A DNA stretch of 64,000 nucleotides, from assembly GCF_003755175.1 (NCBI RefSeq), contig NZ_RKHX01000001.1, positions 1,116,001 to 1,180,000 on the forward strand, given 5' to 3'. The position numbers were made by a program, and so were the translations under genes. Below, in pieces: positions 1 to 64,000 of the stretch. Source of the stretch: Cellulomonas sp. PhB150. Lineage in GTDB: Bacteria; Actinomycetota; Actinomycetes; Actinomycetales; Cellulomonadaceae. The notes under the pieces were generated by a model, which made no database searches, was not told where the DNA came from, and saw only the letters and a program-made list of their open reading frames with translations. Each line of letters starts with the position of its first letter. Positions within the stretch are counted from its first letter, which is position 1.

Positions 1-403
1 ACGCGTACTTCTCGTCCATCGACGGCTGGCCGACCGTGCCGGAGTGGATGTAGGTGGAGACCACCGTGACGCTGCGGGCGGGGGCCCCCTCGTGCGCGGC
101 GAGCTCGAGGTCGGCCTCGACCCACCGGCCGGTGTCCCCCGTGACCCCGGTCTTCAGCCCGATCCGCACCGCGCTCATCGGCAGGCGCGACGCGATCGCG
201 ACGCCCGAACGCCCCTTGGTCTCGCTCGCCTCGTGCGCGAGGTGCCAGCCCTCGGCGGCCAGGTGGTCGGCGAGGATCTCGTCGGAAGCACGAACCTCCT
301 GGAGCAGCAGCACGTCCGGCGTGCGCTTCTCGAGCCAGGTGTCCATCCCCCGGCGGAAGGCGGCACGGATGCCGTTGACGTTGACGCTTGCGATCGTGAG
401 CAC
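1..403 (-). CDS. xth: Exodeoxyribonuclease III (N-terminal part, runs off the window)
   Basis: About 134 residues of an exonuclease III/AP endonuclease of the EEP fold are present; the gene is cut by the left edge of the window. It begins IASVNVNGIRAA, which carries the metal-site Asn, followed by LLQEVRA near residue 36 with the catalytic Glu and GRSGVAIASR near residue 66. These are the usual early motifs of Xth enzymes, which cut DNA 5' of abasic sites during base excision repair. The GTG at 403-401 is chosen because the conserved strand starts immediately after it; an ATG a few bases upstream is out of frame. The C-terminal catalytic Asp and His lie outside the window, so intactness cannot be judged. 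Confidence 0.9.
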   Translation of the reverse strand, partial: MLTIASVNVNGIRAAFRRGMDTWLEKRTPDVLLLQEVRASDEILADHLAAEGWHLAHEASETKGRSGVAIASRLPMSAVRIGLKTGVTGDTGRWVEADLELAAHEGAPARSVTVVSTYIHSGTVGQPSMDEKYA

Positions 404-489
404 CCGCTCATCCAACCCCACGCCACCGACACGGGGCGCCGCCGCTCAGCCGACGACGAGCGCCGCACGCCGGAGCAGCACGTGCGCGC

Positions 490-975
490 TCACTCCCCCC
501 GGTACGCCGCCTCGAGTGCCGCGATGTCCAGCTTCACCTGCGTGAGCATCACGGCCGTCGCCCGCGCGGCCCCCGCCGGATCGGCGTCGGGCGCCAGGGT
601 CAGCTCGATGAGTCGACGCGGCACCACCTGCCAGGACAGCCCGAACCGGTCGGTCAGCCAGCCGCACTGCACCTCTTCGCCCCCGCCCTCGAGCAGCGCG
701 TCCCAGTAGCGGTCGACCTCCTCCTGGGTGTCGCAGTCGACGACCATCGAGAACGCCGCGTTGAGCTTGAGGTGCGGCCCCGCGGACAGCGCCTCGACCG
801 GCTGCCCGTCGAGCAGGAAGTGCACGACGAACGGGTCACCCTTCGCCACGCCCGGCATGTCCGCCGGGGCGTGCAGGACGTCGACGATCGAGGAGTTCGG
901 GAAGATCGAGACGTAGAACTGCGCGGCTTCGAGCGCGTTGTCGTCGAACCAGAGGTGCGGGTGGACGATGCCCAT
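490..975 (-). CDS. VOC-superfamily protein, PhnB / 3-dmu-9_3-mt type
   Basis: A 161-residue protein with the paired beta-alpha-beta-beta-beta layout of the vicinal oxygen chelate superfamily. It opens HPHLWFDDNALEAAQFYVSIF, has a central FVVHFLLDGQPVEAL strand and ends in TDRFGLSWQVVP, all typical of PhnB-like proteins mis-named for 3-demethylubiquinone methyltransferase. The length is normal for the family. Substrate and reaction are unknown for this subgroup; some members bind antibiotics or small electrophiles. It is transcribed toward xth, with a short gap and no sign of an operon. The ATG at 975 is the only plausible start before the conserved first strand. Confidence 0.85.
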   Translation of the reverse strand: MGIVHPHLWFDDNALEAAQFYVSIFPNSSIVDVLHAPADMPGVAKGDPFVVHFLLDGQPVEALSAGPHLKLNAAFSMVVDCDTQEEVDRYWDALLEGGGEEVQCGWLTDRFGLSWQVVPRRLIELTLAPDADPAGAARATAVMLTQVKLDIAALEAAYRGE

Positions 976-1001
976 GACGGGCCCCCTTCGGCCGGGCCGG
1001 G

Positions 1002-1048
1002 AACGAGGACCGCCCCCGGGGAAACCCCCGAGGGCGATCCTCGTCGTT
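1002..1048 (-). terminator. Intrinsic-type hairpin downstream of folD
   Basis: Arms AACGAGGACCGCCC and GGGCGATCCTCGTCGTT form a GC-rich stem with one mismatch and a short loop, placed just after the folD stop. There is no U-tract, as is common for actinobacterial terminators. Confidence 0.65.
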
Positions 1049-1057
1049 CCGCGACGG

Positions 1058-1945
1058 TCAGGCCAGGCCCGCGGCCCGCTCGGCCGAGTCGACGACGTTG
1101 CTGAGCAGCATCGCGCGGGTCATCGGGCCCACGCCGCCGGGGTTGGGCGAGACCCAGGACGCGACCTCGAGCACGCTCGGGTCGACGTCGCCGACCACGC
1201 GGCTGCGCCCGGTCTCCTCGTCCACGATGCGCGAGACGCCGACGTCGATGACGACCGCGCCGGGCTTGACGATCTCCGAGGTGATGACGCCCTGCACGCC
1301 CGCCGCCGCGATGATGACGTCCGCGTTGCGGGTGTGCTCGGCGAGGTCCTCGGTGCCGGTGTGCGTGAGGGTGACGGTCGCGTTGACCTCGCGCCGGGTG
1401 AGGAGCAGGCCGATGGACCGGCCCACGGTCACGCCGCGCCCGACGACGACCACGTCGGCGCCGGCCAGCGAGATGCCGTGCCGCTCGATGAGCTCGATGA
1501 TGCCGCGCGGCGTGCACGGCAGCGGGCTCGTGACCGGCTCGTTGACGCGCAGGACCAGGCGGCCCAGGTTCGTCGGGTGCAGGCCGTCGGCGTCCTTGTC
1601 GGGGTCGACGAGCTCGAGCACCCGGTTGGTGTCGATGCCCTTCGGCAGCGGCAGCTGGACGATGAACCCGGTGCAGGCCGGGTCCTCGTTCAGGCGCCGC
1701 ACCGCGGCCTCGATCTCCTCCTGGGTGGCCTCGGCGGGCAGGTCCTCGCGGAGCGAGGCGATGCCCACCTCCGCGCAGTCCTTGTGCTTGCCCGCCACGT
1801 ACCACTGCGAGCCCGGGTCCTCGCCGACGAGCAGCGTGCCGAGCCCGGGCGTGATCCCCCGCTCGGCCAGGGCCGCCACCCGGGAGGTCAGCTCGGCCTT
1901 GATGCTCGCCGCGGTCGCCTTGCCGTCCAGGACCTGTGCCGTCAT
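1058..1945 (-). CDS. folD: Methylenetetrahydrofolate dehydrogenase / cyclohydrolase FolD
   Basis: A bifunctional 295-residue enzyme that interconverts 5,10-methylene-THF and 10-formyl-THF with NADP. Visible motifs are [13 protein letters not shown] with the catalytic Lys, [10 protein letters not shown], the Rossmann segment [13 protein letters not shown] and the C-terminal [14 protein letters not shown]. The ATG at 1945 follows the glyA stop by one base, so the two genes are surely co-transcribed and translationally coupled. Because glyA is preceded by a ZTP riboswitch, folD should share that control. Length and motifs are normal; no anomaly is seen. Confidence 0.97.
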
Positions 1946-1946
1946 C

Positions 1947-3239
1947 TCAGTACTGCTCCAGGCCCGAGTACAGCGGGAACGCGTTCGCGAGCTTGGCGAC
2001 GCGCGCACGGAGGGGCTCGACGTCGACGGCCTCGCCCGCGACGAGCGCCTCCGCGATGATGTCGGCGACCTCCGTGAACTCGGCGTCACCGAAGCCGCGG
2101 GTGGCGAGCGCGGGGGTGCCGATCCGCAGGCCGGACGTGACCATGGGCGGGCGCGGGTCGTTGGGGACCGCGTTGCGGTTGACCGTGATGCCGACCTCGT
2201 GCAGGAGGTCCTCGGCCTGCTTGCCGTCGATCGCTGCGTCACGCAGGTCGACGAGCACCAGGTGGACGTCGGTCCCGCCGGACCGGATCGAGATGCCCGC
2301 ACCGGCGACGTCGGCCGCGGTGAGGCGCTCGGCCACGATCTGCGCGCCCCGGACCGTGCGCTCCTGGCGGTCCCGGAACTCGGGCGTGCCGGCGATCTTG
2401 AACGCGACGGCCTTCGCGGCGATCACGTGCATGAGCGGGCCGCCCTGCTGGCCGGGGAACACCGCCGAGTTGATCTTCTTCGCCAGGTCGGCGTCGTTCG
2501 TGAGGATGAAGCCCGAGCGCGGGCCGCCGATCGTCTTGTGCACGGTCGAGGAGACGACGTGGGCGTGCGGCACGGGCGACGGGTGGATGCCCGCCGCGAC
2601 GAGGCCCGCGAAGTGCGCCATGTCGACCCACAGGAGCGCGCCGACCTCGTCGGCGATCGCGCGGAACGCGGCGAAGTCGAGCGTGCGCGGGTAGGCGGAC
2701 CAGCCCGCGATGATCACCTTGGGCTTGTGCTCGACGGCGAGCCGGCGCACCTCGTCCATGTCGACGAGCGACGTGGTCGGGTCCACCCCGTAGGCGACGA
2801 TGTTGTACAGCCGGCCGGAGAAGTTGATCTTCATGCCGTGCGTGAGGTGGCCGCCCTGGTCCAGCGCCAGGCCGAGGATCGTGTCGCCGGGCCGGGCGAT
2901 CGCGTGCAGGACCGCGGCGTTGGCCGTGGCGCCGGAGTGCGGCTGGACGTTGGCGAACTCGGCGCCGAACAGGGCCTTGGCGCGGTCGATCGCGATGGTC
3001 TCCGCGATGTCGACCTGCTCGCAGCCGCCGTAGTAGCGGCGGCCGGGGTAGCCCTCGGCGTACTTGTTCGTCAGCACGGAGCCCTGCGCCTGCAGGACGG
3101 CCCGGGGGACGAAGTTCTCGGAGGCGATCATCTCGAGCGTGGACTGCTGGCGGGCCAGCTCGCCGTCGAGGACGGCGGCGATCTCCGGGTCGAGCTCGGA
3201 GATGTTCTGGTCGAGGAGGGGCGTGTTCTCGGGGCTCAT
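1947..3239 (-). CDS. glyA: Serine hydroxymethyltransferase
   Basis: A 430-residue PLP enzyme that makes glycine and 5,10-methylene-THF from serine and THF. Motifs are [11 protein letters not shown] near the N-terminus, YYGGCEQVD and [11 protein letters not shown], whose Lys (about residue 235) binds PLP. The ATG at 3239 is preceded by AAGGAG at good spacing. The reading frame is open further upstream, but that stretch is riboswitch RNA and does not resemble GlyA. folD follows one base after the stop. The product of glyA is the substrate of FolD, so the operon forms a serine to 10-formyl-THF module. Confidence 0.98.
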
Positions 3240-3318
3240 GCAAGCTCCTTCGGCAGCGTGCGGGTGCTGGATGGTCCGGCACCGCGCACTCGGTTGGGGA
3301 CCGGTGTGGTGGTGACCG

Positions 3319-3400
3319 GGGGCCCAGGCGTCCGACCCGTTGGTCCTGCTGCTCGTCGCTCCCCGGTGGTAACCCACCCGTTGCGCCAGTCACGACATCG
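3319..3400 (-). promoter_or_regulatory. ZTP (pfl motif) riboswitch in front of glyA-folD
   Basis: Read on the minus strand, the leader shows the three conserved blocks of the ZTP riboswitch in order: GTCGTGACTGGCGCA, ACCACCGGGGAGCGAC and CGCCTGGG. It ends about 80 nt before the glyA start. A nearly identical set occurs before purH at 38060-38140. ZTP/ZMP binding is known to turn on such genes when 10-formyl-THF is short. A weak CCGGT...ACCGG stem follows, but no U-tract, so translation control is more likely than termination. Confidence 0.9.
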
Positions 3401-3434
3401 CACACAGTAGCAAGCCGGCACCGCGGGCCACACC

Positions 3435-4940
3435 TCAGATGTAGCCGCCGAGACCCTTCGGAGCGCCCGCCGCGTCGTCCGCCGGGGCGGGCGCGCTCGC
3501 GCGCAGGAGCAGGTCGGATCCGTGCGACGCGGTCGTCGTCGCGAGCCACCGGATCCCCGACACCGGGCACTGCAGGAGGACGCCGGGCCGTCCCGTCGGC
3601 AGCAGGTCCGAGACGGGGACCCGCGCGCCGCCGAGGTGCGCCGAGCCGTAGGCCAGCGCGAACGGGCCGACGAGCGCGTCGGACTCCCAGCACCGGCAGA
3701 CCTGGGCGCCCGCGAGCCGCGCGACATCCTCGTCGGCCTCACGCCTCCGGACCTTCGACGCGTCCCGGTGGCGAGTGAGTCGGAGCCCGGCACCGAGACC
3801 CAGCACGCTGCCGCCCACGATCGGGACGAGCCACAGGATCGCGTGCACCCCGGTACCCACCTCCCGGCCGGCGACCGCACCGTCGAGCCCGATCCCGACC
3901 AGGACTCCGACGGTGAGCCCGACGAGCAGGCCCAGGGTCGGCCACGCGCGCACCTCGGTCAGGGACGACCCCGTCGCACCGCGACGCTCGTCGAAGCGCA
4001 GCCCCTCGATGCTCGACCAGACCTTCTCGTCGGTCTCGCTCATGCTCGGGACGAGCCGCACGAAGCGCCGCGCGAGCCGGCCGGCTCCGATCCCCAGAAG
4101 GAGGGCGACCGGGCTCTTCAGCGCCATGCCCAGCACGGCGCCCGCCGCGCCGCAGACCCACGGCACCACGCGACCGGCCATGCTGATCGCCGGCCTCGTG
4201 CGTGCGGCGAGCTCGTCCAAGGACGCCGCGGCCGGACTGGTCCGTCGCACCGCCGCGGCCAGGAGAGCCGCGCCGGCGTCGTCGCCGCGCCCGAGCAGGT
4301 GATCGATCGTCAGTCGGGTCGTCGCTGCGTCCTGGACGGGTCGCGGCGACATGGCACGCAGCGCGTTCGCCCACCCCATGACGGTCCCGACGGCCTCCGG
4401 GGCGTTCGTCCTGCTGCGTCCGGCGACCGACCCGGCGGCGGCGCGACTCATCGTGAACGTCGTGCGGACGCCGTGGTCGACGACGACGCTGCGCCACGCC
4501 TCGTCCGCCATCCCGGCCTGCCCGACGCTCTCCGCGGCGATCGCCAGGACGTACAGGAAGCGCACCCGCAGAGCAGGCGGGACGTGGGGGCCGACCGCGA
4601 CCAGAGCCGAGAACGCGGCGACGTCGCCGCGGCACGAGCGCGCGCCGAGCGCGAGCACCCCGTCCATGGACTGCGGGCCCTCCGGCGCGACCTCGTGCGC
4701 ACCGATCTCGGCCAGGGCGCGCAGCGTCGCCTCAGGATCGCGCCGCAGGTAGGCGGCGTTGGCACGCAGGGAGGCCGTGCGCTCCGGGGCCGCGCCCGAG
4801 GTCCGCGCCAGCACCTCCATCAGCTCGACGTCGTCGACCGCGTCGGCGGACTGCGCCCAGTCGAGCACCATGGCAGCGAGGTCGTCCCCGGTCGGACGCG
4901 TCGCCGCCTGCGTCGGCGGAGCGAAAGGGTCGAATGGCAT
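3435..4940 (-). CDS. Hypothetical membrane protein with alpha-helical N-terminal domain
   Basis: About 501 residues that I do not recognise as a named family. The first 250 residues are Ala-rich and helical, with repeats of hydrophobic and acidic positions that could be a TPR-like fold. Two strongly hydrophobic stretches follow: one in the middle (VPWVCGAAGAVLGMAL) and a pair further on (LGLLVGLTVGVLVGIGL and ILWLVPIVGGSVLGLG). The C-terminal region is soluble and contains the Cys pair VCRCWE. The ATG at 4940 is used, since the frame upstream runs into the promoter of the divergent secreted protein; a GTG at 4949 is an alternative. Confidence 0.6.
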   Translation of the reverse strand: MPFDPFAPPTQAATRPTGDDLAAMVLDWAQSADAVDDVELMEVLARTSGAAPERTASLRANAAYLRRDPEATLRALAEIGAHEVAPEGPQSMDGVLALGARSCRGDVAAFSALVAVGPHVPPALRVRFLYVLAIAAESVGQAGMADEAWRSVVVDHGVRTTFTMSRAAAGSVAGRSRTNAPEAVGTVMGWANALRAMSPRPVQDAATTRLTIDHLLGRGDDAGAALLAAAVRRTSPAAASLDELAARTRPAISMAGRVVPWVCGAAGAVLGMALKSPVALLLGIGAGRLARRFVRLVPSMSETDEKVWSSIEGLRFDERRGATGSSLTEVRAWPTLGLLVGLTVGVLVGIGLDGAVAGREVGTGVHAILWLVPIVGGSVLGLGAGLRLTRHRDASKVRRREADEDVARLAGAQVCRCWESDALVGPFALAYGSAHLGGARVPVSDLLPTGRPGVLLQCPVSGIRWLATTTASHGSDLLLRASAPAPADDAAGAPKGLGGYI

Positions 4941-5070
4941 GTCACTCACGTCGGCATCCGGGATGGTCGGCTTGAGCAACCGAGTCCGGCCCGGACCGAC
5001 GATCCGCTGTGCGCGGACCCGATTCGCGGCTACGCTCTGCCGGATCGTCCGACAGTCGAGGAGGCCTGCC

Positions 5071-5964
5071 GTGGCCAGACGTGCCCGCTGGATCGCTGCG
5101 TCGCTCGTCGCAGCTCTGCTCGCCACCCTCGGACTCGTCCTGGCGCCGTCGGCGAGCGCCGCCGTGAAGACCTTCGTCAGCGTGATCCCGCCGTCGTACG
5201 CGCTGTCCACCGCCACCGTGAAGTTCAGCGGCACCGTCTACCCGGCGCTCGGCCAGAAGGTCAGCGTCCAGCGCAAGGACGGCAGCAGGTGGGTCACGGT
5301 CGACACCGCGAAGGTCTCGCGGTCGTCGGCGAAGTTCTCGGTCGCGTACAAGGCCAAGCCCGGCAAGAAGTCGTTCCGCCTGGTGGTCGCCAAGACGTCC
5401 CAGTCCACGTCCAAGACGCAGAAGTGGACGACGTGGACGACCGACGGGGTGAAGTACAAGTCGTACATCGCGCGCGCCCGCTCCTACATGAAGGCGTACT
5501 GCCCGCGCACCCCGATCTTCGTCAGCACCAACCTCGTCGACTCGTACACGGTCGGCATGGCGACCGAGAAGTACGCGTGGGTCAGCACCGTGGCCGGCAA
5601 GAAGACCTACACCTGGCAGCACCAGATCCACCTGCAGGGCGGGATGACGAAGGCCGAGCTGCGGCACGTCGCGCTGCACGAGTGCGCGCACGTCGTCCAG
5701 TTCCGGCGGCTCGTCAAGGGTCCCGAGGCCCGCGAGAAGGCGGAGCGCACCACCGCCAAGGTGTTCAAGGCCCGCGCGGGCGAGTACGGCGACGGCAACG
5801 AGCGGCAGGCCGACTGCATGGCGATCGTGATCACCAAGAAGAAGCAGTACGGCGGCTACACGCAGTACTGCGGCGGGGCGCGCGCGACCTCGGCGAAGGC
5901 GCTGTGGAAGGCCTACGGCAAGAAGTACCAGGCGCCGGTCTACACGTTCACACGCTCGTCCTGA
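5071..5964 (+). CDS. Secreted putative zinc metallopeptidase (HExxH)
   Basis: A 297-residue exported protein. The GTG at 5071 follows GAGGAGG and opens a clear signal peptide (RRARWIAASLVAALLATLGL, cleavage near ASAA). Residues of about 31-125 look like a beta-rich Ig-type domain with Lys- and Ser-rich strands. The C-terminal half carries ALHECAHVV, matching HExxH, and about 45 residues later NERQADCM, which could supply the third zinc ligand as in gluzincins. I cannot name the family. It sits alone between a divergent membrane protein and a convergent kinase gene. The very basic composition suggests association with the wall or other polyanions; this is inference. Confidence 0.7.
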   Translation: MARRARWIAASLVAALLATLGLVLAPSASAAVKTFVSVIPPSYALSTATVKFSGTVYPALGQKVSVQRKDGSRWVTVDTAKVSRSSAKFSVAYKAKPGKKSFRLVVAKTSQSTSKTQKWTTWTTDGVKYKSYIARARSYMKAYCPRTPIFVSTNLVDSYTVGMATEKYAWVSTVAGKKTYTWQHQIHLQGGMTKAELRHVALHECAHVVQFRRLVKGPEAREKAERTTAKVFKARAGEYGDGNERQADCMAIVITKKKQYGGYTQYCGGARATSAKALWKAYGKKYQAPVYTFTRSS

Positions 5965-5989
5965 CCCGTCGCTGACCGGTCACGTCGCG

Positions 5990-6700
5990 TCACGTCGCGT
6001 CCCACAGCCGGCGGTAGAAGGCGATCCGCTCGGCGTCGGGGTCGACGCCGTACGCCTCGTAGACGACCGGCGCGAAGCCCGGGCCGTAGTTCCACTCGGT
6101 GCTCCACGCCGCGATGGCGAGGTCGGCCCACCGGTCGGCCGTGCCGAGGGTCCCGAGGTCGACGTGGGCCGCCCACGTGCCGTCGTCGGCCAGCAGGGTG
6201 TTGGGCGCGCACGCGTCGCCGTGGCAGACGACGAGCACGTCGACCGCGGGCGCCTCGGCGACCAGCTCTGCCGACGAGCCCGCCCGGCGGACCCGGGAGG
6301 CGACGCCCCAGTCGAACGGGCACTCCGCCACGGGCAGCGCGTCGTGCAGGGCTCGCAGGCCGGCGCCGATCGCCCGGGCCGCGACCGCCGGCTCCGCCAC
6401 CCAGCGCGGGTCGACCGCACTGCGGGCCGGGATCGCGCGCGTCACGAGCCACGAGCCCTCGTCGTCGGACCCGTGCTCGAGCACCTCGGGCACCGGCGTC
6501 CACGCGGCGGCCCAGCCCAGGCGCGCGGCCTCGGGTGCGAGGTCGGTCGGAGCCCACTTGAGGTAGCGGTCGGCCGCCCGGAACGTCAGCCCGCCGGCCT
6601 CGTTCGCCCACACGGGCTCGAGCGCGTCGCCGCGCGCGAGGCGGGCGACGGCCGCGGGCACGTCGACCGGGCCGTCCGGGCGGCCGGACAGCTCGCGCAC
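5990..6700 (-). CDS. APH(3')-like aminoglycoside phosphotransferase family protein
   Basis: About 236 residues of a kinase-fold phosphotransferase. The signature is VVCHGDACAPNTLL, matching the HGDxxxxN catalytic loop, followed by HVDLGTLGTADRWADLAIA, which resembles the DLGxxGxADRxxDLA segment of APH(3') enzymes. DRYLKWAP near the N-terminus carries the expected nucleotide-contact Lys. APH(3') enzymes phosphorylate kanamycin-type drugs, but many homologues act on other substrates, so resistance is not proven. The GTG at 6700 lies 7 nt after the stop of the upstream GNAT gene, so the two are probably co-transcribed. The start is uncertain because no strong ribosome-binding site is seen. Confidence 0.8.
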   Translation of the reverse strand: MRELSGRPDGPVDVPAAVARLARGDALEPVWANEAGGLTFRAADRYLKWAPTDLAPEAARLGWAAAWTPVPEVLEHGSDDEGSWLVTRAIPARSAVDPRWVAEPAVAARAIGAGLRALHDALPVAECPFDWGVASRVRRAGSSAELVAEAPAVDVLVVCHGDACAPNTLLADDGTWAAHVDLGTLGTADRWADLAIAAWSTEWNYGPGFAPVVYEAYGVDPDAERIAFYRRLWDAT

Positions 6701-6707
6701 CTGCTCG

Positions 6708-7196
6708 TCAGGCGTCGGGGTCGCCGAGCGTCTTGCGCAGGAACGCGTACGTGAGGTCGCCCGCGGTCTGGTCGTGCTGGTGCTCGTAGCCGTGCTTGGC
6801 GTACAGGGCCAGGTTCTGCACCGAGTCACGCCCGGTGAACACCCAGACCTCCTCGATGCCGTCGGGCAGGTACGGGAGGATCGCGAGCAGCATCTGCGTG
6901 CCGAACCCGAGCCCCTGCAGGTCCGGGGCCACCGCGAAACGGCCGAGCGTCGCCTTGGAGCCCTCGATGAGCACGCGGATGGAGCCGACCATGCGGTGCC
7001 CGTACCAGCCGCCGAGCGTGATCACGCCCTCGGCCTGCAGGTCCTCAGACAGCTCTCCGAGCGTCTGGGTCAACGGCGGGATGTGGGGGTCGCCGTACTG
7101 CTGGGCCTCGGTCACGAAGGCGGCGCGGCGCAGCGTGAGCAGCTCACCCACCTCGTCGAGGGTGACCGGGCGGATGTCGAGGTCGGCCTGCGTCAT
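6708..7196 (-). CDS. GNAT-family N-acetyltransferase
   Basis: A 162-residue single-domain GNAT. ATLGRFAVAPDLQGLGFGTQML is motif A, with the acetyl-CoA pyrophosphate loop LQGLGFG; the C-terminal ALYAKHGYEHQ is motif B. The substrate is not predictable. The gene is upstream of and probably co-transcribed with the APH-like kinase, an arrangement that would suit two small-molecule modifying enzymes. The ATG at 7196 precedes the conserved first strand (LDIRPVTLDEV). Confidence 0.88.
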   Translation of the reverse strand: MTQADLDIRPVTLDEVGELLTLRRAAFVTEAQQYGDPHIPPLTQTLGELSEDLQAEGVITLGGWYGHRMVGSIRVLIEGSKATLGRFAVAPDLQGLGFGTQMLLAILPYLPDGIEEVWVFTGRDSVQNLALYAKHGYEHQHDQTAGDLTYAFLRKTLGDPDA

Positions 7197-7322
7197 GACC
7201 CCATCGTGTCAGCCCGGCGCGCGGGTGCACGACTCCGACCGCCCGTGTCACCCGCCGCGTCCCATCCTGCGGATGGTGGGCGCCAGGGCGCGCGCGCGGG
7301 TCGCCGCACTACTCTCGGCCTC

Positions 7323-8198
7323 GTGCCTCTTGCCGAGCCCCTCCCGACGGACGACGCGACCCACTGGGTCCTGACCCTGTCCTGCCCCGACCGACCCGGC
7401 ATCGTGCACGCCGTGGCCGGCCTGCTCGCCGAGCACGGCGGCAACATCACCGAGTCGCAGCAGTTCGGGAACCCGCTCTCGGGGCTGTTCTTCATGCGCG
7501 TGCAGGTCACCGCGTCGGTGGGCCGACCGGTCCTCGAGGCCGCACTGGAGGGCCTGACCAAGGAGTTCGGCCTGACCTGGTCGCTCGACGTCGCCGGCCG
7601 CCCGGTGCGCACGCTCGTCATGGGCTCGACCGCGGCGCACTGCCTCAACGACCTGGCGTTCCGGCAGCGTTCGGAGAACCTGCCGGTCGAGCTGGTCGCG
7701 GTCGTCTCGAACCACACGGCGCTCGAGCCGCTCGCCGACTTCTACGGCATCCCGTTCCACCACGTGCCGGTGACGACCGCGACCAAGGCGGACGCCGAGG
7801 CCCGGCTGCTGGCGCTGGTCGAGGAGCTCGACGTCGAGCTCGTCGTGCTGGCGCGCTACATGCAGATCCTGTCGGACGACCTGTGCCGCGCCCTGTCCGG
7901 CCGGGTCATCAACATCCACCACTCGTTCCTGCCCTCGTTCAAGGGCGCCCGGCCGTACGCGCAGGCGCACGAGCGCGGCGTCAAGCTCATCGGCGCGACC
8001 GCGCACTACGTGACGGGCGACCTCGACGAGGGCCCGATCATCGAGCAGGACGTCGAGCGGGTCGACCACTCCCGGTCGGTCGAGAACCTCGTCGCGCTGG
8101 GCCAGGACGTCGAGCGTCGGGCCCTGGCCCGGGCCGTCCGCTGGCACGCCGAGCACCGCGTCCTGCTGGACGGGCACCGCACCATCGTCTTCCGCTGA
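7323..8198 (+). CDS. purU: Formyltetrahydrofolate deformylase PurU
   Basis: A 291-residue enzyme that hydrolyses 10-formyl-THF to THF and formate. Residues of about 12-90 are an ACT domain (WVLTLSCPDRPGIVHAVAGLL). The rest is a formyltransferase-type domain with NIHHSFLPSFKGARPY and GDLDEGPIIEQDV, which give the catalytic Asn-His-Asp set. The GTG at 7323 is chosen because TACTCT at 7310-7315 lies 7 nt before it, the spacing of a leaderless mRNA; nothing Purine-like lies upstream. PurU balances the folate pool that GlyA-FolD, PurN and PurH draw on elsewhere in this window. Confidence 0.95.
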   Translation: MPLAEPLPTDDATHWVLTLSCPDRPGIVHAVAGLLAEHGGNITESQQFGNPLSGLFFMRVQVTASVGRPVLEAALEGLTKEFGLTWSLDVAGRPVRTLVMGSTAAHCLNDLAFRQRSENLPVELVAVVSNHTALEPLADFYGIPFHHVPVTTATKADAEARLLALVEELDVELVVLARYMQILSDDLCRALSGRVINIHHSFLPSFKGARPYAQAHERGVKLIGATAHYVTGDLDEGPIIEQDVERVDHSRSVENLVALGQDVERRALARAVRWHAEHRVLLDGHRTIVFR

Positions 8199-8275
8199 CC
8201 CGATCGGCGAGCGCATGGGTGTGCGGCACGCCGCGCGCGCCCCGGCGTGTCGCCACCCACCGGTTCACCCACCCC

Positions 8276-8334
8276 TTGACGCATCGCGGACCGCGGCGTA
8301 CCTTCGTATTCAACGCATTGGTTGATCAATCGAT
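8276..8334 (+). promoter_or_regulatory. Promoter and operator-like palindrome of the ArsR-SRPBCC pair
   Basis: TTGACG at 8276-8281 and TACCTT at 8299-8304 are separated by 17 bp. About 12 bp further, ATTGGTTGATCAATCGAT (8317-8334) is an imperfect 18-bp palindrome centred on TTGATCAA, in an AT-rich patch. It fits an autoregulatory ArsR site just downstream of the start of transcription. Confidence 0.7.
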
Positions 8335-8345
8335 AGGTAGATGAC

Positions 8346-8744
8346 GTGCTTCCTGATCCGACCTCCGACGACCGGCTCGACCGCGCGTTCGTCGCGCTGG
8401 GCGACCCGGTGCGGCGGCGGATCGTGGCCCGGCTCAGCCGCGGTCCCGTCACGGTCGGCGACCTCGCCGCACCGTTCGAGATCTCGCTGCAGGCGGTCTC
8501 CAAGCACATCCAGGTGCTCGAGCAGGCAGGGCTCGTCACGCGCACGCGCGACGCCCAGCGCCGGCCGGTGCACCTCAACCCGGGCGCCCTCGAGGAGCTC
8601 ACCGCGTGGATCGACCGCTACCGGCTGATCCACGAGCAGAGCTACCGAAGCCTCGACGCGCTCCTCTCGTCACCACCAGCAGCACCACCGTCCGACCGGC
8701 CCGCCGACCTCGGCCCGGTCACCCACCAGGAGGAACGACCATGA
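8346..8744 (+). CDS. ArsR-type winged-helix repressor
   Basis: A 132-residue winged-helix regulator of the ArsR class. It shows AFVALGDPVRRRIVARLS, the recognition helix ISLQAVSKHIQVLEQAGLV and the wing RRPVHLNP. No Cys metal site is visible, so it is not a classic metal sensor. It overlaps the next gene (an SRPBCC protein) by four bases. ArsR-SRPBCC pairs of this kind are common in Actinobacteria, and the ligand is usually unknown. The GTG at 8346 is taken as start; the tail after residue 105 is Pro/Ala-rich. It probably represses its own promoter at 8276-8334. Confidence 0.9.
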   Translation: MLPDPTSDDRLDRAFVALGDPVRRRIVARLSRGPVTVGDLAAPFEISLQAVSKHIQVLEQAGLVTRTRDAQRRPVHLNPGALEELTAWIDRYRLIHEQSYRSLDALLSSPPAAPPSDRPADLGPVTHQEERP

Positions 8745-9214
8745 GCAACGACCTGCACGTCGACGCGCCCGAGGGCGTGCCGTTCATCGACATCACCCGC
8801 GAGTTCGACGCCCCCGTGGCGCGGGTCTTCGAGGCCCACGCCAAGCCGGAGCTCGTCGCCCGGTGGATGGGCCCGCGCGACCTGACCATGGACATCGCCG
8901 AGTGGGACTTCGTCTCCGGCGGCCGGTGGAGCTACGTCAGCACCGGCCGCGACGGCGCGAGCTTCGGCTTCCGCGGCATGTTCCACACGGTCCGCGAGAA
9001 CGACTTCGCGATCCAGACCTTCGAGTTCGAGGGCTACCCCGACGTCGTCGCGATCGAGAGCGTCGCGTTCGAGGACCTGGGCGACGGCCGGACCCGCCTG
9101 CGCATCCACTCGGTCTACCCGACCCTGGAGGCGCGCGACGGCATGGTGGCCAGCGGCATGGAGGGCGGGCTCAAGGCCGGCTACGAGCAGCTCGAGGAGC
9201 TCCTCGCGGCCTGA
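8741..9214 (+). CDS. SRPBCC / AHSA1-family protein
   Basis: A 157-residue START-like protein of the AHSA1 group. Marks are FIDITREFDAPVARVFEAHAKPELVARWMGP near the start, FVSGGRWSYVS and FGFRGMFHTV in the middle, and the final helix EGGLKAGYEQLEELL. The fold encloses a hydrophobic cavity; the ligand or reaction is not known. The ATG overlaps the stop of the ArsR gene (ATGA) and follows GGAGGAACGACC, so translation is coupled. It is the natural target and likely partner of that regulator. Confidence 0.88.
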   Translation: MSNDLHVDAPEGVPFIDITREFDAPVARVFEAHAKPELVARWMGPRDLTMDIAEWDFVSGGRWSYVSTGRDGASFGFRGMFHTVRENDFAIQTFEFEGYPDVVAIESVAFEDLGDGRTRLRIHSVYPTLEARDGMVASGMEGGLKAGYEQLEELLAA

Positions 9215-9244
9215 CCCGCCCGCGCGAGGCGCCGGGCTCGCGGG

Positions 9245-10432
9245 CTACTGCTCGCGCGCCCGGCGCTGCAGCGCGTCGATCACCACGGCGATGGCCAGCA
9301 CGAGCCCGGTGACGACGTACCGCACCGACTGGTCCATGTTGAGCAGCGTGAGCCCGGTCGAGATCGACTGGATGATGAGGATGCCGAGCAGCGCCGACCA
9401 GGCCGAGCCGCGACCCCCGTACATGCTGGTCCCGCCGATGACCGCGGCGGCCACGGCGGTGAGCGTCACGTCGACGGCACCGCTGGCCTGGTTCGCCGCG
9501 GCGAGCCGGCCGACGGCGAGCACGCCGCCCAGGGCCGCGAGCGTCGAGCACGCCGCGAACACGCTGACGAGCACGCGCCGCACGGGCACGCCCGCCCGAC
9601 GAGCAGCCTCGGCGTCGCCGCCGACGGCGCGGACGAACCGGCCCCAGCGGGTGCGGCGCAGCGCGAGGTCGGTCAGCGCCACGAGCCCGACGAACAGCGC
9701 GAACACCGACCCGACCCCGCGGTTGGTGCCCAGGTAGGCGACCGCCGCGGCGAGGATCGCGGCGAGCACGCCGACCCGCACCAGCACCGAGGCGAGCGAG
9801 GGCGCCGAGAGCTCCGCGTGCAGCCGACGTGCCCGGTCCCGCAGGCGCGCCCCCGCGAACACCGCGACCACGCCCGCGACGACGAGCCACGAGAGGGCGG
9901 ACGGCAGGAAGCTGGTCTGGCAGAACCGGACGAGCCAGGACTGGAACGGCAGGTTGACCGACCCCGTCGAGCCCAGCACGCGCAGCTGCAGGCCGCCGAC
10001 GACGAGCAGGCCCGCGAGCGTGAACACGAAGCTCGGCACGCCGAGCCGGGTGTGCACCGCGCCGTACAGCAGCCCGATCAGCACGCCCGCTGCGAGCGCG
10101 GCAACCACCGCGAGCGTCAGCGGCCACCCGATCCGCACCGACCCGACGGCCACGATCGCGGCCGCGAGCCCCGACACCGCGCCGACCGAGAGGTCGATCT
10201 GGCCCAGGTGCAGCGTGAGCACCACGCCGAGCGCGATGACGCCCGTCGCGGCGGACTGCTGCGTGAGGTTGACGAGGTTGTCGCTCGAGAGGAACGAGCC
10301 GTTGAGCGCCTGGAAGACGATCCAGATGAGCACGAGCGCGCCCGCGATGGGCAGCGCGCTCATCTCGCCCGTGCGCAGACGCTGCCAGAGCTCGGCGCCC
10401 GGGCGCGGCTGGGTGGCCAGGGGCGCGCTCAT
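9245..10432 (-). CDS. Ribose/xylose/fructose-type ABC importer permease
   Basis: A 395-residue polytopic membrane protein of the XylH/RbsC/FrcC class, with about ten hydrophobic segments. Family marks are NLTQQSAATGVIALGVVLTL, GQIDLSVGAVSGLAAAI, GVPSFVFTLAGLL, VGGDAEAARRAGV and AAAVIGGTSMYGGRGSAW. It ends the operon ROK regulator, binding protein, ATPase, permease, in which every junction overlaps by four bases. The ATG overlaps the ATPase stop (ATGA). It would carry a monosaccharide into the cell; the exact sugar cannot be read from sequence. Confidence 0.9.
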   Translation of the reverse strand: MSAPLATQPRPGAELWQRLRTGEMSALPIAGALVLIWIVFQALNGSFLSSDNLVNLTQQSAATGVIALGVVLTLHLGQIDLSVGAVSGLAAAIVAVGSVRIGWPLTLAVVAALAAGVLIGLLYGAVHTRLGVPSFVFTLAGLLVVGGLQLRVLGSTGSVNLPFQSWLVRFCQTSFLPSALSWLVVAGVVAVFAGARLRDRARRLHAELSAPSLASVLVRVGVLAAILAAAVAYLGTNRGVGSVFALFVGLVALTDLALRRTRWGRFVRAVGGDAEAARRAGVPVRRVLVSVFAACSTLAALGGVLAVGRLAAANQASGAVDVTLTAVAAAVIGGTSMYGGRGSAWSALLGILIIQSISTGLTLLNMDQSVRYVVTGLVLAIAVVIDALQRRAREQ

Positions 10433-11175
10433 CGGGCGACCCCGGTCATCGCGGCGAGCAGGTCCTCGTACGTGACACGGTCGGCGTCGAACTCGCCGTT
10501 GGTCCGGCCGAGGCGGAGCACGACGATCCGGTCGGCGACCGCCTGCAGGTCGGACAGCGAGTGGCTCGTGATGAGCACGGCGTGACCACGCGCGCGCAGG
10601 CGCTCGACGAGCGTGAGGAACTCGGCGATCTGCGTGAGGCCGAGGGAGGCGGTCGGTTCGTCGAGCAGGATGACCCGCGGCTCGCCGAGCAGGGACCGGG
10701 CGATCGCCACGGCGCGACGCTGCCCGCCGGACAGCCCGGCGACCGGGATCCGCACGGACGGGACGCGGGCCGCCAGCTGGCCGAGCAGCTTCCACGCCTC
10801 CTTCTCCATCGCGACCTCGTCGAGCAGGCCGCCGCGGACCGGCTCCTGGCCGAGGAACAGGTTCTCGACCACGTCGAGGTTGGCGCACAGCGCCAGGTCC
10901 TGGAACACGGCGGCGATGCCGAGCGCGCGGGCCGCGGCGGGGTCGGTGAGGGTCACGGGCGCGTCGTCGACCAGCACCTGACCCTCGTCGGGCTGCAGCG
11001 CGCCCGACAGGACGCCGACGAGCGTCGACTTGCCCGCGCCGGTGTCGCCGACGACCGCGACCACCTCGTGCGCGTGGATGTCGAGGTCGATGCCGTGCAG
11101 CGCGCGCGCGGCACCGAAGCTGCGCGAGACGCCGCGCAGGGAGAGGACCGGGGTCCGTGCGGGTGGGGTGCTCAT
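10429..11175 (-). CDS. Sugar ABC importer ATPase, single-domain FrcA type
   Basis: A 248-residue ATPase with one nucleotide-binding domain. It has Walker A GDTGAGKST, Q-loop AVFQDLALC, signature LSGGQRRAVAIAR, Walker B VILLDEPTASL and the H-loop LITSHSL. Most sugar CUT2 ATPases (RbsA, XylG) are near 500 residues with two domains; this length matches the single-domain FrcA branch, so it must act as a homodimer. It is encoded between its binding protein and its permease with four-base overlaps on both sides. Confidence 0.92.
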   Translation of the reverse strand: MSTPPARTPVLSLRGVSRSFGAARALHGIDLDIHAHEVVAVVGDTGAGKSTLVGVLSGALQPDEGQVLVDDAPVTLTDPAAARALGIAAVFQDLALCANLDVVENLFLGQEPVRGGLLDEVAMEKEAWKLLGQLAARVPSVRIPVAGLSGGQRRAVAIARSLLGEPRVILLDEPTASLGLTQIAEFLTLVERLRARGHAVLITSHSLSDLQAVADRIVVLRLGRTNGEFDADRVTYEDLLAAMTGVAR

Positions 11176-12275
11176 CCGACCGCCCCGCCCAGCAGTCCGG
11201 CGGCGACGCACGCCTCGGTGTACGGCTGCACGCAGATCTCCTCGGTCGTGAACACGCCACCATCGACGATGATGCGGCGAACATTGTGGATGTCGACGGC
11301 GACGGGAGCCAGCAGCAGCGCCGGGACGCCGCCGAGCCGCGCGGTCGCCACGGGGTGCTGGCCGCGCGCCACGCGCACCGCGAGCTCGGCGGCGGTGCGC
11401 CCCTGCTCGGACAGCGCGCGGTAGACGGTCATCAGCTGGGTGCCGGAGACGATGCGCTGGACGGCGGCGAGCTCCGCGTCCTGCCCGGTCACGGGTGCGA
11501 CCGGGTCGAACCCGGCGGACAGCATCGCGGAGATGGCGCCGCCGGCCTCGCCGTCGTTCGCGGCGTACACGGCCTCGACGCGGGAGCCGTACTGCGTGAG
11601 CTGGTCGCTCACCCAGGCCTGCGCCTTGTCGGGGCTCCAGTCCGGGGTGTCGTACTCCGCCAGGACGTCGATCGGGGTGCCCGCGAGCGCGGCGGACAGC
11701 CCCGCCTTGAATCGCACCGAGTTGGGGTCCGTCGGGGAGCCGTTGACGACGAGGATCCCGTCCCGCTCGGTGCTGGGTCCGGTGCGGCGGGTCGCCAGCG
11801 CGGTGACGAGCGCCTCGCCCTGCAGCCGCCCGACGCGCGCGCCGTCGACGCCGACGAAGTAGTCGAGCGGGGCGTCGGCGATGAAGCGGTCGTAGGCGAT
11901 GACGGGCACCCCACGGGCCGCGGCCCGCTGCACGATGCCGATGGCCGCGGTCGCGTCGACGGCGTCGAGGACCAGCACCGCGGCGCCCTGGGTCAGCGCG
12001 GACTCCGCCTGCTGCTGCTGGCGCGCGGCGTCCTGGTCGGCGTTGGCGTACAGCACGCGGCACTCGGGGCAGCGGCGCGCGACGGTCTGCTCGAAGGACG
12101 GGCGGTCGACGCTCTCGTAGCGGGCGGCCTTCGACTCGGGCAGGAGCAGCGCGATCGTCGTCGGCGAGGGCCCGCGGTCCGCGGGCGCCTGCGCGCAGCC
12201 GGCGAGCGCGAGCAGCACGACGAGCAGCGCGGCCGCTGCGGCCGGGACACGGCGGTTCACGACACGGCAGTTCAC
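11172..12275 (-). CDS. Sugar-binding lipoprotein, XylF/RbsB (periplasmic-binding type I) family
   Basis: A 367-residue lipoprotein. The signal peptide AAAAALLVVLLALAGC ends in a lipobox Cys, anchoring the receptor outside the membrane. The type I binding-protein fold is seen in LLLPESKAARYESVDRPSFEQ, GAAVLVLDAVDATAA, GVPVIAYDRFI, ILVVNGSPTDPN and VYAANDGEAGGAISAM, the last two being sugar-contact loops typical of xylose-binding proteins. The GTG at 12275 overlaps the stop of the ROK gene (GTGA); a second GTG six codons later is also possible. Confidence 0.88.
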   Translation of the reverse strand: MNCRVVNRRVPAAAAALLVVLLALAGCAQAPADRGPSPTTIALLLPESKAARYESVDRPSFEQTVARRCPECRVLYANADQDAARQQQQAESALTQGAAVLVLDAVDATAAIGIVQRAAARGVPVIAYDRFIADAPLDYFVGVDGARVGRLQGEALVTALATRRTGPSTERDGILVVNGSPTDPNSVRFKAGLSAALAGTPIDVLAEYDTPDWSPDKAQAWVSDQLTQYGSRVEAVYAANDGEAGGAISAMLSAGFDPVAPVTGQDAELAAVQRIVSGTQLMTVYRALSEQGRTAAELAVRVARGQHPVATARLGGVPALLLAPVAVDIHNVRRIIVDGGVFTTEEICVQPYTEACVAAGLLGGAVG

Positions 12276-13453
12276 GAGACCCCCACCGCGGCGCTGATGT
12301 TCACGCGGTCGAGCGCGACGGCGAGCGCCCCACGCACCTCCGCCGACGCACCGAGCGCGCCCTCGACCACCTCGACCGGTCCCCCGGTGCTCGGGATCGT
12401 GCGCTCCATGAGCGTCGCGCGCAGCGGACCGAGCAGCATCTCCCCCGCCTCCGCGAGCTGGCCGCCCACGACGACGACCTCCGGGTCGAGCAGGTTGCAC
12501 ACGCTGGCCGCAGCGACGCCGAGGTGGCGGCCGGCGTCGCTCAGCACCCGCCGGCAGCCCGGGTCGCCCTGCTCGGCGCGGGTGATGACGTCGCGCAGGG
12601 TCAGGTGCCCGTGGCTCGAGCGGAGCGTCTCGAGGATCGCGGGGGCCCCGACGAACGTCTCGAGGCAGCCGCGGTTGCCGCAGCGGCACACGGTGCCGTT
12701 GTCGTCGATCGTCACGTGCCCGACCTCGCCCGCGGCGCCGACCCTGCCGTGGAAGAGCTCGCCGTTGAGGACGAGGCCGCCGCCCACGCCGTGCGAGACG
12801 CGCAGGTAGACGACCTGCCGGCGACCGCGAGCGGCGCCGAGCCGCACCTCGGCCAGCGCGCCGAGGTTCGCGTCGTTGTCGACGTGCACCGGCACGCCCA
12901 GGCGCGCTCCGAGCAGCTCGGGCACGGCCGCGCCGTCCCAGCCGCGCAGGAGCCCACGTGTGGAGACGCGCCCCGTGCGCACGTCGACGGGCGCGGGGAC
13001 ACCGACACCGACGGCCAGCACCTCGGACATCGTGGCCCCGACGGACGCGACCATCTCGTCCGTGAGCATGGCCGCACGCTCGAGGCCGGCGTCGGCCCGG
13101 TGGTCGGGCGGCAGCGGCAGGCGCTGCTCGGCGACGATCCGGTGGGCGACGTCCGAGAGCGCGACCCGCAGGCTGCGGGTGCCGAAGTGCAGGCCGACGA
13201 CGAGCCCGAGGTTGCGCGCGAGCGTGACCTGCTGCGCGCGGCGGCCGCTGCGCGTGGTGGGTGCGGTGTGCAGGACGCCCGAGCCGGTGAGCTCGTTGAC
13301 GATGTTGGACACCGTGGCCGGGGACAGCCCTGTGACGCCGGCCAGCTCGACCTGCGTGAGGGAGCCACGCTGCTGGACGGCGTTGACGATGCGGGCCCGG
13401 TTGGCTTCACGCAGTGAAGTTTGAGAGCCCGGTGTGACCCGGTCTTCGCCCAC
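12272..13453 (-). CDS. ROK-family transcriptional repressor (XylR/NagC-like)
   Basis: A 393-residue regulator. It has an N-terminal winged helix (LREANRARIVNAVQQRGSLTQ and GLSPATVSNIVNEL), then a sugar-kinase-like ROK domain with VGVGVPAPVD, HVDNDANLGALAE and the zinc/sugar motif GHVTIDD...CRCGNRGCLETF. It heads the sugar importer operon and is divergent from a CUT1 binding protein, so it may control both. The GTG at 13453 is preceded at 7 nt by TATCCT (13466-13461), which suggests a leaderless mRNA. The inducer is probably the sugar moved by the importer. Confidence 0.93.
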   Translation of the reverse strand: MGEDRVTPGSQTSLREANRARIVNAVQQRGSLTQVELAGVTGLSPATVSNIVNELTGSGVLHTAPTTRSGRRAQQVTLARNLGLVVGLHFGTRSLRVALSDVAHRIVAEQRLPLPPDHRADAGLERAAMLTDEMVASVGATMSEVLAVGVGVPAPVDVRTGRVSTRGLLRGWDGAAVPELLGARLGVPVHVDNDANLGALAEVRLGAARGRRQVVYLRVSHGVGGGLVLNGELFHGRVGAAGEVGHVTIDDNGTVCRCGNRGCLETFVGAPAILETLRSSHGHLTLRDVITRAEQGDPGCRRVLSDAGRHLGVAAASVCNLLDPEVVVVGGQLAEAGEMLLGPLRATLMERTIPSTGGPVEVVEGALGASAEVRGALAVALDRVNISAAVGVS

Positions 13454-13855
13454 GCCGGGAAGGATACATGGCGCGCGTCACACCACTCGCCGAACCCGCA
13501 GGTGACAGGCCTGGGATCGGCCGGTGACGAGCCTGGCGCCCGTGTGAAGGTTGCCCTGGGCGTGCACTTTCGGCCCGCGGCCCTGACGATGGACGACGGC
13601 GTTCGCGTACTGCGCCACCCGTTCGGATGCCTGGTCACCCGTTCGGCCGGTCCCCGGACTCGGCCGCTTGCCTCCGTGAGGTGAAGGGAAGATCACGATT
13701 CGATCACCACTGGCTTCATTAGTTGACGCCAAGGCTTCGGACGGGTTGGCTGTGCGTCGAACGGTCCGGGAGCAGCGTTGTTCCCCGGACCTGGTCGGAC
13801 CCGCGTGACGTGGGTCCAACAGCCTCTGAGCGATCAACGACGACGTAGGAGCATC
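13454..13855. promoter_or_regulatory. Divergent control region between ROK repressor and CUT1 operon
   Basis: About 400 bp without a gene. Near the minus-strand gene, TATCCT at 13461-13466 is the likely -10 of the ROK gene. A candidate -35 (TTGACG, 13723-13728) toward the plus-strand operon lies in a locally AT-rich patch with the repeated word GATCAC. The leader of the binding-protein gene can form two hairpins: GGTCCGGG/CCCGGACC at 13763-13791 and GGACCCGCG/CGTGGGTCC at 13797-13817. The remaining 13470-13680 shows nothing I can name. Confidence 0.5.
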
Positions 13856-15154
13856 ATGCGTACACGACGTACCCTCATGGCCGTCACGGCCGGGCTGGCC
13901 GCGAGCACTCTGCTGCTCACGGCCTGCAGCTCGGGTGACGACAACCCGTCCTCGGACGGCAGCGGCGCCGCGGGCGGCGACGCCAGCGAGGTCGAGGTCT
14001 TCACCTGGTGGGCCAGCGGCTCCGAGAAGCTGGGCCTCGACGCCCTCGTGAAGGTCTTCAACGAGCAGCACCCGGACACCGAGTTCATCAACGGCGCTGT
14101 CGCCGGTGGCGCCGGCTCCGCGGCCAAGGACCTGCTCCAGACGCGCCTGCAGGCCAACGACCCGCCGGACACGTTCCAGGCCCACGCGGGCGCCGAGCTC
14201 CAGGACTACATCGACGCCGGCCAGCTCGAGGACGTCTCCGACCTCTACAAGGAGTTCGGCCTGACCGACGTGTTCCCGAAGGACCTCGTCGACCGCCTCA
14301 CGGTGGACGGCAAGATCTACTCGATCCCGTCGAACATCCACCGCGCCAACGTCATGTGGGCCAACCCCAACGTCCTCAAGGACGCGGGCCTCGACCCCGC
14401 GGCGACCTACGCGTCGATGGACGACTGGTTCGTCGCGCTGGACAAGGTCAAGGCCTCCGGCAAGACGGCCCTCTCGGTCGCGACGACCTGGACCCAGGTC
14501 AACCTGCTCGAGACCGTCCTCATCGCCGACCTCGGCGCCGACGGCTACTCGGGTCTGTGGGACGGCTCGACCGACTGGAACGGCTCGGACGTCACCAAGG
14601 CGCTCACGGACTTCCAGAAGCTCATGAGCTACACCAACACCGACCGTGACGGCCTGGACTGGCCCGACGCCACCCAGCAGATCATCGACGGCCAGGCCGG
14701 CTTCAACGTCATGGGCGACTGGGCCGAGGCGGCGTTCGAGGAGGCCGGCAAGAAGGCTCCCGCGGACTACGTCTACGCGCCGGTCCCCGGCACCGACGGC
14801 GTCTTCGACTTCCTGGCGGACTCCTTCACGCTCCCCGTGGGCGCGAAGCACCCGGGCGGCACGAAGAACTGGCTCGAGACCATCAGCTCGGCCGAGGGCC
14901 AGACGGCGTTCAACAAGGCGAAGGGCTCCATCCCCGCCCGCAACGACGCCAAGCCGGAGGACTTCAGCGAGTACCAGCAGACGGCCATCGCGTCGTTCGC
15001 CAAGGACACGATCGTCTCGTCCCTCGCCCACGGCGCGGCCGCCCCGGTCGCCACGCTGAACGCGATCTCGGACGCCACGAGCAAGTTCACGACCGGTGCG
15101 TCCGACCTGGCCCAGTACCAGAAGGACCTCGCGGCCGCGGCCGCCGGCAAGTGA
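13856..15154 (+). CDS. CUT1 sugar-binding lipoprotein (glucose/mannose GtsA-like)
   Basis: A 432-residue extracellular solute-binding protein. The signal peptide ends LLLTACSSG, a lipobox. The mature start EVEVFTWWASGSEKLGLDALV and the segment NDPPDTFQAHAGAELQDYID resemble glucose/mannose-binding proteins of the GtsA class; this is family resemblance, not proof of ligand. The ATG at 13856 follows GTAGGAG. The two permease genes follow after a stable hairpin that may let this gene be expressed in excess over them. No ATPase is encoded, so a shared MsiK-like ATPase elsewhere is expected. Confidence 0.9.
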   Translation: MRTRRTLMAVTAGLAASTLLLTACSSGDDNPSSDGSGAAGGDASEVEVFTWWASGSEKLGLDALVKVFNEQHPDTEFINGAVAGGAGSAAKDLLQTRLQANDPPDTFQAHAGAELQDYIDAGQLEDVSDLYKEFGLTDVFPKDLVDRLTVDGKIYSIPSNIHRANVMWANPNVLKDAGLDPAATYASMDDWFVALDKVKASGKTALSVATTWTQVNLLETVLIADLGADGYSGLWDGSTDWNGSDVTKALTDFQKLMSYTNTDRDGLDWPDATQQIIDGQAGFNVMGDWAEAAFEEAGKKAPADYVYAPVPGTDGVFDFLADSFTLPVGAKHPGGTKNWLETISSAEGQTAFNKAKGSIPARNDAKPEDFSEYQQTAIASFAKDTIVSSLAHGAAAPVATLNAISDATSKFTTGASDLAQYQKDLAAAAAGK

Positions 15155-15171
15155 CGCCAGTCGCCTGACCG

Positions 15172-15213
15172 GTGACGGCCCCGCTCCCCGCCTCACGGGA
15201 GCGGGGCCGTCAC
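15172..15213 (+). terminator. Intercistronic hairpin after the CUT1 binding-protein gene
   Basis: A perfect 17-bp stem (GTGACGGCCCCGCTCCC with its complement, 8-nt loop) sits between the binding-protein gene and its permeases. It is followed by no U-tract. It probably acts as a partial terminator or as an mRNA 3' stabiliser that sets a higher binding-protein level. Confidence 0.7.
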
Positions 15214-15272
15214 ACCGCCGTCCGGGGTCGCTGGGTTGCCACAGACCCGCCCCGCAAACGCTAGGAACCGTC

Positions 15273-16178
15273 ATGCCCCGCAACCTGCGCCGCTGGGGAC
15301 CGCCCCTGCTGCTGATCTCCCCGTCGCTCATCCTGCTCGGCGTGTTCGTCTACGGCCTGCTGGCGATCAACGCCAAGACCTCGATGACCGACATGCACAC
15401 GGCTGCCCAGACGACCGGCCGCAAGCCCACGTCGTTCGTCTGGCTCACCAACTACGGTGACCTGCTCACCTCGCCCGACTTCCAGCACTCGCTGCGCAAC
15501 CTGGTGATCTACACGGTCGTGTTCCTCGGCGGGACGATGCTCTTCGGCTTCCTGTGGGCGTGGCTCCTGGACCGGCCGGTGCGGTTCGAGGGCGTGTTCC
15601 GCTCGATCTACCTGTTCCCGATGGCCGTCTCGTTCGTCGCCTCGGGCGTGGTGTGGCGCTGGCTGCTCAACTCCAACCAGGGCGAGAACGCCTCGGGCCT
15701 GAACCGCCTGTTCCAGATGGTCGGCCTGGACTTCCTGCAGAACAACTGGTGGAACAACGTCAACTACGGCATCGCGGCCATCGCGATCCCCGCCATCTGG
15801 CAGCTGTCCGGCTACGTCATGGCCCTGTTCCTGGCCGGCTTCCGCGGCGTCCCCGAGGAGCTGCGCGAGGCCGCCAAGATGGACGGCTCGACGACCTGGC
15901 AGATGTACCGGCACGTGATCTTCCCGCAGCTGTCGCCCGTGGCCCTGTCCGCGGTGATCATCGTCGGCCACATGTCGCTCAAGGCGTTCGACCTGATCAT
16001 GTCGATCTCGAAGCCCGCGAACTACCAGACCAAGGTGCCCGCCATCGACATGTACGTCTTCAAGTCGAGCTTCAACTACGCCGACGCGGCAGCGGTCGGC
16101 GTGATCCTGCTCGTGATCGTCGCGGTGCTCGTCATCCCCTACCTGGTGCACCTGAACCGGACGGAGAAGAACGCGTGA
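15273..16178 (+). CDS. CUT1 sugar ABC permease (first subunit, MalF/GtsB-like)
   Basis: A 301-residue permease with six predicted membrane spans, starting PPLLLISPSLILLGVFVYG. The cytoplasmic EAA loop is visible as EELREAAKMDGSTTWQMYRHVIFPQLSP, which docks the ATPase. The GTGA overlap with the next gene shows tight coupling. Together with the following permease and the upstream binding protein it forms a carbohydrate importer that lacks its own ATPase gene. Confidence 0.93.
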   Translation: MPRNLRRWGPPLLLISPSLILLGVFVYGLLAINAKTSMTDMHTAAQTTGRKPTSFVWLTNYGDLLTSPDFQHSLRNLVIYTVVFLGGTMLFGFLWAWLLDRPVRFEGVFRSIYLFPMAVSFVASGVVWRWLLNSNQGENASGLNRLFQMVGLDFLQNNWWNNVNYGIAAIAIPAIWQLSGYVMALFLAGFRGVPEELREAAKMDGSTTWQMYRHVIFPQLSPVALSAVIIVGHMSLKAFDLIMSISKPANYQTKVPAIDMYVFKSSFNYADAAAVGVILLVIVAVLVIPYLVHLNRTEKNA

Positions 16179-17071
16179 CCGCCGCGACCGAGCCCCTGAC
16201 CGCGCCGATCAAGGCCGCGCCCATCGGTGGCGGCGGCAAGGCCGGCCGTGACCGCTTCTCCTGGGGACGCGGGCTGAAGTACCTGGCCCTGCTGTTCTTC
16301 CTGCTCATCGTGCTGATCCCCGTCTACGTGCTGATCGTCACGAGCTTCAAGGGCACCGGCGACGCGTCCCCCGTGCGGGCCTGGAACCTGCCGCTGCACT
16401 GGACGACGGACAACTGGAAGGAGGCGTGGACGTCGCTGTCCCCCGCCATCTGGCGCACCATCCAGATGGTCGTCCCGGCCGCGCTGATCTCCTCGCTGCT
16501 CGGCTCGATGAACGGCTTCGTGCTCTCGCGCTGGCGGTTCAAGGGTGCGGACATCGTCTTCACGCTGATCCTGTTCGGGATGTTCATCCCGTACCAGGCC
16601 GTGATGATCCCGCTGCTCAAGCTCATGCAGAGCGCGCACATCCCCAACGGCATCCCGTCGCTGATCATCCTGCACGTGATCTACGGCCTGCCCATCACGA
16701 CGCTGATCTTCCGCAACTACTACATGTCGATCCCGAACGAGCTCATCGAGGCGGCACGCGTGGACGGTGCGGGCATGCTCCGCACCTACGCGTCGGTGGT
16801 CCTGCCGATCTCGATCCCCTCGTTCGTCGTCGTGCTGATCTGGCAGTTCACGTCGGCCTGGAACGACTTCCTGTTCGCCGTGTTCTTCTCCTCGAGCCAG
16901 AACGGCCCGGTGACGCTCGCGCTGAACAACCTGGCCAACGGCGCGCTCCTGCAGAACTACGGCGTGTCGATGGCGGGCGCACTGCTCGCCTCGCTGCCCA
17001 CGCTGCTGGTCTACGCGCTGCTGGGCAAGTACTTCATCGGCGGACTCATGTCGGGCTCCGTCAAGGGCTGA
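16175..17071 (+). CDS. CUT1 sugar ABC permease (second subunit, MalG/GtsC-like)
   Basis: A 298-residue partner permease with six membrane spans (first LALLFFLLIVLIPVYVLIV). Its EAA loop reads NELIEAARVDGAGMLRTYASVVLPISIP. The GTG start overlaps the stop of the preceding permease by four bases. A perfect 17-bp hairpin 11 nt after the stop ends the operon and is shared with the convergent GH3 gene. The N-terminal 25 residues are a Gly/Ala-rich cytoplasmic tail. Confidence 0.93.
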   Translation: MTAATEPLTAPIKAAPIGGGGKAGRDRFSWGRGLKYLALLFFLLIVLIPVYVLIVTSFKGTGDASPVRAWNLPLHWTTDNWKEAWTSLSPAIWRTIQMVVPAALISSLLGSMNGFVLSRWRFKGADIVFTLILFGMFIPYQAVMIPLLKLMQSAHIPNGIPSLIILHVIYGLPITTLIFRNYYMSIPNELIEAARVDGAGMLRTYASVVLPISIPSFVVVLIWQFTSAWNDFLFAVFFSSSQNGPVTLALNNLANGALLQNYGVSMAGALLASLPTLLVYALLGKYFIGGLMSGSVKG

Positions 17072-17082
17072 CCGCCCGCGCG

Positions 17083-17132
17083 AACGACGAAGGCTCCGGT
17101 CCCCGCTGCGGGGGGCCGGAGCCTTCGTCGTT
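17083..17132. terminator. Bidirectional hairpin between CUT1 permease and GH3 gene
   Basis: A perfect 17-bp stem, AACGACGAAGGCTCCGG with its complement around a C/G-rich loop. It lies 11 nt after the permease stop and 7 nt after the end of the convergent GH3 gene. No U-tract follows on either strand. Confidence 0.85.
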
Positions 17133-17139
17133 CCGGCTG

Positions 17140-20100
17140 CTAGTCCGTCAGCCGCAGCGTGGAGATGCGCTGCGCGGAGTCGAACACCAGGTAGACGTCC
17201 TGGATGCCGCGGACCTTGTCGAGCGCGGCCCGCACCGTCCGGTAGGAGTAGACGTCACCCGAGCTCGGCACCACGGCGGTGCCGACGAGCTTCCCCTTCG
17301 GCGAGCCCAGGCGGATCGCGATCCGGCCGGTGCCCGCCTCCGCCTTCGCCACCTTGGCCGTGAAGGTGCGCGGCCCGGTGCGCAGGTCGACGTCCTTGAA
17401 CGCGATCCAGCTGCCCTTCGCCGTCGCGCCGACCGAGGTGCCCTCGACCTTTGAGGTGTCCACCAGCGTGGCGGCCTTGTAGGCGTCGAAGTTCTGCGCC
17501 TGGGTGGTCCGGGACAGGTCGCGCGGCGGGATCTTCTCGCCGATCACCTTGACCGTCGAGGCGGCCCGGACGTCGCTCGACGAGGAGCCGACGCGCACGT
17601 CGTAGGTGCTCGTCTCGACGACCCACCGGTTGCGCGTCACGTCCCAGTGCCCGAGCTCGGAGACCGGCACGTCGAGCTTCACGGTCTTCGTCTGACCGGC
17701 CGCGAGGCTCACGCGGTCGAAGTCCCGCAGCTGCGTGAGCGGCTGGGTGTCCCGCGAGGTGCGCTGGTGCGTGTAGAGCTGCACGACCTCGTCGCCGGAC
17801 CGCTTGCCGGTGTTGGTCACGTCGACGCTCACCCTGACCGTGTCCTTCTTGCCCAGCGACCGGTCGTCGACCCGCAGCTTCGAGTACCGGAACGACGTGT
17901 AGCTCAGGCCGTACCCGAACGGGTAGAGCGGCTTGGTCGAGTCGTACAGGTACGTCTGGCCCGACGAGATGATGTCGTAGTCCAGCAGGTCGGCCGGCAG
18001 GGCGTCGGTCGAGGTGGGCCACGTCTGGGTGAGGCGGCCCGCCGGGTTGGTGTCGCCGTACAGCACGTCGGCGATCGCGTTGCCGGTCTCCTGGCCGGCG
18101 TGCGTGGTCCAGACGATCGCCGGGACCTTCTTCTGCAGCGCCGTGATCGTGTCCGGGTAGCTGGTCTGCAGCACGACGACGGTGTTCGGGTTGGCCTTGA
18201 GCACGTCCTGGACCAGCGCCTCCTGGCTCGGGGCCAGGTCCATGTCCGCACGGTCGTGGTCCTCGCGGCCGTTGATGAACGGCATGCTGCCGACGACGAG
18301 CACCGCGGCGTCCGCCTTCTTGGCAGCCGCGACCGCCTGCGCGCTCCCGCTCGTGACCACCTCACGGGAGAACTTGGCGGCCTTGGCGGCCGTCGGCGCA
18401 CCGAGCACGAGGGCGCCGTCGGCGTTCACCGTGATGTAGGGGTTGGTGTAGGACTGCGCCCAGTCGGACGTCGACTCGTAGCCCGCGTAGCGCAGTGCGA
18501 CCGTGCCGTCGCCCTGGTCCTCGATCTTGAACTGCTGCTGGACGAACCAGCCGTTGGGCTGCGCCTGGTCGTTGGCGAATCCGCTCCAGTTGTAGCCGAC
18601 GTACTTGCCGTTCGCGGCACTGCGCAGCGTGACGATCCCGCTGCCCCAGTCGAAGACGTCGAACTGGGAGGTCGCGTCCGCCGTCGCCGCGGACGCCGTG
18701 AGCGCCCCGCCTGCCGTGCCCGCGCCGCCGGCGACGTACTTGCCGGTCGCGACGTCCTTGAGCGCGATGCGGTCCACGCCCTCCGTGCCGGTCACGTTGC
18801 TCGCGCCGGCCTTGGCCTCGATGCCGTCGCGCGCGGTGACCGCGTACGGCAGCGAGCCGCCGTACCAGTCGGTGTAGAGCGTGTCGGCGAGCGGGCCGAT
18901 GACCGCGACCTTCTTGTCGGACGCCGTGTCGAGCGGCAGCGTCTTCTTCGCGTTCTTGAGCAGGACCATGGCGTCGGCCGCCGTCGTCCGGCTCAGGGCA
19001 CGGTTCGCCGGGGTGTCGACCGCGGCCTTGGTGATGCCGGCGTACGGCCCGCCGTCCGGGTCGAACTCGCCGAGCCGGAAGCGGATCGAGAGCTGGTGCG
19101 ACGCGGCCTCGTCGATGTCCGCCTGCGAGAGCAGCCCCTGCGCGAGCGCGTCCTTGATCGCCTGGATCGTCGGCTGCGGGTTGTTGTCGTTGACGGTCAT
19201 GCTGTCGATGCCGGCCTTGATCGCGGCGGCGTTCGCCTCGGGCGCGGTCGCGTAGTACTTCTGCGAGTTCACCAGGTTGGCGGGGGCGGCCGCGTCGCTG
19301 ACGTTGAACAGCGTCTTGTCGGTCCAGGTGCGCAGCAGCGAGTCCATGGTCGGGTCGACGGTCGCGGGGCGGCCGTTGATCAGGTTGTAGGACGCCATGA
19401 CGCCGGTGGCGGCGTCGGCCGTGATGGCCGGCTTGAACGCCTGCTCGTCGTACTCGTGCAGCACGCGCGGCGGGACGCTCGAGGAGGTCGTGTCGCGGTG
19501 GACCTCGTTGTTGTAGGCGAGGTAGTGCTTCAGGGTCGGCGCGGTCTTGAGGTAGAACGGGTCGTCACCCGACATGCCCTTGCCGTACGCCGTCGAGATG
19601 GCGCCCGTGAGCTTCGTGTCCTCGGAGTAGCCCTCCTCGTTGCGGCCCCAGCGCGGGTCGCGCAGCAGGTTGACGACGGGGGCCCAGAGGTTGAGGCCCC
19701 ACAGTGCAGGGTCCTCCGAGTTGTAGCCGCGGGCCTCGTCACCCACCACGGTGCCGACCTGCTTGATGAGGTCCGGGTCCCAGGTGCTCGCCAGACCGAC
19801 CGCCTGCGGGAACGTGGTCGCCTTCGCGGTGTGCACCGCGCCGTCCACGTAGCTGGTGGTCCACGCGAGGCCGTGCAGCGCCTCGGTCCCCGTGCGGAAC
19901 TGGCCGATGCCGAGGCGCGGCACGGGCAGCGGGAACTGGTGGAGCAGCGAGATCTCCTCGTCCGGCGTGAGCCGGCCCAGGAGGTCGTCGATCCGGGCCT
20001 GCAGCGGCAGGTCGGGGTTGCGGAACGGCAGCTCGTCCTCGCCGTGGGCCGCCTGCGCGGGGATCAGCCCCGCGAGCGCCAGGGCCAGCGCGGTGGGGAC

Positions 20101-20214
20101 GGCCCACCGCGCTGCCCGGCGCTGCCGCGACCGACGCCCCGGTCTCGGCGCGCTCGTCGTGCTCGTCATCGGTGGCGCCGCCTGGCGCCCTGCGGGGTTC
20201 GGTGTCTCGTGCAC
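17140..20214 (-). CDS. Secreted GH3 glycosidase with fascin-like insert and C-terminal CBM6-like domain
   Basis: About 1024 residues. The signal peptide (WAVPTALALALAGLIPAQAA) follows a basic stretch. The GH3 N-domain is followed by FNVSDAAAP near residue 308, whose SD is the position of the GH3 nucleophile. The GH3 C-domain is split by a fascin-like beta-trefoil segment (about 478-581, with IALKDVATGKYVAGG and AANGKYVGYNW). A fibronectin-III-like domain (about 775-870) and a CBM6-like tail (about 911-1023) follow. Likely activity is beta-glucosidase or beta-xylosidase on plant oligosaccharides. The GTG at 20214 is preferred because GAGGAG lies 8 nt before it; an ATG at 20169 is the alternative. 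Confidence 0.88.
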   Translation of the reverse strand: MHETPNPAGRQAAPPMTSTTSAPRPGRRSRQRRAARWAVPTALALALAGLIPAQAAHGEDELPFRNPDLPLQARIDDLLGRLTPDEEISLLHQFPLPVPRLGIGQFRTGTEALHGLAWTTSYVDGAVHTAKATTFPQAVGLASTWDPDLIKQVGTVVGDEARGYNSEDPALWGLNLWAPVVNLLRDPRWGRNEEGYSEDTKLTGAISTAYGKGMSGDDPFYLKTAPTLKHYLAYNNEVHRDTTSSSVPPRVLHEYDEQAFKPAITADAATGVMASYNLINGRPATVDPTMDSLLRTWTDKTLFNVSDAAAPANLVNSQKYYATAPEANAAAIKAGIDSMTVNDNNPQPTIQAIKDALAQGLLSQADIDEAASHQLSIRFRLGEFDPDGGPYAGITKAAVDTPANRALSRTTAADAMVLLKNAKKTLPLDTASDKKVAVIGPLADTLYTDWYGGSLPYAVTARDGIEAKAGASNVTGTEGVDRIALKDVATGKYVAGGAGTAGGALTASAATADATSQFDVFDWGSGIVTLRSAANGKYVGYNWSGFANDQAQPNGWFVQQQFKIEDQGDGTVALRYAGYESTSDWAQSYTNPYITVNADGALVLGAPTAAKAAKFSREVVTSGSAQAVAAAKKADAAVLVVGSMPFINGREDHDRADMDLAPSQEALVQDVLKANPNTVVVLQTSYPDTITALQKKVPAIVWTTHAGQETGNAIADVLYGDTNPAGRLTQTWPTSTDALPADLLDYDIISSGQTYLYDSTKPLYPFGYGLSYTSFRYSKLRVDDRSLGKKDTVRVSVDVTNTGKRSGDEVVQLYTHQRTSRDTQPLTQLRDFDRVSLAAGQTKTVKLDVPVSELGHWDVTRNRWVVETSTYDVRVGSSSSDVRAASTVKVIGEKIPPRDLSRTTQAQNFDAYKAATLVDTSKVEGTSVGATAKGSWIAFKDVDLRTGPRTFTAKVAKAEAGTGRIAIRLGSPKGKLVGTAVVPSSGDVYSYRTVRAALDKVRGIQDVYLVFDSAQRISTLRLTD

Positions 20215-20407
20215 GGGCTGGGCTCCTCGTTCCCGGCGGGGGCACCAGCGCCCCCGCGTCTCGGCCCGTCGACCGTCGGGCCCGACGCGGCCCTCACGGC
20301 GACGTGAGAGCGAGCGCGCAGGACCCGCGCCACGGGGTGCGCGGAACCGGTGGGACCGGACCTGTCTCCCGACGACGCTGACGGTGGACGGCTGATGGAT
20401 GGGACCC

Positions 20408-20469
20408 GTCATCGAAGCGCTTCGATGACTGATCGCTTCGACCGTAGAAGTGTCCGGAATGCCTGTCAA
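20408..20469 (-). promoter_or_regulatory. GH3 promoter with LacI-type operator
   Basis: On the minus strand TTGACA (20469-20464) and TACGGT (20446-20441) are spaced by 17 bp. Immediately downstream of the predicted transcription start lies a perfect 22-bp palindrome (20408-20429) with core ATCGAAGCGCTTCGAT. The central AAGCGCTT with a CpG centre is the usual form of a LacI/GalR-family site. No LacI gene is in the window. Confidence 0.85.
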
Positions 20470-20546
20470 CCCGTCTTTGTCCGGATCGTGGCGCTTCAGC
20501 AGGTGCTAAAGGATTCACATCGGCGTCCCGCGATGCCGTGGCCAGG

Positions 20547-20558
20547 CGAAGCGCTTCG
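20547..20558. promoter_or_regulatory. Second LacI-type half-length operator
   Basis: CGAAGCGCTTCG is a 12-bp palindrome with the same core as the 22-bp site, whose centre is 134 bp away. It could be an auxiliary site for looping, or a weaker site of the same repressor. Confidence 0.6.
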
Positions 20559-20577
20559 AGCGCCGGCGGGCACACGA

Positions 20578-20621
20578 CGACCCCGGTCGACCGGCGCCGG
20601 AGCGTCGGTCGACCGGGGTCG
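20578..20621 (-). terminator. Hairpin downstream of the amylopullulanase gene
   Basis: CGACCCCGGTCGACC and its exact complement form a 15-bp stem with a 14-nt loop, ending 13 bp after the gene on the minus strand. Confidence 0.75.
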
Positions 20622-20633
20622 CCCCGCGGGCCG

Positions 20634-23600
20634 CTACCCGGCCGCGCCCGGCCAGCGGCGGGCGACCACCGTCGCGACCACGCCCGCCAGCAGCGCCAGG
20701 GCCGCGACCACGCCGAGCGCCGGACCGAACCCGGTGGCGCCCAGCGCGCCCGGGTCGTCGGCCGCGAGCACCCGCAGCGGTGCCTGCGCGCTCAGCCCGG
20801 AGGACAGCCCGGTCACGACGACCGTGTGCGCACCCACGGGCGTGCTCACCGGGACGGTCGCGGTGACGTCGAGCTCACCCGACGCGTCCGCATCGGTCGC
20901 GACGAGCAGCACCGGCTCGGAGTGCAGCCACACCTGGACCCGCTCCCCCGGCGTGAACCCGCCGCCCGCGACGTGCACCGTGCCGCCCGCGCGGACGGAC
21001 CCCAGCGAGAGCGACAGGTGCGGCTTGCCGGGCTTGTGGGTCGGCTTGGGCTTCGGGGTCGGCTTCGGGTGGGTCGTGTGCGTGGGCTTCGGGGTCGGGT
21101 GGGCCGGCTTGGTGTGCGTCGGCCTCGGCGTGGGGTGCGGGTGCGTCGGCTTCGGCGTGGGGGTCGCCGTCGGCGTCGGGTCCGGTCCGCCGTCGTCGTC
21201 CTGCGCCTCCACCAGCACCGCGACCGTCCGGGCCGGCACGGTGACCGCACCCGAGCCGGCGTCCCACGTCGTCGTCCGGACCACCGCGTCGGCCCCGTCG
21301 GCCTGCACGGGCGACAGCGCGTAGGCCCGCCCCGCGAGCGCGGGCACCGTCTGGGTCACGGCGCTCGTGCCGGCGTTGAGGACGACCAGCGCGCCGTCCA
21401 GCGCCGGGTCGGCGTCCGTGCCCACGGTGTCGTCGATGCTCATGACGATCACCCCGGGCGCCGCGTCGGCCCCGCTGCCCGGGAACGTCACCTTCTGCTC
21501 GATCGCCGCGGCGCTGCCGAGGCGGAACAGCCGGGACGACGAGCGCAGCCGCAGCAGGTCCTGCGCCTGGTCGGAGGCCGTGGCCACCTGAGCAGCGGTC
21601 GGCTTGAGCGCGGCGTCCTCGAGGAGCGGCGCCTGGTACGGCCACTTGGCCTCGTTGTCGGCGGCGGGTGGCAGGCCGTGGCCGAACCCGTTGTCCGCGC
21701 CCGTCCAGTCGATCGCGTTGAACCAGTCGCCCGAGTCGTAGCTGTTCCGGTCGAGCGACTTGCTGCGCAGCATGTCGGCCCCCGCGTGCCAGAACGACGG
21801 CGTCTGGGCCAGGGCCGTGGTGGCGAGCGACAGCGTGTTCATGCGGATGCGGTCGCTCATCGTCGTGGCCTGCGGCAGCTTCATCGTCAGCGAGTCCCAC
21901 AGGGTCTCGTTGTCGTGCGCGTCGACGTAGGTGATCACCTCGTCGGGCTCGTCGGCGTAGCCCGCGGGCTGGCCGTTGTAGTCGATCTGGCTGCCCGACC
22001 GGACCTGCCCGTCGCTCGTCGTGAACGTGAAGTCCTTGAGGTTGCCGGCCAGCCCGAGGCGGACGAGGTCCGCGTCGTGCTGCGCCCGGGTCAGCTGCTC
22101 GGCCTCGGTGCCGTTGACCGCGTCACCGTTCGGGTCGGTGTACCCGCCCGAGCCGAAGCCCTGGACGCGCGGGTTCTCGTCGAAGGGGCCGCCGCCGCGC
22201 ACGGCGTCGCGCAGCCGGTCGCTGAACGTGCCGATCCCGGTGCCGCCGAGCTGGCCCTGCGTGGCCTGCGTGAACAGCGCGTCGTCCGCCACCTCGCCGA
22301 AGTTCCAGCCCTCGCCGTAGAGGTAGATCTTCGTGCCGTCGACGCCGTCCTTCGCGAGGGTCAGCTCGTCGAGGGCCGCGCGGACGTCCAGGAGGTTCTG
22401 CTTCGAGTGGTGACCCATGAGGTCGAACCGGAAGCCGTCGACCTTGTACTGCTTGGCCCACAGCACCACGGAGTCGACCATGAGCTTGCCCGCGAGCGCG
22501 TGCTCGGTCGCCACGTTCTGGCAGCAGGTGCTGGTCTCGACGGCGCCCACCGCGTTGAGGCGGTGGTAGTAGCCGGGCACGACCTTGTCGAGCACCGAGG
22601 TGTCCGCCTGGCCCGAGGCCGCGGTGTGGTTGAACACCTCGTCGAGGACCACCTGCAGGCCCGTGGCGTGCAGAGCTCCGACCATCGTGCGGAACTCGCT
22701 GACCCGCGACGCGCCCTCGGGGTCCACCGCGTAGGAGCCCTCGGGCGCCTGGTAGTGGAACGGGTCGTAGCCCCAGTTGAAGCCGTCGGAACCGGCGACC
22801 GCCGCGACGCAGGCCTGCTGCTCGGTGGCGGCAGGGCCGTACGACGCGAGGTCGCAGTCGGGGGTCGCCTGGTCGGCCTTCTTCTCGGCGATGGTCGCGA
22901 TGTCGAAGGTCGGCAGCAGGTGGACCGTGTTGAGCCCGGCCGCGGCGAGCTCACGCAGGTGGCGGGTCCCGGCGCTGTCGCGGGCGAACGCCAGGTACGT
23001 GCCGCGCTCGGCTGCCGGGACCGTCTCGTCCTTGATCGAGAAGTCACGGACGTGCAGCTCGTAGATGGTCCGGTCGACGGCCTTCTCGACGAGCGGCGCC
23101 TTCGTGTCCGCCCACAGGGCGGGCTGCGTGCTCGGGTCGTCGAGGTCGACGACGACCGAGTGCGTCGAGTCCGTCGTGAGCGCGACCGAGTACGGGTCGG
23201 TGACCACGTTGTGCTCGACCTCGTCGGTCGAGGGGACGTAGACGCTGACGTCGTAGCGGTAGGCGGCACCCGTCCAGGCGTCGTCGCCGGCCACGCGCCA
23301 GACGCCGTCGGCCGATCGCTCCGCCTGCACACGCCGGGGCTCGCCCGTCGTGCCGTCGGTCCAGAGCAGGAGGTCGACGTCCTTGGCCGTGGGGGCCCAC
23401 AGCGCGAAGGTCGGGTCGCCGCCGTGCCAGCTGATCCCGAGGTCGGCGTCGTCGGCCGCCTGGGCGTAGAGGTCGTCGACCACGCCGGGGATCTGCACGC
23501 CGGTCCAGGCCGACGCACCGTCGTCACCGGACTGCAGCACGGCGAGCTGACCCGTGAGCAGGTCGGCGGCGGTGTCGCCGTCGACCGTCAGGGCGACGTA

Positions 23601-26600
23601 GCCCGTGAGCGCGGGGAACTCGTCGGTCACGGCGGTCGGCAAGCCGTCCGGGTCGTAGGTCAGCGCGAGGCCGTTCCCGCCGCTGACGATGCCGTCGGTC
23701 AGGGTCAGGCCGCCCGTCGGCGCGTGGAACAGCGACCAGGTCAGGTCCGCCGGGTCGGCGCCGGCCGGCAGCAGGTCACGCGGCCAGGCCAGGGTGCTCC
23801 TCGTGACCCAGTGCGCGCGCTGCTGGCCGGTGCCCGGCAGCGGCGGGTCGGCGACCGTGACCGTCAGGACGTGGGTGGCCGAGTCGAAGCTGAACAGCAC
23901 CTGCTTGCCCTCGGTGGCGGAGAAGGCGATGTTGGCACCACCCGGTACGCCGTCGGCGCCCCAGTTCGGGTCCCAGCTCCCCTGAGTGGTCTTGACCTCG
24001 TAGGAACCGGTGGGCAGCTTCGTCGTCGAGAACGTGAACGTGCCGTCGCCGTCCGGGTCCTGCAGCCAGGCTGCGAGGCACTCGGGCTGCCAGTCGGAGG
24101 TGCAGCCGAGCTCGGACTGGAAGCTGCCCGTCAACCGGTAGATCGGGCCGTCGACGGTGCTCGTGAACGCGTGCGTCACCGGGTCGTAGACGAAGGTGAC
24201 GTCCGTGGTCGCCGTCAGGGAGTACGCCGCGTTGCCGCCGTCGCGCACGCCGCCGGCGCCGTAGTTCTCGGTCCACGAGCCGCCGATCGCGACCTTGTAC
24301 TCGTAGTCGCCCGCGGGCAGCGTGAACGTGCCCGCGTAGACGCCGCCCGGCTGCTTGGTCAGCACCGCGTCGGCGCAGTCGGGCGACCAGTCGGCCGCGC
24401 AACCCATCTCGGAGTTGTGGCTGCCGGGGACCGTGACGAGCAGGTCGCCGCCGCCGCCCGGGTCGGTCGGGGGCTGGGCGGCGTCGATGCTCAGGACGCC
24501 CGACGAGGTGTCGAGGCTGAACGTCACCGTCGGCGTCTCGGCCGTGACGGAGAACGCCACGTTGCCTCCCGACGCGGTGCCGTAGCTGGTGTCCCAGCTG
24601 AAGCCCTTGAGGGCCTTCGCCTCGTAGCTGCCCGCCGGGATCGCCGATGTCGTGTAGGTCCACGTGCCGTCGCCGTCGGCGTCCGCGAGCAGGCCGGTCA
24701 GGCAGTTCTGGTTCCAGTCCGCGGTGCAGCCGAGCGCCGTCTGGAAGCTGCCCGCCACGGTGTAGACCGCGCCCGCGGCGTCGTTGGTGACGCGGTGGGT
24801 GCTGGGGTCGTACCAGAACGTCACCGCACGGTCGGGGTCGGTGACCGTGTAGGAGATGTTGTCCGCGGCGGAGTTCTTGACGCCGTCGACGCCGTAGTTC
24901 TCGAACCACCCGCCGTTCTCGTCGCCCGCGGCCTCGTGGAACGCGGCGCCGATCGCGGCCTTGTACTGGTAGGTGCCGGCCGGGAGGTCGAAGCTCGCGG
25001 AGTACAGGCCGTTGGCCTGCAGCGTCAGCTCGGCGTCCGCGCAGGTGGGCTGCCAGTCGGCCGGGCAGCCCATCTCGGAGTTGTGGTCGCCGGGGACGGT
25101 GACCTTGCTGGCTGCGTCCTCCTCGACGGGGGTGCCGCCGCCGTAGCCCTCGCCCACGGTGGCGAAGGTGCTGGTCACGGACGTGTTGCCGCTCGCGTCG
25201 ACGACGGTCGCCCGGTACTCGACGAGCGACCCCGCGGCCAGCCCGGCGGTCGTGTGGAAGACGCGCGGGGCGCCCGTGTCGCTCGTGCCGAGCGTGGTCC
25301 ACTCGTCGTCGCCCGCGACCCGGTAGTCGAACGTCGTCTCGGCGTAGGCCTGCTCGTCGAGGGTGACCGCGACGGGGTTGAGCGCCTTGACGGGCTCGCC
25401 GGGCGCGCCGGTGAACGTCGGCGTCGGGGCGTCGGTCCGGGCCGGGAGCTCGCTGGTCGCGCGGTAGACGACCGCCGAGAGCGCGGGGACGGTCAGCGTG
25501 ACGTCGCCGTCGGCGGTGACCTCGTCGTCGGCGCCGTAGACGCCCTCGAACGTGGCGGTCGGGCTCAGCGGCGAGAACGTCGCGGTCTTCGTCGTCGTCG
25601 CGTTGTTCACGGCGACCAGGTACTCGACCTTGTCGTCACGGTCGACGCGGGAGAACGCGTACACGCCCGTGCCGTCGGCCACGTACTGCTCGACCTGCGC
25701 GCCGTCGGCGAGCGCGGGGTTCGCCTTGCGCAGGGCGCCGAGCGCGGCGATGTCGCCGTAGAGCGCGCTGCCGGTGTCGAAGTGGTCGTCGGTGCCCATC
25801 GTCGTGCCGTCGACGAGCTGCTGGTTCGCGTAGGCGTCGACCTGCGTGCCGAACATCGACTGCCGCGCGTCCTTGTCGCCGCCGGTGCCGACGAAGCCCT
25901 GCTCGTCGCCGTAGTAGACGACGGGCTGGCCGCGCGTGAGGAACATGAGCTGGTGCGCGAGCACGTCGCGCTGCTCGACGTCGCTCTTGCCGTCGAGGAA
26001 GTAGCCGATGCGGCCCATGTCGTGGTTGCCGAGGAAGGTCGGCAGCGCCGACGCGCTCGAGTCGGGCATCGTGTAGTAGTCGTCGCTCGCGTACAGGCCG
26101 GCCAGGCTCTTGGCCGAGCCGCCGCCCGCGTAGCCCGAGGCCGCGGACTGGAACGAGAAGTCGAGCACCGAGCTCATGTCGGTCCTGCGGACGTACGGGC
26201 TCGTCTTGGTGGCGTCGGCGTCGTAGACCTCGCCGAACATGAAGAAGTCGTCCTTGCCCACGTCGTGCGCGTGGTCCATGACCTGCTTCGACCAGGACTG
26301 CCAGAACTCCATGTTGACGTGCTTGACGGTGTCGATGCGGAAGCCGTCGATGCCGACGTCGACCCAGTCGCTGAAGATGTCGGCCATGCCGTCGACGACC
26401 GTCTTGTTCTCGGTCATGAGGTCGTCCAGCGCGCCGAAGTCGCCGAGCGTCGAGGACTCCCCGGCGTAGGTCGACTCACCGCGGTTGTGGTAGAGCGTGG
26501 GGTCGTTCAGCCAGGCCGGGACCTTGACGTCCTTCTCGGCGTCCGGGACCACCGGGGTGTACGGGAACGACTCGGCGTTCATCGTCGGGAACGTCGTCCC

Positions 26601-27551
26601 GACCTTGTCGGCGAGGCTGAACGCGGTGCCGTCGGCGTCCTTGTACGGGCTGCTCGCCTCGGAGACGTAGGGGTGGTCGCCGGTCTGGGTGTACTGGATG
26701 ACGTCCGCCGTGTGGTTGGCGATGATGTCGAAGTAGACCTTCATCCCCTTCGCGTGGGCGTCGTCGATGAGGCCGTCGAGCTCGGACATCGTGCCGTAGT
26801 GCGGGTCGATCGTCGTGAAGTCGGTGACCCAGTAGCCGTGGTACCCGGCGGACACGTCGTCGGTGCCGGCGCCCTGCACGTACTTGTTCGTGAACGACGG
26901 GGTCAGCCAGATGGCACTCGTGCCGAGGCCCTTGATGTAGTCGAGCTTGCCGCGCAGGCCGGCGAGGTCGCCGCCCTGGTAGAAGCCCTTGTCCGTGGGG
27001 TCGAACCCGGTGGTCAGCCGGTCGCCCGTGACACCGCCGTCGTCGTTGCTCGTCTCGCCGTTGGCGAAGCGGTCGGTCATGACGAAGTAGAACTGCTGGC
27101 CGGAGCCGGGCTCACGGACCGGCTCCTGGGGCTGCGGGTCGGCTTCCGCGTCGGACTGCAGGTCGAGGGGCGTCAGCGACGTCCGGCCGGTGGCGGGGTC
27201 GAACCGTGCCGCGAGGCGGGTCTCGCCGGCCAGGACGAGCGGGATGTTCGCCGCACCCGCGTCGCTCGACCCGCCGAAGCCGTAGGCCTCGTCCCACGCG
27301 TGGTCGCCGACGACCTTGAACTCGTAGCTGCCCGCGGGGAGCGTGAGCTCGGCGACGTAGGCGCCGTCGCCCGTGGGCGCGAGGTCCCCGTCGGTGCACG
27401 TCGGGGCCCAGTCCGCGGCGCAGCCGAGCTCGGACTGGAGGCTGCCCACCAGCGTGTAGGTCTCGGCGACTGCCGTGGCGGCCTGCTGGCCGACGACCAC
27501 GCCCGCGAGGGCGAGGGCCGCGGCGACCCCGGCGGAAAGTGCACGACGCAT
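20634..27551 (-). CDS. Secreted dual-catalytic amylopullulanase (two GH13 domains, five X25-type modules, wall-anchor tail)
   Basis: A 2305-residue exported enzyme; signal peptide 1-29. An X25-type starch module (about 31-125) precedes an alpha-amylase GH13 domain (about 150-620), with DIIANH, GFRIDTVKH (nucleophile near 407), FGEVYD and FLGNHD. Fn3-like sequence follows, then four more X25 modules starting near 815, 929, 1037 and 1135. The pullulanase part (about 1247-2010) shows YDPFHY, VVLDEVFNH, GFRFDLMGHH (nucleophile near 1707), GEGWNFG and AHDNE. A Pro/Thr/His-rich spacer and LGATG plus a hydrophobic helix and RR end the protein, resembling a sortase signal. It should cut alpha-1,4 and alpha-1,6 bonds of starch at the cell surface. 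The ATG follows GAAGGAG. Confidence 0.95.
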   Translation of the reverse strand: MRRALSAGVAAALALAGVVVGQQAATAVAETYTLVGSLQSELGCAADWAPTCTDGDLAPTGDGAYVAELTLPAGSYEFKVVGDHAWDEAYGFGGSSDAGAANIPLVLAGETRLAARFDPATGRTSLTPLDLQSDAEADPQPQEPVREPGSGQQFYFVMTDRFANGETSNDDGGVTGDRLTTGFDPTDKGFYQGGDLAGLRGKLDYIKGLGTSAIWLTPSFTNKYVQGAGTDDVSAGYHGYWVTDFTTIDPHYGTMSELDGLIDDAHAKGMKVYFDIIANHTADVIQYTQTGDHPYVSEASSPYKDADGTAFSLADKVGTTFPTMNAESFPYTPVVPDAEKDVKVPAWLNDPTLYHNRGESTYAGESSTLGDFGALDDLMTENKTVVDGMADIFSDWVDVGIDGFRIDTVKHVNMEFWQSWSKQVMDHAHDVGKDDFFMFGEVYDADATKTSPYVRRTDMSSVLDFSFQSAASGYAGGGSAKSLAGLYASDDYYTMPDSSASALPTFLGNHDMGRIGYFLDGKSDVEQRDVLAHQLMFLTRGQPVVYYGDEQGFVGTGGDKDARQSMFGTQVDAYANQQLVDGTTMGTDDHFDTGSALYGDIAALGALRKANPALADGAQVEQYVADGTGVYAFSRVDRDDKVEYLVAVNNATTTKTATFSPLSPTATFEGVYGADDEVTADGDVTLTVPALSAVVYRATSELPARTDAPTPTFTGAPGEPVKALNPVAVTLDEQAYAETTFDYRVAGDDEWTTLGTSDTGAPRVFHTTAGLAAGSLVEYRATVVDASGNTSVTSTFATVGEGYGGGTPVEEDAASKVTVPGDHNSEMGCPADWQPTCADAELTLQANGLYSASFDLPAGTYQYKAAIGAAFHEAAGDENGGWFENYGVDGVKNSAADNISYTVTDPDRAVTFWYDPSTHRVTNDAAGAVYTVAGSFQTALGCTADWNQNCLTGLLADADGDGTWTYTTSAIPAGSYEAKALKGFSWDTSYGTASGGNVAFSVTAETPTVTFSLDTSSGVLSIDAAQPPTDPGGGGDLLVTVPGSHNSEMGCAADWSPDCADAVLTKQPGGVYAGTFTLPAGDYEYKVAIGGSWTENYGAGGVRDGGNAAYSLTATTDVTFVYDPVTHAFTSTVDGPIYRLTGSFQSELGCTSDWQPECLAAWLQDPDGDGTFTFSTTKLPTGSYEVKTTQGSWDPNWGADGVPGGANIAFSATEGKQVLFSFDSATHVLTVTVADPPLPGTGQQRAHWVTRSTLAWPRDLLPAGADPADLTWSLFHAPTGGLTLTDGIVSGGNGLALTYDPDGLPTAVTDEFPALTGYVALTVDGDTAADLLTGQLAVLQSGDDGASAWTGVQIPGVVDDLYAQAADDADLGISWHGGDPTFALWAPTAKDVDLLLWTDGTTGEPRRVQAERSADGVWRVAGDDAWTGAAYRYDVSVYVPSTDEVEHNVVTDPYSVALTTDSTHSVVVDLDDPSTQPALWADTKAPLVEKAVDRTIYELHVRDFSIKDETVPAAERGTYLAFARDSAGTRHLRELAAAGLNTVHLLPTFDIATIAEKKADQATPDCDLASYGPAATEQQACVAAVAGSDGFNWGYDPFHYQAPEGSYAVDPEGASRVSEFRTMVGALHATGLQVVLDEVFNHTAASGQADTSVLDKVVPGYYHRLNAVGAVETSTCCQNVATEHALAGKLMVDSVVLWAKQYKVDGFRFDLMGHHSKQNLLDVRAALDELTLAKDGVDGTKIYLYGEGWNFGEVADDALFTQATQGQLGGTGIGTFSDRLRDAVRGGGPFDENPRVQGFGSGGYTDPNGDAVNGTEAEQLTRAQHDADLVRLGLAGNLKDFTFTTSDGQVRSGSQIDYNGQPAGYADEPDEVITYVDAHDNETLWDSLTMKLPQATTMSDRIRMNTLSLATTALAQTPSFWHAGADMLRSKSLDRNSYDSGDWFNAIDWTGADNGFGHGLPPAADNEAKWPYQAPLLEDAALKPTAAQVATASDQAQDLLRLRSSSRLFRLGSAAAIEQKVTFPGSGADAAPGVIVMSIDDTVGTDADPALDGALVVLNAGTSAVTQTVPALAGRAYALSPVQADGADAVVRTTTWDAGSGAVTVPARTVAVLVEAQDDDGGPDPTPTATPTPKPTHPHPTPRPTHTKPAHPTPKPTHTTHPKPTPKPKPTHKPGKPHLSLSLGSVRAGGTVHVAGGGFTPGERVQVWLHSEPVLLVATDADASGELDVTATVPVSTPVGAHTVVVTGLSSGLSAQAPLRVLAADDPGALGATGFGPALGVVAALALLAGVVATVVARRWPGAAG

Positions 27552-27686
27552 GCGGGTGACTCCTTCGTCTCCGCGCCGGTGCGCGGGCATGTGGTCCACG
27601 GCTGTGCGCGCGGGCCCGCCCGGTCCGCCGGCGTTGGCGGAGCTACGGGCCACGCGTCGCTGTCTGAGATGTCTGACTCGCGATCA

Positions 27687-27762
27687 CCGGTCGACGACCT
27701 CGTCGACCGGATGGCGGCACCGTACCGGCTTGCAGCAACTTGCAGCAACCACTTGCGGAAAG
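27687..27762 (-). promoter_or_regulatory. Amylopullulanase promoter with CTTGC repeats and 24-bp palindrome
   Basis: On the minus strand TTGCTG and TACGGT (27724-27719) form a promoter with 18-bp spacing. The -35 region is filled by CTTGCAGCAA at 27729 and 27739 and CTTGCGGAAA at 27752 (plus-strand reading). These resemble the CTTGCAG repeats reported before Streptomyces amylase genes under MalR/Reg1. Just after the predicted start of transcription, 27687-27710 is a palindrome with 11-bp arms (CCGGTCGACGA) and a 2-nt centre. Confidence 0.65.
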
Positions 27763-27838
27763 TTGGTCTCCACTCGGGGGTGACGGCGCCCGGCGGGTCG
27801 GGCTCCGTGGGTGGGCGGAGGTCGGCGGCGGCGCGACG

Positions 27839-28111
27839 CTAGGTGCTGACCGCGAGGAGAGCCGCGAGGCGATGCGCCAGGTCGGCGGGGTCGCCTTCGA
27901 CCTCGATCACCTTGTCGCGGCTCGTCGGCCCGGAGACGAGCGAGACGTGCCGCCGGCGCACGCCGAGGGCGGCCGCGCACGCAGCCAGGGCAGCCTCGGT
28001 CGCCGCGCCGTCGACCGCGCGCGCAGCGACGGCGACGACGAGGCGTCCGTCGTACGAGCCACCGACCCGCGGCCGCGAGGCACCCGGCCGGACGCGGATC
28101 GGGACGCGCAA
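27839..28111 (-). CDS. DUF167 (YggU-type) family protein
   Basis: About 90 residues with the DUF167 pattern: an opening strand RVPIRVRPGASRPRVGG, the helix ATEAALAACAAALGV and the strand VSLVSGPTSRDKVIEVEG. The biochemical role of the family is unknown. It begins some 25 bp after mdh in the same direction, so it is probably co-transcribed. The start is uncertain: a TTG at 28111 is used because no ATG or GTG lies between the mdh stop and the conserved first strand; initiation within the mdh end is also possible. Confidence 0.7.
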   Translation of the reverse strand: MRVPIRVRPGASRPRVGGSYDGRLVVAVAARAVDGAATEAALAACAAALGVRRRHVSLVSGPTSRDKVIEVEGDPADLAHRLAALLAVST

Positions 28112-28134
28112 CCTCCCTGCGTCGTGCCTCGTCG

Positions 28135-29190
<1,056 letters not shown>

Positions 29191-29310
29191 TCAACCGCAC
29201 CGTACCCCGGACGCCGCTGGTCGGCCTCGGTCAGCGCGAGCCGATCAGCACGAGCCGATCAGCACGGCGGACCGGAGTGGCCGACCGGAGTGGCGGACCG
29301 GAGTGGCAGA

Positions 29311-29625
29311 TCAGCGTGACGCAGACCGGCTGCGTGCCCGGCGGACCAGGGCACCGGCGACGACGGCGAGCGCGGCGGAGACGCCCAGCCAGCAGAATCC
29401 GTGCACCAGCGCCTCGTTCCCGCTGCGCAGGAGCTCGGCGATCGTCCAGGTCGCGTCGGTCGCCCCGTTCGCGAACCGCTCGGCCATGTACCAGTGGTTC
29501 ACCCAGATCCCGACCTGCCAGGCGCCGACGAGGACGGCGATGACCGCGAGCGTCCCCACCCACGAGATCGCTCGTCGCAAGCCTCGACCCACCACGGCGG
29601 GCCGCGTCTCGACCACTGCCGTCAT
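29311..29625 (-). CDS. Small two-span membrane protein
   Basis: 104 residues with two hydrophobic segments: WVGTLAVIAVLVGAWQVGI and FCWLGVSAALAVVAGALV. The loop between them contains HWYMAERFANG. I do not recognise a family. The ATG at 29625 follows GGAGGAG at good spacing. It is divergent from the DUF222-HNH gene and may share the promoter region that contains the SOS box, but the box lies closer to the HNH gene. Confidence 0.65.
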   Translation of the reverse strand: MTAVVETRPAVVGRGLRRAISWVGTLAVIAVLVGAWQVGIWVNHWYMAERFANGATDATWTIAELLRSGNEALVHGFCWLGVSAALAVVAGALVRRARSRSASR

Positions 29626-29714
29626 GCGCGCTCCTCCGCCGTCATGGGCCATGTCTACCGGACGGTCGACCCTCGGCGCCGAGGTTTGGGCGAGCATTCT
29701 CCTCGTCCACAAAT

Positions 29715-29730
29715 TCGAACGCCTGTTCGA
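29715..29730. promoter_or_regulatory. LexA SOS box
   Basis: TCGAACGCCTGTTCGA is an exact match to the actinobacterial SOS box (TCGAACNNNNGTTCGA). It lies 33 bp before the start codon of the DUF222-HNH gene. The left neighbour, on the opposite strand, starts 90 bp away. Confidence 0.88.
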
Positions 29731-29763
29731 CATCGTGTCAGTGGTCGATGGGACGATACGGAC

Positions 29764-31569
29764 ATGCCCGAGAACGAGATCGCCGATGCCGCAGCGCTGG
29801 TGCGTGCTGCCCTCGGCGTCGACGCGTTCGTCGGATCGCCGCTCGTGGAGCCGGCCGGGTGGGACGACGAGCGGGTGATGGCCGGTCTCGTCTCGGTCGA
29901 GGCGCTGTCGCGGCAGGTGGACCTGTGGCGGGTCGGGCTGGTCGCGCAGGTGGAGCAGCGCTCGGCGCGCGGGCTCGGCACGGCCGGGCTGTCGGCGAGG
30001 CGCGGCTGCCGGAACGCCCGCGAGCTGGTGCGGCGCCTGACCGGCGCGGCGGACGTCACCGTCTCGCGGTGGCTCCGGCTCGGACGGGCGATCGAGTCCC
30101 CGCTCGGCCTCACGGGCCAGGAGCTGCCCGCAGCGTTCCCGGCTGTGGCAGCAGCCCTCACCGACGGGCGCGTGGGCATGGAGGCGGCCCTGCGGATCAT
30201 CGACACGCTCGACCCGGTGCGTCCCGTCGCCGGCGACGCTGCTCTGGCCGTCGCCGAGGAGGAGATCGTGGCCGGCTGCGCCGCGTCCGAGCCCGGCGGC
30301 GTGTGCCCGGCCGACGCCGACTCGGTCCGGATCCAGGCTTCGACCTGGGCGGCCTTCCTCGATCAGGACGGGGCCGCACCGCCCGACTCCGAGCTCGCAC
30401 GTCGGAGCCTGCGGCTCGGTGGGCTGAAGAACGGCCTCGTCCGGCTCAGCGGGCTGCTCATGCCCGAGGTCGCGGCCGCACTGCGGGCGTTCGCCGACTC
30501 GTGCACCAACCCGCGGACGTCGGACGCACCGGCGCCCGACGACGGGGCCGACGACGAGCTCGAGCGTGACGGGCTAGGACTCGATGACCCGGAGCGCGAC
30601 GTGCTGAGGGGTGACGCGCCGAGGGGTGACGCGCTGAGGGGTGACGGGCTGGGCCGTGACGCGCTGTCGGCCACCGGGGCGCGGCTCGCCGACGGGGACG
30701 CGCTCACCGCCGATGCGCTGCTCGCTGCGCTCGACGACCGCGCAGCGGCCGGAATCTTCGACGAGGCCGGGATTCTCGACGAGGGCGGGGCCTTCGACGA
30801 GCGCGGAGCGGCCTCGTGGGGTGAGTCATCCGGCGAGCCCGCAGCGGGCCACGCCGACGTGGTCGACCACCGGACCGGCGCTCAGATGCTGCACGACATC
30901 CTCGCGATGGCACTCGGTGCCGCGGCGCGCGTCGCGAACCAGAGTTCCGTGGCCGGCAACTCCCCCACCGTCGTGGTGGCGGTCCGCCAGTCCGATCTCG
31001 AGGCCCGGCGCGGAGCGGGAGCCACGCTCCTCGGTGGGGGCTTCGCCGGCTCGTGGCCGCTGTCGATCGACGCGACGCTCCAGCTGGCCTGCTCGGGAGC
31101 CGTCCAGCGCGTCGCCCTGGACGACCTGGGCGCCGTCGTGGGCCTGTGGTCCCCCGAGCGATGCTTCACCGGCCAGCAGCGACGGGCGATCGCCCTGCGC
31201 GACGGAGGGTGCGTCATCCCCGGCTGCCAGGTCCCCGCGGGGTGGTGCGAGGTCCACCACATCACGCCGCACAAGGACGACCCCGAGGGCACCCACACGT
31301 CCAACGGGTGCCTGCTGTGCTGGTACCACCACCGCACCATCGAGACCTCCGGCTGGGAGATCCGCACCCGCAACGGCGTCCCCGAGGTCCGGGCACCCGC
31401 ATGGCTCCGCACCCTCACCCGCGCCGGACCACACCCACCACCCGGAACGGACAACTCCGAGGGCAGCGTCACCGACGACGGATGGCGACGGGCAGCCGGG
31501 TCGCCCACACGCATCCTCGACACCCTGGGCTCCCGCAACCGCGGAATGCTGGGCGCGCTGGCCGGCTGA
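29764..31569 (+). CDS. DUF222-HNH endonuclease (13E12-repeat type)
   Basis: A 601-residue protein. An N-terminal DUF222 domain (about 1-260, with VEALSRQVDLWRVGLVAQVEQRS) is joined by a linker to a C-terminal HNH nuclease (about 480-535: CVIPGCQVPAGWCEVHHITPHKD and NGCLLCWYHHRTIE). The linker includes five-residue repeats encoded by 15-bp DNA units. It belongs to the 13E12 repeat family known from mycobacteria, where several members are LexA-controlled. The perfect SOS box 33 bp upstream points to damage induction here. Its role is unknown; nuclease activity is inferred from the intact HNH residues. Confidence 0.92.
   Translation: MPENEIADAAALVRAALGVDAFVGSPLVEPAGWDDERVMAGLVSVEALSRQVDLWRVGLVAQVEQRSARGLGTAGLSARRGCRNARELVRRLTGAADVTVSRWLRLGRAIESPLGLTGQELPAAFPAVAAALTDGRVGMEAALRIIDTLDPVRPVAGDAALAVAEEEIVAGCAASEPGGVCPADADSVRIQASTWAAFLDQDGAAPPDSELARRSLRLGGLKNGLVRLSGLLMPEVAAALRAFADSCTNPRTSDAPAPDDGADDELERDGLGLDDPERDVLRGDAPRGDALRGDGLGRDALSATGARLADGDALTADALLAALDDRAAAGIFDEAGILDEGGAFDERGAASWGESSGEPAAGHADVVDHRTGAQMLHDILAMALGAAARVANQSSVAGNSPTVVVAVRQSDLEARRGAGATLLGGGFAGSWPLSIDATLQLACSGAVQRVALDDLGAVVGLWSPERCFTGQQRRAIALRDGGCVIPGCQVPAGWCEVHHITPHKDDPEGTHTSNGCLLCWYHHRTIETSGWEIRTRNGVPEVRAPAWLRTLTRAGPHPPPGTDNSEGSVTDDGWRRAAGSPTRILDTLGSRNRGMLGALAG
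30596..30670 (+). repeat. 15-bp repeats inside the HNH gene linker
   Basis: Five imperfect copies of GTGACGCGCTGAGGG in frame, encoding repeats of the form RGDAL. They lie between the DUF222 and HNH domains and probably arose by slippage. Confidence 0.75.
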
Positions 31570-31580
31570 TCGGCGCGGCC

Positions 31581-31664
31581 ACGCTCGGGCCGGCTCGGCA
31601 GCACGCTCACGCTCGGGCCGGCTCAGCGGCAACCCCATGCTCGGGCCGGCTCGGCGGCACGGCC
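31581..31664 (+). repeat. Three 28-bp tandem repeats between DUF222-HNH and icd
   Basis: Units begin at 31581, 31609 and 31637 with the shared word GCTCGGGCCGGCTC. The units differ at the end. The first starts 11 bp after the HNH stop. Confidence 0.8.
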
Positions 31665-31702
31665 GTGCGCAGGATCGAGCACCAGCCACTGCCGGCAGGA
31701 CG

Positions 31703-31738
31703 ACGAACGGCGCACCCCCACAGGGATGCGCCGTTCGT
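31703..31738. terminator. Bidirectional hairpin between HNH gene and icd
   Basis: A perfect 12-bp stem ACGAACGGCGCA with its complement, loop 12 nt. It serves the two convergent genes. Confidence 0.75.
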
Positions 31739-31755
31739 GCGTGAGCTGTCGAGCG

Positions 31756-32973
31756 TCAGGCCAGACGTGCAGCCAGGTTCTCGTCGAGCGCCGCGAGGAA
31801 GTCCTCGGTGGTCAGCCACTCCTGGTCGGGCCCGACCAGGCTCGCGAGGTCCTTCGTCATCTTGCCGCTCTCGACGGTCGTGATGATGACGTCCTCGAGC
31901 GTCTCGGCGAACTGCGTCACCTCGGGGGTGGCGTCCAGCTTGCCGCGGTGCTTGAGGCCACCGGTCCAGGCGAAGATCGACGCGATCGGGTTGGTCGACG
32001 TCGGCTTGCCGGCCTGGTGCTGGCGGTAGTGGCGCGTGACCGTGCCGTGCGCCGCCTCGGCCTCGACGGTCTTGCCGTCGGGCGTCATGAGCACAGAGGT
32101 CATGAGGCCGAGCGAGCCGAAGCCCTGCGCGACGGTGTCGGACTGCACGTCGCCGTCGTAGTTCTTGCAGGCCCAGACGTAGCCGCCCTCCCACTTCATG
32201 GCGGCAGCCACCATGTCGTCGATGAGGCGGTGCTCGTAGGTGAGGCCGGCGGCTGCGAAGTCGGCCGCGAACTCGGCGTCGAACACCTCCTGGAAGATGT
32301 CCTTGAAGGCACCGTCGTACGCCTTGAGGATCGTGTTCTTCGTCGACAGGTACACGGGGTAGCCGCGCTGCAGGCCGTAGGCGAACGAGGCGCGCGCGAA
32401 GTCGCGGATCGAGTCGTTGAAGTTGTACATGCCCATGGCGACGCCGCCGCCGTCGGGGTACGTGACGACCGTCTGGTGGATCGGCTCCGACCCGTCGGCC
32501 GGCGTGTACGTCATCGTCAGCGTGCCGGCGCCGGGGACCTTGAAGTTGGTCGCCTTGTACTGGTCGCCGTGCGCGTGACGGCCGATGATGATCGGCTTGT
32601 TCCAGCCCGGCACCAGGCGCGGGATGTTCGAGATGATGATCGGCTCGCGGAAGACGACGCCGCCGAGGATGTTGCGGATCGTGCCGTTGGGCGAGACCCA
32701 CATCTTCTTCAGGCCGAACTCCTCGACCCGCGCCTCGTCGGGCGTGATCGTCGCGCACTTGACGCCGACGCCGTGCTCCTTGATGGCGTGCGCCGCGTCG
32801 ATCGTGACCTGGTCGTCCGTCGCGTCGCGGTTCTGGATCGACAGGTCGTAGTACCGCAGGTCGATGTCGAGGTACGGGTGGATGAGGCGGTCCTTGATGA
32901 ACTGCCAGATGATGCGCGTCATCTCGTCGCCGTCGAGCTCGACGACCGGGCCGACAACCTTGATCTTCGCCAT
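31756..32973 (-). CDS. icd: NADP-dependent isocitrate dehydrogenase, homodimeric type
   Basis: A 405-residue enzyme that converts isocitrate to 2-oxoglutarate. Features are [21 protein letters not shown] at the start, [12 protein letters not shown] with the substrate-binding Ser/Asn, the Asp-rich metal site in [32 protein letters not shown], and the NADP segment [14 protein letters not shown]. This is the about 45-kDa homodimeric class, unlike the 80-kDa monomeric enzyme of Corynebacterium. The ATG at 32973 follows GGAGATCC. It is convergent with the HNH gene and divergent from the aquaporin gene. Confidence 0.97.
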
Positions 32974-33070
32974 GCGGGATCTCCTGTGCTGGGGACTCGT
33001 GCGGGGAGGGTGCCCTGCGTCGGCTGGTTCTTCCCGCGCCGGCGGCTCCGTCCGGGAGCAAGATTACTCG

Positions 33071-33083
33071 ACGTCGAGAGATA
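33071..33083 (-). promoter_or_regulatory. Motif shared with sucC, upstream of icd
   Basis: TATCTCTCGACGT on the minus strand, about 100 bp before the icd start. The sucC gene has TATCTCTCGATGT at nearly the same distance (43344-43356). Its function is unknown. Confidence 0.5.
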
Positions 33084-33254
33084 CCGAGAGATCTGGTGCC
33101 TCACGCGACGACTCACCGCATCTTCACAGGTGACATCCCGTGGGCTTGGCGGTGACGCGCGGGCCTCGTGCTGGCATGCTGGCCCCGCAAGGACGGCCTG
33201 ACCGCGCGTCGACGCTGGTCCCGCCTCACTCGACCCACACACGACAGGACCGAC

Positions 33255-34304
33255 ATGTCCCAGACACCCGACCCGGTGGCAGGCTCGCCCGAGCCCGAGG
33301 AGGTCACGGCAGCAGCCGCGGCCGACGACGCCACCGCAGCCGCACCGGCTGCGCAGCCGATCGAGACGCCCGCCGAGCCCACGCTGCAGAAGGACTCGGC
33401 ACCGGAGCCGACGGTCGAGGAGATCGACGCCTACGTCGTCCCCGCCGGCACGCCGATCGTGACGGGCCCGAGCCTGATCGCCCGCCTGGGCTCCGAGGTC
33501 TTCGGCACCTTCTTCCTCGTGCTCGCCGGCCTCGGCGTCGCCCTCTACGCGAACAGCGCGTTCGCCAGCGTCGGCGGCGGCGGCGGTCCGCTCGCGGTCG
33601 CCCTCGCGTTCGGCATCGCGGTCATCGCCGGTGCCAGCGCCGTCGGTCACGTCTCCGGTGGCCACTTCAACCCGGCCGTCACGGTCGGTGCCGCGATCGC
33701 GGGCCGCACGGCCTGGCGCGACGTCCTGCCCTACTGGCTCGCACAGCTCATCGGTGGCGCCATCGCCGCGGCCGTCCTGTTCGTGAGCATCCCGTCGGCC
33801 CTGCCGGCGCTGGTCTCGCAGGGTGCCCAGACCACCACGAAGGCCTTCTTCAGCGGCCTCTCCAACGGCTACGGCGCGCACTCGCCGATCGGCACTGCCA
33901 GCCAGGGCTCGGTCGAGTTCTCGCTCGCCATCGCGCTGCTGGTCGAGGTCGTCGTGACCGCCGTGTTCGTCGGCGTCATCCTCGGCGCGACGGACCGTCG
34001 CGCCAACAACAAGATCGCGCCCTTCGTCATCGGCCTCTCGCTCGCCGTCCTGATCCTGGTCGCGATGCCCGTGACGAACGCGTCGCTCAACCCGGCGCGC
34101 TCGACGGCCTCGGCGATCTTCTCCGACGGCTGGGCGCTCAAGCAGCTCTGGCTGTTCTGGGTCGCCCCGATCGTCGGTGCCGCCCTCGCCGGCCTCGTGT
34201 ACCGCGCCTTCGCGGCCGAGCCGCCGAAGGACGACCTGCTCGCGGAGGACGACGCCTACGTCACCGACGAGGACGTCCTCGTCGTGGAGGAGCGCCGCGC
34301 CTGA
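33255..34304 (+). CDS. Aquaporin / glycerol-facilitator family channel
   Basis: A 349-residue MIP-family channel. Both signature loops are present: HFNPAVT and SLNPARS. Six membrane spans can be traced from FGTFFLVLAGLGVALY to WVAPIVGAALAGLVY. An unusual Ala/Glu/Pro-rich cytoplasmic N-tail of about 75 residues and an acidic C-tail (DDLLAEDDAYVTDEDV) extend the usual about 250-residue core. The residues that would separate water from glycerol channels cannot be judged safely without alignment. The ATG at 33255 begins the acidic tail; a later start is not supported. Confidence 0.92.
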   Translation: MSQTPDPVAGSPEPEEVTAAAAADDATAAAPAAQPIETPAEPTLQKDSAPEPTVEEIDAYVVPAGTPIVTGPSLIARLGSEVFGTFFLVLAGLGVALYANSAFASVGGGGGPLAVALAFGIAVIAGASAVGHVSGGHFNPAVTVGAAIAGRTAWRDVLPYWLAQLIGGAIAAAVLFVSIPSALPALVSQGAQTTTKAFFSGLSNGYGAHSPIGTASQGSVEFSLAIALLVEVVVTAVFVGVILGATDRRANNKIAPFVIGLSLAVLILVAMPVTNASLNPARSTASAIFSDGWALKQLWLFWVAPIVGAALAGLVYRAFAAEPPKDDLLAEDDAYVTDEDVLVVEERRA

Positions 34305-34315
34305 TCCGCACGCGC

Positions 34316-34352
34316 ACGAACGCCCGGTCCCCTCGAGGGGCCGGGCGTTCGT
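34316..34352. terminator. Hairpin after the aquaporin gene
   Basis: A perfect stem of 16 bp or more, starting ACGAACGCCCGG and closing with its complement over a TCGA loop, 11 nt after the aquaporin stop. It is shared with the convergent DUF3017 gene. Confidence 0.85.
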
Positions 34353-34413
34353 CGTCGGTGGACCGGGTCAGGTCGTCGATGGACCGGGTCAGGTCGTCGG
34401 TGGACCGGGTCAG
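34351..34413 (+). repeat. Three 21-bp tandem repeats between aquaporin and DUF3017
   Basis: Three head-to-tail copies of GTCGTCGGTGGACCGGGTCAG differ at one position. They run from the terminator arm to the stop codon of the convergent DUF3017 gene. Confidence 0.85.
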
Positions 34414-34949
34414 GACGCGCGGCCCGGGAGCAGCTGGGCCAGGACGCCGATGCTCACCGCCAGCACGCTGAGCACCGTCACGTCGATCGCCTTGGCGCGG
34501 ACCGAGACCGCCACCGGGCCGGGGTGCGGGAGCACGGCCCGCACCACGGCGCACACCGCGAGCACGCCCGCGAGCGTGTAGGCACCGGCGCGGGTCCCGA
34601 CGGCCAGCGCGACGACGGTTGCGACCAGGACACCGGCGCTCGTCCACCAGAGCGACGCGTTGCGGCTCGCCTCCAGGGACGCGCGCGCGATCGCGCGGGG
34701 GTCGATGAGCTGTTGGGCCTGGATGGGCACCTGGCCGTCGGGGAGTGCCGCGTCGGCCTCGGCGTCGCCACCGCCCGAGCTGGCACCAGGGACCGAGTCA
34801 GCACCAGGGACCGAGTCGGTCTCCGGCTGCGCCGACGCCGCGTCCCCGGTCGTCGGGGTCGCCTGCTCCGCACCCGGCTCCCGGCCCGGCTGAGCGCCGT
34901 CGTGCGTCTCGTCGGCCGGCGTCGGACCGCTCGCCCGCTTCACGTCCAT
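34410..34949 (-). CDS. DUF3017 membrane protein
   Basis: 179 residues. The first 90 are hydrophilic, Gly/Ala/Glu-rich and probably disordered. The remainder carries three hydrophobic segments (SLWWTSAGVLVATVVALAVG, AYTLAGVLAVCAVVRAVL, VTVLSVLAVSIGVLAQLL), the DUF3017 pattern found in Actinobacteria. The function is unknown. The ATG at 34949 is 37 bp from the divergent FAD oxidoreductase start, so the two share one promoter region. The stop lies inside the 21-bp tandem repeats. Confidence 0.78.
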   Translation of the reverse strand: MDVKRASGPTPADETHDGAQPGREPGAEQATPTTGDAASAQPETDSVPGADSVPGASSGGGDAEADAALPDGQVPIQAQQLIDPRAIARASLEASRNASLWWTSAGVLVATVVALAVGTRAGAYTLAGVLAVCAVVRAVLPHPGPVAVSVRAKAIDVTVLSVLAVSIGVLAQLLPGRAS

Positions 34950-34973
34950 GGATGTGCCTCCCGACGGGGAGAC

Positions 34974-34979
34974 TACCGT
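34974..34979 (+). promoter_or_regulatory. -10 element of a leaderless FAD oxidoreductase mRNA
   Basis: TACCGT lies 7 nt before the GTG at 34987, the spacing expected if the start of transcription is the start codon. It decides for that GTG over the in-frame ATG at 34948. Confidence 0.55.
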
Positions 34980-34986
34980 TGCGGGC

Positions 34987-36276
34987 GTGACGTCCCCGCC
35001 CCCACCACGCCCTGACCTGCCCCGCCGGATCGTGGTCGTCGGTGCCGGGCTGGCCGCGACGCAGACCGTCGCGGCGCTGCGCGAACGCGGGTTCGACGGG
35101 CGGCTCACGGTGCTGGGCGCGGAGACGATCCCGCCGTACGACCGCCCGCCGCTCTCGAAGCACCTGCTCGACCGGCCCGGTCCGACCTGGCTGTCCGAGG
35201 AGCTCGGGGTCGACGTCCGGACACTGGCCGACGAGGTCCGCCTGGGCAGCCCGGCGACGGCGCTGCGCGTCGGTCCGTCGGGGGTCGAGATCGACGCGGG
35301 CACGATCGTCGAGGCCGACGTCGCGGTGGTCGCGACCGGCGCACGTGCTCGGCGCGTCCCCGGCTGGGAGCACGCCCTGGTCCTGCACACGGCCGACGAC
35401 GCTGCCGCGCTCCGCGCCCGGCTGACACCCGGGACGCGCCTCGTGGTCATCGGCGCCGGCTGGATCGGCGCCGAGGTCGCGGGCGTCGCCGCGGCTGCCG
35501 GCGTCGAGGTCACGGTCATCGAGGCGGCGCCGGCGCCCCTGACGGGCGCGCTCGGCACGCAGGTCGGCGCGCGCGCCATGCCCTGGTTCGCAGCTGCCGG
35601 CGTGCGGCTCGTCACGGACGCGCGGGTGGTGCGTGTCGAGCCCGACGCGGTGCACCTCGCCGACGGCGAGCGGGTCCCGGCCGACGTCGTGCTCGCGGCG
35701 GTCGGCGCGGTGCCTGCCACCGACTGGCTCGGAGCCGCGCTCCCGCGTGAGCCGGACGGGTCCCTCCGGGTGGACGAGGGCTACGCCGTGCTCGCCGCGC
35801 CGCACCGCGTCCGGGCGGTCGGTGACGTCGCGCTGCGCCGGTCCCACCGGCATGGCTGGGTCACGGGCGGCCACTGGGACGGCGCACTGCGCGGACCGGT
35901 CGACCTCGCCACCGACCTCCTCGACCCATCCGACGGCCCGCTCGACGGCACGTCCGACGGCACGTCCGCCGCGCACGCGTCCGACCCGGTCCCCTACGTC
36001 TTCTCCACGCAGCTCGGGCACGACCTCACGCTGTTCGGGCTCCCCCGGCCGGGGGACGACGTCGTCCTCCGCGACGGCGCGGGCGCAGGCGGCGGCGACT
36101 GGTCAGCTCTGTGGTTCCGGCCCGGCAGCCCGGTCCTCGAGGCGGTCCTGACCGTGGACCGACCCCGCGACGTCGGCGCCGCACGCCGGTTGTTCGCGGG
36201 CCGCGACCTCCCGCGCCTCGACCGCGACCGCGCCGGCGACGTGAACGTCCCGCTCCGCGACGCCGCGCTCGCCTGA
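34987..36276 (+). CDS. FAD-dependent pyridine nucleotide-disulfide-type reductase (ferredoxin reductase-like)
   Basis: A 429-residue flavoprotein of the rubredoxin/ferredoxin reductase branch (ThcD, BphA4). Motifs are the FAD loop VVVGAGLAATQTVAALRE, YDRPPLSKHLL, VATGARARRVP, the NAD loop VVIGAGWIGAEVAGVAAAAG and RAVGDVALRR. A C-terminal reductase domain ends near VPLRDAAL. It would pass electrons from NADH to a ferredoxin or Rieske-type partner; none is encoded beside it. The GTG start fits a leaderless mRNA. A short Ser/Asp/Gly repeat (DGTSDGTS) interrupts the region near residue 320. Confidence 0.9.
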   Translation: MTSPPPPRPDLPRRIVVVGAGLAATQTVAALRERGFDGRLTVLGAETIPPYDRPPLSKHLLDRPGPTWLSEELGVDVRTLADEVRLGSPATALRVGPSGVEIDAGTIVEADVAVVATGARARRVPGWEHALVLHTADDAAALRARLTPGTRLVVIGAGWIGAEVAGVAAAAGVEVTVIEAAPAPLTGALGTQVGARAMPWFAAAGVRLVTDARVVRVEPDAVHLADGERVPADVVLAAVGAVPATDWLGAALPREPDGSLRVDEGYAVLAAPHRVRAVGDVALRRSHRHGWVTGGHWDGALRGPVDLATDLLDPSDGPLDGTSDGTSAAHASDPVPYVFSTQLGHDLTLFGLPRPGDDVVLRDGAGAGGGDWSALWFRPGSPVLEAVLTVDRPRDVGAARRLFAGRDLPRLDRDRAGDVNVPLRDAALA

Positions 36277-36358
36277 CGCCGCGCTCGCCCGACGACGCGC
36301 TCGCCCGACGACGCGAGCGGGCGCCGCACCCCCGGTGCGACGCCCCGCTCGGCAGCCG

Positions 36359-37987
36359 TCAGTGCGCGAAGTGGCGCGTGCCCGTCAGGTAGAGCGTGAC
36401 GCCGGCGGCCTCCGCCGCGGCAATGACCTCCGGGTCGCGCACCGAGCCCCCGGGCTGGACGACGGCGCGCACGCCGGCGTCGAGCAGCACCTGCAGGCCG
36501 TCGGCGAACGGGAAGAACGCGTCGGACGCCGCCACGGCGCCGCGCGCGCGCTCGACGTCGCCGGTGTTCGCGCGCTCGACCGCGAGCTTGCACGAGTCGA
36601 CCCGGTTGACCTGCCCCATCCCGACACCGACCGAGGCTCCCCCGTCGGCGAGCAGGATGGCGTTCGACTTCACGGCGCGCACCGCGCGCCAGGCGAAGTC
36701 CAGGTCAGCCAGCGTGGCCTCGTCGGCCGCGGCGCCCGTCGCCAGCGTCCAGGTGGACGCGTCGTCGCCCGGGGCATCGATGCGGTCGACCTGCTGGACC
36801 AGCACCCCACCCGAGATCGCCCGCTGCTCGGTCACGGCGCCCGTGAGGCCGCTGACCCGCAGGACGCGGATGTTCTTCTTGCGCGACAGGATCTCGATGG
36901 CCTCGGGCTCGAAGTCGGGCGCGAGGACGACCTCGGTGAAGATCGGGGCGATCTGCTCGGCCGCGGCCGCCGTGAGGGTGCGGTTGGCCGCGATGACGCC
37001 GCCGAACGCGGAGACCGGGTCGCACGCGTGCGCCTTGGCGTGGGCGTCGGCGATGTCCGCGCCGACCGCGATCCCGCACGGGTTGGCGTGCTTGATGATC
37101 GCGACCGCGGGGCGCTCGTGGTCGTGGGCGGCGCGCCAGGCGGCGTCCGCGTCGACGTAGTTGTTGTAGCTCATGGCCTTGCCGTGCAGCTGCTCGGCGC
37201 CGGCGAGCCCCAGGCCGGCCGCGCCGTCGGGCGAGACGTAGAGCGCGGCACCCTGGTGGGGGTTCTCGCCGTAGCGCAGCACGTCCGAGCGCTCCCACGT
37301 GGAGCCGACCACGTCGGCGAAGCCGGACTCGGCGGCGACCTCGTCGGGCGCGTACTGCGCGGCGAACCAGCCGGACACGGCGACGTCGTACGCGGCGGTG
37401 TGCGCGAAGGCCTGCGCGGCGAGCAGGCGGCGCTCGGCGAGCGTGAAGCCCGAGGCCGCAGCGGCCGCGACGTCGGCGTAGCGCGCGGGGTCGACGACGA
37501 CGGCCACGCTCGGGTGGTTCTTGGCGGCGGCGCGCACCATGGACGGGCCGCCGATGTCGATCTGCTCGACGCACTCGTCGGGGCCCGCACCCGACGCGAC
37601 GGTCGCCGTGAACGGGTAGAGGTTGACGACGACGAGCTCGAAGGGTGCGATCCCCAGCTCGGTGAGCTGCGCGAGGTGCTCCGGACGCCGCGTGTCGGCC
37701 AGGACGCCGGCGTGCACGCGCGGGTGCAGGGTCTTGACGCGCCCGTCGAGGCACTCGGGGAAGCCCGTGAGGTCCTCGACCCGGGTCACCGGGACCCCGG
37801 CGGCGGCGATGGTCGACGCGGTGGAGCCCGTGGAGACGAGCTCGACGCCCGCAGCGTGCAGCGCGGTCGCGAGCTCGGTCAGGCCCGACTTGTCGTAGAC
37901 GCTGACCAGCGCGCGGCGCAGGGGTCGGCGGGTGGCGTCGTCGTCGGGGGCGAGGTTCGACGTGGTGACAGGGGCAACATGACTCAT
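36359..37987 (-). CDS. purH: Bifunctional AICAR formyltransferase / IMP cyclohydrolase
   Basis: A 542-residue enzyme for the last two steps of IMP synthesis, using 10-formyl-THF. The MGS-like cyclohydrolase domain begins [37 protein letters not shown] and NPCGIAVG mark the AICAR transformylase part, and the C-terminus ends [13 protein letters not shown] (ZMP) is its substrate and ZTP derives from ZMP, so the riboswitch in its leader senses a backlog at this very step. ATG at 37987; GGAGATGCGCC precedes it. purN lies upstream in the same direction. Confidence 0.97.
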
Positions 37988-38059
37988 GGCGCATCTCCTG
38001 GGTCGGCGGCTGGTGCTCGTCGTCAGCCGTCGCCGCGTCGTGCACGGCGGCGGTACCCA

Positions 38060-38140
38060 GGCACCCAGGCGGGCGGTGCTCTGCAGGGGACTGCGGTCGC
38101 TCCCCGGTGGTTGTCCCCACCTGCGCCAGTCACGACCGTG
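38060..38140 (-). promoter_or_regulatory. ZTP (pfl motif) riboswitch between purN and purH
   Basis: Minus-strand blocks GTCGTGACTGGCGCA, ACCACCGGGGAGCGAC and CCCGCCTGGG match the ZTP riboswitch core and agree with the glyA copy. The sequence lies 40 nt after purN and about 70 nt before purH. A duplication, GCCTGGGT-GCCTGGGT, marks its 3' end. No U-tract follows, so translational control is likely. Confidence 0.9.
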
Positions 38141-38179
38141 GCCGAGTCTACGGGACGGGGCCGTCCAGGGGCACGTCGC

Positions 38180-38845
38180 TCAGCCGATGCGGGCCCGGTG
38201 GCCCTCGACGGCGAGACCGTCGCGGGCGATCCGGCCGACGACGTCGACGAGCAGCGAGCGCTCGACGACCTTGATGCGCTCGTGCAGGCTCGACTCGTCG
38301 TCGTCGGGCAGCACCGGCACGGCCTCCTGCGCCAGGATCGGGCCGGCGTCGATGCCGCCGTCGACGACGATGACCGAGCAGCCGCTGACCGTGACGCCGT
38401 AGGCGAGCGCGTCGCGCACGCCGTGCGCACCCGGGAACGACGGCAGCAGCGCCGGGTGCGTGTTGACGATGCGGTTCTCGAACCGGTCGAGGAACGGCCG
38501 GCCGACGAGCTTCATGAAGCCGGCCAGCACCACCAGGTCGGGCGTGAACACCGCGACCGCCTCGGTCAGCGCGCGGTCCCACGCGCCCCGGTCCTCGAAG
38601 TCGCGCAGAGCGACGACGGCCGTCGGCACGCCCGCAGCCTGCGCGATCTCGAGGGCCTTGATGTCCGGACGGTCGGCGACGACGGCCACGACGCGCCCGC
38701 CGAACGCCGGGTCCTCGTGCGCGGCGAGCAGCGCCGCGAGGTTGGAGCCGGTCCCCGAGACGAGGACGACGAGCCGACCCGCCGAGCGCGTCGCGTGCGC
38801 GGGAGGCGTGGGCTGGGACGACGAGGTGCCGGGTCCGGGAGTCAC
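38180..38845 (-). CDS. purN: Phosphoribosylglycinamide formyltransferase PurN
   Basis: A 221-residue enzyme that transfers the formyl group from 10-formyl-THF to GAR. It shows LVVLVSGTGSNLAALLAAH, VVADRPDIKAL, IVNTHPALLPSFPGAHGV (Asn, His) and VDGGIDAGPILAQ (Asp). The GTG at 38845 lies 7 nt after TAGGGT, supporting a leaderless mRNA; about 25 disordered residues precede the first strand. purH follows 193 bp downstream with the riboswitch in between, so purH is controlled separately within the unit. Confidence 0.95.
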   Translation of the reverse strand: MTPGPGTSSSQPTPPAHATRSAGRLVVLVSGTGSNLAALLAAHEDPAFGGRVVAVVADRPDIKALEIAQAAGVPTAVVALRDFEDRGAWDRALTEAVAVFTPDLVVLAGFMKLVGRPFLDRFENRIVNTHPALLPSFPGAHGVRDALAYGVTVSGCSVIVVDGGIDAGPILAQEAVPVLPDDDESSLHERIKVVERSLLVDVVGRIARDGLAVEGHRARIG

Positions 38846-38852
38846 GGGCGAA

Positions 38853-38858
38853 ACCCTA
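38853..38858 (-). promoter_or_regulatory. -10 element of purN
   Basis: TAGGGT on the minus strand, 7 nt before the purN GTG; leaderless spacing. Confidence 0.5.
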
Positions 38859-38943
38859 CCGACCACGACCGGCCGGGCCGTCCCGACGTCCAACGGGTGC
38901 GGCACCTCCCCCTCGTCCACGGTTCCTGGGTGAGAATGGCGTG

Positions 38944-39624
38944 GTGAGCAACCCGTACGCCCCGCCGGAGGATCGCCGCCGCCCCGCGGACGACGACTCC
39001 GCCGCGCCCCCGCAGGGTTCCTCGCCCGCAGGCCCACCGACCCAGGGCAGCACGCCCCCGGGTCCGCCGCACCCCCCGCCGCACTGGTACCCGCCCCAGC
39101 AGCACCCCGGCCAGCACGACGCCGGACCCCAGGGCCAGCAGCACCCCGGCCAGCAGCACCCCGGCCAGTACCCGCCGGCCGGCCACGACCCCCGGCTCGG
39201 CCACCCGAAGCCTGAGCCGCTCCCGACCGATCCCGCAGGAGCTGAGCGCGCCCGCACGCTGGCCCGCACGTTCGGCCTGTACCTGCTGGCCGCCGTCGTG
39301 CTCAGCACGATCCGCGCGCCGTGGCAGGCCGTCGCGCTCCCCTTCGTCGTCGTCGCGATCGTCTACGCGATCCGTGCACTCGTGACGGCCACGCGCGCCC
39401 ACGTGCGCGGCGCGCTCGTGCCGATGCTGGCCGGCGGCATCGCGATCGCAGCCTTCTGGGCCTTCGTCACCGCCGGGATGCTCGCCCTGTGGCCGCTGCA
39501 GGCGGACCGCGAGGAGTGCCTCGCCGGCGCGCTCACGATCTCGGCGACCGCCGAGTGCAACCAGACGTTCGAGCAGGGCCTCCAGGACTGGCGCGACCGG
39601 ATCGGCACCCGCTCGGGCGGCTGA
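38944..39624 (+). CDS. Membrane protein with Pro/Gln/His-rich N-terminal tail
   Basis: 226 residues. The first 100 are Pro/Gln/His-rich with repeated HPGQ units, as in many actinobacterial membrane proteins of unknown role. Three hydrophobic segments follow, in LARTFGLYLLAAVVLST, AVALPFVVVAIVYAIRALV and GGIAIAAFWAFVTAGMLAL. The short C-terminal tail has two Cys residues (ECLAGALTISATAECNQ). I do not recognise the family. The GTG at 38944 is preceded by GAGAAT at 6 nt, a leaderless form. It is divergent from purN. Confidence 0.65.
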   Translation: MSNPYAPPEDRRRPADDDSAAPPQGSSPAGPPTQGSTPPGPPHPPPHWYPPQQHPGQHDAGPQGQQHPGQQHPGQYPPAGHDPRLGHPKPEPLPTDPAGAERARTLARTFGLYLLAAVVLSTIRAPWQAVALPFVVVAIVYAIRALVTATRAHVRGALVPMLAGGIAIAAFWAFVTAGMLALWPLQADREECLAGALTISATAECNQTFEQGLQDWRDRIGTRSGG

Positions 39625-39629
39625 CCGCG

Positions 39630-40982
39630 TCAGGCGTCGGCCGTGCTCCGGCGCGCGGTGGCGCCACGGACCGCGCCACGGACCGCGGCCCGGACGACCG
39701 GGTCGGCGGGGAGCGCGACGACGAGCGCCCCGAGCAGCACGGGCCACGCGACTGCCAGCCCGACGACCAGCCCCGACGCGCCCACGTGGGCCATCCGACC
39801 CGGCCCGATGCCGCCCGAGGCGACGACCACCAGGACGGTGATCAGCAGCGTCGTGAAGGCGGCCAGCGCCACGCAGGCCACGGCCGGGTGCCACCAGCGC
39901 GGTCCGCTGATCCGGCGGTGCACGTACCAGCCTCCCAGCGCACCGAGCAGGACCAGCAGCAGCGGCGTCGCGAAGCTCCAGACGCCGGGCAGGGTGTTGG
40001 TCGGCAGCGCGCCCAGCAGCGGCACCGCTGGCATCGGCCCGGCGATCACCTCGTGCGGCGCGAAGTGGGTGCCCGCGCCGACGGCGAAGCCCGGCCCCGC
40101 GAGCCAGGCGATCGCCCAGACGACGAGGTTGGGGGCGAACGCGAGCTCGCCGAACGCGAGCACGGCGCCCCCGATCGGGTCGAGCCCCAGTCCGTCGACC
40201 ACGTCTCCGATCGTCGCGAGCCCGGCGACGACCCACAGCGCGGTGACGACGGCGGCGACGGCGACGAGCGACGCCGCGGCGATCGTCCCGGCGGCCGCCC
40301 CCACGCGCACGACCCGTGGCACGCGGCTCCACACCGGCCGCGTGATCGAGCGGACGGTGGGCGCGTCGCTGCGGGCCGCGAGGCCTGTGCCCATCCCGAT
40401 GCCCGCGACGAGGACGGCGCCGGCGAGCCCGCGCAGCAGCCCGGACACGCTGGTCCCGACGACGAGGGCCACGCCGAGCACCATCGCGACGTACCCGCCG
40501 AGGCCGGCGAGGTAGGCCGTGAGGGTCGGGACGCCCGAGCGTCGGGCCGAGGCGTAGCAGGTGAACACCGCGAGGGCGGTGACCCCGAGCGGCACGATCG
40601 TCACGCCGACGCCGCCCACGCCGAACGGCACGCCGTGTCCCGCGAGCCACAGCGAGCCGCCGACGCGCACGGCGCGGAACCACGAGACGCCGGAGTTCGA
40701 GGGGTCCGCGGCGGTCGCGACGAAGGCGGCGATCGCCGGCAGCACGAGCGCGAGCAGCGACAGCACGGCCGCCTGCAGCGCCGCCAGGACGCCGGAGACC
40801 CAGCGGGGCGCTCCGTCCAGCGCGCTCCCGGACATCGCCTCGGCGGTCCGGGCCGACCGCGACGCGGCGGTCACCGGCACCGAGCCGGTGTCCGTGCGGC
40901 GGCGGCGCGAACCGCGTCCCGGCCCGGCCGCGCGTCCGCGGTCGGCGACCGCGGACCCCGTGGACGGACGCGACTGGCTCAC
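39630..40982 (-). CDS. DUF6350-type polytopic membrane protein
   Basis: A 450-residue protein with about ten hydrophobic spans separated by short loops. It matches my knowledge of DUF6350 proteins that lie beside sucCD and purN/purH in Actinobacteria. Visible traits are SWFRAVRVGGSLWLAGHGVPF and APHEVIAGPMPAVPLLGALP. The role is unknown. The N-terminal 60 residues are basic and disordered. The GTG at 40982 is chosen because it begins a continuous run of typical codon use, but a downstream start cannot be excluded. It ends 5 bp after the convergent membrane protein. Confidence 0.78.
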   Translation of the reverse strand: MSQSRPSTGSAVADRGRAAGPGRGSRRRRTDTGSVPVTAASRSARTAEAMSGSALDGAPRWVSGVLAALQAAVLSLLALVLPAIAAFVATAADPSNSGVSWFRAVRVGGSLWLAGHGVPFGVGGVGVTIVPLGVTALAVFTCYASARRSGVPTLTAYLAGLGGYVAMVLGVALVVGTSVSGLLRGLAGAVLVAGIGMGTGLAARSDAPTVRSITRPVWSRVPRVVRVGAAAGTIAAASLVAVAAVVTALWVVAGLATIGDVVDGLGLDPIGGAVLAFGELAFAPNLVVWAIAWLAGPGFAVGAGTHFAPHEVIAGPMPAVPLLGALPTNTLPGVWSFATPLLLVLLGALGGWYVHRRISGPRWWHPAVACVALAAFTTLLITVLVVVASGGIGPGRMAHVGASGLVVGLAVAWPVLLGALVVALPADPVVRAAVRGAVRGATARRSTADA

Positions 40983-41087
40983 CGTGCCATGGTCGCCGCG
41001 GACCTCACGCTGGCGCGTCAGGCGCCCCGGCGCGTCGAGGACTCCGCACGAAGTCACAGCGCACGGCGCTGGCCGGGAGACGACGAA

Positions 41088-41134
41088 CGCCCGCCCGGCG
41101 GCCGACCCCGGAGGGCTGGCGCGCCGGACGGGCG
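41088..41134 (-). terminator. Hairpin after sucCD
   Basis: CGCCCGCCCGGCG pairs with CGCCGGACGGGCG over a 21-nt loop with one mismatch, 13 bp past sucD. The minus-strand 3' arm continues as GGGCGTTCGTCGTC, like other terminators in this window. Confidence 0.7.
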
Positions 41135-41147
41135 TCGCGAGCGTGGA

Positions 41148-42029
41148 TCAGGACTGCGTGAGCAGCTCCCGCGCCAGGGCTGCGGTCTCGGACGGCGTCT
41201 TGCCGACCTTGACGCCGGCGGCCTCGAGGGCCTCCTTCTTCGCCTGGGCGGTGCCCGACGAGCCGGAGACGATCGCGCCGGCGTGGCCCATCGTCTTGCC
41301 CTCGGGGGCCGTGAAGCCCGCGACGTAGCCGACGACCGGCTTCGTCACGTGCTCGGCGATGTACGCCGCGGCGCGCTCCTCGGCGTCGCCGCCGATCTCG
41401 CCGATCATCACGATGACCTCGGTCTCGGGGTCCGCCTCGAACGCCGCGAGGGCGTCGATGTGGGTGGTGCCGATGATCGGGTCGCCGCCGATGCCGATGG
41501 CCGTCGAGAACCCGAAGTCCCGCAGCTCGTACATCATCTGGTAGGTCAGCGTGCCCGACTTCGACACGAGGCCGACGCGGCCGGGGCCGGTGATGTCGGC
41601 CGGGATGATGCCGACGTTCGACTTCCCGGGGCTGATCAGGCCGGGGCAGTTGGGGCCGATGAGCCGCACGCCCTTCTCCTGGGCCAGGGCGAAGAACTCG
41701 GCGGTGTCGGCCACCGGGACGCCCTCGGTGATGATGACGACCAGCGGGATGCCCGCCTCGATCGCCTCGACGACGGCGCCCTTGGTGTGGGCCGGCGGCA
41801 CGAAGATGACGGAGACGTCGGCACCCGTGGCCGACATGGCCTCGGAGACCGAGCCGAACACGGGGACGTCGACGTCACCGAACGAGACGGACGTGCCCGC
41901 CTTGCGCGGGTTGACGCCGCCGACGACGGTGGTGCCGGACGCGAGCATGCGGGTGGTGTGCTTGGTGCCCTCGGAGCCCGTCATGCCCTGGACGATGACC
42001 TTGGATGCCTCGGTCAGGAAGATCGCCAT
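41148..42029 (-). CDS. sucD: Succinyl-CoA synthetase alpha subunit
   Basis: A 293-residue CoA-binding subunit of succinate-CoA ligase in the TCA cycle. It shows [38 protein letters not shown] and [12 protein letters not shown], whose His is phosphorylated in catalysis. The ATG at 42029 lies 36 bp after sucC in the same direction; the two form an operon and the enzyme. Confidence 0.97.
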
Positions 42030-42065
42030 GGTGGTGTGTGCTTCTCTCTCGAATCGTCAGGGGTG

Positions 42066-43253
42066 TCAGACGTTGGCCAGCTCGGCTGCCTTGTCGGCGC
42101 CGCCGTCCATCGTGTCCGCGAGCGTGACCAGCGGGTGGCCGGCGTCGGCGAGGATCTGACGGCCCTCGACGACGTTGTTGCCGTCGAGCCGCACGACGAG
42201 CGGCTTGGAGGCCTCGTCGCCCAGGATCTCGAGCGCCGCGACGATGCCGTTGGCGACCGCGTCGCACGCCGTGATGCCGCCGAAGACGTTGACGAACACC
42301 GACTTGACCTGCGGGTCCGTGAGGATGATGTCCAGGCCCGCAGCCATGACCTCGGCCGAGGCGCCGCCACCGATGTCGAGGAAGTTGGCGGGCTTGACGC
42401 CGCCGTGCTTCTCGCCGGCGTAGGCGACGACGTCGAGCGTGCTCATGACGAGCCCCGCGCCGTTGCCGATGATGCCGACCTCGCCGTCGAGCTTGACGTA
42501 GTTGAGGTCCTTCTCCTTGGCGCGCGCCTCGAGCGGGTCGGCCGCGGCCGCGTCCTCGAGCTCGGCGTGCTCCGCGTGGCGGAAGCCGGCGTTCTCGTCG
42601 AGCGTGACCTTGCCGTCGAGCGCGACGATCTCGCCGTCCTCGGTGAGGACCAGCGGGTTCACCTCGACCAGCGTGGCGTCCTCGTCGCGGTAGACGAGCC
42701 AGAGCTTCTGCAGCGCGTCGGCGACCTTGGCGGCGATCTCCGGGGTCGTCTTCTCGGGGAAGCCGGCCGCGGCGACGATCTCGTCGGCCTTCGCCTGGCC
42801 GATGCCGACACGGGGGTCGACGGCCACGCGAGCCAGGGCCTCGGGCCGCTCGACCGCGAGCTCCTCGATCTCCATGCCGCCCTCGACCGAGCACATGGCC
42901 AGGTAGCGACGCTCGGCGCGGTCCAGCAGCAGGGAAAAGTAGAACTCCTGCGCGATCTTGGCGCCCGCGGCGATCATGACGCGGTGGACCGTGTGGCCCT
43001 TGATGTCCATCCCGAGGATCTCGGTGGCCTTCTCGGCCGCGTCGTCGACGGAACGTGCGAGCTTGACGCCGCCCGCCTTGCCGCGTCCGCCGACCTTGAC
43101 CTGCGCCTTGACGACCACGACGCCGCCGGTGTCGCCGAGCAGCTGCTCCGCGCCCGCCCGGGCCTCGTCAGGGGTCGTGGCGACCACGCCGCCGAGCACG
43201 GGAACGCCGTGCTTCTCGAAGATGTCTCGTGCCTGGTACTCGAACAGGTCCAC
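42066..43253 (-). CDS. sucC: Succinyl-CoA synthetase beta subunit
   Basis: A 395-residue ATP-grasp subunit. It begins [21 protein letters not shown] and shows [21 protein letters not shown], the ATP-grasp part [22 protein letters not shown] and the C-terminal NIFGG-like segment [12 protein letters not shown]. The GTG at 43253 is in front of the conserved N-terminus and follows GAGAGGAAC. Upstream lies the 13-bp motif shared with icd. Confidence 0.96.
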
Positions 43254-43343
43254 CTGGTCCGGTTCCTCTCATCGACCGCGGTCTGCAGCATCGGGTAGGC
43301 CACAGCGCCCGGTCGATGGTATCCGCCACGCGGAGATCTCTTC

Positions 43344-43356
43344 ACATCGAGAGATA
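43344..43356 (-). promoter_or_regulatory. Motif shared with icd, upstream of sucC
   Basis: TATCTCTCGATGT on the minus strand, 91-103 bp before sucC; differs from the icd copy (33071-33083) at one base. Confidence 0.5.
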
Positions 43357-43381
43357 TGGCGTGCGCGACACTGCCCGCGGC

Positions 43382-45319
43382 TCAGGCCGGCGGGAGGTCG
43401 GCGAACGCAGAGCGCAGGACCTTCGCGTAGGCGACGACGCCCTTCATGTTCGGGTGGGTGCGGTCGGCGTGCAGCAGGCCCGCGTGGTCGTCGACGTACC
43501 CGCGCCAGTCGGCCACGGTGACGTTCGGGTGGGCGGCCGCGAGCTTCTTGAGCTCGGCGTTCGCGTCCGGGATCCAGTGGCTGATCCCGTTGATCGTCAC
43601 GACGACGACGCGGCGGTCTGGCCCGATCGCGTCGAGGATGTCCTCGAACGCGGCCTCGGAACCCTTGAACTGGAAGCCTCCGTTGGTGCCGAAGTTCAGC
43701 ACGACGACGGGACGCAGCGTGCCCGCCGCGGCGGCCTTCTCGATGATCGGGGTGGCGTCGATCCACTTGCGGATGGGCTTGGCGTCGATGCGGATGCCGG
43801 GGAACGCGTCGTACAGCGTGGGCGCGGCGGCCGAGAGCACGGAGTCCCCGAACGCGACGACCTGGTCACCGGTCACGGGCGCGCCGGGCGCCTTGCTCGG
43901 CGCACTGCTCGGCGAGGGCTTCGTCGGCGCCTGCGCGTTCTGGGCGTCGACCTGCGCCTGGGCGGCCTCGACCGACTCCTGGGCGCGGGACTCGTCGGGC
44001 GCCGTGATCACGGCGACGACCGCGGCGAGCACGACCACGACGGCGAGCCCGGCGAGCACCCGCGGCAGCCGCGCCGGACCGCGACACGCGTCGCGGGCAC
44101 GACGCGCGGACTCCCGCGCACCGAGCTGCCGCACGGGCGACTCCACCCAGCGGTAGCTCGCCCAGGAGAGCGCGACGGTGAGCGCCAGCGCGAGCAGCGC
44201 GGTGCGCCACCACGACGAGGTCCCGGTCCCGTCGCCCGCGACCGCGGCGACCACGAGGATCACGGGCCAGTGCCACAGGTACAGCCCGTACGACCGCTCA
44301 CCGACCCAGACCAGCGGCCGCACCGAGAGCGCGCTCACGTACCCGGACGACCCGGCGGCCGGGGTCGTGCACGCGACCACGGCGACCACGGCGAGCAGGG
44401 AGGCGACGAAGATCCCGCCGCGGTACGCGACCGCCTCGTCGGCGCCCATCACGACGACGAGCACGCCGAGCAGCGCCAGTGCGGCCGGCCCCGCCCAGCG
44501 AGCCCAGGCACGGCGCGGCAGCAGCTCGTCGCGCCCGGCCCAGGCGAACGCCGCGGACGCCCCGAGCAGCAGCCCGAACGCGTGGGTGTCCGTGCCGTAG
44601 TAGACGCGCGTGGGGTCGTCGCCCGGGTGGTAGCGCAGGGCCATCAGCAGTGCCGACGCGAGTGCCCCGGCGAGCGCGAGCCGCGCGCGGACGCGCCACG
44701 TGCGGCAGACCGCGAGCACGACAGCGAGCAGGAGCGGCCACAGCAGGTAGAACTGCTCCTCGATCGCCAGCGACCAGAACGTCTGGAACAGCTCGGGCTG
44801 CGTGGAGTCGAAGTAGCTCGCGCCCGCGCCGATGGCGAGCCAGTTGGTCGAGAACGTGAGCGCGCCGAGCACCTGGCGGCCGATGCCGACGAGCAGGTCA
44901 CGATCGGCCAGCGCGGCCGCGGGGATGCTCACCGCGACGACGAGCAGCAGGGCGGGGACGAGCCGCCGCGCGCGCCGCACCCAGAACCGGGCGAGCTGCA
45001 GCCGACCGCCGTCGCGCACCTCCCGCAGCAGGAGGGTGGTGATGAGGAAGCCGCTGACGACGAAGAACACGTCGACGCCCAGGAACCCGCCCGGCAGCTG
45101 GTCCGGGAACAGGTGGTAGGCGATCACGGCTGTGACCGCGAGCGCCCTCAGTCCGTCGAGCCCGGGGATCCGCCCGGTGCGGCGGTGGGCGTGCGCGGCG
45201 TCGGCCGACGCCGCCGAGGCGAGGTCGGCGTCCGGTGCGCGGCCTGGCCCCGTCCCGCGTTCCCGTCCGGGCGCGCGATCGAGGTCAGGCCCGCCACGCG
45301 GCCTGCTCTCGACGGTCAT
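43382..45319 (-). CDS. Membrane acyltransferase with C-terminal SGNH domain (OafA/OatA-like)
   Basis: About 645 residues. A cytoplasmic tail precedes an acyltransferase-3 domain with ten or more membrane spans. It starts GLDGLRALAVTAVIAYHLFP (catalytic-type His) and contains GVDVFFVVSGFLIT, FWSLAIEEQFYLLWPL and SYGLYLWHWPV. The extracellular C-terminal third is an SGNH hydrolase: AFGDSVLSAAAP, NFGTNGG and DRTHPNMKG. Such proteins O-acetylate peptidoglycan or surface glycans outside the cell; the acceptor here is unknown. The start may be the GTG at 45325 or the ATG at 45319. Confidence 0.9.
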   Translation of the reverse strand: MTVESRPRGGPDLDRAPGRERGTGPGRAPDADLASAASADAAHAHRRTGRIPGLDGLRALAVTAVIAYHLFPDQLPGGFLGVDVFFVVSGFLITTLLLREVRDGGRLQLARFWVRRARRLVPALLLVVAVSIPAAALADRDLLVGIGRQVLGALTFSTNWLAIGAGASYFDSTQPELFQTFWSLAIEEQFYLLWPLLLAVVLAVCRTWRVRARLALAGALASALLMALRYHPGDDPTRVYYGTDTHAFGLLLGASAAFAWAGRDELLPRRAWARWAGPAALALLGVLVVVMGADEAVAYRGGIFVASLLAVVAVVACTTPAAGSSGYVSALSVRPLVWVGERSYGLYLWHWPVILVVAAVAGDGTGTSSWWRTALLALALTVALSWASYRWVESPVRQLGARESARRARDACRGPARLPRVLAGLAVVVVLAAVVAVITAPDESRAQESVEAAQAQVDAQNAQAPTKPSPSSAPSKAPGAPVTGDQVVAFGDSVLSAAAPTLYDAFPGIRIDAKPIRKWIDATPIIEKAAAAGTLRPVVVLNFGTNGGFQFKGSEAAFEDILDAIGPDRRVVVVTINGISHWIPDANAELKKLAAAHPNVTVADWRGYVDDHAGLLHADRTHPNMKGVVAYAKVLRSAFADLPPA

Positions 45320-45453
45320 CGCCACCCCACGGGCTCGCTCGCCGTGGCCACCCGCACCGTTCCGTCCGTGCAGCCCTGTCCGATTCCCACGGTAGGTCGG
45401 CGCGGGCCGCTTCCCCGGACCCGCGGTCGGCGTGTCGGGTCCGGTGACGGTCC

Positions 45454-45497
45454 GTCAACCAGAGTTGACAGATCGCCAGTCGTCAACCTAGGTTGAC
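45454..45497 (+). promoter_or_regulatory. Twin palindromic operators overlapping the HTH/Clp_N promoter
   Basis: GTCAACCAGAGTTGAC (45454-45469, imperfect at the centre) and GTCAACCTAGGTTGAC (45482-45497, perfect) are 28 bp apart centre to centre. The right arm of the first contains the -35 TTGACA (45465-45470); the second contains the -10 TAGGTT (45489-45494), with an 18-bp spacer. The ATG at 45501 is 6 nt after the -10, so the mRNA is leaderless. Confidence 0.85.
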
Positions 45498-45500
45498 ACC

Positions 45501-45710
45501 ATGCCCGACGACCTCCTCGCCACCGCCGCAGCCGCCGCACCCGCGGAGGGCCTGCGCGCCGTCCGCTCGCTGCACGAGCTGGCCGACCGGCTCGAGGCGC
45601 TGCACGTCGAGCGAGCCCGCGGCCTCGGCTGGTCCTGGCAGCAGGTCGCCGAGGCCCTGGGGGTCTCCCGCCAAGCCGTCCACAAGAAGTACGGGAAGAG
45701 GTTCGACTGA
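45501..45710 (+). CDS. Small helix-turn-helix protein, probable autorepressor
   Basis: 69 residues. The C-terminal half WSWQQVAEALGVSRQAVHKKYGKRF is a clear helix-turn-helix of the MerR/HTH_38-like type. The N-terminal half (LRAVRSLHELADRLEALHVERA) is a helix suitable for dimerisation. There is no room for a ligand domain. It is followed by a Clp_N protein with a one-base stop/start overlap (TGATG). Its promoter carries two palindromes that fit a dimer of this protein. Confidence 0.85.
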   Translation: MPDDLLATAAAAAPAEGLRAVRSLHELADRLEALHVERARGLGWSWQQVAEALGVSRQAVHKKYGKRFD

Positions 45711-46240
45711 TGTTCGAGCGATTCGCCACCGAGGCCCGTGACGCCGTCACGGCCGCCCAGTCCGTCGCTCGCTCGCGCGGCGACTCCCTGATCACGTCGG
45801 CGCACCTCCTGCTCGCGCTGGCGGACGAGCCCACCTCCGTCGCGTCGCTCGCGCTCTCGTCGCTCGGCGTCGACGGCCCCGCGCTGCGCACGGCGATGGA
45901 CTCCCCCGCACGAGCCGCTCTGGACGGCGACGCGCTCGCCGCGATCGGCGTCGACCTCGACACCGTCCGGGCACAGGTCGAGGGCACGTTCGGCGCAGGC
46001 GCACTGGATCGGGCCGCGCCGACCGGCGGGCGACACCTGCCGTTGACGCCCGATGCGAAGAAGGTGATCGAGCAGTCCCTGCGGGTGGTCGTCGCGGAGC
46101 GGTCCCGAAGCATCGACACCGGGCACCTGCTCGTCGCGGTGAGCCTGGTCGACGACTCCGCCGGACGCGCGATGCTGACGCGCGCCGGCGTCACCGCGGA
46201 GTCGGCCCGAGCGGCCGTCGCGGCCACGCGTGCAGCCTGA
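45710..46240 (+). CDS. Stand-alone Clp_N (double ClpN) protein without ATPase domain
   Basis: 176 residues that look like the N-terminal domain of ClpC. The start MFERFATEARDAVTAAQSVA and TSAHLLLALADE match the first Clp_N repeat; LTPDAKKVIEQSLRVVVAE and IDTGHLLVAVSLVDD match the second. No Walker motif is present. In ClpC this domain binds adaptors and substrates (and phospho-Arg), so a free copy might compete with or supply substrates to a Clp machine, or sense for the HTH partner. It is translationally coupled to the HTH gene. Confidence 0.9.
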   Translation: MFERFATEARDAVTAAQSVARSRGDSLITSAHLLLALADEPTSVASLALSSLGVDGPALRTAMDSPARAALDGDALAAIGVDLDTVRAQVEGTFGAGALDRAAPTGGRHLPLTPDAKKVIEQSLRVVVAERSRSIDTGHLLVAVSLVDDSAGRAMLTRAGVTAESARAAVAATRAA

Positions 46241-46247
46241 GCCCTCG

Positions 46248-48959
46248 CTAGAGCTTGGTCACCGGGGAGTACCGCAGCAGGAGCCGCTTGCTGCCCTCGC
46301 TGCCGAAGTCGACCTTCACCACGGCGTTCGGTCCGGCACCCTCGAGCGCGACGACCGTGCCGAGGCCGTAGGCGTCGTGCGTGACCCGGTCGCCGATCGC
46401 CAGCTGCGGCAGGTCGCCGACGGCTCGCGGGGTCGCCGAGCCGAAGGTCGCGCCGGTCGAGGGCAGGGCCGGCCGCTGCTCGGCGCGCGCGCGCGACCCG
46501 GGGCTCGTGCTGTACCCACCGGACCCTGCGCCTCCGGATCCGTACGCGCCCGACCGCGACCCGCCCGAGCCGTAGCCCGACCCCCAGCCGCCGCGCAGCT
46601 GGGACGTGGACGACTCGCGCCGCCGCCAGTCGATGAGCTCGTCGGGCAGCTCGTCGAGGAATCGACTCGGGGGGAACTCGTTCGGCACGCCCCACGCGGT
46701 GCGGATCGCGGCGCGTGAGACGTAGAGCCGCTCCCGCGCGCGGGTCACGCCCACGTAGGCCAGGCGCCGCTCCTCGGCGAGCTGGTCGACGTCCTGCAGC
46801 GACCGCATGTGCGGGAACGTGCCGTCCTCCATGCCCGTGAGGAACACGACGGGGAACTCCAGGCCCTTGGCCGTGTGCAGCGTCATGAGCGTCACGACGC
46901 CCGGCTCGGGGCGCGCGGCCGCGTCGGCGGCCTCCTCCGCGCCGTCGGGCGTCGGGATCTGGTCGGAGTCCGCGACGAGCGAGACGCGCTCGAGGAAGTC
47001 GGCCAGGTCACCCTCGGGGTCGGACTGCTCGAACTCGGACGCCACCGCGTGCAGCTCGGCCAGGTTCTCGACCCGGGACGCGTCCTGCGGGTCCTCGCTC
47101 GCGCGCAGCTCGGCCAGGTAGCCCGAGCGGTCGAGCACGGCTCCGAGCACCTCGGCGGGGCCGGCGCCGGCGTCGGCCAGCACGCGCAGGTCGGTCATCA
47201 TGTCGGCGAAGGCCGTGAGCCCCGTGATGGCACGGGTGCCGAGCCCGGGGACCTCGTCGAGCCGGTCCAGCGCGGCGCCGAACGAGATCCGCTCGCGCTC
47301 GGCGAAGGTCGCCACCATCGCCTCCGAGCGGTCGCCCAACCCACGCTTCGGCACGTTGAGGATGCGGCGCAGGTTGACGTCGTCGTCCGGGTTGGCCACG
47401 GCCCGCAGGTACGCGACGGCGTCCTTGATCTCGCGCCGCTCGTAGAAGCGCGTGCCGCCGACGATCTTGTACGGCAGCCCGACGCGGACCAGCGCGTCCT
47501 CGATCGCGCGGGACTGCGCGTTGGCGCGGTAGAAGATCGCGACGTCCCCCGGTCGCACATGCTCGGAGTCCCCGAGCCGGTCGATCTCGCCGACGATGAA
47601 CCGGGCCTCCTCGCGCTCGTCGTCCGCGACGTACGCGACGATCTGCGCGCCCTGGCCCGAGTCGGTCCACAGCCGCTTGGGCTTGCGGCCCGGGTTGCGG
47701 CTGATCACGGCGTTGGCGGCCGAGAGGATCGTCTGGGTGGAGCGGTAGTTCTGCTCGAGCAGGATCGTGCGGGCGTCGGGGTAGTCGGCCTCGAACTCCA
47801 TGATGTTGCGGATCGAGGCGCCACGGAACGCGTAGATCGACTGGTCGGCGTCGCCGACGACCGTCAGCTCGCCGCGCGGGACACCCACGGGCGCCGGCTC
47901 GTCGGGATCCCCCGCCGGGGGCTCGTCGGCGTCGAACAGCGACGTCGCCCGGGCCGCCGGCGGTGCCGCCGCCGCGCCGAGCGGCGTCCCCGGGACCAGC
48001 ACCGAGCGGTCGCTGCCGACGAGCTCGCGCACCAGCACGTACTGCGCGTGGTTGGTGTCCTGGTACTCGTCGACCAGCACGTGCCGGAACCGGCGCCGGT
48101 AGTGCTCGGCGACGGCGGGGAACGCCTGCAGCAGGTGGACGGTGGTCATGATCAGGTCGTCGAAGTCGAGCGCGTGCGCCTGCCGCAGCCGCGCCTGGTA
48201 CCGGGTGTAGACCTGCGCGAGCGCCGCGTCGAAGTCGTTCGCCGAGCCGCCTCCCGACGTGCGGGCGAACTCCTCGGGATCCACGAGCTCGTCCTTGAGC
48301 GAGGAGATCTTGTGCGCGAGCGCCTTGGCCGGGTAGCGCTTCGGGTCGAGCTCGAGCTCGCGCGCGACCAGGGTGAGCAGGCGCTGGGAGTCGGCCGCGT
48401 CGTAGATCGAGAAGCTCGAGCGCAGCCCGAGCGTGGCGGCCTCGCGGCGCAGGATCCGCACGCACGCGGAGTGGAACGTGGAGACCCACATCCGCCCCGC
48501 CGCCGGCCCGACCAGCTGTTCGACCCGCTCGCGCATCTCGGCTGCGGCCTTGTTCGTGAACGTGATCGCCAGCACCTGCCCCGGCCGCGCGCGACGCGTG
48601 GCCATCAGGTAGGCGATCCGGTGCGCCAGGACGCGCGTCTTGCCCGAGCCGGCGCCCGCGACGATGAGCAACGGGCCGCCGTGGTGCACGACGGCCTCGC
48701 GCTGCTCGGGGTTGAGCCCGACGAGCAGCGCGTCGGCCTCGGCCTGGCGGCGCTCGTCGTCGGCCGCGCGGCGCGCGTCCTCCTCGATGCGCTCGTCGGT
48801 GCGGTGGTCGACCTCGTCCTCCGAGCCGTCGCCGCGCGGCGGCACGACGCGCGGCAGCCCCGACGGGTCGCGGCGCTGGGTGTGCTGGGAGCCCCCCGGG
48901 GCAGCGCGGCGCGCACCCTCGGGCAGGGGCAGGGCGAGGTTCTCGAAGAGCGACGTCAT
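46248..48959 (-). CDS. pcrA: UvrD/PcrA-type ATP-dependent DNA helicase
   Basis: A 903-residue SF1A 3'-5' helicase for repair and for clearing proteins from DNA. It shows GLNPEQREAVVHHGGPLLIVAG, Walker A AGAGSGKT, TFTNKAAAEMRERV, DEYQDTNHAQ, GDADQSIYAFRGA, LEQNYRST, LMTLHTAKGLEFPVVFL and VGVTRARERLYV. About 75 residues precede the helicase core, and a 50-residue insert (PGTPLGAAAAPPAARAT...) separates motifs II and III. The C-terminal tail is Gly/Ser-rich and ends in a Tudor-like module (IGDRVTHDAYGLGTVVAL). It is convergent with the Clp_N gene, 7 bp apart. Confidence 0.96.
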   Translation of the reverse strand: MTSLFENLALPLPEGARRAAPGGSQHTQRRDPSGLPRVVPPRGDGSEDEVDHRTDERIEEDARRAADDERRQAEADALLVGLNPEQREAVVHHGGPLLIVAGAGSGKTRVLAHRIAYLMATRRARPGQVLAITFTNKAAAEMRERVEQLVGPAAGRMWVSTFHSACVRILRREAATLGLRSSFSIYDAADSQRLLTLVARELELDPKRYPAKALAHKISSLKDELVDPEEFARTSGGGSANDFDAALAQVYTRYQARLRQAHALDFDDLIMTTVHLLQAFPAVAEHYRRRFRHVLVDEYQDTNHAQYVLVRELVGSDRSVLVPGTPLGAAAAPPAARATSLFDADEPPAGDPDEPAPVGVPRGELTVVGDADQSIYAFRGASIRNIMEFEADYPDARTILLEQNYRSTQTILSAANAVISRNPGRKPKRLWTDSGQGAQIVAYVADDEREEARFIVGEIDRLGDSEHVRPGDVAIFYRANAQSRAIEDALVRVGLPYKIVGGTRFYERREIKDAVAYLRAVANPDDDVNLRRILNVPKRGLGDRSEAMVATFAERERISFGAALDRLDEVPGLGTRAITGLTAFADMMTDLRVLADAGAGPAEVLGAVLDRSGYLAELRASEDPQDASRVENLAELHAVASEFEQSDPEGDLADFLERVSLVADSDQIPTPDGAEEAADAAARPEPGVVTLMTLHTAKGLEFPVVFLTGMEDGTFPHMRSLQDVDQLAEERRLAYVGVTRARERLYVSRAAIRTAWGVPNEFPPSRFLDELPDELIDWRRRESSTSQLRGGWGSGYGSGGSRSGAYGSGGAGSGGYSTSPGSRARAEQRPALPSTGATFGSATPRAVGDLPQLAIGDRVTHDAYGLGTVVALEGAGPNAVVKVDFGSEGSKRLLLRYSPVTKL

Positions 48960-49040
48960 GGCCGTACCAGCGTAGGCGCCGGTACTGACACGTGGGTGCG
49001 TCGGCGACGTGATGTGGACGGCCCGCCGCCGTCAGGGCCG

Positions 49041-49523
49041 TCAGGTCAGCGCGACGCCCACGAGCCACGCCGCGGTCGCGACGAGCGCACCCGCGAGCTC
49101 GACGACGATCGTGATGCCGGTCGCCTGGAGCGCCACCACCGTGGCCCGCCACGCACCGCGCGGCTCGCGCAGCCGCACCCACTCCGCGGCATAGGTCCCG
49201 GCCAGGAAGCCGACGAACAGCCCGACGACGGGGATGACGAAGAAGCCGACCACGCCGGCGATCCCGCCCCATACGACCGCCGACGACGGGACTCCCCCGC
49301 GGGCGAGGTGCCGCCCGGCGAGCAGGTACTTGACCACGGCGGCCCCCACGGTCGCGAGGACCGCGACGGCGACGACCGTCCAGCCGGTCCCGCCGCCGAC
49401 CACCACGCCCCAGACGACGACCGCACCGAGCACGAGCAGCGCGCCGGGCAGGACCTGGACCACGACGCCGACGAGCCCCGCGAGGACCACGAGCCCGACG
49501 AGCAGGTCACCGGCCCCGTTCAC
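49041..49523 (-). CDS. DUF456 membrane protein
   Basis: 160 residues with four to five membrane spans, in the DUF456 pattern: LVVLAGLVGVVVQVLPGALLVLGAVVVWG at the start and GIAGVVGFFVIPVVGLFVGFLAGTYAAEW in the middle. The function is unknown. The GTG at 49523 is used, as it starts the first membrane span region. Confidence 0.8.
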   Translation of the reverse strand: MNGAGDLLVGLVVLAGLVGVVVQVLPGALLVLGAVVVWGVVVGGGTGWTVVAVAVLATVGAAVVKYLLAGRHLARGGVPSSAVVWGGIAGVVGFFVIPVVGLFVGFLAGTYAAEWVRLREPRGAWRATVVALQATGITIVVELAGALVATAAWLVGVALT

Positions 49524-49587
49524 GCGGACACCGCGGCGGGCGGGGTGGGCGAGCTGCTCGGCGAGCCGCTCGGCGAGGGCAGGACGG

Positions 49588-49935
49588 TCAGCGCCAGAAG
49601 ACCGCGACCGCGACGTTCACGGCCGTGAGCCCGGCGATCGCCCCGAGGTAGCCCGTGGTGACCGTGCGCGGCTTGCGCACGCCGTAGACGACGAGGGCCG
49701 TGACGACGAGCGCGATGACGAGCTTGACCGCCACCTTGGCGTTGTCCGGGTCCCGCAGGTCGTCGCTCGCCGAGGCGAGGCCGACCATGAGGAGCCCCGT
49801 CAGGAGCGCCGTGAGGATGCCGTGCAGGACGCCCTTCGGGATCTTCGCCGAGCGCAGGTTGACCAGCACGCCGCCGAGCACGATCGCCCAGCCGAGCAGG
49901 TGGAGCACCAGGAGCAGGTGGTAGAGGAATTCCAT
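49588..49935 (-). CDS. Small four-span membrane protein
   Basis: 115 residues: FLYHLLLVLHLLGWAIVLGGVLVNL, ILTALLTGLLMVGLAS, VKLVIALVVTALVVYGV and YLGAIAGLTAVNVAVAVFW are membrane segments. The His in the first segment and the overall size resemble small CopD/DUF-type integral membrane proteins, but I do not name it. It lies between the two-component system and the DUF456 gene, all on one strand. Confidence 0.75.
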   Translation of the reverse strand: MEFLYHLLLVLHLLGWAIVLGGVLVNLRSAKIPKGVLHGILTALLTGLLMVGLASASDDLRDPDNAKVAVKLVIALVVTALVVYGVRKPRTVTTGYLGAIAGLTAVNVAVAVFWR

Positions 49936-49974
49936 GACTGCACCCTAATGGATCTGACGCCATGTCAGAACAAA

Positions 49975-50637
49975 TCACAGCAGGCGCCTGGCCGCGGCCC
50001 ACCGCGTGAGCTCGTGCCGGCTCGACAGCTGCAGCTTGCGCAGCACCGCCGAGACGTGGGTCTCCACGGTTTTGATCGAGATGAAGAGCTCGGTCGCGAC
50101 CTCCCGGTAGGAGAACCCGCGCGCGATGAGCCGCATGACCTCGCGCTCGCGCGCCGAGAGGCGGTCCAGCTCGTCGTCGCCGGTCGCGACGTCGCCGGCG
50201 GCGGCCCCGAACGCGTCGAGCACGAACCCCGCCAGGCGGGGCGAGAACACAGCGTCTCCGCCCGCCACCCGGCGGACCGCGTCGGACAGCGCCGGCCCGT
50301 CGATCGCCTTCGTCACGTAGCCCCGCGCGCCGGCCCGGATCACGGCGACGACGTCCTCGGACGCGTCGGACACGGACAGCGCGAGGAACCGCGTGGAGCC
50401 CAGGAGGTCGGCGCACGAGCGGATCACCTCCGCGCCACCGCCGCCGTCGCCGCCGGGCAGGTGCACGTCCAGCAGCACCACGGGTGGCTGGAGCTCGCGG
50501 ACCAGGGCGATCGCCGAGTCGACCGTGTCGGCCTCGCCGATGACCAGCACGCGGTCGTCGAGCGACGCCTTCACGCCCGTGCGGAACATGTGGTGGTCGT
50601 CGACCAGCACGACCTCGACGGCCTCGGGCTCGGTCAT
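49975..50637 (-). CDS. NarL/LuxR-type response regulator
   Basis: A 220-residue regulator. The receiver domain has the acidic pair DD at 13-14 and the phosphorylated Asp near residue 57 in LLDVHLP. The LuxR domain reads LSAREREVMRLIARGFSYREVATELFISIKTVETHVSAVLRKLQ. The start (ATG 50637) overlaps the stop of the upstream sensor kinase gene by four bases. It probably binds the TCAGGGT repeats at 52038-52088 and controls the divergent PspC genes. Confidence 0.95.
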   Translation of the reverse strand: MTEPEAVEVVLVDDHHMFRTGVKASLDDRVLVIGEADTVDSAIALVRELQPPVVLLDVHLPGGDGGGGAEVIRSCADLLGSTRFLALSVSDASEDVVAVIRAGARGYVTKAIDGPALSDAVRRVAGGDAVFSPRLAGFVLDAFGAAAGDVATGDDELDRLSAREREVMRLIARGFSYREVATELFISIKTVETHVSAVLRKLQLSSRHELTRWAAARRLL

Positions 50638-51986
50638 GCCTGGTCCTCTCGTGCGTCGTCCGGCTCCTGGTCCGGCGCTCCATCATGGCCGGGTTCCTCG
50701 GGTCCAGGTTCCTCGCCGACGGGGACCGTGAGGTGCACCTCGGTGCCGCGACCCGGCCGGCAGTCGACGGTCGCCTCGCCTCCGCGTCGCCGCACGCGGC
50801 CGATGATCGACTCGCGCACGCCGAAGCGGTCGGGGCCGACCTCGTCGAGGTCGAAGCCGTCGCCGTGGTCGCGCACGAACACCTCCACCATGCGCGGGCC
50901 GACCTCGAGGTAGAGCGAGACGGGCGGCCGGCCGTGCACCACCGCGTTGACCAGGGCCTCGCGGGTCGCCTGCAGCAGGGCCTCGGTCGAGGCGTCGGGG
51001 ACGTGGTCGCCGACGACGACGGTCTCGATGGCGACCGGGTCGCCGGTGGGGCCGGACCGCGAGTCCTCGACCTCGGCCACGATGCCGCGCAGGGCCGCCG
51101 CGACCGATGTACCAGGAGCAGGTCGGTCGTCGTACAACCACTCCCGCAGCTCGCGCTCCTGCGCGCGGGCCATGCGCGCGACCTCCGCCGGGTCGTCGGC
51201 GCGCGACCGGATCAGGGCGAGCGTCTGCAGCACCGAGTCGTGCAGGTGCGCCGCGATGTCCGCCCGCTCGGACTCGCGCGCACGCGCAGCGCGCTCGTCG
51301 CCCAGCTCCCGGACCAGGCGCAGCCACCAGGGCGTCAGCACGAGCGCGACGCCGCCGAGCACGGCGACCGACGCGACGATCGACTGCACGAGCGCCGCGG
51401 GCTCGACGCCCTCGCCGTTGGCCTGCGAGACCAGCAGGAGCACGCCCACGCCGGCCAGGATCATCCCGCCGAGCAGCCGGAGCACCGACACCGGCGTGCG
51501 GCCGCCGGCACGCCTGCGCAGCCGCCCGCGCTGCACGGCGTCGAGCTGGCTCCAGGCGAGGCCCAGCCCGGCCAGCACGATGAGGGACGGCAGGACCCAG
51601 TCGAGCTGCACCCGGTCGGTGCGCACGGCGATGAGGACGACGGCCAGCAGGACGAGCAGCGCGCCGACCGCCACGTCCGTCACGGGCCAGCGTCGCCCCT
51701 CCGCCTCGGCGCCCTGCGCGCGGGCCAGCCGGGCGAGCGCCGCGGGGCGCGCGGCCGCCGCGGCGTCGGCAGGGTCGCCGACCGGCACGGACAGCCACCA
51801 GAACGCGTAGAGCAGGATGCCGACACCGCCGAAGGGCGCGGTCACCACGAACGTCAGCCGGACCCAGACCACGGGGACGTCCAGGTGCGCCGCCAGGCCG
51901 ACCGCGACGCCCGCGAGCCAGCGCCCGCGCTCGGGGCGGCGCAGCGGCAGCCGGGCCTTGGGCGCGGCGAGGACAGGAGTGCTCAC
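50634..51986 (-). CDS. PspC-domain sensor histidine kinase
   Basis: A 450-residue kinase. The N-terminus is a PspC domain (GRWLAGVAVGLAAHLDVPVVWVRLTFVV) with further membrane segments to about residue 230. HisKA_3 carries AAHLHDSVLQTLALI with the phosphorylated His; HATPase follows with ATREALVNAVVHG and RDHGDGFDLDEV. The sensor part is membrane-embedded, so an envelope signal is likely, as in other PspC kinases. The next gene on the other strand also has a PspC domain. GTG start at 51986. Confidence 0.92.
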   Translation of the reverse strand: MSTPVLAAPKARLPLRRPERGRWLAGVAVGLAAHLDVPVVWVRLTFVVTAPFGGVGILLYAFWWLSVPVGDPADAAAAARPAALARLARAQGAEAEGRRWPVTDVAVGALLVLLAVVLIAVRTDRVQLDWVLPSLIVLAGLGLAWSQLDAVQRGRLRRRAGGRTPVSVLRLLGGMILAGVGVLLLVSQANGEGVEPAALVQSIVASVAVLGGVALVLTPWWLRLVRELGDERAARARESERADIAAHLHDSVLQTLALIRSRADDPAEVARMARAQERELREWLYDDRPAPGTSVAAALRGIVAEVEDSRSGPTGDPVAIETVVVGDHVPDASTEALLQATREALVNAVVHGRPPVSLYLEVGPRMVEVFVRDHGDGFDLDEVGPDRFGVRESIIGRVRRRGGEATVDCRPGRGTEVHLTVPVGEEPGPEEPGHDGAPDQEPDDAREDQA

Positions 51987-52037
51987 GGGGAGATCGTCAC
52001 ACGCCCGTGGGTCGCGCAAGCCCGATCGGGGCCAGGA

Positions 52038-52088
52038 TCAGGGGTGCGCCGCCCGGGTTCCGGGGGTGGTTCAGGGTCGAGTCAGGGT
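52038..52088. promoter_or_regulatory. TCAGGGT direct repeats between kinase and PspC gene
   Basis: TCAGGGG at 52038, TCAGGGT at 52071 and TCAGGGT at 52082; the last two are 11 bp apart, one helical turn. They lie 45-95 bp before the PspC start and are a candidate site for the LuxR-type regulator. Confidence 0.5.
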
Positions 52089-52132
52089 GGCACCCGATAC
52101 CCCGGCGCTCGGGGCGGCGTCAGGATCGAGCC

Positions 52133-53601
52133 ATGGACATGCACGCACCCGGCGACGACAGCGCCGACACCTCTGCACCGGCCGGTCCGGGCGCCGGCAC
52201 CTCGTCGGCCCCGCCGCCCGACTCGAGCCCGACGCCGGGCTCCGGCTTCTTCGGCACCGTGCGGCGCCTCGACGTCCAGCGCGCCGACGACCGCTGGATC
52301 GGCGGCGTGTGCGCCGGGCTCGCCAACCGCACCGGGTTCGACCCGCTCGTCTGGCGCGGCATCTTCGCGGCGTCGCTGCTCATCGGCGGCCTCGGCCTGG
52401 TCCTCTACGGCGTCGCGTGGGCCCTGCTGCCCGAGCGGCGCGACGGCCGCATCCACCTCGAGGAGCTGTTCGCCGGCCGGTTCGACGTCGCCGTCCTGGG
52501 CGCGCTCGCGTTCACGGTGATCGGGCTCGGCCGCGGCGGGGGCGTGTTCTCGCTGTGGTTCTGGGGCGGCGAGCCCGGCTGGGTCAACGGGTTCTTCGAC
52601 TGGATCGCCGGACTGCTCTGGCTCGGCTTCGTCGCCGCGGTGGTCGTCGTGATCGTCATGGCGCTCAACCGCCGCGGCTCTCGTCGGCCGCCCGTCCCGC
52701 CGGGCCCCTACGGCCCCTACCCGGCACGGCCCGCCGGACCCGCGCCCACGTCCCCGTACTCGCGCTCGACGACCTACCCGAGCGCGCACCACGGCACGAC
52801 GTCCCCCGGCACGACCCCGTACCCGCCCGCACCGGCCTCGCCGGGTGCCACCGGCTACCCGGGAGCGACCACGTTCCCGTCGTCGGCGCCCGCCCAGCCC
52901 GCTCCCGCGCCGCCCGCCCGGCCCGCCAAGCAGCCCAAGCCGAGCACCCCCGGCCCGGGCGTGGCGACCGTCGGCGTCGTCGTCGCCCTGAGCCTCATCG
53001 GGCTCGCCGTCCTGCTCGCCACCGACCGCGCCGACACCTTCACCGGACCGGTCGCCCTGACCGCCGTCGGGATCGCCGTGGTCCTCGCCGGGCTCGGCAT
53101 CGTCGTCTCCGGCTTCCGGGGTCGCTCGAGCGGCTTCCTCGGGTTCCTCGCGATCGCCGGCATCGTCGTCGCGCTGCCGCTGGGCGCGGCGAGCACCTCG
53201 CAGTGGAGCTGGGACGACGACGGCGTGCACCGGTTCGCCGGCGACGTCGACCTCGTCGTCACGAACCGGTCCGAGGCCGCCGACGGCTACGCCCTCGGCT
53301 TCGGCCAGGCGAACCTCGACCTCAGCGACCTGCCCGTCACCGACGAGCTGCTCGAGGTCCCGATCGCCGTCGGGGCCGGTGACGTCACGGTCGTCGTCCC
53401 GCAGGACGCCGCCGTGACCGCCGACGTGCGGCTGCGCGCCGGCCAGATCACGTGGGACGTCGACGGCACCGCGCAGCACGTGGACGGCCTCTCGTCCGAC
53501 ACCCGCACCTTCACCGACGCCGCCTCCGCCGACGGCTCTGCGCAGCTCGACCTGCAGATCAGCGTCGGCGCCGGCAACGTCACCGTCATCCGGGAGAACT
53601 C

Positions 53602-53605
<4 letters not shown>
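52133..53605 (+). CDS. PspC-domain membrane protein with C-terminal beta-helix-like domain
   Basis: 490 residues. A disordered N-tail precedes the PspC domain at about 60-110 (IGGVCAGLANRTGFDPLVWRGIF). Further membrane segments and a Pro/Tyr/Ser-rich cytoplasmic loop follow, then three more spans and a C-terminal domain of the DUF4097/LiaF-type beta-strand repeat (PIAVGAGDVTVVVPQ, ISVGAGNVTVI). LiaF-like proteins inhibit envelope-stress kinases, so this may be an accessory or target of the adjacent two-component system. The ATG at 52133 is in front of the tail. Confidence 0.88.
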
Positions 53606-54291
<686 letters not shown>

Positions 54292-54302
54292 CCCGACGAC
54301 GC

Positions 54303-54343
54303 GAAGCGGCGGCCGTCCCCGGGGTGGGGAGGGCCGCCGCTTC
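54303..54343. terminator. Bidirectional hairpin between two membrane-protein genes
   Basis: GAAGCGGCGGCC pairs exactly with GGCCGCCGCTTC over a 17-nt loop; flanking ACGAC and GTCGT extend it past a bulge. Confidence 0.8.
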
Positions 54344-54377
54344 GTCGTGCTCAGGCTGTGCCGTGCGGTCGAGCAGC

Positions 54378-55136
54378 TCAGATCGAGTGCGACGACGGGG
54401 GCTCGTCGGGCGAGGCCAGGTGGCTCGAGCGCGTCGGCGGGTTCGTCGACGGCGTCTCGTCGGTCGCCGGCTTGTCGACGACAGGCTCGGCGGCCACGGG
54501 CTCGGCGGCCACGGGCTCGTCGACCACCGGCTTCTCCACCGCAGGAGCGGCGGCCGCGGGCTCAGGAGCCGGCGGCGCGACGGGAGCCGGCGGCGCCGCC
54601 GGGGCCTCGGCCACGGGTGCGGCGGCCACCGGGGCGGCAACGGGTGCGGCCACCGGGTCGGGCGCGGGGTACGGGTTGCTCAGCGCCGTCGTCTGACCGT
54701 CGATGCCCGCGAGGCGCGAGCCGGTCTTGCGCAGCGCGAAGCCGATGAAGAGCAGGACCACGCCGATGCCGACGACCAGCAGCGCGACGCCGAACGCGAC
54801 GACCGAGGTGAACAGCGACGCGCGCAGGAACGAGGCCGTCATGACGGTGTCCCGCTTGGGGTCGTCCTGCGGCAGCTCGGCGTAGGTGAGACCGCCGGAG
54901 GCCTCGAGCGCGTGGTGGTTGATGATGTCGGCCTGCACCCAGGCCTCCCACGGCGTGTCGACGATCTGCCCCTGGAAGGCCTTCGCGTCGTCGGAGACCG
55001 TGATCTGCTCCGCGTTGAGGTTCGTGGTGACCGCGCCCCACGTGACGGCGCCGGCGACCACGAAGATGATCCCGAAGATGATCGTCAGCAGGCCGATGCC
55101 CTTGACGCCCCCCGACTTGCCTGAGCTCTGTGCCAT
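54378..55136 (-). CDS. Membrane protein with Ala/Pro/Val-rich C-tail
   Basis: 252 residues: an N-terminal span GIGLLTIIFGIIFVVAGAVTWGAV, an extracellular-looking segment of about 90 residues with AEQITVSDDAKAFQGQIVDTPWEAW, a second span VVAFGVALLVVGIGVVLLFIGFAL, then a long Ala/Pro/Glu tail. It looks like a family common in Actinobacteria (putative aromatic-ring-opening or secreted-type membrane protein), but I do not name a function. ATG at 55136; it stands alone. Confidence 0.68.
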   Translation of the reverse strand: MAQSSGKSGGVKGIGLLTIIFGIIFVVAGAVTWGAVTTNLNAEQITVSDDAKAFQGQIVDTPWEAWVQADIINHHALEASGGLTYAELPQDDPKRDTVMTASFLRASLFTSVVAFGVALLVVGIGVVLLFIGFALRKTGSRLAGIDGQTTALSNPYPAPDPVAAPVAAPVAAAPVAEAPAAPPAPVAPPAPEPAAAAPAVEKPVVDEPVAAEPVAAEPVVDKPATDETPSTNPPTRSSHLASPDEPPSSHSI

Positions 55137-55325
55137 GTCCCCGGTTCCCCTTCCGTACCCGAAAGTGCGAGCCCGAAACGGCGGGCCCGGCGGGCCCCCG
55201 TCGACCCGCGCGCAATGCGTTCGTGCAGGTCGACTGTATCGACAGACGTGCACGTCGCGTCACTATTCGGGCGAAAGAGACTCCTGCGCGTCCGGCGGGT
55301 GCCGGCAGATGTCGGCAGAGACGCG

Positions 55326-55748
55326 TCAGCGCTCGGCGGCCTCGATGCGCGCGAGGGCCTGGCGGTGCGCCTTGCGCTCGAGGATGAAGGACATGACCGG
55401 CACGACGCCCGCCGCGGCGAGCGTCACGAGGCGGCCCAGCCGCCAGCGCATCGTCGACCAGAGGTTGACGACGGTCACGAGGTACACGACGTAGATCCAG
55501 CCGTGCGCGAAGGCGACCCAGTTCCCGATCACCGGCTTCGCGTGGCCCTCGGCGTCGTAGCCGTTGACGTGGAACACGTACTTGAGGATCAGCTCGAGGC
55601 ACAGCAGCAGCAGCATCGAGCCGGTGATCCACGCCATCACGCGGTAGCGCAGCAGCGCACCGCGCGCCTTGCGCGACCAGTCGGCGTCCGCCGGGCCGCT
55701 CGTCGCGGCGGCAGCAGGCTCGGGGGCGGTGGTGGGTGTCTCGCTCAC
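55326..55748 (-). CDS. DUF3817 membrane protein
   Basis: 140 residues. A 35-residue Ala/Pro tail precedes the DUF3817 core: ALLRYRVMAWITGSMLLLLCLELILKY, NWVAFAHGWIYVVYLVTVVNLW (with the conserved HGW) and VTLAAAGVVPVMSFILERKAHR. DUF3817 genes are often next to guaA and SURF1 genes in Actinobacteria, as here. The function is unknown. The GTG at 55748 follows CACAAT at 7 nt, possibly leaderless. Confidence 0.85.
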   Translation of the reverse strand: MSETPTTAPEPAAAATSGPADADWSRKARGALLRYRVMAWITGSMLLLLCLELILKYVFHVNGYDAEGHAKPVIGNWVAFAHGWIYVVYLVTVVNLWSTMRWRLGRLVTLAAAGVVPVMSFILERKAHRQALARIEAAER

Positions 55749-55802
55749 GGGAACGATTGTGCCCCCGCGGGCGCGTGCACGACGCACGTCACCGACGTGA
55801 CG

Positions 55803-57374
55803 TCACTCCCACTCGATGGTGCCCGGCGGCTTGCTCGTGACGTCGAGGACGACCCGGTTGACCTCGGGCACCTCGTTGGTGATGCGTGTGGAGATCACCG
55901 CGAGCACGTCGTACGGCAGGCGGGTCCAGTCGGCCGTCATCGCGTCCTCCGACGAGACGGGCCGCAGCACGATCGGGTGGCCGTACGTGCGGCCGTCGCC
56001 CTGCACGCCGACCGAGCGCACGTCCGCGAGCAGCACGACAGGGCACTGCCAGATGTCGCGGTCCAGCCCGGCGCGCGTGAGCTCCTCGCGGGCGATGACG
56101 TCCGCCGCGCGCAGGATGTCGAGGCGCTCGGCCGTGACCTCCCCGATGATGCGGATGCCCAGGCCGGGGCCGGGGAACGGCTGGCGCCAGACGATGGCCT
56201 CGGGGACGCCGAGCTCGAGGCCGACCGCCCGCACCTCGTCCTTGAACAGGGTCCGCAGCGGCTCGACGAGCTGGAACTGCAGGTCGTCGGGCAGCCCGCC
56301 CACGTTGTGGTGCGACTTGATGTTCGCCGCGCCCTCGCCGCCACCGGACTCGACGACGTCCGGGTAGAGCGTGCCCTGCACCAGGAACTCGACCGACTCG
56401 TCGCTGCCCTCGACGATCTCGCGGGCGGCGTCCTCGAACACGCGGATGAACTCTCGGCCGATGATCTTGCGCTTGGTCTCGGGGTCGGTGTGGCCCGCGA
56501 GCGCACGCAGGAAACGGTCCTTCGCGTCGACGACGACGAGCTGCACGCCCGTGGCCGCGACGAAGTCCTTCTCGACCTGCTCGGCCTCGCCCGAGCGCAG
56601 CAGCCCGTGGTCGACGAACACGCAGGTCAGCTGGTCGCCGACAGCCTTCTGCACGAGCGCCGCGGCGACGGAGGAGTCGACGCCGCCGGACAGCCCGCAG
56701 ATGACGCGCGCGGTGCCGACCTGCGCGCGGATCCGCTCGACCTGCTCGGCGACCACGTTGCCGGGATTCCAGTCGGGGGCCAGGCCGGCGCCCTCGTAGA
56801 GGAAGTTCTCGAGCGCCTTCTGGCCCAGCGGCGAGTGCTTGACCTCGGGGTGCCACTGCACGCCGAACAGGCGCCGGGCACGGTTCTCGAAGGCGGCGAC
56901 GGGCGAGCCCGACGAGGTCGCGAGCACGTCGAAGCCCTCGGGCGCGGCGTGCACCGCGTCTCCGTGGCTCATCCAGACGGTCTGCGCGTCGGGGCTGCCG
57001 GCGAGCACGGTCCCGGCCTGCGTGACCTCGACGGCCGTGCCGCCGTACTCGCGCTGACCGGTCTGCGCGACGGTCCCGCCGAGCGCGGCGGCCATCGCCT
57101 GGAAGCCGTAGCAGATGCCCAGCACGGGCACGCCGGCCTCGAACAGGGCGGGGTCGACGAACGGTGCGCCCGCGGCGTACACCGAGGACGGGCCGCCGGA
57201 CAGGATGATCGCGGCCGGGTCCTTGGCCAGCAGGTCCGCCACGGAGGCCGTGTGGGGGACGATCTCGGAGTACACGTTCGCCTCGCGCACGCGGCGCGCG
57301 ATGAGCTGGGCGTACTGGGCGCCGAAGTCGACGACGAGCACCGGTCGGTGCGCGGGAGGGGGCGTCTGCGTCAC
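55803..57374 (-). CDS. guaA: GMP synthase (glutamine-hydrolysing)
   Basis: A 523-residue enzyme that aminates XMP to GMP. The glutaminase domain has GICYGFQAM (catalytic Cys) and [11 protein letters not shown] (His, Glu). The ATP-pyrophosphatase domain has the P-loop [12 protein letters not shown], and the C-terminal dimerisation domain ends [12 protein letters not shown]. The GTG at 57374 is preceded at 6 nt by TACCCT, a leaderless form. The gene is divergent from the ABC exporter operon. Confidence 0.97.
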
Positions 57375-57478
57375 GCCCCCAGGGTAGTCGGACGAGGAGA
57401 CCGCCCGGCCCGCCCGTCCACGCCCGGCACGCACCCGCACCGGGCGGAAAACGATTCGAGCGGTGTCGGTACGGGCAC

Positions 57479-57493
57479 GTAACGTTGCCGCTC
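57479..57493 (+). promoter_or_regulatory. -10 element of the ABC exporter operon
   Basis: TAACGT at 57480-57485 lies 8 nt before the GTG at 57494. It favours this GTG over a TTG nine bases earlier. Confidence 0.5.
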
Positions 57494-59341
57494 GTGAGAT
57501 CCCTCCCCCTCGACGACCCCGGCACCCCGCCGCTGTCCGGTCCTGTCCGCTACCTGTGGTGGCTGGCCTGCCGGCAGTGGGGCATCCTGCTGGTCGCGGT
57601 GCTGCTGGGGATCGTCCTGTTCGCCTGCCAGGCCTTCCTCCCCCTCCTCACCGGCCACGCCATCGACTCCGGCCTGGCACACGGCTTCGGGCCGGACCTG
57701 TGGCGCGCGGCCGGCCTGCTCGGCCTCCTCGGCATCGTCAGCGCCGGCGCCGGCGCGATCGGCCACCGGTACGACATCGCGAACTGGCTGCGGGCCTCGT
57801 TCGCGTCGTCCCAGCTCGTCGGTCGCACGGTGTCCCGCTCGGGCCACGCGATCACGGCGGAGCTGCCCACCGGCGAGGTCGTGTCCGCCGTCGCGAACGA
57901 CGCGCTGCGGGTCGGCGAGCTCTACGCCGTGCTCGCGCGCTTCGTCGGCAGCATCGTGGCCTACGCGATCGCGGCCGTCCTCATGCTGCGGGTCTCGGTC
58001 CCGCTCGGCCTCGTCGTCGTGCTCGGCCTGCCGGTCGTCGCGGTCTCGCTCGGCCTCATCGTGCGCCCCCTCCAGAAGCGCCAGGTCGCCCAGCGCGAGG
58101 CCTCCGGCCGGCTGACGACCCTCGGGTCGGACACGGTCTCCGGCCTGCGGATCCTGCGCGGCATCGGCGGCGAGGGCGTCTTCAACGCGCGCTACCGCGA
58201 GCAGTCGCAGCTCGTCCGCGCGCGTGGCGTCGAGGTCGCGGGGACGCAGTCGTGGCTCGACGCGCTGCAGGTGCTCCTGCCCGGTGCGTTCGTCGTCGTG
58301 CTCGTCTGGCTCGGCGCGCACATGGCCGTCGACGGCACGATCACGCCCGGCCAGCTGGTCGCCACGTACGGCTACGCGGCGTTCCTCAGCTGGCCCGTGC
58401 AGAACGCGACCATGATGGTGCAGTCCGCCACCCGCGCCCACGTCGGCGCCGGGAAGGTCGTCGGCGTCCTGCGCGTCGTGCCCTCGACGGGTGCCACTCC
58501 GGGCTCGGCCCCGATGCCGGCCCCCGGCGCACCGCTGGTCGACGAGACGAGCGGCGTGCGGCTCGACGACGGCCGGCTGGTGGCCCTGGTGTCCGCGGAC
58601 CCCGACGAATCCGCGGCGATCGCGACCCGGCTGGGCCGGTTCGACGACGAGGCCGAGGCAGGCACGCCGGTCACGCTCGGGGGCGTCCGGCTGTCCGACC
58701 TCGACAAGGCGGCGGTGCGCGAGCGCGTCGTCGTCGCCGAGGCCACGCCCCACCTGTTCTCCGGGACGCTGGCCACCGAGCTCGACGTGCACGGACCGGG
58801 AGACGAGGAGCGGCTGCTCGCCGCGATCGCCCTGGCGGACGCGCACGACGTCGTCGACTCGACGCCGGACGGTCTCGCGGGCGAGCTGCCCGAGAAGGGC
58901 CGCTCGCTGTCGGGCGGCCAGCGGCAGCGGGTCGCGCTCGCGCGGGCCCTCCTGCTCGAGCCGGAGATCCTCGTCCTCGTCGAGCCGACGTCGGCGGTCG
59001 ACGCCCACACCGAGGCGCGGATCGCGTCGCGACTGGTCGACGCACGCGGCGGACGCACCACCCTCGTCGTGACCGCCTCCCCGCTCGTGCTCGACCACGT
59101 CGACGAGGTGCAGTTCGTCCAGGACGGTGCCGTGGTCGCGCGCGGCACGCACGCCGAGCTGTTGGGGGCGTCCGGCCCGTGGGCCTCCGCCTACCACCGC
59201 GTGGTGGGTCGCAGCCTGGACGAGGACACCCCAGCCGGCGGTCTGCCGACGGTCGCGCTGGACGAGGACCGCATCGCCGACGAGGCGTTCGACGCACTGC
59301 TCGAGCAGCAGTCCGCAGACAGGACAGGAGGCCGGCCGTGA
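57494..59341 (+). CDS. Heterodimeric ABC exporter, subunit with degenerate ATP site
   Basis: 615 residues: six membrane spans (about 20-320) and a nucleotide-binding domain. The Walker A region reads [16 protein letters not shown], without the GKS/T of a P-loop. Walker B is [12 protein letters not shown], with Val in place of the Asp, and the switch His is lost (VVTASPLVL). The signature LSGGQRQR is intact. This subunit cannot form a catalytic site of its own but can complete the partner's site. It overlaps the partner gene by four bases. The substrate is unknown; drug or lipid export is the usual role. Confidence 0.9.
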
Positions 59342-61071
59342 AGCTGCCCATCGCGGACTCCGCGCAGGTGCGGGCGTACGCCGCACGCCTGTTCCGCCTG
59401 CACCGGGCGCCCCTGACCAAGATCGCGGTGCTGCACACGCTCGCCGCGATCGCCGGCCTGACCGGCCCGTGGCTCATGGGCCGGCTCGTCGACGCGGTCA
59501 ACGACGGCACGACGACCGGCTACGTCAACATGCTGATCGCGATCGGCGCGGGCGCGGTGCTCGCGCAGACCGTGCTCATCCGGTTCGCGCAGCGGTCCTC
59601 GATGGTGTTCGGCGAGATGGTGTTCGCCGAGCTCCGCGAGGAGTTCATCGCGACCGTCACGTCACTGCCGCTGTCGACCGTCGAGCGCGCCGGCACGGGC
59701 GACCTCGTGGCACGCACGACGAACGACGTGAACCGGCTCCAGCACGCGGTCCGGTTCGGCGTGCCGCGCGTCATCGTCGCCGTCGTCACGGTCACGCTCA
59801 CCGTCGTCGCGAGCCTGATCATGTCCCCGCTCGTCGCGGTCGCCATGTTCGTCGGCGTCCCGTCGATGCTGGTGATCGTGCGCTGGTACCTGCGCCGCGC
59901 GACGCCTGCCTACCAGCGCGAGTCCGCGGCCTACGCGGCGCTCAACGGCACCATCACGGAGTCGGTCGAGGGCGCCCGCACGGTCGACGCGCTGTGCCTG
60001 GGCACGCGCCGGATGGGTCGCGTGAACGCCGACCTGCACGAGGCGTTCGACGCCGAGAAGGCCACGCTCAACCTCCGCACCGTGCTGTTCCCCGGCGTCG
60101 ACCTCGCGTTCGTGCTCGCCCCCGTGGCGGTCCTGCTCTGGGGCGGCTACCTCGCGTCCAACGACTACGTGACCCTGGGCGCGGTCACCACGATCGTGCT
60201 CTACACGTACCAGGTCACCGGCCCGGTCTGGGAGCTGATCTTCTGGGTCGACGAGATCCAGGTGGCGACCACGTCGCTCGCCCGCATCGTCGGCGTGCAG
60301 CTCGTGGACACCGACCGCGTCGAGCGCCCGGGCGAGCCCCGTGACGAGGACATCGCGGCCCGTGACCTGACCTACGCGTACCGCGAGGGCCACAACGTGC
60401 TGCACGGCATCGACCTCGACCTGGCCGCCGGCGAACGCCTCGCGGTCGTCGGGCCCTCGGGCGCGGGCAAGTCGACGCTCGGGCGCATGCTGGCCGGCAT
60501 CCACCCGCCCTCGGGCGGGACGGTGCGCGTCGGCGGCGTGCCGCTGGTCGACCTCGCGCTCGAGAAGCTGCGCGGGCACGTCGCCCTGGTCACGCAGGAG
60601 CACCACGTGTTCGTCGGCACGGTCGCGGACAACCTGCGGCTCGCGGACGCGAGCGCCGACGAGGACGCGCTGCGGCGTGCGCTCGAGGCGGTCGACGCGT
60701 GGGGCTGGGTCGCGGCCCTGCCCGATGCGCTGGCGACCGAGGTCGGCTCGGGCGGGCACCCGCTCACCCCGGCGCAGGCGCAGCAGATCGCGCTGGCCCG
60801 CCTGGTGCTGCTCGACCCGCACACGCTCGTGCTCGACGAGGCGACCTCGTTGCTCGACCCCCGGGCCGCGCGGCACCTGGAGCGCTCGCTCAACGGTGTG
60901 CTCGCCGGCCGCACGGTCGTCGCGATCGCGCACCGCCTGCACACCGCGCACGACGCGGACCGGGTGGCGGTCGTCGACGGTGGCCGGATCACCGAGATCG
61001 GCCCGCACGACGAGCTGGTCGCCGCGGGTGGCGACTACGCCGCGCTGTGGCACTCCTGGCAGCACGAGTAG
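59338..61071 (+). CDS. Heterodimeric ABC exporter, subunit with catalytic Walker motifs
   Basis: 577 residues with six membrane spans and a nucleotide-binding domain that complements the previous subunit. Walker A GPSGAGKST, Walker B TLVLDEATSLLD and the switch His in AIAHRL are intact, but the signature is altered to LTPAQAQQ. With the partner's LSGGQ it makes exactly one complete ATP site. GTG at 59338 (GTGA overlap), preceded by AGGAGG. The arfB gene follows 15 bp later. Confidence 0.93.
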   Translation: MKLPIADSAQVRAYAARLFRLHRAPLTKIAVLHTLAAIAGLTGPWLMGRLVDAVNDGTTTGYVNMLIAIGAGAVLAQTVLIRFAQRSSMVFGEMVFAELREEFIATVTSLPLSTVERAGTGDLVARTTNDVNRLQHAVRFGVPRVIVAVVTVTLTVVASLIMSPLVAVAMFVGVPSMLVIVRWYLRRATPAYQRESAAYAALNGTITESVEGARTVDALCLGTRRMGRVNADLHEAFDAEKATLNLRTVLFPGVDLAFVLAPVAVLLWGGYLASNDYVTLGAVTTIVLYTYQVTGPVWELIFWVDEIQVATTSLARIVGVQLVDTDRVERPGEPRDEDIAARDLTYAYREGHNVLHGIDLDLAAGERLAVVGPSGAGKSTLGRMLAGIHPPSGGTVRVGGVPLVDLALEKLRGHVALVTQEHHVFVGTVADNLRLADASADEDALRRALEAVDAWGWVAALPDALATEVGSGGHPLTPAQAQQIALARLVLLDPHTLVLDEATSLLDPRAARHLERSLNGVLAGRTVVAIAHRLHTAHDADRVAVVDGGRITEIGPHDELVAAGGDYAALWHSWQHE

Positions 61072-61086
61072 CGCGGTGAGCCTGCG

Positions 61087-61527
61087 GTGAGCGGCGCGCT
61101 GAGCGGTCCCGTCGTCCTGCGTGGGGGCGTCGTCATCCCCGACGACGCCCTCACGTGGCGCTTCTCGCGGTCCAGCGGGCCGGGCGGTCAGTCGGTCAAC
61201 ACGACCGACTCGCGTGCCGAGCTCTCGGTCGACCTCGACGGCCTCGCCTGGGCGAGCGAGCCGCAGCGCGAGCGCGTGCTCGAGCGCCTCGCCGGCCGGC
61301 TGCGCGGCGAGATCCTCACGGTCACCGCCTCCGAGCACCGCTCGCAGCTGCGCAACCGGGAGGCCGCGCTCGCGCGGATCACGGCACTGCTCGACGAGGC
61401 CCTCGCTCCCCCGGGTCCACCGCGGCGTGCCGCCCGCGCCAGCCGCGGGTCCCGCGAGCGACGCAAGGCGGGCGAGCAGCAGCGCCGCGCGATCAAGCAG
61501 CTGCGCCGACGGCCTCCGGAGCGCTGA
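61087..61527 (+). CDS. arfB: Alternative ribosome-rescue factor ArfB (YaeJ-type, GGQ)
   Basis: 146 residues. The release-factor catalytic loop SSGPGGQSVNTTDSRAEL carries GGQ, and the C-terminal tail is rich in Arg/Lys (GSRERRKAGEQQRRAIKQLRRR), as in ArfB, which binds the empty mRNA channel of stalled ribosomes and hydrolyses peptidyl-tRNA. Length is as expected. GTG at 61087, 15 bp after the exporter. Its 3' end overlaps the convergent YhgE-type gene by 35 bp. Confidence 0.93.
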   Translation: MSGALSGPVVLRGGVVIPDDALTWRFSRSSGPGGQSVNTTDSRAELSVDLDGLAWASEPQRERVLERLAGRLRGEILTVTASEHRSQLRNREAALARITALLDEALAPPGPPRRAARASRGSRERRKAGEQQRRAIKQLRRRPPER

Positions 61528-62815
61528 CCACCGGGTAGCCGAGCCGGCGCAGCCCACGCCGGTCGTAGAAGCGCGCCGCGACGAGCCCGCCGACGACCGC
61601 AAGCACGGCGCCGAGCGCGATCATCGACCAGCTCCGGGGCAGCGCCCCGGTCGCCTGCGCGTCGAAGTACAGGATCGAGCGCACGCCGTCGGACAGCTGA
61701 CGCATCGGCTCGAACGCGGACAGGAACCGGTAGAACGACGGTAGCGCCTCGAGCGGGATCGTCGCGCCCGACGAGGGCAGCGCGAGCACGATGAACACGA
61801 ACATCGACACCAGCTGGCCCAGCCCGCCGAACACCACGTTGATCGCGTGCACACCGAGCGCGACGGCCGCCGAGGCGCAGACCGAGAACGCGTACAGCAG
61901 CGGCAGGTGGCCGGCGTCCATGCCGAGCAGCGTGATCGTCGCGAACATGACGATCGCGGAGGTCACCAGCGCGAGCACCACGGAGATCGCGGACTTCACC
62001 AGGAAGGTCTGCGCGCGGCTGATCGGCGCCGCGGCGCGGCGCGAGTGGAAGGGGCCGTACTCGGTGTCGGCGTAGCCGAGGGCGCCGTCGACCGCCGTGC
62101 TGACGACGGTCGCGCCGATGAAGCCGGCGAGCACCAGCAGGAGCGTGAAGTAGAACGCGCTCAGCCCCGCGCCGGAGTGCGGGCCGAGCTGGTGCCCGGG
62201 CTGCACGACGACCGACACCGGGTCGGCGAGCAGCAGCGCGGTCGCGTTCGCAGTGGGCGCGTCGCCCGACGAGGCCTGCGCGGTGAGCTGCTTGCCCACC
62301 TCGGACGAGGCCGCGTGCGCCGCCGTCTGGGCGGCGTTCGAGGCGAACGACGAGCCGAGGCTGCCCGCGCCCTGGTTCGTGAGCACCGTGATCGTCGGCC
62401 GCACGGGGTCGGCGGTCGCGGTCCCCAGCGCCGCGATCGAGGCGGTGAAGCCGGCGGGGATCTCGAGCGCCCCGAACACCTCGTCGCGGGCCAGCGCGTC
62501 GCGGGCCTCCGCAGCAGTCATGACGCGCCAGTCGACCGCCGGGTCGTCGTCGGCCGTGATCGCCCCGACCACCTGGTCGCCGACGTTCGTCTGCGTGCCA
62601 CCGACGCTCGCACCCTCGTCGGAGCTCACGAGCGCGACGGGCAGGTTCGACAGGTCCGTCTGCGGGTTGAGGATGCCGCCCATGTAGAGCAGCGAGAGCA
62701 GGAGCGCGACGACCGCGACGACCCCGGTGGGCAGCGCCCAGGTCTTCGGCTCGCGGAGCACGTGCACCGCCCGGAGCGCGTCGGCGTGCCGGGGTGCGTG
62801 GTGCGTGGTGGGCAT
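61493..62815 (-). CDS. YhgE/Pip / DUF3533-type ABC-2-like membrane protein
   Basis: 440 residues: one N-terminal span (LPTGVVAVVALLLSLLYMGGIL), a large external domain of about 170 residues starting LSNLPVALVSSDEGAS, and five spans at the C-terminus. This is the layout of the YhgE/Pip family, related to ABC-2 permeases. Its TetR regulator is encoded upstream. Such proteins export drugs, lipids or toxins; the substrate is unknown. ATG at 62815; GACC/GGAG-type ribosome-binding sequence nearby. Confidence 0.88.
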   Translation of the reverse strand: MPTTHHAPRHADALRAVHVLREPKTWALPTGVVAVVALLLSLLYMGGILNPQTDLSNLPVALVSSDEGASVGGTQTNVGDQVVGAITADDDPAVDWRVMTAAEARDALARDEVFGALEIPAGFTASIAALGTATADPVRPTITVLTNQGAGSLGSSFASNAAQTAAHAASSEVGKQLTAQASSGDAPTANATALLLADPVSVVVQPGHQLGPHSGAGLSAFYFTLLLVLAGFIGATVVSTAVDGALGYADTEYGPFHSRRAAAPISRAQTFLVKSAISVVLALVTSAIVMFATITLLGMDAGHLPLLYAFSVCASAAVALGVHAINVVFGGLGQLVSMFVFIVLALPSSGATIPLEALPSFYRFLSAFEPMRQLSDGVRSILYFDAQATGALPRSWSMIALGAVLAVVGGLVAARFYDRRGLRRLGYPVVSAPEAVGAAA

Positions 62816-62852
62816 GGCGGTCTCCAGGAAGGTCTGGTGAGGCGGGATGTGC

Positions 62853-63479
62853 TCAGACGGAGCGAGGCGGGACGGCGGCGATCGCGGCGTGCAGGATCGC
62901 GAAGACCTGCTCGATGACCTCGGGCAGGTCGGGGGCGTCCCCGGCGATCCAGGCGCGGCCCGCTGTGGTCAGCCCCGAGGTGGCGACCCCGGCGAGGGTG
63001 GCCGGACGCAGGTCGCGGGCCGCGTCGACGCCGAGCCGGAGCGCCGCGACGCGGGTGGTCTCGTCCTGCGCCTGCGCGATGAGCTGGCGGAACGCGGCGC
63101 CGAGCGCGGGGTCGGTGGCGGCGAGCCGCAGGATCGCCTTGCTGCGCGGGCTCCGGTGCCAGGCGGGGTGGACCTCGTCGCGCATCCAGGTGCGCAGCGC
63201 GGCGACGTACGCCTCGACCAGGCCTTCGTCGGCCGGCCTGGCCTCGAGCATCGCGTTGACGCGTGCGAGGTCCCGGCGCAGGAAGTCGAGCGCCGCCTCC
63301 TCCTTGGTGCCGAAGTAGCGGCTGAACGTGCGGCGCGAGACCTCGACCCGGTCGGTGACGTCCTCGATGCCGACGCGCTCCGGGCCGCGCTCGAGCAGCA
63401 GGTCCAGTGCCGCCTCGGCGAGCGCCTCACGCGTGCGGCGCGAGCGGGGATCGGTGCGCGGCGCGGTGGGCTCTGTCAT
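62853..63479 (-). CDS. TetR-family repressor
   Basis: 208 residues. The N-terminal helix-turn-helix is IEDVTDRVEVSRRTFSRYFGTKEEAALDF; the C-terminal domain (TetR_C type) binds ligands in other members. It is upstream of the YhgE-type exporter on the same strand and presumably represses it and itself at the TGTCCC palindrome. The ATG at 63479 is preceded at 7 nt by TAGCGT, so it is probably leaderless. Confidence 0.92.
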   Translation of the reverse strand: MTEPTAPRTDPRSRRTREALAEAALDLLLERGPERVGIEDVTDRVEVSRRTFSRYFGTKEEAALDFLRRDLARVNAMLEARPADEGLVEAYVAALRTWMRDEVHPAWHRSPRSKAILRLAATDPALGAAFRQLIAQAQDETTRVAALRLGVDAARDLRPATLAGVATSGLTTAGRAWIAGDAPDLPEVIEQVFAILHAAIAAVPPRSV

Positions 63480-63486
63480 GCGACTC

Positions 63487-63515
63487 ACGCTACGCCTGTT
63501 TGTCCCAGTGGGACA
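63487..63515 (-). promoter_or_regulatory. TetR promoter and operator
   Basis: On the minus strand TAGCGT (63492-63487) is the -10, and 17 bp upstream lies TGTCCC (63515-63510). TGTCCCAGTGGGACA at 63501-63515 is a perfect 15-bp palindrome covering the -35 and spacer, a classic position for repression. Confidence 0.75.
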
Positions 63516-63558
63516 TTTGTCGCGCTGAGACGTGGGTCACGGCGCGAGCCGCGCCCGG

Positions 63559-64000
63559 TCAGGCCGGAGCGGGCGGTGCGGTGGCGTCCTCGTCGTCGGC
63601 CGCGTCCTCGTCGCGACCGTCGCCCCGCGCCTCGTCGCGCACGAGGCGCAGCCACAGCAGCACCGCGAACGTCCCGAAGATCCACCACTGCGCCGCGTAC
63701 GCGAGGTTCTGGATGTTCAGCCCCTCGCCCGGCTTGGTCGGGATGCCGAGCAGCGCGAGGTCGGCGGACTGCGCGGGGTCGGACGACGAGAGCACGAGGT
63801 AGCCGGTCCAGATGGGCCCGCCCCACTGCCCGACGAGCTCGGCGGAGCTGATCGCGTCCGTGCGGCCGTCGGCCACCCCCGAGCCGGCCTGCTCCGAGGC
63901 CTGCAGGAACCCCTCGACCGCCACGCTCCCGGCGGGGGCCTCGTCGGCGTCGTCGGGCTGAGCGACCCACCCGCGCACCACCGGGAGCACGCCGTCGGAC
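63559..64000 (-). CDS. SURF1-family protein (C-terminal part, runs off the window)
   Basis: About 147 residues of the C-terminal part. LPVVRGWVAQPDD, VAVEGFLQASE, PIWTGYLVLSSSDP and the final span YAAQWWIFGTFAVLLWLRLVRDE match the second half of SURF1-like proteins, which help assemble the cytochrome c oxidase haem site. The tail is acidic. The N-terminal membrane span and the start lie beyond the right edge. SURF1, DUF3817 and guaA are frequent neighbours in Actinobacteria. Confidence 0.85.
   Translation of the reverse strand, partial: SDGVLPVVRGWVAQPDDADEAPAGSVAVEGFLQASEQAGSGVADGRTDAISSAELVGQWGGPIWTGYLVLSSSDPAQSADLALLGIPTKPGEGLNIQNLAYAAQWWIFGTFAVLLWLRLVRDEARGDGRDEDAADDEDATAPPAPA

Follow-up and report, generated by a model that had tools for sequence, protein, structure and literature searches.

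A putative two-gene, ClpC2-type sensor-decoy operon in Cellulomonas sp. PhB150

What is a very small DNA-binding protein doing in one operon with a Clp_N domain that has no ATPase attached to it, and why do two palindromes lie over the promoter of this operon? These questions are raised by a gene pair in a 64,000-nt stretch of the genome of Cellulomonas sp. PhB150 (hereafter "the window", whose own numbering is used throughout). An earlier note, made from the sequence alone, had described the pair and had stated that no system of this form was known. Here we computed the gene structure of the pair, the geometry and conservation of its promoter and operators, the homology of both proteins to mycobacterial ClpC2, and the distribution of the operator relative to each of the two genes.

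Anatomy of the locus and its promoter

The first gene (45501-45710, + strand) encodes a helix-turn-helix (HTH) protein of 69 aa and the second (45710-46240, + strand) a Clp_N protein of 176 aa; the two are coupled by a TGATG stop/start overlap (45708-45712, + strand). Pfam assigned HTH_23 to the former (4e-6) and two Clp_N repeats to the latter (3e-22), with no AAA domain and no other match. The ORFs and Pfam thus agreed with the pair as it had been described. By homology, the HTH protein corresponds to the N-terminal domain of ClpC2 and the stand-alone double repeat to its C-terminal domain, a ClpC decoy. An AlphaFold2 model of the HTH protein (pLDDT 89.7 overall) contained four helices, including a confident one at residues 57-68, the position of the predicted recognition helix (residues 56-68, SRQAVHKKYGKRF; 45666-45704, + strand), in which Q58, A59 and H61 are invariant across 24 relatives.

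Upstream of the HTH gene, two predicted operators lie 28 bp apart from start to start. Operator 1 (GTCAACCAGAGTTGAC; 45454-45469) reads GTCAAC-CAGA-GTTGAC and has 6-bp arms, and operator 2 (GTCAACCTAGGTTGAC; 45482-45497) is a perfect 16-bp palindrome, GTCAAC-CTAG-GTTGAC. The distance given by the earlier note was correct, but its form GTCAACC-N2-GGTTGAC does not apply to the first site, which is GTCAAC-N4-GTTGAC. The sequence also bore out the placement of the two palindromes over a leaderless promoter, a geometry that is conserved in relatives. The -35 hexamer TTGACA of this inferred promoter (45465-45470, + strand) lies inside the right arm of operator 1, and 18 bp separate it from the -10 hexamer TAGGTT (45489-45494, + strand), which lies within operator 2. 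Since the A of the HTH ATG is only 7 nt past the -10, there is no space for a leader with a ribosome-binding site, and the transcript should therefore be leaderless. The -10 is weak, matching TATAAT at three of six positions, and its counterparts in relatives read TATGTT, TAGATT or TACATT. A generic promoter scan did not report this promoter, because of the weak -10.

We then searched the 3.8-Mb genome of the strain for exact GTCAAC-N4-GTTGAC sites. Two were observed, both at this locus, against 0.05 expected from base composition, and the search found no second operator target beyond the HTH/Clp_N locus. A large regulon in this genome was thus ruled out, and the two sites point to pure autoregulation there. 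The other Clp_N domains of the genome belong to reading frames of 864 and 881 aa, which are ClpC and, by length, ClpB; a fused ClpC2 is absent. The window protein shares the Clp_N double repeat, with F2, R4 and F5 conserved, with the N-terminal domain of ClpC1/ClpC, but unlike these it has no ATPase modules and is expressed from a separate promoter.

The closest named relative comes from Cellulomonas rhizosphaerae (86% identity). In the window the pair is flanked by a convergent UvrD/PcrA-type helicase gene (46248-48959, - strand) and a divergent acyltransferase/SGNH gene (43382-45325, - strand), and in some relatives (L028, L030, L037) one of these two genes adjoins the pair as well.

Conservation and kinship with fused ClpC2

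We compared 82 loci picked by similarity to the window Clp_N protein, which came from its own bacterial family, its class and Kitasatospora. A separate small HTH gene precedes the Clp_N gene in all 82, so that the pair is a conserved unit as the earlier note had supposed. The junction between the genes varies, being either an overlap or a short gap (TGATG, GTGA, 30-nt gaps). A frameshift or sequencing error that breaks a fused gene was ruled out, given that all the relatives are split and at varied junctions. A lack of palindrome conservation upstream of orthologous pairs had been set beforehand as a refuting outcome, and this test was passed. Operator geometry could be measured by program in 79 relatives, of which 76 carried twin operators. 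These 76 relatives gave 152 sites, 150 of them with an N4 spacer; the distance between operators was 27-29 bp in 73 of the relatives, and operator 2 ended 2-4 nt upstream of the start codon in 75.

We also conducted a gene-blind search for double operators in 396 genomes of the phylum, using the pattern read backwards as a control. Eleven places were found, against none with the control. Reading of the translations showed that ten of them lie upstream of an HTH gene followed by a Clp_N-like gene (two of these being diverged), and the remaining one lies upstream of an HTH gene followed by an ABC exporter gene. Clp_N homologues of the split kind occur in at least 83 of 297 sampled genomes of the class and in about half of 150 genomes of the same family.

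HTH/Clp_N pairs were also observed on plasmids, namely pGS01 of Rhodococcus fascians (L152), pSU1 of the gammaproteobacterium Agarilytica (L154) and pSCO1 of Streptomyces collinus (L155). The pair on pGS01 sits between recombinase/integrase genes. With this setting and the occurrence in a gammaproteobacterium, the module is mobile and has spread beyond Actinobacteria. Downstream of the pair on the S. collinus plasmid lie ABC transporter genes, and no operator was found there at up to one mismatch. Recent acquisition from phage was considered and set aside: a search of phage records with the HTH gave no match.

The statement that no such system had been described did not survive, as mycobacterial ClpC2 (Rv2667 / MSMEG_2792) already unites this circuit in a single polypeptide (Taylor et al. 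2023, PMC10030653). In ClpC2, a dimerising domain at the N-terminus is followed by Clp_N at the C-terminus, and the protein represses itself via twin CGTCAAC-n5-GTTGACG operators. These overlap both hexamers (-35 and -10) of its promoter, which is leaderless; cyclomarin A releases this repression, and ClpC2 then acts as a sponge (PMC10030653). The autoregulation has been restated in a report in which induction is cyclomarin-specific (PMC12913811), and a third paper names ClpC2 as bearing an HTH region akin to that of RelI, an antitoxin (PMC13284704). The window pair and ClpC2 have in common an HTH-type N-terminal domain or protein, a Clp_N part without AAA+, the GTCAAC/GTTGAC arms, the position of the operators over the -35 and -10, and the leaderless start. 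They differ in that ClpC2 is one polypeptide whereas the window pair has two genes, and in the operator spacer, which is N5 in ClpC2 and N4 in the window pair and the split family.

In searches against the PDB, the HTH family profile matched RelI (9sdc, 2e-6) and the ClpC2 N-terminal domain (8ada, residues 1-72, E 0.0026), and the window HTH sequence alone matched 8ada weakly (0.054). The Clp_N profile matched the ClpC1 N-terminal domain (2e-46) and the ClpC2 C-terminal domain (8ad9, 6e-28). A Foldseek search with the HTH model returned nothing below E 0.001, the hits being weak HTH folds only (Fis, DeoR and the NtrC DNA-binding domain).

To characterize the fused form, we used 12 genes from the genus of G797, which we infer to be Mycobacterium and in which the domain is present in 47 of 60 genomes. 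All 12 had twin operators with a 5-bp spacer, as published, and five genomes of this genus carry fused and split forms together. In a tree of the joined sequences, the fused proteins formed one clade (SH-aLRT 100) and the split ones stood apart (77). Judged from these sequences, the split pair is a sister system of ClpC2 and not a broken ClpC2. The features that are new relative to the described ClpC2, as far as we searched, are the common two-gene form, the N4 spacer, the separate clade and the coexistence of both forms in some mycobacteria; no account of a two-gene form of the circuit was found in the open-licence papers searched. As a side observation, the split operators of three loci (L083, L095 and L101) have drifted to GTCAAG/CTTGAC arms; the genome of L083 also has a fused ClpC2, and the drift perhaps avoids cross-talk.

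A further small Clp_N protein of mycobacteria, ClpC3 (Hoi et al. 2023, as cited in PMC10864484 and PMC10914731), is described as induced by cyclomarin or ecumicin together with ClpC2 and as a ClpC1 scavenger. ClpC3 may represent the split family in mycobacteria. The PDB entry 8b9o was considered as a ClpC3 structure and ruled out, being closest to the C-terminal domain of fused ClpC2.

We also inspected the positions by which ClpC2 contacts cyclomarin. F172 is a main contact and F96 and E181 are further ones (PMC10030653). The equivalent of F96 is F in 77 of the 82 relatives (F2 in the window), that of E181 is E in 73 (E121 in the window), and that of F172 is F in 75; the window has L112 at this last position (codon at 46043-46045, + strand). 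Given this exchange, cyclomarin may bind poorly to the window protein, and its ligand may differ from cyclomarin.

Operators beyond the gene pair

In six genomes (G766, G866, G928, G723, G663 and G590; loci L187-L192), an ABC exporter gene that has no HTH neighbour is preceded by perfect twin operators; all six have the HTH/Clp_N pair elsewhere. In G723 and G766, where one HTH gene was found each, the only paired operators are those at the HTH/Clp_N operon and those before the exporter. Exporters of this type also follow twin operators in G663, G590, G866 and G928, four genomes with further HTH paralogues. The sequences indicate that these exporter loci form a small regulon with the HTH/Clp_N pair. 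An exporter under shared operators makes general proteostasis a less likely role than defence against ClpC-docking natural products. Twin operators were also observed before a MoxR/AAA_5-type ATPase gene that is divergent from a clpX-like gene (L197).

Next, we examined operator-bearing loci in which one of the two genes is missing. At L045, three operators precede an HTH gene and an overlapping ABC exporter gene (1501-3042), with no Clp_N gene, and L161 likewise has an HTH gene and an overlapping ABC exporter gene behind the same operators without Clp_N. At L169-L171, the HTH gene with twin operators is followed by an overlapping gene of the beta-lactamase fold (PF00144; assigned by Pfam in L169 and by sequence likeness in L170 and L171). 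On the IMG/VR phage contig 3300031902_000417 (L145), a lone HTH gene stands behind twin operators (290-332), and Clp_N was not seen within the 2.6 kb of contig sequence examined. One counter-example was found at L193, where twin operators are followed immediately by a stand-alone Clp_N gene, without an intervening HTH gene. Overall, the operator is associated with the HTH gene and not with the Clp_N gene. The HTH units without Clp_N suggest that the HTH protein can be regulated, or can act, independently of Clp_N.

The phage contig also repeats the perfect operator five times, every 27 bp (2393-2516), inside a downstream ORF with ETSTDVDSS repeats. This stretch is possibly an operator array, or possibly a chance product of the coding repeat.

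Proposed mechanism and its rivals

On homology and on analogy with ClpC2, we consider it fairly probable that the window pair is a two-gene, autorepressed Clp sensor-decoy of the ClpC2 type. A dimer of the HTH protein would bind GTCAAC-N4-GTTGAC at both sites and shut off the leaderless promoter from which it is expressed. The Clp_N protein would be a free ClpC substrate-docking domain that senses compounds or unfolded proteins occupying the docking site of ClpC. Once ligand-bound, it would stop supporting, or would actively weaken, the binding of the HTH protein to DNA, and the operon would be turned on; abundant Clp_N would then soak up the ligand and protect ClpC:ClpP. By the same analogy, the two chains would touch and the signal would be a ClpC-directed natural product. 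The suggestion of the earlier note that Clp_N may be the sensor of the autoregulated HTH protein fits as a candidate role, but the link to proteolysis that it offered is better read, from ClpC2, as that of a ClpC-docking-domain decoy.

Several other explanations were considered. The HTH protein might be a constitutive self-repressor that keeps expression low, with Clp_N as a passive decoy or holdase that signals nothing. HTH units with the same operator occur alone or with other second genes, so that HTH autoregulation needs no Clp_N, as purely homeostatic control would have it. However, across the phylum most HTH loci with twin operators have Clp_N as the second gene, and the two halves of fused ClpC2 are physically coupled and ligand-responsive (PMC10030653). 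We regard homeostasis alone as unlikely, although it is the strongest of the rivals.

It is also conceivable that the switch is proteolytic, the HTH protein being a substrate of ClpC:ClpP that is removed when compounds hyperactivate the protease, and Clp_N competing for docking, sparing the HTH protein and resetting the system. Separate chains would allow one to be degraded and not the other, and the Clp_N part of the fused protein does compete with ClpC1 for ligands (PMC10030653). Yet ClpC2 loses DNA binding in vitro without any protease (PMC10030653), and no degron or adaptor is apparent for the split pair; we consider this switch improbable.

It remains to ask which of the two halves recognises the operator. 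In ClpC2, Taylor et al. attributed DNA contact to R185 and R189 of the Clp_N half; with R185A/R189A, both binding to DNA and repression were weaker in the ClpC2 of M. tuberculosis and M. smegmatis (PMC10030653). If this held for the split pair, then Clp_N itself would read the operator and the HTH protein would only dimerise, and the arrangement at L193 would be in keeping with it. However, the operators at HTH genes without Clp_N (L045, L161, L169-L171 and L145) speak against such a role. In addition, an Arg equivalent to R189 occurs in only 22 of the 82 split proteins, the window protein having A129 there, so that the details of DNA contact must differ from those of ClpC2, and R185 is common to the split proteins and to ClpC itself, which binds DNA without specificity (PMC10030653). 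The published structures bear on this point as well. The ClpC2 crystal 8ADA ends at residue 72 (...GKSMGV) and the construct of the C-terminal domain starts at 94 (PMC10030653); therefore, neither structure includes residues 73-81 (TKQAAQKRF), which align with SRQAVHKKY of the window and form the predicted recognition helix. Given that the crystals stop just short of this helix, DNA reading by Clp_N looks doubtful. AlphaFold2 modeling of fused ClpC2 (8 sequences) reached a pLDDT of 48 and gave weak support for helices at 63-70 and 74-81. The effect of R185A/R189A may thus be an indirect one, and we consider operator reading by Clp_N very improbable for the split pair.

Finally, the HTH protein shares a small fold with RelI (Rv2664, PMC13284704), which is its best profile match in the PDB and which its authors derive from ClpC2-like HTHs, but a relic of a toxin-antitoxin system with a degenerate toxin as partner is scarcely credible, since RelI is paired with a RelE-superfamily RNase toxin encoded upstream and its authors found no inverted repeats or operator palindromes upstream of relSI (PMC13284704), whereas the partner of the window HTH is encoded downstream and is a Clp_N double repeat, well conserved and unlike a RelE/BrnT fold, and the locus has operators.

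Returning to the sensor-decoy, we also put forward a broader proposal, more tentatively and with rather less confidence than the narrower one. The HTH gene with its twin N4 operators may be an exchangeable cassette for actinobacterial chemical defence, whose partner gene can encode a Clp_N decoy, an ABC exporter or a hydrolase of the beta-lactamase fold, and which in some genomes would control decoy and exporter through one pair. The split Clp_N would sense ClpC-directed natural products in trans, the HTH protein would read the DNA, and the published assignment to Clp_N would be wrong.

ClpC1 is a target for antitubercular drugs, and the known escape route runs through ClpC2, which soaks up one ClpC1 ligand. 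A separate and widespread two-gene form would mean that a second sensor-decoy exists in many actinobacteria, including some mycobacteria. Co-regulation with an ABC exporter speaks for natural-product defence and not for housekeeping. Because the genes are split, DNA reading and drug reading can each be assigned to one of the halves by direct test, and the operator would provide a genome-wide handle on the targets of the circuit.
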